A stretch of 32,412 nucleotides of DNA from Saccoglossus kowalevskii (Eukaryota > Hemichordata > Enteropneusta > Harrimaniidae). The position numbers and the translations under genes are program-made. This document shows positions 1 through 32,412 of this stretch, in pieces; positions within the stretch are counted from its first letter, which is position 1; each line of letters starts with the position of its first letter. The notes below the pieces were generated by a model that was not told the origin of the DNA, did no database searches, and saw nothing but the letters and a program-made list of their open reading frames with translations. The DNA is taken from the NCBI RefSeq assembly GCF_000003605.2, contig NW_003150777.1:1-32412 (forward strand), written 5' to 3'.

Positions 1-532
1 GTCATAATCAGGTGAATCTTGATCTGGCGGTTGGTGAATGACGTAATCGACATCTGTGTATCGCTGTGTTATTGATTTGTGAGGAGAATGGTTATCATCA
101 CGACTTTGTTCCATGGACGTGGTTAACTTGCATGTTTTTAGTATACGTTTGACTCGTCGGTTACGAAACCAATTCTGAAAAGAAAGAAATATAAAAAATG
201 GAATAAATATTTTAAAAAAACTTGTTAGTGTACGCAAAACAAAATTATACGATAGTTGGTGTGCTTTGCGTGCTGTAATACAATTTATGACTCAAAATAT
301 AGCCAAACTATCCATAATATGACAATTTATATTACCTGAACTCGGTCTTCGGGAAGATCGATGGAGTAAGCTATGCATTCCCTTGCAATTAAATCAGGAT
401 AACAGTTCATGGCGAACATCGACTCCAATGAATCTTCTTGATATTTGGTGTAGTACGTACGAACTCTGCGACCGGTATTTCTACGGCGAAGTGTATATAA
501 TCTGGATGCACTACGTTTAATCAACGAAATAT
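1..532 (-). CDS. Divergent paired-class homeobox gene, 3' part (two exons, partial)
   Basis: Two minus-strand exons encode a complete but divergent 60-residue homeodomain. The first exon (532 to 336) carries homeodomain residues 1-46 and ends CAG followed by the donor GTAATA. A 161-base intron follows. The second exon (174 to 1) starts after a pyrimidine-rich TTTCAG acceptor and carries residues 47-60 plus a polar tail that is still open at the window edge. Core positions are kept: R5, Q12, L16, F20, Y25, R31, L40, W48, F49, N51, R53. Oddities are E13 in place of the usual L, N47 in place of I/V, and R50 in place of Q/K/S. The 5' end at 532 is the CAG acceptor that gives the same phase (1) as exon 2 of the neighbouring homeobox gene. 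It lacks a good pyrimidine tract, and the frame stays open to about 590, so this boundary is uncertain. No upstream exon was found. The product is probably a nuclear DNA-binding protein. Intact splice sites and frame argue against a dead copy. Confidence 0.8.
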
Positions 533-1524
533 CTGCGTTACATGTTTCTATACTTTTTTCTATATATACTTGAATATCAACAATATTACAAATATTTTAT
601 CTGTCGTTTACTTGCGGCCTGGTAGGTATATACCGCGATTAGAATTACAATGTCTTTGTCGCAATTGCTTACAGTTGGAAGAGGTACTGTAACAGTGGCT
701 ATTATTTGATGCTGCGTGTATGTATGTAAGTGTTCCGGGGGTACTGCACCATAGAAAGAAAAGAACTCTATGGTATTTTAGAGAAGTACAATTTAATTTA
801 TTCCGTCATTTAAAATATTACCATGTTATTCAAGCATTATTTAAGAATATTCTAGTGATATTAGTCATCATACATCTGTCACTGTAACGCCATAATTTAC
901 AGCGTGCCGTAATTTTGCTGTATATTTTATATTGCGGGATATGTTTATCCTACCATATTAGGAAATGCAAATTCCAAATATGGAATAAATACGCGCGTAA
1001 GCGTTCTCTAATAATAAAAACAAACACGGCTGCCACCGGAGTTTGTCCAGACTCCACACAAAGAACTCCGCTGATTCGGTTCAACATTTTAGAAGGAAAA
1101 GATGTATAATAATCCAAATAACATATGGTTGTTACGAGGATACCTCAAAGTTTGCACTCAGACAGTACGTTGCGCACCGAACTCCGCTGCGCGTCGGTCG
1201 ATACTCCAGCTGTACTATCTTCGTGCATTCTTTGAGGTATCTTCGTAATAACCTTAATAATAATAAATGTTAATTGAATCGCATATACCAGCGGTATACC
1301 AAATACAGATTGAATTGTCTCGTTAGAGACGCACAACGGCAATAGAAATACATGATACGCGATTTGATACAAAAAAAATATCAAATACATTTGTCGTTCT
1401 ATATTGATGGAAATTAATGTTATGAATTCATACCACGTGACTCTCTGTATATGCACAATGTAATCACCAGCATCACACAAAGCTCTGAATGACAATGAAA
1501 TACAAACGATTTATTCAACAATGT

Positions 1525-1575
1525 ATTACTAGTGAATAGGTACCTCATTACGTCCACATTCAGTCTTCGTTGTGA
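1525..1575 (-). repeat. Inverted fragment of the 12.6/15.7-kb dispersed repeat
   Basis: Read on the minus strand, about 31 bases here (1525-1555) nearly match 12684-12715, including the stretch GACGTAATGAGGTA. This shows that the repeat described at 12560 and 15650 is dispersed in the genome and is not only a local tandem duplication. Confidence 0.5.
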
Positions 1576-1704
1576 TTGTATAATTACTTTCACATCCGTA
1601 TAGCAAAACTAGTGTTATATAAACATTAACAAAATAGTCATTATGTTTGTTACACCTTCCTTGGAAATATATTCAACTTTGTTACAGTGAAGACCCTCGT
1701 AGTA

Positions 1705-1940
1705 AATTGGAAGAGAGATCTTCATTCGTATGACGAGAATTTTAGGTACGCCCGTTTATGGTAACAAATTACGCCAAAGCGAAAAACCTCAGTAGCATTT
1801 CCGATTGCCTGGGATTTCAATTTACCCCATTTATCTCTCTTATTTCAGTCAGTGGGTGAAGATCCTTTCATTAGTTCAACGAGAATTTCAGGTACCCGTT
1901 TACAACAGCAAGTAACGCTAATTTCACATTGCTTAGGGTT
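1705..1940. repeat. Diverged direct repeat, two copies about 150 bp apart
   Basis: The stretch 1710-1787 and the stretch 1857-1940 share the order of blocks: GAGATC/GAAGATC, TTCATT, ACGAGAATTT, AGGTAC, CCCGTTTA, then a run resembling AACAAATTACGC or AGCAAGTAACGC. The copies are diverged and noncoding. Confidence 0.5.
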
Positions 1941-3527
1941 TTCTCTTTAACTTATTATATATTTCTCAGAAAATCTAAGCTGATATTGGCACACGCACTA
2001 TATGTAACAAAAGAAATAATAATATAATATAACCAACGTACATAACAATGGTGTATTCCCGGGGATTTATAGTAGATTTATGGTAGATTATTACGCGGCG
2101 ATGTTAATGCACAAATAATTCAATTATGGTGATTGGACATCAATTTCAAAATTGACAATTTAATGTAATTCGATTTAATTGGAGGATTACATTTAGAGCA
2201 TCAATTAAACTAAAATTATAAAATAATTTGTGGTTTTTCGACAGACACCATTCTGAGTAAACTCTCAATATTGACATCACGCTGATGTATTCAGCTGACG
2301 TCATAGCAAGGGGTGTTATTTTACATCTGACATTAGTGATGTTACTGGGAAATTTTAGCTCTCATAGTTATCCCTAATAAAAAAAAATGTTGCCAACACA
2401 GTTTGTTATTAGTCTCAGGGTTTGGATGGTGACAGTGAAACCGTTTATATGTGCGACCAGATTATGGCTGCTTAAACTACATTACTCACGATTTATAATA
2501 ACATGCTGTCTAATTAGTGAAACTGATTACATTTATGAAATAAATCACACTAGTAACACCAAACTTGGGTTATCCGCATGTAAATTTCGTTTTGAATTCA
2601 CCATTCGCGAAATTGACCGCACATATTATTTCCCTCTTTTTCACAAATACTGATCAAAGCCTTTAAAAACCTAGAAGTGTGTCTATTTGGTTAAAAATGA
2701 AAATTTAAAGGATATTCTAGACAGAATGGAGGGAGAAAATGAAAACATTCAAAAATGATAATTGATTTGTCTTCCATAAATTAGATGACGAAGTACTAAT
2801 TCGCTGATAATCTGACGTAACATCATCATTTTTTTATTCAGACGTTTTACATTCACTTATAAACCTTATTAGGTTGCTAGTTAGGAGAATAATTTCCCAC
2901 GACTGTGAAATGAAATTGAACTCAATATGGGTGTTTTCTTTTTTATCTTTAACCCTCTGAACGCTATATTTTTCCGTAACATTCTGCACATTTGTATTTT
3001 TTTTCAAAGGGTTACAGATCTTAGTTTGTGTCTTATGTGGAATGTTGTTTAAACAAATGTTTAAGCATGGCAAATATTATCTATCTGTGATCTGTCGTCT
3101 TTTTCTGTTTGAGGAAACACGCTCTCACGTGGTTTGCGTTGTCAAAACAATGTTAGACATTACAATCTGTTACACCATACAGCTGTTCTAGTCAAACCCG
3201 TATGGAAATGTGTCAAAGTAACGTTTAACGCCAAAATTCGACTTTTATAAGGAAGTCCTAATTTGGAAGAACACTACAAATAAAATGATGACATTTGATC
3301 AATACATTCATCGTCACGGATGCATCGATTTTTTAAATTGATTTGTGCCAGGCGGCATTTGTCTCTCTCGACATGTTTTAAGAGCAAATTGCAAGTGATA
3401 GTGCTGACACATAGTGTTTGGAACTTAGATGACATGGCTGTGCGGCTATTTCCCTGGCAATGGCAATTCAATGCGCTACCCTGGCGTCAACCAGACCCGG
3501 TAGAACACAAGCATCTGCGAACCTTAA

Positions 3528-3676
3528 AGCGGGAGGGTCGTCACCAGCGCACGCGCGGGAATTGAGTCCCAAGCGACGATAACAACACACGCTAAAGGCT
3601 CATAGGTAGACGCTTGTTTGTAAACAATGACACGCTATGGCCATCTGACGCATGCGCAGGTGACGACACCCCCGCT
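3528..3676. mobile_element. MITE-like element with inverted repeats, flanked by TTAA
   Basis: The left end reads AGCGGGAGGGTCGTCACC, and the right end read in reverse is AGCGGGGGTGTCGTCACC, differing at two or three positions. The match continues into TGCGCATGCG-like sequence. TTAA lies directly outside both ends (3524-3527 and 3677-3680), as expected of target duplications made by Kolobok or piggyBac elements. The element is 149 bases, GC-rich against its surroundings, and has no coding capacity, so it would be non-autonomous. The right arm holds an NRF1-like CGCATGCGCA. Confidence 0.7.
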
Positions 3677-4274
3677 TTAATCAAGGTTCCCCCAAAGTCG
3701 CATATGTTAGTGAATGAATCTCGCCAGTAGAATTGACCTTACCATTAAGTCTGTGGCACACACCCCAGGACAGGGGTCGACCATTTTGGTGTTCAGCCTA
3801 AGGTAGGTTTCGAACTTGGGTACTACCAGTGACCGATGTATTGTACATGTGAAAATACTATATTTCTATGCAGGACAGATGGATGTAACGAACAATGGAA
3901 TGGTGACACGTGACCGAAGTAGATTTGTAAAGATCGCCTCGAGTCGGGATCACCACGTGATATAATACAATGCGTGGATTTATATCATTTGTGAGGTACA
4001 TTCAAGGTTATTAATACATGTATATGACGCCTGTGTATAACCTCGCCAAAAATTGTTTAATTTCTCCATCATGACAGTCAAGTATTGTGGTTAATGTAGT
4101 TAATGTGAGCTGATTACTGCGGAAAACTGAACACTTCTCTTATTTAGTATGATAGCCCAAACCAAAACTACTGCAAGATTGTTATTCCAGGTGGGTACAC
4201 CTATACATATTAGGTACTTCATTTAAGCAATTTTTCATTAGTCAGATACGAAATAAAAAAAATGGGGTGACAAG

Positions 4275-4535
4275 TTTCAGGTTATATGCCAGTGCCTCGG
4301 AGGCGAGCCATGGCTTTGGAGGCAACCGTAAGCTGTGCCACTGCCTCTGAGGTGAATACGTTGGAGGCGAGTCGTAGCCTGTATCAGTGCGTCGAAGGTG
4401 GTGGGTTGTTTCAGTGTCTCGGAGGGGTCGCAGATGAGTCCTAGCTTGTATCAGTGTGTTGGAGGCGAGCCATGGCATTGTAGGCAAGTCCGAGCTAGTA
4501 TCGGTGTCTTGGAGCGTACCATGGCGCCATCAAAG
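4275..4535. repeat. Degenerate GC-rich minisatellite
   Basis: About six imperfect copies of a motif resembling TATCAGTGTCTCGGAGGCGA, followed by GCCATGGC, recur at irregular 30-50 base intervals. The best copies start near 4288, 4382, 4409, 4449 and 4498. GGAGGCGAG is the most constant core. Open frames across this stretch follow from the repeat and are not treated as genes. Confidence 0.6.
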
Positions 4536-4619
4536 GCAAAACATACCCTTTATCTCAGCGAGCAATGTCAAGTATTTCATCGTGAACAATTCTGTTCTTT
4601 ATATATAAATAATTGACTC

Positions 4620-5470
4620 CATTTTGGCATGAAAAATTAGATTTGGGTCTAAAATAACTTGTACAGAATAACTGATACATTTCTTAGCCAACACACAACT
4701 TAGATACACATGGCGATATTATATATTGCATGCCTATTCGGTATATTTCTGAATCATGGTATTAGCGTAAACAAAGATTGCTCGTTACAAACACAATATA
4801 TTGTGTCCATTTTGGGAACCTGTTAGTTATTGATCTGTATGGTAAATACAACTGATGTGTCGTGGCTGAAAATAGATAAATTTGCCAAATGGAAGCACTA
4901 TAAAAATAGCTAAAATACGGAATAGAGAAATGGTCGCGAAAAGTTCCATGATTATTTCACAGTTTTGCTAATTTGTTTTAATTTCCGTATTTGGTTAATT
5001 TCATCACAATAATAACACTTATATAAACAAACTTTGATTTATCATTTTGTTCCATGGCAATAGTCCTAGCTATTTTTGGATGATATTTGTCCCAATTTTT
5101 GAAAATTTATAGAACACAAAAAAAAAGTATTCACCGTTCATGCTGGTCCCAACGGTCGACATTGAGTTCTGCAAAGTCATTCAACCAATGATTTCCAGAA
5201 TTATGACCTACCTTCTTTTTATAACATTATTTTCCTTCCACCCTATTATCCATACTGAAAATATATAACATGACTACTACTCCAATTCCATTAAATGCAC
5301 ACTAAACCATGTTATATAACATACACAAAATATTTAATATAATTATTTTTTCGATATCTATATTATTTACATTCTCGGTAATAAATATCAAAACGACCCA
5401 AATTAATGGCCAGAAAAATCAGTATCTCATTCTGTTCAGTATTCTTCAAAATTTCATACACAAATATAAA
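4620..5470. other. Spacer downstream of the complete homeobox gene
   Basis: AT-rich sequence without a supportable gene. It should contain the 3' UTR and polyadenylation site of the minus-strand homeobox gene. The only candidate signal noticed is a minus-strand ATTAAA near 5333-5338, about 135 bases past the stop codon, which is a weak call. Confidence 0.4.
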
Positions 5471-8081
5471 CTATCGGTGTGTATGATGTACGGACGTCGC
5501 TGGTCGAATACTGTCGGCGGCTAGGCGAAGTAAATTCAAATTGTGGATATGAGGTACTCGTAGAGGTGGCATACTTATATTTGGACTCGGCATCCTGGTC
5601 ATACTTCCCAACGTACTTGCTACACTGAAATTTGTAAAGAAAAAAGTGTTATATAGTGTTGTTATTAAGTGTATGATAGGCTATTACCGTTTTTTTATTA
5701 TTATTTCAAAAACTTGAACGAAGTAAAAATGACAATGTGTGTGTGGGGGGGTGTGTGCGTGGGTGTGTGTGTGTATGTGTGTGTGTGTGTGTTTAATTAT
5801 GAATTGATTATGGCCTTACCTGGTATATGGCATAGCGTGGTGAGGTACTATATGAGAGGATGGTGGTGACGTGATAAATCTATTGCCGATTGATTCTCCA
5901 AGCACGTCATTCATAGATTGGTATTCTGACGTTGGTAATCCATACATATGTTGTCGCATCCATGCCATACGACCTTCTTTGTGAGTCTTCTTAAATTTGG
6001 CACGGCGATTCTGAAACCAGATCTGAACAATAAAAAGAAAGATGGTTAGATGATGTTTGAATACTAGACCATCTATAGATTCAAGATGAATGTGCGTGTG
6101 TGCGTGTGACATTCGCAGAAATAAAACTACTATGTTGTACTGGATAAAGACAGAATGAAGTAATTCATACCTGTACTCGTTCTTCGTCGAGTTTTAATTT
6201 GTCAGCTATATCCTCGCGAACTACTAGATCCGGGTACTGTTCCTGGCTAAATATACGTTCGAGGGCATCTAACTGCTGCCTGCTATAAGTCGTCCTGGAT
6301 CTTCTTGATTTCCTCGTCTTCTTGGTCGATGAACTAGACGAGTCCTCTCCATCGTCACCGGAACTGCTTTCTGAAATATTAAGATAGTATCCCACCTCGT
6401 GTTGGTTGATTGGCATTGTAGAATTCAACGGATCGTTATCTGAAGAGAAGCAACATGATAAAACAAAAACAATTAATTTCATCTTCAAATGTTATCGAAC
6501 AGTTGGATACATGTTTAACAATAAACAATCTAAAGAAAAGAGTTTTGATGCCATCAATTCAGCACGTGTTCGGACAAAGCTTAGTGGAAACCCCGGGTGT
6601 ATTATTGAAAACATTTTCAACGCGATAGATAGATAGTGCTATTTAAACAGCGTCATTTGTATAAAAAAACACATACGACGAGGGCCTGAATTTGTTTCAA
6701 TTTACTTATTCAACAAATGCTGATGGCGTCGCTGTTTTGTATCAGTTTCACCCTTAGTATTGGCAAGGTCAGAGTGCAAGACTTACGGATTTCAAAGTAA
6801 CAATAATTTGACAGACGCTACACGCGTCTCTAATGTTACCACCTGTTCCGGGTTATCATGCTGCAGTGCACATCACATTTACATGTTCAAGGTTGGGTGA
6901 TCCATTGTTCGAAATTAGCTATTTGAAAGGAACAACTTGGCCCTTAGTGAGGTAGTTGTTTGACATCCAATTGGAAGTGAATAGAAACCCTATTATGGCC
7001 AATTCCAATATTAGTCTGTGCCCACTAATTAGCCGATACTGTTTGTTAGCTATTCAAGTAAATCTAACTTTCTTTTATTGCCGCCATGTTCTTCCCACCC
7101 CTCTTTAACTTGAAAGGATGCAAAGTAAACCGTATTTGAATTTCCGATTTAATTTCTGGTGCGCGACATCTTTCCTTCAATCATCGCCGTGACGTAAGCG
7201 TATTTACTTTTTTGTTTTTATAATGTAAAGTGAATTAGTGATTTTTGTATTTTATTTTTTTGGAGAATGTATTCAGGAATATACAATCACGTGGTTGTAC
7301 AATATATATTGTGTATCATTTCACACATGGAAAGGTCTTTTAATCGCGTCCTAAATTAAAATGACCCAAATTGAAGTTTCAGCTTGGGTGGACTAAGTGA
7401 ACGACGTATAAGTCTCTCACCCTGCCTTTATATTTAATCGTGTGAAAATGTCGCGCTCGAAGGTCGCACGTTTTACATATCCTACCTATCTAAAACGGTG
7501 CCATTGCCGCTGCTGCATCCATGATGAAATAGATTCTGCCATTATGTTTTATTAATTAAAAAAACATTCGAAACAAACTTATTTCATTCGTTAATTCGAA
7601 GATTAGAAGTTATATCATGGTTTTCGTGAAATCATTACAAAATATAGTTGCTGAGCGCACTATTACAATTAAATATTGTCATCAAATCATGGTAAAAAGG
7701 CAATTTAAATAGCATGTTCTCGGCGGCATTTAATTTTAACTTACCCTTAATATTGTCGTCCTTGACTTCGAGATGCACATCCTTCGTTTCAATCATTTCA
7801 TTCTGTCGCATTTGGTTCGATTTACTGCAATCTTTGTTAGGCGTCGATACACACTTCTTTCCATCGGTCTGTATTTCCGGCAAAGAAACGGGTTTCGATG
7901 GAGGCGCAGCGACTTCGACACCCAATATGGCGTTTATTGTGAACGACGTCGATGCTCGGCCGACCATCGTATCAGTCACGGGACCGCTACGCCGGTGTTC
8001 TCCAGAAAGAAGGCGAGACTCACTTTCAAATCCGGTAATATTACGTGAACGACAGGGGAGAACTGGGCCAGTGCGGAACAT
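5471..8081 (-). CDS. Paired-class (Q50) homeobox transcription factor, complete, four exons, Anf/Hesx-like
   Basis: Coding exons on the minus strand are 8081-7745, 6439-6171, 6022-5820 and 5624-5471, 963 bases for 320 residues. Every junction is GT-AG with matching phase (1, 0, 2). The first donor, G|GTAAGT, is near-perfect. The start is the only ATG in its frame before an upstream stop. Residues 47-54 are FTINAILG, an eh1/octapeptide motif known to recruit Groucho/TLE co-repressors. Residues 135-151 are acidic and serine-rich. The homeodomain spans about 157-216, with R5, W48, Q50, N51 and the run IWFQNRRAKFKKTH, and is interrupted after residue 46, a common paired-class intron site. Residues 297-310 hold LLRLAADSIR, a weak match to the OAR tail motif (LRLKA). 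The eh1 motif, I47 and the NRRAKxKxxHxE ending recall vertebrate Anf/Hesx, but orthology is not proven; it could be a lineage-specific orphan. It is probably a nuclear repressor. It lies in tandem with the homeobox gene at 1-532. Confidence 0.9.
5625..5819 (-). other. Intron 3 of the homeobox gene, with GT microsatellite
   Basis: The 195-base intron joins phase-2 exons (ACC AG|GTAAGG to TTTCAG|T). A GT-rich microsatellite with a G7 interruption fills 5736-5792 on the plus strand, so the pre-mRNA carries an AC-rich tract. Confidence 0.8.
6440..7744 (-). other. Intron 1 of the homeobox gene
   Basis: A 1305-base intron between the eh1-coding exon and the homeodomain exon, donor GGTAAGT and acceptor CTCTTCAG. 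No exon, RNA gene or element was recognised. Two CACGTG hexamers lie in it (6563-6568, 7288-7293). Confidence 0.75.
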
Positions 8082-8200
8082 GCCTATTACACAAAATACG
8101 AGTGTAATGTTTGAAGCAGGTCGTTGAGCTCAGTACATGTGTAAAAACAGATGATGATGCACCGCAAATATAATGAATGTGTTTTGTACTAGTTTTAGAC
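8082..8200 (-). promoter_or_regulatory. Candidate core promoter and 5' UTR of the homeobox gene
   Basis: On the minus strand an AT-rich TTATATTTG lies about 90 bases upstream of the start codon (near 8163-8175) and could act as a TATA-like element. No initiator or transcript evidence is available, so this is only a positional guess. Confidence 0.25.
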
Positions 8201-11184
8201 GACGGGTTCACGAACCGTTGGCCCTTTGCTGCGTGAGTGTTATGCCAATGATAGTGAATGATCTGTTCGTACTAGCTGTTTTCTCTTTTTCTCACTTTAA
8301 TTATAACAACAACAACAATGCAATTACGTGACACACTATTTGTCATCCTATCAGAATCCAGCAATTTCATCTCGGATAATTGGTATAGCAGCGGGCGTGG
8401 TCAGTCATTGGTTGATCGTCAAATAATAGCGAGGCTAATTGAGCGCTTAGCGATGTTATTTCGTTGTTGTTGTCAGGGGGGTAATTAACTTATTGTTCGT
8501 GAAAGGCATTGTACCATTTGTTACTCCCGAGATAATTAGCTACGAATCAAGGCATGTTCTCTGCATACACACACGCACACACACACATACACGCTTGTCT
8601 TTTCAGAACGAGTCAAATGTGAAGAAAAAAACGGAAGTTTCATCTACCAAACAATTTTAGAAATCATTAACTCGTGTGTTACAATTAGATTATCTAATGT
8701 AAAAACCGAATAGAATTAATCATAATTAGTTGTTGTGGCTTAGTTCCGAGAAGATCAAATTAAACCGTATTCCGTACTTTGTATCCAGCTAAACCGCATA
8801 ATAAATGGAAGCAGCTGTTGTCGCTGTAATTCATGAAATGATGAGGTGTACTTGTACGTTCATGATGAAGGCAATATTTGAATTAAATTGATATTATATA
8901 TGCTATTTTAAGAGAAGCAATAGTTAAACACGCAGGTTTGTGCTGTGCATATATATTACGGTACAACCTGTTTTAATTTCTCATTGTGCACAAATTATTA
9001 AAAAATAAAATATATAAAAGTACACATTACACCACAACCGATCGGATAATGATCAGTGTACTAATTTAAAATCAGTAGTGAGTTGTCGCAGAGTTGTTTC
9101 CGTCGTTCATCTTCATCGGGGTGGGACACTTTGTGAAGATTCAATCCCAGATATTATATAATTAATATTCCAATTACAATTATTGTATTCGCCATGTATT
9201 AGTTAATTGTCCATTTAACTCATATTTCAATTAAATCACGTGACTATTTAGCTTGAAATCGATTTGGAATATCATTCCTCACACTACACCGAATTTGATA
9301 GAGCAAATGGAAATTAATATTATTTTATTTGACGACACTTCTGCATAAGCAATATATATTAAGTATATTAAGTACATCAACCTATTTATTAATAATAACA
9401 TACGTCAGTTTCGTATTAGATAAAAGTAGGCAGGGAAGAGATGCTTTCTATATTTATATATAAAAAGTGTGGGTTTATAACAACACGATGTTTTTTTAAT
9501 TTTTAATTGAATTACGCGTTCGGCTTCTGTAGTACATACCACATGGCATTAAAAATTGACACATTTTTACCAAATCGTTGACATTTTTATGTGTCCAAAC
9601 CCGTTTCCAAAGTCACGCCATTGCCAATAAATAATGAATGACTCGAGATCGGCGTTATATCACATGTTACAATAACACGAGATATAGTTGTTTATGTTAA
9701 GCAATCGACACAGTTCTTATAATTAGACTTGTCCACTTGAACCACCAATTCACTTTCTCATCGATACTCATAGTAGCTTTGTTTGAAGTACACTTTTGTA
9801 CTTTGTGCATTTAAGGGTGGTGCATGGGAGGAGATTTCAGTCTTAATCTACCAAGTAAAAGATGTGATTGTCCATTTGTTGTCGCCTCCTACTAATTTCC
9901 GTCTCTTTGATGGACAAAATCCAATGAATATATTGTTCGTACACAATTGTTGTTAAATTGCCCTGACAGTATCGAAAATATAATTGCTTGTAGACACATA
10001 TATATCATCCAATATGTTTATCTCATATCCGGCGTTTTCTTTTCAAGCATGCAATCAAACCACATAGGCATGTGATCCGACCTCTTATCGGTGTTCAAAT
10101 CCAACAGGAGCTCGCTCAACTTTCTCAACTTTCAACTCATCCAGTCAGTTATGAGTAACAACCACGTGATCAGCGGTGATTATACGTGGTATAACGAATG
10201 TAATATACACTTATCCAATATCTCTCACTACCATTCAATTAATTTTTCCATTCTCGAATTGCTATGACGACCGCGTGGTCATTTTAGGCCAATGGGAATA
10301 TTAATAATAATATTAAACAAAGTGCGTTGTATTTCACATTACTTGACACGGTTTCGTCACCATTGAAATATTAAATGAATGCGTTAAACTGTGTTTAAGT
10401 CACAAATGGCCGTGTAGTCGTTTCCATGACAATTGATCATCGAATTTATTTGAGTAACAAAATGCATGGCGCAATAAGTTCACGTATACGGTTTGTGGGC
10501 TTCAAAGTGCGTGTCATAGGTTGTTCAATTACGTCAGTAACGCTGTAGACTGGTTTGAAGTTTGTGCATGATACACATCAACAACGTCACACATTTGTAC
10601 TACAAGTCAAACATTCACCTGTCAACACTTGGTGTTATATCAAATATATATTAGATGATTATCTTAGCTGTTTTATAACAACCAACTACGAACAAAGACG
10701 ACAGCATGGAGGGTAATTATGACGTATTTGAACAAAATATACCACGTGACACGGAAATATGTAAATTGACCATGGTCAATGCACGAACTTGATGGATGCA
10801 TATAAATATGACTTCATAAATACGTGATACCATTGTACAAGCATAATAATGGTGCAGCATGTTTGCTGCAACTGTAAGTATCAAGACCCTCATTTTATTG
10901 ATGAAATGCAACTAAAGAAAGTTGTCTTGGGAAGAAGATGAAAATTAAAAACATTATTTGTAAAGAATAATGTCCGATCATTACTACACAATACCCAATC
11001 ATAATTCCGGTAAACGGAAATAATCGGTAAATAAAAAATAATTCTTTTATTTAGACACAAAAATATAATATACTTGAAGGTATTACTAGTATTTTATGAG
11101 TACAATTTCTAGTATTTGCGAAAGACGGAAAAGACACATGGTTGTCACACCGAGCACAACGCAGGAAAGTGAAATTGCAGTTTT
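8201..11184. other. Upstream intergenic region, no gene seen
   Basis: About 3 kb of AT-rich DNA upstream of the homeobox gene with no supportable coding exon. It contains an AC microsatellite (about 8567-8594), many TAATTA/ATTA homeodomain-type core sites, and CACGTG hexamers at 9237, 10163 and 10743. It is the natural place for enhancers of the minus-strand homeobox gene, but nothing proves that. Confidence 0.4.
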
Positions 11185-11830
11185 GACAAACTCAGTGAAC
11201 AGCTACAATTATATAAAATAAACAATCAATTCATCATGTATATTTCAAATTATAAGCGATATTTCTTTCAAACTGAAATGAACGAGGAACATGCATATAA
11301 TTAGTATGTATCAAGAATGGAGACAATGACATTAATACAATTATAACATGGAACTACGAATATCGTCTCATAACTGAATCGCCCTTGAAAATCAAGACCT
11401 AATTTAGTATCACTATTATTTAGGTGATTATTAAACAAAAGAATGTCGATTTCACGCCTAATTATCGGCGACGCATCATCATCGAATACAATATTGGGTT
11501 AGGCAAACCACTTAGTACAGTACCATGCGCTATCACATTTGGGTTTAGCGTTTTCTTTTTTTCAAAATATATGATAAAATATTGCTGTCACTCTAGTCAA
11601 GTTTGTTATTGGTTTCATTATTAATGCCTAGTAATTTATTTAAATATTTACACATCGATTAGACAGTATGTTGTGTCTTTAAACGTTAATACAGATTATG
11701 ACACCACAAACGTGACGTAATCCTACTTGAGACACATGTACGTGTTCAGTATACCGTGAGAATTAATCGATAATCTGATCCCACTAACTCGTCAAATTAA
11801 AGTTATAGCATAGTTTGGTAATACTGTTAA
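11185..11830 (+). repeat. Noncoding repeat family 1, copy A
   Basis: Shares ordered blocks with copies B (13395-14060) and C (19570-20180). The clearest is TTATTAAACAAAAGAATGTC within 11427-11448, then ATTATGACACCA and TCGATAATCTGATC near 11694-11780. The copies are diverged between blocks and have no conserved frame. Confidence 0.6.
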
Positions 11831-12559
11831 ACAGAAATAAACTATCGATACAACTGGTCATGCACAATAATGGATGTACATTTCTATATATTTAAAACAT
11901 TATTTTATATTCATTTCACGATACCCTACATTTTGTATGATGTACATTTGTATATTATTTCTCGTACATAATTGTTATTTCGATTACTCCACGAAATCGT
12001 CACTGACACTTAGATGATTAGGTCAATTGGTTGATCTCCATATAAGACTTGAACGCGATTTGTTAATAGATAACATGAATAGATCAGATGTAGTTCGAAG
12101 CAATGTGCCGACCGGCGACTGGAATTATAGGCGGTGAAAGCATATACTTATATCGGTTTAGATTATCTATGTCGTTCATCCGAATAAAAGACCTATCTGA
12201 AAATAAAGCAGTCTAACCAAATACCAAACCGTTGGAACGAACACCAGACTGCCCATCTGACTAACAAAACCGAAATGTTGCTTTCTGATAATTTCTGAAA
12301 AATTCAAATACCTGCTGAGTTTGAAAATGTTTGAAAGTATATGGCATATTGGCTGACACATTATAAAATGTTTGTATTCCACTATGGGGTGAGACACATA
12401 CAAGCTATCTTGTTATGTTTTTTTCAAAACAAAACAAGATATTATATTCTACAGTGGCGGAGTTAGCACACTAATCACGCAAGTATGCACAGTTTATCTT
12501 ACTCGGGTGATGAATATAAAACACTTTCCAGTACAACGAGCATAGAACCTTAACTGTAT

Positions 12560-12910
12560 CAAAGAAAAATACACTTTAAGGGGGTGGAACAGACATAATG
12601 ACTTGGAAGACTGTTTTGTTACTGTTCAGTTTCAGTATACGGGTGTCAGAGTAATTAGACCGTCACAAACTAACATTGAATTAGGACGTAATGAGGTATC
12701 TATTCACTGGTAATTAGCTGTTAATTAGTGTGTTTTTCCAAGCACCTAATACATGTTTTTTCGTTGCTTATTGTTTTCTGCTATTTTGTTGTTGTTGTTG
12801 ACAATTCACTGATGAGTTTATTGTTCAGAGCGCCACGTGATACAAATAAACAAAACGTAATGAGTTCCGTAGCAACGCGTGTATCACGTGACATGCGGTT
12901 TACATGTATA
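12560..12910 (+). repeat. Noncoding repeat family 2, copy D
   Basis: Aligns with 15650-16020. Shared blocks are AGACCGTCACAAACTAACAT, TCTATTCACT, GTAATTAG, TTGACAATTCACTGATGA, GCGCCACGTGAT and GTGTATCACGTGAC, in the same order and spacing. Two CACGTG palindromes are kept in both copies (12834 and 12885 here). Confidence 0.7.
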
Positions 12911-13176
12911 TCGATGTGTCTCAAATGACGTGTACTGCATATTCCTTTTAGATGTAGATATAATGTCCCATAGTTTGAATTAGGTATTGTATATGTGTAC
13001 TGTTAGTAATATATCTGACGTTCCGACGAAACTAAATAATGCTTTCCATGATGTCGCGCTCGATGAAGTGTTACCCAAGACAACAAACCTAAAACAAACT
13101 AAAGAAATATAATGATTACGACTAAGACACATTTACACCGCGACTATGAAACCAATATCACTGTATTTTATCAGAT

Positions 13177-13200
13177 ACATATATATATATATATATATAT
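13177..13200. repeat. AT dinucleotide microsatellite
   Basis: An uninterrupted run of TA/AT dinucleotides of about 24 bases. Confidence 0.9.
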
Positions 13201-13394
13201 TCTAATAAGATGTTATCCAGATCAGAGGTCAAAAGAAATCTTGCGTAGATTCTAGGCAGGAATGTATAATTGGAGGCTTTGATCTAATAAAAAAAATCTA
13301 GTACTTTCGATAACTTTGTAGAATCTACATGGATAGTGGCCGTGATACCGGGTGAAACATACGCAAAACAGTGAGGTAAAAGGTGGGAGATCGA

Positions 13395-14060
13395 TTTGAC
13401 AAATTCAACGCACATCAACAATTATGTACATCTATATGATGTATATTTCAAATCGTGTGCGACATTTCTCGACTCATTACTCTCGTTAAGTGGAAATAAA
13501 CGAGTAAACATGCATATATTATAACCATATTATGCAAAGTGATAACAAATGCATAGAACTGCGAAGCTCGTGTAACAATCGCCCTGGGAAATCAGGAACT
13601 AAATTTAACATTACTATTAGGTGATTATTGAACAAAAGAATGTCAATTTCACATCTAATTATCGGTGATTAGGTACGTAATCACCCAATTACCATACTAA
13701 GTTAAGCGAATTAATTAGTAAATAACGTGGTGTTTCATCATTTGGAAATTGATTTGCAAAATCTATGATGTCGAATTAAATGCTCATTTTACTCAAATGT
13801 TGTATGCTAAAAGTATTTAATTATTTTATTCTTGATCACTAACGGTAATGAAACAATGTGGCATTGTTAACCGTGTCCTAGATTATGACACCCAGTATGT
13901 GGCGTAATCCGACTTGAGTCACAATTCGTGAGAAGTAGTCGATAATCTGATCCAATGCCTGAATGGTTTCACCATGGAACTACAAACCCATGGTTTCACC
14001 GACTCATCAAATTGAATTCGTGTTGGTGTTCTTCGCCCAAATCGCACGGTTTTTCAAATA
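13395..14060 (+). repeat. Noncoding repeat family 1, copy B
   Basis: Matches copy A from TTGACAAATTCA (near 13397) through GATTATTGAACAAAAGAATG (from about 13623) to TCGATAATCTGATC (near 13940). It matches copy C through CTCATCAAATTGAATTC and GTGTTCTTCG. A C12 homopolymer follows at about 14072-14083. Confidence 0.6.
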
Positions 14061-14327
14061 CAACTTTACTACCCCCCCCCCCCGACGAACGTGGGTTGCT
14101 AGCTGAATACACACTACTTGTCTGGTGAAGATTATTTACGTCTGAATGTTAGCATTAACCTCTATATTTATTGTTGCGGTGTGTTTGTGACATAATGTTT
14201 GAACATGTCGTGCAATACAAATCTTAATCCTACTTAGGACATATGTTTATGTAATCCCATTCTTTGCACACACGGTTTCACTGACCTGCTAAATTCAAAT
14301 ATGAACTACTTCAACTATATTCGGAGC

Positions 14328-14431
<104 letters not shown>

Positions 14432-15180
14432 TGAATAATATGAAATATTGAGATTTGTGAATGCAAATAGACATCACATTTATGCCCGAACATCCTAGTA
14501 AGCGCTGTGCTTAACCAGGAATTCGATGTAATGTACAATGACCGATGTATTTAAAATACTGGCGAAAAAGCAATTGTGTTGCATAACTATTGTACTTGGG
14601 AATAGCAAGTTTATTGTTAGTGTAAAGTGTCACTTAATGGGATGTTAATCCCTTGGGAAGTCATTTAGTGAATATATATTGTTAGACGAACTAATTAGCA
14701 CACACATGTTACAGATTGAATCGAATGTAATCTTTCAATTAAATAAGATTACATCAATTTATCAGTCTTGAAATCTAATCTACAATTGGATTACAACACC
14801 GACGTGTCAGCTACGAGTAATCACACTCGTCCATGCTAAAATAACCAGATTCCACAAAGTCACATTGCTTACTGGTACCTTGCTCGAGAATTGCCTGTAA
14901 CGCGAGTATGATTGGTTGAGAATTCTACGTGATTTGTATTGGGAATTGGTTTAATTTTCACTTACTATAAAAGACTATCGACAATCGATTCAATCAGATA
15001 GTCAAGATAATTTTTCTGCAAAATATTATTTTTCTACGCCATTAATCGATTGAAAATGATGATTATGACATCTTTTTGAAATTTTTGTGAATTATATTAT
15101 TATGAATTGCATTATAGGGCATACAGGTTGAAACGTGATAAACGTTTGTATTTCTACGCTGTAATCAAGGTTAAATTTCG

Positions 15181-15590
15181 GAATAGTGGTGACCGTGCTA
15201 GTCCCATACCATGTATTGTTTGAATAGTGGTGACCGTGCTAGTCCCATACCATGTAGTGTTTGAATAGTGGTGACCGTGCTAGTCCCATACCATGTATTG
15301 TTTGAATAGTGGTGACCGTGCTAGTCCCATACCATGTATTGTTTGAATAGTGGTGACCGTGCTAGTCCCATACCATGTATTGTTTGAATAGTGGTGACCG
15401 TGCTAGTCCCATACCATGTATTGTTTGAATAGTGGTGACCGTGCTAGTCCCATACCATGTATTGTTTGAATAGTGGTGACCGTGCTAGTCCCATACCATG
15501 TATTGTTTGAATAGTGGTGACCGTGCTAGTCCCATACCATGTATTGTTTGAATAGTGGTGACCGTGCTAGTCCCATACCATGTAGTGTTT
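15181..15590. repeat. Minisatellite, ten tandem copies of a 41-bp unit
   Basis: Units start at 15181, 15222, 15263 and every 41 bases to 15550. Each runs from GAATAGTGGTGACCGTGCTA through GTCCCATACCATGTATTG to TTT. Copies are identical except that units 2 and 10 read GTAGTG where the rest read GTATTG. A unit length of 41 shifts the frame every copy, so it is not coding. Confidence 0.98.
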
Positions 15591-15649
15591 GTACGATCAC
15601 GATGAACACCAAACACTGCCTCGTACAACAGGCAGAGACATTTCACTGT

Positions 15650-16020
15650 ATGAAATACGAAAAGGGTCTTAAGAAGAGTGAAACAGAAATAATGTCTTCG
15701 AAGGTTGTTTTGTTAATGTTTAAATACTACACCAGTTTTACTATACGATTACGAGTGAGAGTATTTAGACCGTCACAAACTAACATTGGATGTTAACTTA
15801 ATGACGTGTCTATTCACTAGTAATTAGTTGTTAATTTGTATATTTTTCAGTAGGTTCACGGGTTTTCATTGCTGAATGCTTCTAGCAATGTTTTCGTTGC
15901 TGTTTTTGTTGACAATTCACTGATGATTGCATTGTACCAAGCGCCACGTGATGTGAATAACAATTGAGTAGTGAGCTACGTGACAACGAACAAACAATCG
16001 TGTGTATCACGTGACGTGTA
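15650..16020 (+). repeat. Noncoding repeat family 2, copy E
   Basis: Second copy of the unit at 12560-12910, lying just past the 41-bp array. It keeps TAGACCGTCACAAACTAACA (15769 onward) and the paired CACGTGA sites at 15945 and 16008. Confidence 0.7.
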
Positions 16021-16024
16021 TTTG

Positions 16025-16869
16025 CTTTCCTCAGCGAACATCAATTCGAGATATTTGGTCAAGTTTATGCATGAAAAATTATCAAAACAGCAGTAGTATT
16101 TTTTTTCATAATTTATCTACATTCGAATTATCAGATCTATTCAATATGAAATTATCATATACAAATGGCATACGACGTCATAGACATGAGAATAATAATA
16201 GTATAAGTTTTATTGATTAGATAAAAATGACGAACTTCGTGGCGAAAGGAGTAACAATTAAAAACAATTAAAACAATATTTCAAATATGCCCATCTTGAA
16301 TTTTAAGGTATAAGGTTACAGTTTACTGTCTCACGTTGGGAGAGGGTGAACGGATTCGAAACCGTGCGAGCCGACGATGATACGTCCAGGCCCAGGAAAT
16401 TTGTATTGAATTAAACGGATACTGGTTGCTAGAGCGAATACAATTTTTAAAAAAACATTTGAATAATTCTGGCGTTGTTTTCAGAATGTAGTGTCTGCTG
16501 ATATTTTTTTTCTTGGAGCAATAAACCTAGCAGTAACATAGCAGCTGTTTGTAGAAGACAGGTGTAGTGGACTATAATTTACGCCATCCGCTCGGCGTCG
16601 GAATCGACGCATCTCACTCATTACAAAGCCAAATTTAACTCGACGCCAAGTAGTTTCTCCAAACTTGTCGCTGTGTTTTTGTTTCATGGTCGTCGTTGGA
16701 AATTAATACCATATTAGTAACATCATTTATTGACTCGAATGTGACTATGAAACTTCTAAATATGAAGGAGTTGCCATACAACTTTATTTGACAATTTGGT
16801 TAATTAACCGTTTTTTTCTTCAAACAAATCAATCCTGTCTTACTCTGTTACTAATGACACAGTATGTTA
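16025..16869. other. Spacer left of the inverted-repeat element
   Basis: No gene supported. A 68-codon minus-strand open frame at 16481-16687 is arginine-rich and coding-like in places, but it has no recognised domain and no good splice context, so it is not called. Confidence 0.4.
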
Positions 16870-17060
16870 TAGTCCAGTCAATTTACTGCTATTTTAGGCC
16901 CAACCCACAACAAATTGCAATAAACACAAAACATGGTGGGAAATGTTGTAGTTAACCTCCTATAAGACATACTAAAAGTCCCATAAAATCCAGGGAGTGG
17001 AAAAGGTGTAAAATTGACCTCAAAAATCACTAAAAACGGGTATTTTTCGTAAATTTTTAC
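16870..17060. repeat. Left terminal inverted repeat
   Basis: Diverged inverted counterpart of 18970-19160. The clearest block is CCCATAAAATCC at 16980-16991, against the reverse complement of GGGATTTTATGGG near 19048-19060. Confidence 0.75.
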
Positions 17061-17411
17061 AGTAATTGATATGATATTTCCATTGTTTTCAGTAAACCTT
17101 ATACATTTTTTATGTAATTTTGTCGGTATTAAAGGCAACTCCAATACAAATACATGTTTGTGTTTGTCTATTATGTTAACAGAGACAAATTTGGACTAAA
17201 AATGTGGGATTTTTATACCAAAAAATGTGATTTTTCAGTCAAAAGACAACTATCGTTTTTCTGTAATAATTTTTCTCTCAGTATCACTTTTGTTATAATG
17301 AAATGAATGTAAATGTGAGTAAAGGAATCACAAACTTTAGTTTTTTAACTTGTAAATAGAGAGATTTATTCGTGAACATGTACATAAACTGCACAAATTT
17401 CAAAACAAATT

Positions 17412-17676
17412 TTATTCGAAAGTAAGGTCATTTGGATCACTTTCTACTGAATTATCACAGTTGTAGCCATGACATACACCACATGCAGGAGAACATGCAA
17501 GACTGTGTTTTCTACAGCTACATCTTCATACTATTACAGTCTGTTTTACAGTTACATCTTATAACGTTCAACAGAGATTCTGGTGCATATGGCAAATCCG
17601 TGCATGTTGGCGTCATTTGCATATTGTGCACATTCCATCCCCAGTCTCTTGGATGCATTTGCATGTCAAACCTCTC
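17412..17676 (-). pseudogene. Tesmin/TSO1-like CXC-domain protein, C-terminal exon, one frameshift
   Basis: Read on the minus strand from the gap edge, the frame gives DWGW, then TDLPYAPESLLNVIRCNCKT, then DCNSM at 17527. One extra A at about 17526 breaks the frame. The next frame continues at once with RCSCRKHSLACSPACGVCHG and YNCDN, followed by an acidic tail and stop (17414-17412). The cysteine spacing is that of a CXC (CRC) zinc-binding domain. The preceding tryptophan and DLPxAPE-LL segments match what I know of a repetitive CXC-tailed protein family in invertebrate genomes. AATAAA overlaps the stop codon and could serve as the poly(A) signal. It sits inside inverted repeats, so it is probably transposon cargo. 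The shift may be a disabling mutation or an assembly error next to the gap. The N-terminal part is lost in the N run. Confidence 0.8.
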
Positions 17677-18405
17677 NNNNNNNNNNNNNNNNNNNNNNNN
17701 NNNNNNNNNNNNNNNNNNNNNNNNNNNNNNNNNNNNNNNNNNNNNNNNNNNNNNNNNNNNNNNNNNNNNNNNNNNNNNNNNNNNNNNNNNNNNNNNNNNN
17801 NNNNNNNNNNNNNNNNNNNNNNNNNNNNNNNNNNNNNNNNNNNNNNNNNNNNNNNNNNNNNNNNNNNNNNNNNNNNNNNNNNNNNNNNNNNNNNNNNNNN
17901 NNNNNNNNNNNNNNNNNNNNNNNNNNNNNNNNNNNNNNNNNNNNNNNNNNNNNNNNNNNNNNNNNNNNNNNNNNNNNNNNNNNNNNNNNNNNNNNNNNNN
18001 NNNNNNNNNNNNNNNNNNNNNNNNNNNNNNNNNNNNNNNNNNNNNNNNNNNNNNNNNNNNNNNNNNNNNNNNNNNNNNNNNNNNNNNNNNNNNNNNNNNN
18101 NNNNNNNNNNNNNNNNNNNNNNNNNNNNNNNNNNNNNNNNNNNNNNNNNNNNNNNNNNNNNNNNNNNNNNNNNNNNNNNNNNNNNNNNNNNNNNNNNNNN
18201 NNNNNNNNNNNNNNNNNNNNNNNNNNNNNNNNNNNNNNNNNNNNNNNNNNNNNNNNNNNNNNNNNNNNNNNNNNNNNNNNNNNNNNNNNNNNNNNNNNNN
18301 NNNNNNNNNNNNNNNNNNNNNNNNNNNNNNNNNNNNNNNNNNNNNNNNNNNNNNNNNNNNNNNNNNNNNNNNNNNNNNNNNNNNNNNNNNNNNNNNNNNN
18401 NNNNN
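17677..18405. other. Assembly gap (729 N)
   Basis: A run of undetermined bases inside the inverted-repeat element. Open frames that cross it are artefacts. Confidence 1.
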
Positions 18406-18432
18406 ACTCAGTAAAGTGTTGTTATAACATAC

Positions 18433-18472
18433 CGCCGTTTGCTTTGCTCACATGGCTTGTATTCGCCGCCAT
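18433..18472 (-). CDS. Candidate first coding exon of the element-borne gene
   Basis: On the minus strand an ATG at 18472 opens 13 codons (MAANTSHVSKANG) and ends G|GTATGT, a good donor, in phase 1. It precedes the gap on the same strand as the CXC tail, and the upstream sequence looks like a promoter, so it may be exon 1 of the same gene. Its ATGGCGGC also fits a YY1 site, so the ATG could be part of a regulatory motif. The link cannot be tested across the gap. Confidence 0.35.
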
Positions 18473-18515
18473 TATGAATTACCGAGTGCACGCATGCGCA
18501 ACATTACGTCATATG
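18473..18515 (-). promoter_or_regulatory. TATA-less promoter-like cluster (CRE-like, NRF1-like, YY1-like)
   Basis: On the minus strand, in order, are TGACGTAA (18511-18504), TGCGCATGCG (18500-18491) and AATTCATAATGGCGGC ending in the candidate start. These match the known CREB/ATF, NRF1 and YY1 consensus sites, a combination typical of broadly active promoters. Confidence 0.4.
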
Positions 18516-18969
18516 TGAGAGGTATTCAGCAGAATCGGAAATGTCCCTTGGAGTGAAGTCATTATCAAGCAATAGTTCATCTAGTCGGGAGATAGCGCTA
18601 TATTATCAAATAGCATTTGCCAGCGTATGAGCCAATCACTGCACATAATCTGAACATCGTATGTGATAATCTAGTTAAAACTAGTTTTATCATAATAATA
18701 TGCAAAGAAACCAGTGGGTACTGTTTTTTTATTCACATGCCCAGAATACAGTAATAATTAAATCCAATTACATCACCTTCGTAGCAATTCCGTGACTGGC
18801 ATAAGAAAAGTTAGTTGAAATTGCAAATGTCACAGCTAATGTCCATTTAAGAAACATTTAAATTAATTTTAATGTGAAGCAATAAGAATCATGTTTAGAT
18901 ACGCAGCTTTGACAGTATAATGTGCTTATTCTATGAAGTATCTATCAACTACTTTGATTTATAAGATTT

Positions 18970-19160
18970 AATCTCAAAAACTATTTTTTACCAAAAAATG
19001 CTTTTTTCAAGGAAATTAGAGGTCAAATTTAGACATGATCCACTCTTGGGATTTTATGGGACATTCAGTATGTTATACAGCATGTAAAATGCTATACAAC
19101 GCACTAGGTCTCATTTTTATTGCAATTTGTTGTAGGTCATGTCACATATTGACTGGACTA
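18970..19160. repeat. Right terminal inverted repeat
   Basis: Inverted partner of 16870-17060, ending GACTGGACTA at 19160 and followed by TTA. Confidence 0.75.
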
Positions 19161-19185
19161 TTATTATAAATAACCGTATTACAGA

Positions 19186-19240
19186 TTATGTCACCTCATT
19201 AGTGACGTAATCCTAGCTAAACATATCGTGAGAAATATAT
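19186..19240 (+). repeat. Fragment of noncoding repeat family 1
   Basis: ACAGATTATG, GTGACGTAATCCTA and ATCGTGAGAA match the 11690-11762 part of copy A. It lies just outside the right end of the inverted-repeat element. Confidence 0.5.
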
Positions 19241-19569
19241 ATATATTCTTGACACACACACGAATAGTTTCACGATGGTACTTTCATTTCCATTAATTTT
19301 GTTATTTATATTTGTATTGTATATCATTTTAAAAAAATATTATAGCGAAAATAATTTTGAAAACGTGACCAAATAAGAAGGTTGCAATCTAATGCAAAAT
19401 AATAACTGTTTTTATTAGTACAAACATTTGACATTGACAAGTTGGAGAACATGTGGCTGGCTTTTTTATGATCGTGAAAGTCTCGAGCGAGCGCCCTCTT
19501 TGTTAAGAATATCTCTGACTGACCGGTGCAATCACTGACGTAGCAAGCTTTACAATACGTTCGGTAAAA

Positions 19570-20180
19570 ATATGTTTGATAATGGAGAAACCATTATAAT
19601 TACAATTTTATAATGCGAGTGTATATAATGAGATGACTTAATTTCATATTAGTCATGGGAAATGAACACCCCGATTAGCTAGCTGATTATTTAAGTGATT
19701 GTTAAACGTCAGAACAAAAGAATGACGATTTCGCACAAGATTAGCAGCGAATTGCTACAACGACACCAGATTACATATTAGGTTATGCGAATTAGCATAT
19801 AGTATGTTTTGGGGTCATTAAAAATTTGAGTTACATGAGTCATTTTTTTAACTATGTCGAATATCGAAATTTACATATGTATTAGTCATTTTAGTTGTCA
19901 TATATATTCTAATCAGTATAAATAATCAGATATTATAGCTAAATGTGTAACATATTATGACACGTGTCTTAATTTAATTTGAGACACATGTCGTGAGAAG
20001 TAATCGATAATCCGGTCACATGCTTGAATGAGTTTACTTACTCATCAAATTGAATTCACATTTGTGTTCTTCGTCCGAACTTGATTACGGCTTTACTGCC
20101 TCTAACGAACCGGGTGCTGTCCGAATAAACGGGCTCTGTTTGATAAACCGGGTGCTGTCCGAATAAACGGTTACGTCTGA
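19570..20180 (+). repeat. Noncoding repeat family 1, copy C
   Basis: Shares AGAACAAAAGAATGACGATT with copies A and B, and GTGAGAAGTAATCGATAATC and CTCATCAAATTGAATTC with copy B. It ends with TTACGTCTGAATG as copy B does at about 14140. A short internal tandem repeat of GGGTGCTGTCCGAATAAACGG lies at 20110-20170. Confidence 0.6.
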
Positions 20181-21859
20181 ATGATTAAGCATTTATCATG
20201 TTCAAGATGGCGTTCAATATATAAAAATTATACTTTAGGCGTCTATGCTGAATTTGTTCTAGATCAAATTTATCAGGAAAGTTCATATTTAAGAACATTT
20301 CTAGATTCAAGAATTGACAACACGACGATCGTCGGTTTCGCGAGCGCGGTGTAAACATACTTCCCCGCGAACCCATGTGGGATTCCACCCGAGAGGTCAC
20401 GTATTTTACCTCGATGAAATCCATGAACCTGATTGGTGGCGTCTCTAAAGCATACACTCAATCAGAGTTGCCGAAACATGTTACAACTGGTCATAAACAA
20501 AATATAGCGTTGTATATCCGATCGCGAAGAATCGCAGATAATTTTTTGGGGGCAGCCTATCAACAGTCTCCACTTGCCAGGATTGTTTTCAGTATGTGGT
20601 CTGGTATTGAACAACAACTACAGTTAGTTAGTCGATCTATTTATGTGGACAATCACTTGATTTGGTTATAATGCGCCCCCCACCCTGTGCAAAATTTTGT
20701 GCTGCCGCCTCTGTCGTGGTTGTAGCCGTTGGTAAAATAAAATCTGTGCATGCGTGTGACCATAGTCTGAAAAATAATAACAATAGTCTTTATTGAAGTC
20801 ATATTCTAAAAATGAGCATAGATCAAAAGTACAATAAAGCATGGTTTGTCATTCCATGACAAAAACAAACAGAAGAAAACAAATAGTCGATTCGATAGCA
20901 CTTCTGCTATGGTGTTCTTGCTTCCAACTAAATTGCGCCAATGAAGTAGTTTGACTGCCAGGTCAGTCAACATTTCCGTCGTCGTGCTTTCCTGTTGTTG
21001 CTATGCTATGAAGTAAATGAAAGCTGTCAGTGTACATTCGACGGCAGTCATGTCATGCCAATTTATGTGTGCTTTAAATTATTCAAGAATACTTTGAGGT
21101 TATATTATCCGAGAGTTGTATTAATCACATGTGGAACAACTTTCGAAGAAGAGTTTCTGGTATTTCTGCTATCGAAACTTTAGACTTTTTCACACTTTAT
21201 ACTACCATACCACATAAAGAACTGACAATACTTTTGAAAGATATTAACCGTGACCATCAAGCCTTTTTTCTTTAATTTTTTCTACTATAGACTTTCCAAC
21301 TCTGCTAAAGGTCGGTGGTCGTGCCGCATTGCGCGGCATGTATTGGAATTTCATATACACAAATATTGTATATGTGTTGTGCACGTCGCTATGAGTCCCA
21401 AGTCGATCGGGACGCGGTGCGACGATCACCACCCTTTAACCCTTTAACCAGCGGCAGGGATGTCGTCTACGCAAGATAGTTGGAAAATAAGTCACATGCA
21501 AACAGCAGGCTCGAGTGGGTTCAATTGAATGTTCGCTTATTTTGAAGATCGGGTGAGTCGATATTCAATCAGAGCAAGACAGTCTTGAGTGTTTTGTTTG
21601 TTTTGAGGTAGTATACACACCCACCCACTTGTTATAGTATTGCAAGACTCCAAACAACACTTCCTGCTGACCTGTGTTCAAAACTGTTGGTGTTGACATA
21701 GAAAGTAAAGTAAGCAAATAACACCGAATAAACGGCAAGGTAAATACTACGTCAAATCAAAGTAAACACATACTGCATGCGTGCACAGTCCCTCTGATGC
21801 GTGATTCGAACAGGCGTGTCGAGGAATCGGAAGTCAAGACATTTAAAGAGGGAGATAAG
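20181..21859. other. Intergenic region, no gene supported
   Basis: Overlapping frames at 20185-20671 on both strands lie in a locally GC-richer stretch, but they show no domain, and opposite strands are equally open, so no gene is called. Little else stands out. Confidence 0.4.
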
Positions 21860-22210
21860 GGGGTAGCTGGTACAGTTTTACGGGAAATAAAAAGGGCTTT
21901 TTACAATTTACAAGGAAAAAAGACGTTTTTACAGTTTACGGTGAAAATTGAATTTTGCAGTGAATTGTGTCATCTAGTCGTTTTACAGTTCCGTTCGAAA
22001 ATGTAATTTCCCTGGATTATTCTTTACGACTTTTTCCATTTGGATGTAAATTCTTGAACGTACCGAGAAAAATAACACTTTTTTACGGTGTACGAAAAAA
22101 ATATTTAATTGATTACGTTGTACGTCTAGCCTGTGGTTACAGAATTACAGAATTTATTTTTTCAATTTACGTTGTACGAAAATATTGCAATTACGTTGAA
22201 CGAAAATAAC
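21860..22210. repeat. Degenerate internal repeats of a TTACGTTGTACGAAAA motif
   Basis: Variants occur at about 22082 (TTTACGGTGTACGAAAA), 22112 (ATTACGTTGTACG), 22166 (TTTACGTTGTACGAAAAT) and 22190 (ATTACGTTGAACGAAAAT). Weaker relatives such as TTTACGGTGAAAATT lie from 21870. This looks like an old tandem repeat or repetitive element. Confidence 0.5.
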
Positions 22211-22420
22211 CTTTGCCTCCATTAAATAAGCTTTTTAGAAATAAAGACCTTCAATGTAGAGTCTAAAATTACGGGAATGACTTTTAATGGCAAACACTTG
22301 CCTGTGGTGCGCGGTAACACATACTAGTAGTATCATTGAGGTGTCCTCACCTCATTGTGACTGGTATATGATAGAGCTCCCCCATGAAGATCCGTCGCAT
22401 GTTAGAAACTGCAGATACTA

Positions 22421-22573
22421 CAGGGGCGGATACAGGATTTTTTATGGGGGTTCCAAACTTTAAAATCACCAGACTAAGTTAATGATTTTTTTACATTATA
22501 CAAAAACAAATTGAATAAATTTTTCAACGGGGGGTCCGGACCCCAAGAACCCCCCCCCCTAGATCTGCCACTG
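22421..22573. mobile_element. Short MITE, hAT-like ends
   Basis: The left end is CAGGGGCGGATACAGG, and the right end in reverse is CAGTGGCAGATCTAGG (12 of 16 identical by eye). Internal G- and C-runs face each other across the perfect palindrome GGGGTCCGGACCCC (22531-22544). The ends resemble a widespread CAGGGGCGGATCC-type hAT MITE. The flanks share TACTA (22416-22420 and 22574-22578), shorter than the usual 8-bp hAT duplication. There is no coding capacity. Confidence 0.7.
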
Positions 22574-25500
22574 TACTAGCTGGCCATTGCTCACGAAGGA
22601 TTCCACCACTCCAAAGTGATTTTTTTGGGTACTGTAACAAAATGACCTAGACTGCCCTGAAATTATTAGTAATTGTATGGTTGTGCTAAACAAGGGACGT
22701 GGTTGTGATTATTCCTCATCTCATGATCAGCATCACAGGCTTAGAAACGATATTTGGCGAGAACTGTCGCCATGCACATGATGTTGTCTCGTTGTCTCAT
22801 GGGAGCGGGGCGATTTTCCCAACTGAATTTTCATCCATATTAAACAAAAAATATTTTGCAAAAACACCGTCCGGTAAAGTTGGATAATAACAAATAGCAT
22901 GAGGGGCCTTGTTAGGTATGACGAAGTTTGTAGTTTTTGGGCCAGCAGACTATCGTGGCCATATTTTGCATGAAGGTTATTTTAGTTTTCTCAGGTGGGA
23001 CGAATTCGATATATCTTTGTCCGACAATTTCAGAATTCTGCCTGACGACACTCCTTGTATTTTCATAGTGCAATATACACAACCATACACACATCCAAAT
23101 TCTATTTAACCATTTATTAAACATTTTAAATTTAATATATCCTTATAAGTTGGTGGAAATATGCACTACTAATACTAATTGTGTCTTTCATTGGTATCCA
23201 CTAATTGAGTTGCCTGGTACTATACACAAGTTTCTTGCTTTCACGCCGTTTGCACACTCTGACTTTCCCTATTATCATTATCATTATGCAAAAAATACCA
23301 TGCTTATCAATGACATGTTTATTCATTTTACACTGAACTGGTCTTACTATAAGTAGTTAAATATAAATTACCATCCAGGTCATTATTTAAAAAAATTACA
23401 ATGTTTTCAGTGTAGATACAGCACTATTGGTTTATTATAAAAATCGTAAAGATTGTGATATGTTAATTTTGGCTTTAATTTTGTAAATTTTGCTGTATTT
23501 TATGTTCTTGTACCTATTAGTTATTCATGAAATCACAACGTCTTTGATCAACATTATAAAACAAACACTTTGAAGTATTTTACACGAAAACAAAATATTT
23601 GTATTGACTCTTATATTGACTCATGCGTATATTTGGATTGTGAACTGACTCTTACTAATGTATGAAGACTCCCGCTAAGCTAACAACATACTATGATTAC
23701 TATCCAACTATTTATAACACGACTCTACTGGTAGTATTTCCTCATTTCTCACAAATACCGTATCCTACTACCTCTTCTAAAAAATCGTAGTAAATATTTC
23801 AAGGTCTTTAAAATGGCGTGCGGTTAAATTCAACTAATAAAAATTAAAGTAAAATAAAATTGCTGCATGAAAACATCCAACTCGTTTTACAACGTATCAA
23901 AACTTATTCATCGGAATAGGTGTCGAAACTCGTTAAGAGTAAAAAAAAAACACCAACGACAGTATTGAATTTAATGTAACAATAACATTGTATAATCTAT
24001 TGTATTTTCTAGTAACAAAAAATGTCTTGTGAAATTCAACTACGTGAATCAGACGAATTCAAAATAACTAACATAATATAAATAGAACGGCTGTTTACAA
24101 CATTACTTTTTAAACAATATCCAGGTGATTATCTTTTAATCTAATTAATAATAATGATGATAAAATGAGATTGGCCTAACAGTGGTAAATCCTATATGTT
24201 TATCTAACGGTAAATCACCATCGTTAATATAATGTTTTTCTCTTATAATTATATGAAACAGATATAACTTTTTAACAAAACTGTAAAAAAACAGATAAAT
24301 ACTAAAAAGACTGAAATATATTATATAAAGAAATAGAATCATATTTTAATAAGATTTATTTTGATCATTAATCAACTTAGATTATGCCCGTTATTCAAAA
24401 TCTCATTAGAACTTGTAAATACAATTGACATACAATGCCCGACGTTACCCAAACGAGGGCATTATTTGAGTTAGAACCAATAGGTACTATAAACGTTGTT
24501 GCTCAAACGACGTCTCATTCATGATATGGTCACGGTGGCAAGGAAGTGTATCGGGGCCAACCGATTTATCTCTTTTTGAGCAGGAAGTAACACATTCTCG
24601 ATCGATTTCTGTGTTGTTATTTTCCTGTTTAGAGTATCAGATGACCAGTTTACAATTTTCTCAATTTGCCGTCATCAAATTCATCGTCTCCATTAAAATC
24701 CATATTCTTTACTCGTTTAAGACAACCTTTCATTATAAAATGGCCCGCTGTCCAAACTTCCAGTCCACATTTGCTGTATTTCGCATTAAACAAACGTGTA
24801 AAACAATTCCAAGTCAGAATCGGGACTAGTTACGTGAAGAACCCGTTATATGAACAAAGTATAGGTCATGATGAAAGTAGCCACCCACCCCAACCACACA
24901 CCCCCACCCCACCCCCCGTCATTAAGTTGCGTACTTGGGTATATGAAGTAAAACCGCATAATAACTTTTTCTTCTAAATATTAAGAGTAATATATTTAAC
25001 CAACAGAAATTATGCCCATTTGTTCAAAAAATTAGAATACACAAAAATGCACGAAACGGGAAAAAACATAATGGCGTTAAACACTCATTTGTTGTGCATC
25101 TTCCTTCAAATTGGTTCATACAAATAATTCTGCCAACGCTGGTCGATTTCTTTGAAAACTTTTTGAAAACAAACTCATTTTTATCACTCTGGTTTATAGT
25201 TGGTTCGACATCTTGTTTGTGTCACTGTTATTAGCACATTTCCCTTTCTTTGTGCCTACAACCATAATAAATGCCTTTGTGATTAGTTTCGTACTATTGT
25301 GCCATTATTGACTTTACTTATTTACCAGATTCGCCGAATTGAATTGCCTGATCCGTAGAAACGTGACAATTGACACAATGCATGGTGAATTGGCACACAT
25401 TCGTGTACACATGATTATTTCCCGAAAGTTTTTTCTATAATTATAACTAAACAATATATATGTTTCATAAGTTGACAATTCTCTCTCATTTGACTTAATA

Positions 25501-26700
25501 TGAGAACGAGAAAAAACATCCCAACCAGCAATATTACAATGTCACGGCGCCCAAAACATTTTCTGTATTGGGATGGCGGAAGGTCACAAGAAAAACGAGC
25601 ACATTCACATTCACATATCTGTTCGTATTTTTGACACCTGGATATTTGGGTACATAAAGTAACGAGCCAATATCATGGAGCTAAACAAAATGTGGCGGAA
25701 ATAGAAGGGTGTATATACTCATATGTATCCAAGCATATACAAATATCCCTTTCAATACAATGCAGCAATAACGACCCCCCCCCCACACACACACACACAC
25801 GCACACTCATCCAACCACCCACACTAACAACTTGCATCCGCCTGTGTTATACACAAATAATAAATAGGGCATTGACATTTCACAAATTAATGTCCAGCCG
25901 CACGTACGTGTGTGCGTGGTCCATTACTACACACGCAATGACATTACAACACATGATCTGATTTCCCTGACGTTTACACTAGTGTTTTATTCCATGCTCA
26001 CAAAACCAAATATATGTATATATGTCACCAAAATAATTTGCGCTTAAAGGACTGTCCAAACATCCATGAGAATGGTTATTTTGAGCCATTTACAATTGAG
26101 TTTTATGGTAAAAAGTTCTCACCATATCTCAAAATTGCTTTCGTTACATGCGTAAAAATGTATATGTACTATCAGAGGTACATTACTTAGACATTCTGAA
26201 AATTACTATTATTTGTTTGTGTATAATGTTGTGACATGGAAATTGGGTGAGACTTCCTTATGCTCCCTCACCTGTAACTTTAATTTTAACCCTGCCCCTC
26301 CAGTGCCACTCTTCGGGACACGTACACGTATAGTTATTTGGAGGATTAGGGGATGACGCGGTCTTAATGAACTCTTATTTCAAAAACTATCCATTTATGC
26401 ATCTTTTTGGAAATTTGACTCTAAACAAAAATTTGGTGCTGAGGAAAAAACTGAAAACTTGATGATGTGTGTCAAAATTAGTATGTCGCAGACACTTCGG
26501 AAACAAACAAATCACCTGTCTTTATTCAGTCGAATATCCATTCAGACAAATGATTCTGAGTGAGTATCTAAATATATAGAAAGCACACTGGGAAAAAACA
26601 ATGATTGCGGTTGTATTATTATTATTATTATTAAGGCCTTATAAAATAACAGAATCACACGTCATAGCTGCAAAAATCTTTGTACGCGATGACCTGTGCC
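22574..26700. other. Intergenic region upstream of the ankyrin gene, no gene supported
   Basis: About 4.1 kb, AT-rich. Frames of up to about 100 codons occur but lack domains or splice context. A CACCCC-rich stretch lies at about 24887-24919, a C-run followed by an AC microsatellite at about 25776-25806, and a short ATT microsatellite at about 26616-26633. Confidence 0.4.
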
Positions 26701-26803
26701 TTTTTATAGCCGTCTGACCCGGAAGTAATGTTAGTGTGTTATTGTTCAAAGTGATTCGAAGCATGGTGTTGGCTGGACGAGGGTTGCAAGAGTCACTGTG
26801 ACT
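26701..26803 (+). promoter_or_regulatory. Candidate promoter/5' UTR of the ankyrin gene, with upstream ORF
   Basis: ACCCGGAAGTAA (about 26717-26728) matches the ETS-family GGAA consensus, and TTTTTATAG lies just upstream at 26701. A 12-codon upstream ORF (ATG at 26763, stop at 26799-26801, A at -3) ends two bases before the main ATG, an arrangement that could dampen initiation at the main start. Confidence 0.35.
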
Positions 26804-27075
26804 ATGACTGTTATCATGAATTCTCTTATTGCTGAAGTGAAGAAAGGCAACATCGAAGGTGTGGAGTCAATATTGAAGCACTCAGACAATTGCAGTATCG
26901 TTAACTTTCAAGACACCGACAGACGGGAGACCGCACTCTTCACTGCGTGTGCCCAGGGCTTTTTAGCTATCGTGCAGTTGCTGATCTCGTTTGGCGCTAA
27001 TCTTGGCTTATACACGGTATGGGGAGCTACACCTCTACACGCTGCAGCAGAAAATGGCCACGAGCAGATAGTACG
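26804..27075 (+). CDS. Ankyrin-repeat protein, first coding exon (partial)
   Basis: The exon encodes 90 residues plus two bases and ends ACG|GTAAGT, a strong donor in phase 2. The start is the first ATG in a frame closed by an upstream stop at 26732; residue 5 is a second possible start. Residues 7-37 form a capping ankyrin-like helix pair (LIAEVKKGNIEGVESILKH). Residues 40-72 are a full repeat (ETALFTACAQGFLAIVQLLI, then SFGAN). Residues 73-90 begin the next repeat with the canonical GATPLHAAAENGHEQIV. Ankyrin repeats are protein-binding scaffolds, and the exon alone does not tell which family this is. No further ankyrin exon was found up to the window end, so intron 1 would exceed 5.3 kb if the gene continues. 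Confidence 0.88.
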
Positions 27076-27402
27076 GTAAGTTTTCAACTGAAACAAACTC
27101 CCCTTAAATGTCACCTTCCAGAACCGGTGTTACGCGAGATCGTTTGAATTGCTAGTTGTAGCTATAGAGGACCGCCATGGTATGCGGAACAAGGAAATAG
27201 CAAAACAAAAATCAATTGATATCGTTTTTCAGACTTAGGGCAAACCATTCTATGCCCAATGATGGACTGAAAAACAATAAATTTCTCCTTCCCCAAATCA
27301 GTGAATGATTGTCATAATATATTTACAGTTTAATATCGCGCCAAAGTCTTGTAGTATTCGCGTAGTCAAGACCTATATAATCTATACAGTTGTATAGAAT
27401 TT

Positions 27403-27415
27403 TGACCTGAGGTCA
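27403..27415. promoter_or_regulatory. Everted nuclear-receptor half-sites, spacing 1
   Basis: TGACCT-G-AGGTCA is a perfect palindrome of the AGGTCA half-site in everted arrangement, within the presumed first intron of the ankyrin gene. Whether it is functional is unknown. Confidence 0.25.
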
Positions 27416-27659
27416 CCGAACAACTCGATATACTGTGTTAGACATTATAAACATTTTAATGCATGTGTTGTTTTTTGTATATGTTGGGTTAGAACATATA
27501 TAGAAAAAAATATTTCTTACTTTATTGGTTAGAATGACCGGGTTCACATGTGGTCTTGCATTTTGTGTATTTTTTCATCATACAAAAAGTATCCGATCAG
27601 TCACACAGGCACGATGTATATACCGGATTCTGCTGTAAATTCGTTCTCGTAAAAAAATT

Positions 27660-28165
27660 TAATGAGCCCAAGAAATTTTCAGCAATTTTTAAAGTTGTTT
27701 TTTAAATATTTTGGCGTAATTATTCAGACATTTCAATCTTTCCTGACGCCTAAAATAGAGTTTAAGTTTTTATTCAAGAGTATGTTTTTTGTGACTAGAG
27801 TGAATGGGTAAGATTCATTTCGACAATGAGCTGTTATCACTGTAAACAATGTTAAATTATTCTTCTAATGCTCAGTTTATCTTTTGAAAACAACTATTTT
27901 TTTTATCTTAAAAAAAAATGCCGTTTTCCAATCAAAATCAAAGCCAAAAGACCGTACTACAACATTGGCAAATCTCTTCCACATCGGAAGTGGTCTAAAA
28001 ACGGGGACTTATGTGTTGACTTTCATCCGTGTGTGTGTGTGTGTGTGTGTGTGCATCTCCACCTATAGCTTGGATATGCTTGATCTGATTACATTCAAAC
28101 TTCACAAACGCATCGCATATCTCAGGCGACATATGCACTTTGATTCATTTCATGATCTGATTAAA
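27660..28165 (+). repeat. Dispersed repeat family 3, copy 1
   Basis: 27660-27981 aligns with 30555-30914, sharing ATATTTTGGCGT, ATTCAAGAGTATG, CGACAATGAGCTGTTATCAC, TGTAAACAATGTTA, TGCTCAGTTTATCTTTTGAA and AAATCTCTTCCA. A GT microsatellite (28029-28052) and a tail with AATCAAACTTCACA-like sequence follow, matched at 31530-31640. Confidence 0.75.
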
Positions 28166-30554
28166 GATGGCTGAATGGCGGCTATTTTAATGTGAATAAT
28201 TCACCAAAACCAAATTTTTTTCTATTTCAAAACCAGATCTTGATCACGCATGAACAGTTTTTGTTTTAACTTTGTACATGGATTAAAGTTAATGGGACAT
28301 TGATGCTCTCATTTTTTTAGTCCTCGTTGGGACACAGTCCGAAAACAGGGACTTATGCAATGTTTCCTCCAGCTTTGTATTTGTGGGGGGATTTTTGTCC
28401 CTTCAGATCAGAATAGAGGGGGATTTCCTATAACAAGGGGGAAATTTCTAATAAGCATAAATTTTCTTATTGAAACATTAGCAGTATTTTTTCATTATGT
28501 TCTTCATTGTTAGCAATTGTTATGTTCTGCATTTTGTGTTCTGAAATGTATGTTATTTCATTATTTGTTATTATTTTAATGTTAATAACATTCTGAACAT
28601 TACCTTACAATCAGAGTAAACCTTTCTATAAATGTACCAGATTCTGCCATAAATTTGCCCTTGGCCATTAAAGTGCCTGTGAAATGGCTGCTATTTTTAC
28701 GCCTAAAATTATCCATTGATACATAAATATTATTAATTTTTATGTTTCTAAGCATGAATTATTTTTTTTAAGTGAAAAAATGTGTTTTAAACTCAGTCTA
28801 CAGCAACTTTATTTTTGTGTATTTTAAAACGAGGCTCCTCATTAGCTTCTCGTTTGCATACAGAAATTCCCCTTGTGACGTCAGAAGGGGAAGTCGCATG
28901 GCAGCTTGCATTGCTGATAAGTGTAAATAAGGCAAATTTCTTGTACAGTTTTCTCGTCTTTGACTAAATTGTCACTTATGTACTTGTTCGGCGAGAAAGA
29001 ATGGACCATAATGAACACATAGTATAAATTTTTGTTCCATGGGGTTGAGTTAGATGCAAAATATGTCCGTTCTGGTGTAGTTGGTCACCGTGATCGTCGC
29101 CGACACCGGCGCACGTTTGTACACTGTCGCTGGACAAAATAGAATTTGACGTCGGAATTATCTCGTTATTTAGCAGGTTACTAGGCACGTCACTACATTG
29201 TTTTATTTCATCGATCGTCTGAGTAAAACTTTTCAAATTAAAATAAAAGAGAACATATTTTGACATTCTAAACATTAGACCATAGTGAAAAACGACAAAT
29301 CACAGTTACTAAATAAATGACAGCCGCGTGGAAATAAATTGACATTTTGTTGAAATAGGTGAACGCGTCGGGTCACGACAAGGGCAAGTGCGTTAAAAGC
29401 AGCGTTTAATTGGATAGCAAAAATAATCGAGATCGACACACATACAGATAAATTCAGAGTGGATTCGAGTTAGCGTGATCCATGGCGTGATTGTCATAAT
29501 TATAACATCTTATTAAAACTTTACTTGGTGGAAACTCATTGACAAAGCCCGGATTCTTATTTCATAAATTATTACACAGATCAAGCTGCAAGCATGGAGG
29601 CGCTCCATGCATGAAGGTAAAAAAAGAACAGAGGTGTGAATTCGACATTCAACACCAATCACCAAACAATTCAGAGACTTTTAGCCACAGTCCCTCTATA
29701 GATAGAGGGACTGTGCTTTAGCCTTCGAAAATGAAAACAATTAGCAGTGTGTAAGGCTGTGTAATTTCCTATTTGTTCGACGCTTCGTTTTTGTGTCACT
29801 GTCAAAATTATTGCTGTCTTTTTACTTAACAGGAACTAAATGGTCTCTATAAAACGATAATCAGGATTGCAAAAAAAGTCAGCTCATTTGAAACACTTGC
29901 CGGACGTCTCTCTCTCTTCTGATATCCGCCTCGGTGATCATGGGCTGGTCCGTAATCTATTTCTTTCAAAAGTGTTGTGTCAGGTTTACGTTGTCGGCGT
30001 TTCTCTTTAAACCCAGTTGTTTTTTTCATGAACGAGGACAGTTTTTCCAAAAAAAAAAAAAAAGAATCTGAGGTTAAGTGGCTTTCGTCCATTGATGTTG
30101 CACCTTCGGATCGATTAGAGACTTGTGAATACATACACTATGACTATACGTTTCACTGCAACTGCCCACAACACAACATCTAAAAACTCCCTCTCAAAAA
30201 AAAAATAAAATAGACAAAAAAAAAAGAAAAAAAACGCCGACCGAAAAATGTATATATCGTTTAAAAGTATATTGAATGACCAGTGTTATTACGGCTCAGG
30301 GGTATGACTTCCTCTCACATTTTGTCATTTGGTGGCGCACTTTCAACGAGAGTCGGAAATCCGGAAACAGTCGACCATTTCAGGATAGGTGGGCATGACT
30401 ACAACACAAGAAATATCCCAAATTTACTTGGATAAATCAATCATTTTCAGCAAAAATATCAATAACTGCCCATTTCAGTGGGACACAGATCTAAAATGGG
30501 AAACGGGTGGGCATTGCACCGGCACTTTAAACGGCAATTTGGTTTTTGAAATAA
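28166..30554. other. Presumed intron or intergenic DNA
   Basis: No exon could be assigned. Frames on the minus strand at 28976-29275 and 29849-30134 are discussed as findings. A perfect CRE TGACGTCA lies at about 28876-28883 and A-rich tracts at 30046-30063 and 30198-30233. Confidence 0.4.
29686..29715. repeat. Perfect 14-bp inverted repeat (hairpin)
   Basis: CACAGTCCCTCTAT and its exact complement ATAGAGGGACTGTG are separated by AG. It could be two transposon ends joined head to head, or simply a palindrome. Confidence 0.9.
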
Positions 30555-30914
30555 AATGAGACCAAGAAATCATGTTTTATCAGCAGGTTTTTAAGGTATT
30601 TTTTTTATAAATATTTTGGCGTCATTATTCAGACATTTAAATCATTCCGTACGCTTAATATAGTCTAATTTAAATTTTACCGTAGTCATTGACTCCTATT
30701 CAAGAGTATGATTTTTATCCTGACTAGCGTGAATGGGTAAGCTTTTTTTTCGACAATGAGCTGTTATCACTGTAAACAATGTTACATTTTTCTTCAAATG
30801 CTCAGTTTATCTTTTGAAAACAACTAATTTTTTGTTTTAAAAAAAAATCATGCTGTTTTCCCATCTAAATCCAAGCCAAAAGATTGTACTACAATATCGG
30901 TAAATCTCTTCCAT
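30555..30914 (+). repeat. Dispersed repeat family 3, copy 2 (interrupted)
   Basis: Direct-orientation copy of 27660-27981. The tail that follows copy 1 directly is displaced here to 31530-31640, so about 600 bases were inserted in copy 2 or lost from copy 1. Confidence 0.75.
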
Positions 30915-32060
30915 GTTGCGTTCAATAACATTAACATATTAAATGAGCTACGATAATTTGAGCACGTTGGCATCATCCACCATTTTGATTGGTTAATTAG
31001 CGATTTGACCTATCAGGTCAAAGAACTCTGTCCCAGGTCATAATATGGCGGATATTCTCCAGCATCAAGCATTTAATTAATATGCGACCGGAATCATTCG
31101 CTTACAATGAAACTAAGATGAAATTTATTTGTATTTCATAGCAATTCAACGAATTAATTTTTTTACGTTAATATTATCACTACTAATTAATAATCAACAA
31201 TTGTACGTGCAAAATAATTAATTAAATCATGTAACAAGCAGGAAGGACATTTCTTTGTTGCTTGGCAAACTGCTTCACCCTGCCACTCTCGCACTCCGAA
31301 AACTCAATGCGGGCTATTCCAACTTACGTATGTATACCCAAAGAAGGTACTGTTTTTAAATATAGTTGGCGCGTCACAGTCCAATACACGCATAGGCTAT
31401 TATTAAAAGAATTCAATGGGCAGTGAGGAAAAAGGCGATTTTCGCCCTTGGAGTATTTTTTTTTTAAAAGGGTGCACAAAGTGTAGTAGACGGGGAAACG
31501 CGCATTCTAGAGTAAATACTGCTTATGTTTTGACCTCTGTGCGTGTGTGCATGCAGTCGTCCGCACCTGTATCTTAGACATGCCTGGACCAATCACAATC
31601 AAACTTCACATATACATCATACATGATATTATACATATGCACATCAGAGCCATGTATTTGATATGCTCTGACCGTTAATGTTCAAACTTTATACATTTCT
31701 TAAACTTGATAAATAAATTTAGTAAGTAACAGCATATGATCCTCTCAATTTCAGACTCCTATGATATGGAATAAATTTAGAGACTCTAAGGTTCTAATTA
31801 AAACTGATAGGAATATTAACAATTAAGATTAAGATTAAAAAATATGTCACCAATAATTAGAAAGCTATGTTTAATACATGTCATTTACTTTAGAAGATGT
31901 CTAATGTAAAGGCCTAACAATCTACTATACTTAAGTATAAGTTGTATTCCTAGTGTTTGAAAATGGTAATCACTATCAATACTTTCACAGTACTATTAAA
32001 TTAAATGGTCATACTGAACTCAAATATATAAACATACCCATAAATCAAAATGCAAAAGCT
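30915..32060. other. Presumed intron or intergenic DNA
   Basis: No gene recognised. Everted half-sites TGACCT-ATC-AGGTCA lie at 31006-31020 and a further AGGTCA at 31035-31040. The repeat tail lies at 31530-31640. Confidence 0.4.
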
Positions 32061-32082
32061 AAAACATACCGCCGTTGTCATA

Positions 32083-32412
32083 CGGAACCCAAAACATACC
32101 CATCACATTGCTGAACCCAAAACATACCCATCACATTGCTAAACCCAAAACATATCCATCACACTGCTAAACCCAAAACATACCCATCACATTGCTAAAC
32201 CCAAAACATACCCATCACATTGCTGAACCCATCACATTGCTAAACCAAAACATACCCATCACATTGCTAAACCAAAACACACCCATCACATTGCTAAACC
32301 AAAACACACCCATCACATTGCTAACCCCAAAACATGCCCATCACATTGCTATACCCAAAACATACCCATCACATTGCTAAACCCAAAACATACCCATCAC
32401 ATTGCTGAACCC
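32083..32412. repeat. 28-bp minisatellite, continues past the window
   Basis: About twelve copies of a unit that runs AAACCCAAAACATACCCATC then ACATTGCT. Variants lack one C, and one copy near 32222-32241 lacks about ten bases. The strand bias (almost no G) is strong. The array is still running at the last base. Confidence 0.95.

Follow-up and report, generated by a model that had tools for sequence, protein, structure and literature searches.

A paired-like homeobox gene beside the edge of a homeobox array in Saccoglossus kowalevskii: a weak candidate relative of Anf/Hesx1

Whether the vertebrate forebrain gene Anf/Hesx1 has a counterpart in a hemichordate is the question raised by one end of a 32,412-nucleotide stretch of Saccoglossus kowalevskii DNA (the window), in which a preliminary description had recognised a simple tandem pair of paired-class homeobox genes with Anf/Hesx-like features. 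According to PMC5180219, invertebrates lack Anf/Hesx1, Saccoglossus was found to have none, and the emergence of the gene is linked with that of the telencephalon. Hesx is also listed among the families without invertebrate orthologues (PMC2211742), a tapeworm study did not find it, and among the papers listed in our literature searches no title or abstract opening reported an invertebrate Anf.

Two homeobox genes and the edge of an array

The two homeodomains, both on the minus strand and both matching Pfam PF00046, belong to genes that we call A and B, the parts of which are as follows.

1..174, minus strand: edge copy of gene A, exon beginning with homeodomain position 47 (NWFRNRRVKRILKT..); acceptor TTTCAG before AATTGG
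336..532, minus strand: gene A edge copy, homeodomain exon with positions 1-46 and upstream residues; PF00046 at 3.8e-9; the acceptor at 532 is a candidate only
489..527, no strand: edge of the A/C array, where likeness to the array unit first weakens and is then lost (blastn, alignment of the end of contig C2714)
5471..5624, minus strand: gene B exon 4, running to the stop codon
5820..6022, minus strand: gene B exon 3, coding for positions 47-60 of the homeodomain (IWFQNRRAKFKKTH) and for the tail KEGRMAWMRQ..
6171..6439, minus strand: gene B exon 2, homeodomain positions 1-46; PF00046 at 1.8e-13; GT-AG sites
7745..8081, minus strand: gene B exon 1, which opens with the ATG at 8081, has 337 coding bases and ends in phase 1
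7920..7943, minus strand: eh1/octapeptide motif FTINAILG, gene B residues 47-54 (motif scan)

Gene B (5471-8081) is intact, with four exons and 320 amino acids; its 963-base frame, under the splicing predicted from its GT-AG introns, is free of breaks, and its PF00046 match goes from 1.8e-13 for the single exon to 2e-22 for the spliced protein. The homeodomain occupies residues 157-216, carries Q50 and I47, is split at 46/47 and is the only domain matched by Pfam in the spliced product, neither a Paired domain nor an OAR being matched. With its PRD-type homeodomain and 46/47 intron, B joined the PRD rows in our trees. Moreover, a search of its own 572-Mb genome recovered no close copy: the two exons of B itself scored 87.5 and 79.9 bits, and the next match 48.7 bits. 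When viral contigs were searched with B, nine stretches matched a pattern and none was a relative. Elsewhere in the window, the sole other coding match is an ankyrin-type exon, and ten further open frames gave no Pfam match below 0.01 (one reached 0.036).

Much of what had been said of the two genes was borne out: the spacing of about 5 kb (4938 bp between the candidate exon start of A at 532 and the stop of B at 5471), the 29 shared homeodomain residues (counted here over 60 positions, not 59), the 46/47 intron with GT-AG sites in both, as well as FTINAILG and IWFQNRRAKFKKTH (helix 3) in B and NCYPD in A. The common phase of the preceding intron stands for B (phase 1) and, as read from the sequences by eye, for the array copies of A and for gene C, but for the window's A the acceptor is only a candidate.

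The simple tandem pair, in contrast, has to be abandoned, since A is the edge copy of an array. Three more copies of A (96-98% identical DNA) lie on another contig of this genome, C2714, where they alternate with three copies of another paired-like gene, C, so that tandem multicopy organisation holds for A and C, not for B. A blastn alignment of the window to C2714 halts at window positions 510-527, the likeness of the 5' end of A to the array copies is lost within a zone of about 489-527, a search of the window for the first exon of those copies (MKPEVN..) gave nothing credible (best E 6.2), and the acceptor deduced in the window differs from the one that the array copies appear to use. At its 3' side, the edge copy leaves the contig end, the window being reported in the genome search as C4084:1-32412, while the array copies reach a stop. 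A is not simply partial: its 5' side is an array edge, and the window's own copy, without the array's first exon, is probably non-functional. The window contig is presumably continuous with C2714; as the main array is on a contig other than that of B, it is through the edge copy of A that B is taken to be linked to it.

Kinship with the array and with ambulacrarian genes

In the arrangement that we propose, B adjoins the edge of an array in which two faster-evolving paired-like genes, A and C, have been amplified in tandem. All three genes have the same layout, in which a short initial exon and a phase-1 intron precede the homeodomain exon, followed by the 46/47 intron and a tail. Gene C has the 46/47 intron, an N-terminal eh1-like motif (HTIACILS) in its first exon and V47 in its homeodomain; no such motif was seen in the first exon of A, which has Arg at homeodomain position 50. 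Trees computed without Anf group A with B (882/1000) and A, B and C together (657/1000), but the grouping of A and B is unstable, reaching 802/1000 and 550/1000 in two sets that include Anf and 15/1000 in another. The three genes are presumably of common descent.

An ambulacrarian paired-like gene is the description that suits B best. That it is a hemichordate gene of this kind, found once beside the edge of the A/C array and acting as an eh1-Groucho repressor, is the reading that we favour and hold to be reasonably probable. It is close to the alternative that had been mentioned for the locus, lineage-specific orphan paired-class genes, which fits better than Anf, except that the genes form an amplified cluster and not a pair. 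Judging from its motifs, B is probably a Groucho-dependent repressor: its N-terminal eh1 would recruit Groucho/TLE and so repress transcription, and its Q50 homeodomain would bind TAAT-type sites, probably paired ones by analogy with other paired-class proteins. A, with Arg50, probably binds other sites.

A reading that overlaps the favoured one, and that would give the family a name, sees B, C and A as hemichordate members of the ambulacrarian phb/pmar1/hbox12 genes; we consider it possible and put it forward tentatively. The phb/pmar1 family is ambulacrarian and duplicates in tandem, Saccoglossus reportedly has a phb1-related sequence (both from PMC4709884 and PMC11310086), and Micro/Pmar are reported as the closest invertebrate homeodomains to Anf (PMC5180219). 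Compared by description, the echinoderm phb/pmar1/micro1/hbox12 genes share with ours the ambulacrarian setting, repressor-type motifs and fast evolution, and with A and C the recent tandem multicopy arrays. V47 in C, moreover, has a parallel in a starfish PhbA primer, which reads VQVWFQ, whereas B has I47. Gene structure also argues the other way: as described in the literature, sea urchin hbox12/pmar1 has two exons, whereas B has four and C a further intron, and the Hbox12 homeodomain lies near the N-terminus with octapeptides after it, whereas the eh1-type motif of B and C is N-terminal, ahead of the homeodomain.

Comparison with Anf/Hesx1 and other paired-like families

Part of the comparison favours a link of B to Anf/Hesx. 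Among 38 homeodomains of its own genome, B is the best match of HESX1 over positions 1-64 (192, next 169), 1-46 (117, next 116) and 47-64 (75, next 62), and a frog Anf query over the genome places it first among exons cut at 46/47 (42.1 bits, Otx 40.0). In our 52-row trees, Anf is the best-scoring place for B (919/1000 under LG+G4, 92/90 under PMSF), and a reduced set puts the two side by side at 98/85. B and vertebrate Anf/Hesx1 (as described in PMC5180219) further share the N-terminal eh1-type motif, the 46/47 intron, I47 and a KxxHxE run closing helix 3 and reaching just past it (KKTHKE in B, KRSHRE in Anf). However, many paired-like genes have a 46/47 intron and an eh1 motif (PMC5180219 and PMC4901127), so that neither is specific to Anf.

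Several results speak against orthology. In the reverse direction, the top scores of B are DRGX (196) and PRRX1 (191), ahead of frog Anf (189) and HESX1 (184), and nine uncut non-paired homeodomains score above B for the frog Anf query. As a separate result, a PDB search with B returned six DUX4 chains first (two homeodomains summed), with ceh-37 at 78.5, prd at 76.6, PRRX2 at 69.9 and the HESX1 entry 2k40 at 65.4 bits, the last score being lowered because two positions differ from the HESX1 sequence used in the other comparisons. AU tests do not reject B with Prrx (p 0.155), with DRGX (0.158) or with the genome's own L017 (0.143). Support for B with Anf falls to 61/1000 once columns 47 and 57-60 are removed, is 58/150 with FastTree on all columns and drops to 6/1000 with the addition of A, C and the C837 gene; since it varies with rows, columns and program, the position is fragile. 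In a control without B, 380 of the 400 bootstrap trees read place Anf with the fast-evolving Xenopus Mix.1, which indicates that Anf attracts long rows, and DUX4 joins Anf at 631/1000, a grouping that likewise shows divergent rows being drawn to it. The pull of A toward Anf (924/1000 in a tree without B; end branch 1.81) may well be long-branch attraction, and there is little case for A, a fast-evolving array gene with Arg50, as Anf.

Finally, three Anf-defining features fail in B, which has one homeobox intron where Anf has two, 104 residues after a homeodomain that in Anf lies near the C-terminus, and KEGR at positions 61-64 in place of the ESQ flank, only the E being in common. Altogether, what survives of the proposed Anf/Hesx likeness is a weak candidate relative, and we judge it unlikely that B is the true hemichordate orthologue of Anf/Hesx1, an eh1-Groucho repressor of a family predating vertebrates.

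Other families were examined in the same genome. Likely Gsc, Otx, Rax, Pitx, Dmbx, Phox2, Otp, Uncx, Hbn, Isx and Prrx genes lie elsewhere and join their own families at 816-1000 of 1000; as each of the eleven families has its own likely gene, B was rejected as orthologue of any of them. With Prrx, Drgx, Otx, Gsc and Rax, B shares the homeodomain class, the 46/47 intron and 28-35 of 60 residues, but each of these five has a separate clear or likely gene. It is quite improbable that B arose in this lineage by duplication and divergence from a canonical family such as Prrx or Drgx: this origin would account for the top raw scores of B and for its joining Prrx rows in trees lacking columns 47 and 57-60 (629+223 of 1000; 138/400, plus 153/400 with SHOX, in another run), but the genome has its own Prrx (L019) and Drgx-like exon (L045, labelled by eye), and the corresponding trees, though unrejected, lie 5-6 log units under the best one.

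Signatures in the genome itself also make a hemichordate the most likely host. Hbn, Rax and Otp lie on one contig, the genome has five posterior Hox-type homeodomains, and mitochondrial AAA and ATA occur at NAD1 positions usually Lys and COX1 positions usually Ile, respectively. The AAA codons disfavour an echinoderm, and the posterior Hox set together with the ATA codons a protostome.

Implications for the Anf and phb/pmar1 genes

The A/C array represents a very recent paired-like homeobox amplification outside echinoderms, in which the amplified pmar1 genes govern a step of the early embryo. A bolder proposal, which we regard as doubtful, would see in B the Anf/Hesx1 orthologue of hemichordates and, within a deuterostome family uniting Anf and phb, the member that is least derived. 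Were it true, the origin of Anf would move to the deuterostome ancestor, the gene would have gone unrecognised outside vertebrates rather than being absent there, and the supposed hybrid homeodomain of Anf, paired-type in its first part and ANTP-like in its helix-3 exon, would already predate vertebrates. B offers a concrete, intact hemichordate gene on which the claim of a vertebrate-only Anf can be put to a direct test.

Gene B and the gene A remnant

Two homeodomains are encoded on the minus strand of the window, which partly confirms the homeobox pair of the preliminary description: only gene B is intact, the other member of the pair (gene A) being the truncated edge of an array.

Features of the window (coordinates, strand, description; gene B exons in the spliced frame)
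8081-7745, minus, gene B exon 1
6439-6171, minus, gene B exon 2
6022-5820, minus, gene B exon 3
5624-5471, minus, gene B exon 4
14328-14440, AAT run
15181-15591, 41-base unit, 10 repeats at 99%
26735-27079, plus, ankyrin-repeat open frame (Ank_2 2e-13) with a possible splice donor at its end; probable exon 1 of an ankyrin gene
32086-32412, 28-base repeat, right-hand end of the contig

When spliced, gene B gives a clean frame of 963 bases (320 amino acids); all three introns are bounded by GT-AG, and their phases are 1, 0 and 2 in that order. Pfam recovers the homeodomain at 2e-22, plus two matches under the cut-off. The homeodomain spans residues 157–216, with I47 and Q50, and the previously noted FTINAILG, an eh1 motif, lies near the N-terminus (residues 47–54). 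Judging from eh1 and Q50, gene B should be a DNA-binding repressor acting via Groucho. The window matches bases 1–32412 of contig C4084 in a 572-Mb assembly of 4830 contigs. Across this assembly, a search with gene B, for which 79 candidates were scored, found no close copy: its own two exons reached 87.5 and 79.9 bits, and the next match 48.7 bits. The window has 729 N bases, and neither a tRNA nor an Rfam match at gathering score was found within it.

Three copies of gene A alternate with three of gene C, another paired-like gene, on opposite strands of a 10,208-base contig (C2714), at a spacing of 3.8–4.0 kb. Over 109 codons, the A of the window is identical to one array copy and differs from the others by 2 changes and 1 change. 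In intact array copies, a phase-1 intron separates a first exon (MKPEVNMTPC..) from the homeodomain exon. Since no credible match to this first exon was found within the window, and since the DNA similarity to the array (96–98% over 1–527) ends at 527, the A of the window is cut at both ends and probably non-functional. Pairwise comparisons of the array copies (201 codons) yield synonymous/replacement counts of 1/4, 0/5 and 1/7; these copies would thus be recent, with no sign of strong constraint, though the changes are too few for proof.

A local family and its setting

Genes A, B and C have a short first exon, a phase-1 intron (in A and C by reading of the sequence), a homeodomain exon and a 46/47 intron in common; the first exon of C carries HTIACILS. 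This layout, along with the array-edge copy of A that lies next to B, suggests one local family. With Anf left out of the tree, A+B is recovered in 882/1000 replicates and A+B+C in 657/1000; with Anf kept, A+B ranges from 802 and 550 down to 15 of 1000, depending on the set. By published descriptions, the nearest known setting is that of the phb/pmar1/hbox12 genes of ambulacrarians, which evolve fast, form tandem arrays and carry repressor motifs, and one study reports Micro/Pmar as the invertebrate homeodomains nearest Anf (PMC5180219). One frame of a starfish PhbA primer reads VQVWFQ, in agreement with gene C (V47) rather than gene B (I47).

Host signatures and other homeobox genes

In the mitochondrial contig, AAA occupies usual Lys positions of NAD1 (e.g., GER[AAA]ALGYMQAR[AAA]GP), AGA stands at Ser and TGA at Trp, while ATA occupies usual Ile positions of COX1, given what we take to be the conserved residues and code rules. 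The echinoderm mitochondrial code would read AAA as Asn. Five homeodomains (L057, L058, L071–L073) are presumably of posterior Hox type, by the signatures assumed for that class. The homeodomain exons of Hbn (C257:181213, plus), Rax (228646, minus) and Otp (435183, minus) lie on one contig within about 254 kb, and a published survey was unable to detect Hbn in any chordate (PMC2938728). Together, Hbn, the posterior Hox-type genes and the mitochondrial codons point to a hemichordate. Hbn and Rax being on opposite strands, as the same survey reports for protostomes but not for sea urchin (PMC2938728), speaks weakly against a hemichordate.

Other homeobox genes were observed in the genome. Another divergent paired-like gene is duplicated in tandem (L010, C837:1-9000). 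It carries LFTMDSILQ, which reads LFRMDSILQ in the second of its two copies, as well as PLDLS-type motifs following the homeodomain; L042 on C1942 is a third, related homeodomain with an in-frame stop. Neighbouring genes labelled by eye as NK/Vent-like occur on C472 (L011, two) and C425 (L012–L013, two read), and an orphan homeodomain exon (L041, C4668) has one additional residue ahead of YPD (HNVSKYPD). An Isx-like gene (L022, C1795) joins human ISX at 967/1000, in contrast to the listing of Isx in 2007 among families without invertebrate orthologues (PMC2211742).

Gene B and the Anf family

Among 38 homeodomains of the genome, out of 95 matches listed, gene B scores highest against human HESX1 over positions 1–46 (117; A 116), 47–64 (75; Gsc 62) and 1–64 (192; Prrx and Otx 169). 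From the side of gene B, DRGX (196) and PRRX1 (191) exceed frog Anf (189) and HESX1 (184). With frog Anf as query against the whole genome, the homeodomain exon of B (42.1 bits; Otx 40.0) is the best among the listed exons cut at 46/47, and nine uncut homeodomains, non-paired by eye, outscore it.

In trees of 52 rows, with gene B as the sole local orphan, B+Anf is recovered at 919/1000 (LG+G4) and 92/90 (PMSF), and at 98/85 in 48 rows without MIXL1, Mix.1, PROP1 and GSC2. In the 52-row set, twelve groupings of genes from this genome with known families are recovered at 816–1000 of 1000, while two families guessed for L017, another homeodomain of this genome, failed (Alx 0, Drgx 224 of 1000). 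None of the rival placements is rejected (B+Prrx, p = 0.155; B+DRGX, 0.158; B+L017, 0.143), nor is Anf+Mix (0.156).

This support is fragile. In a first set of 45 rows, which included DUX4 and A, ANF+B appears in 2/1000 replicates, ANF+DUX in 631/1000 and A+B in 802/1000, the PMSF tree uniting Anf and DUX with both A and B (94/96); AU p-values are 0.218 for ANF+B, 0.047 for ANF+A+B, 0.381 for A+B and 0.337 for ANF+A. Successive removal of DUX, A and the ANTP rows raises ANF+B to 66, 750 and 908 of 1000. In a tree that includes A and C together with the C837 gene, it stands at 6/1000. Without columns 47 and 57–60, ANF+B falls to 61/1000 and, in another run, to 10/400, B moving to Prrx. With FastTree, ANF+B goes from 58/150 on all columns to 28/100 without these five, and twelve random five-column removals give 6–24 of 40, so that by FastTree these columns are not special. 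The most telling point against B as an Anf is a control without B and the other local orphans, in which Anf joins Xenopus Mix.1 in 380/400 replicates, an implausible grouping; support near 92 thus carries little weight here.

Moreover, gene B lacks three traits by which PMC5180219 describes the Anf class: two homeobox introns, an ESQ flank, and a homeodomain located close to the C-terminus. Given the unrejected alternatives, the fragile support, the Mix.1 control, the DRGX and PRRX1 scores and these absent traits, we do not assign B to Anf, and the Anf reading of the preliminary description is partly supported. Gene B offers a good test of the claimed restriction of Anf to vertebrates, but is not yet evidence against that claim.
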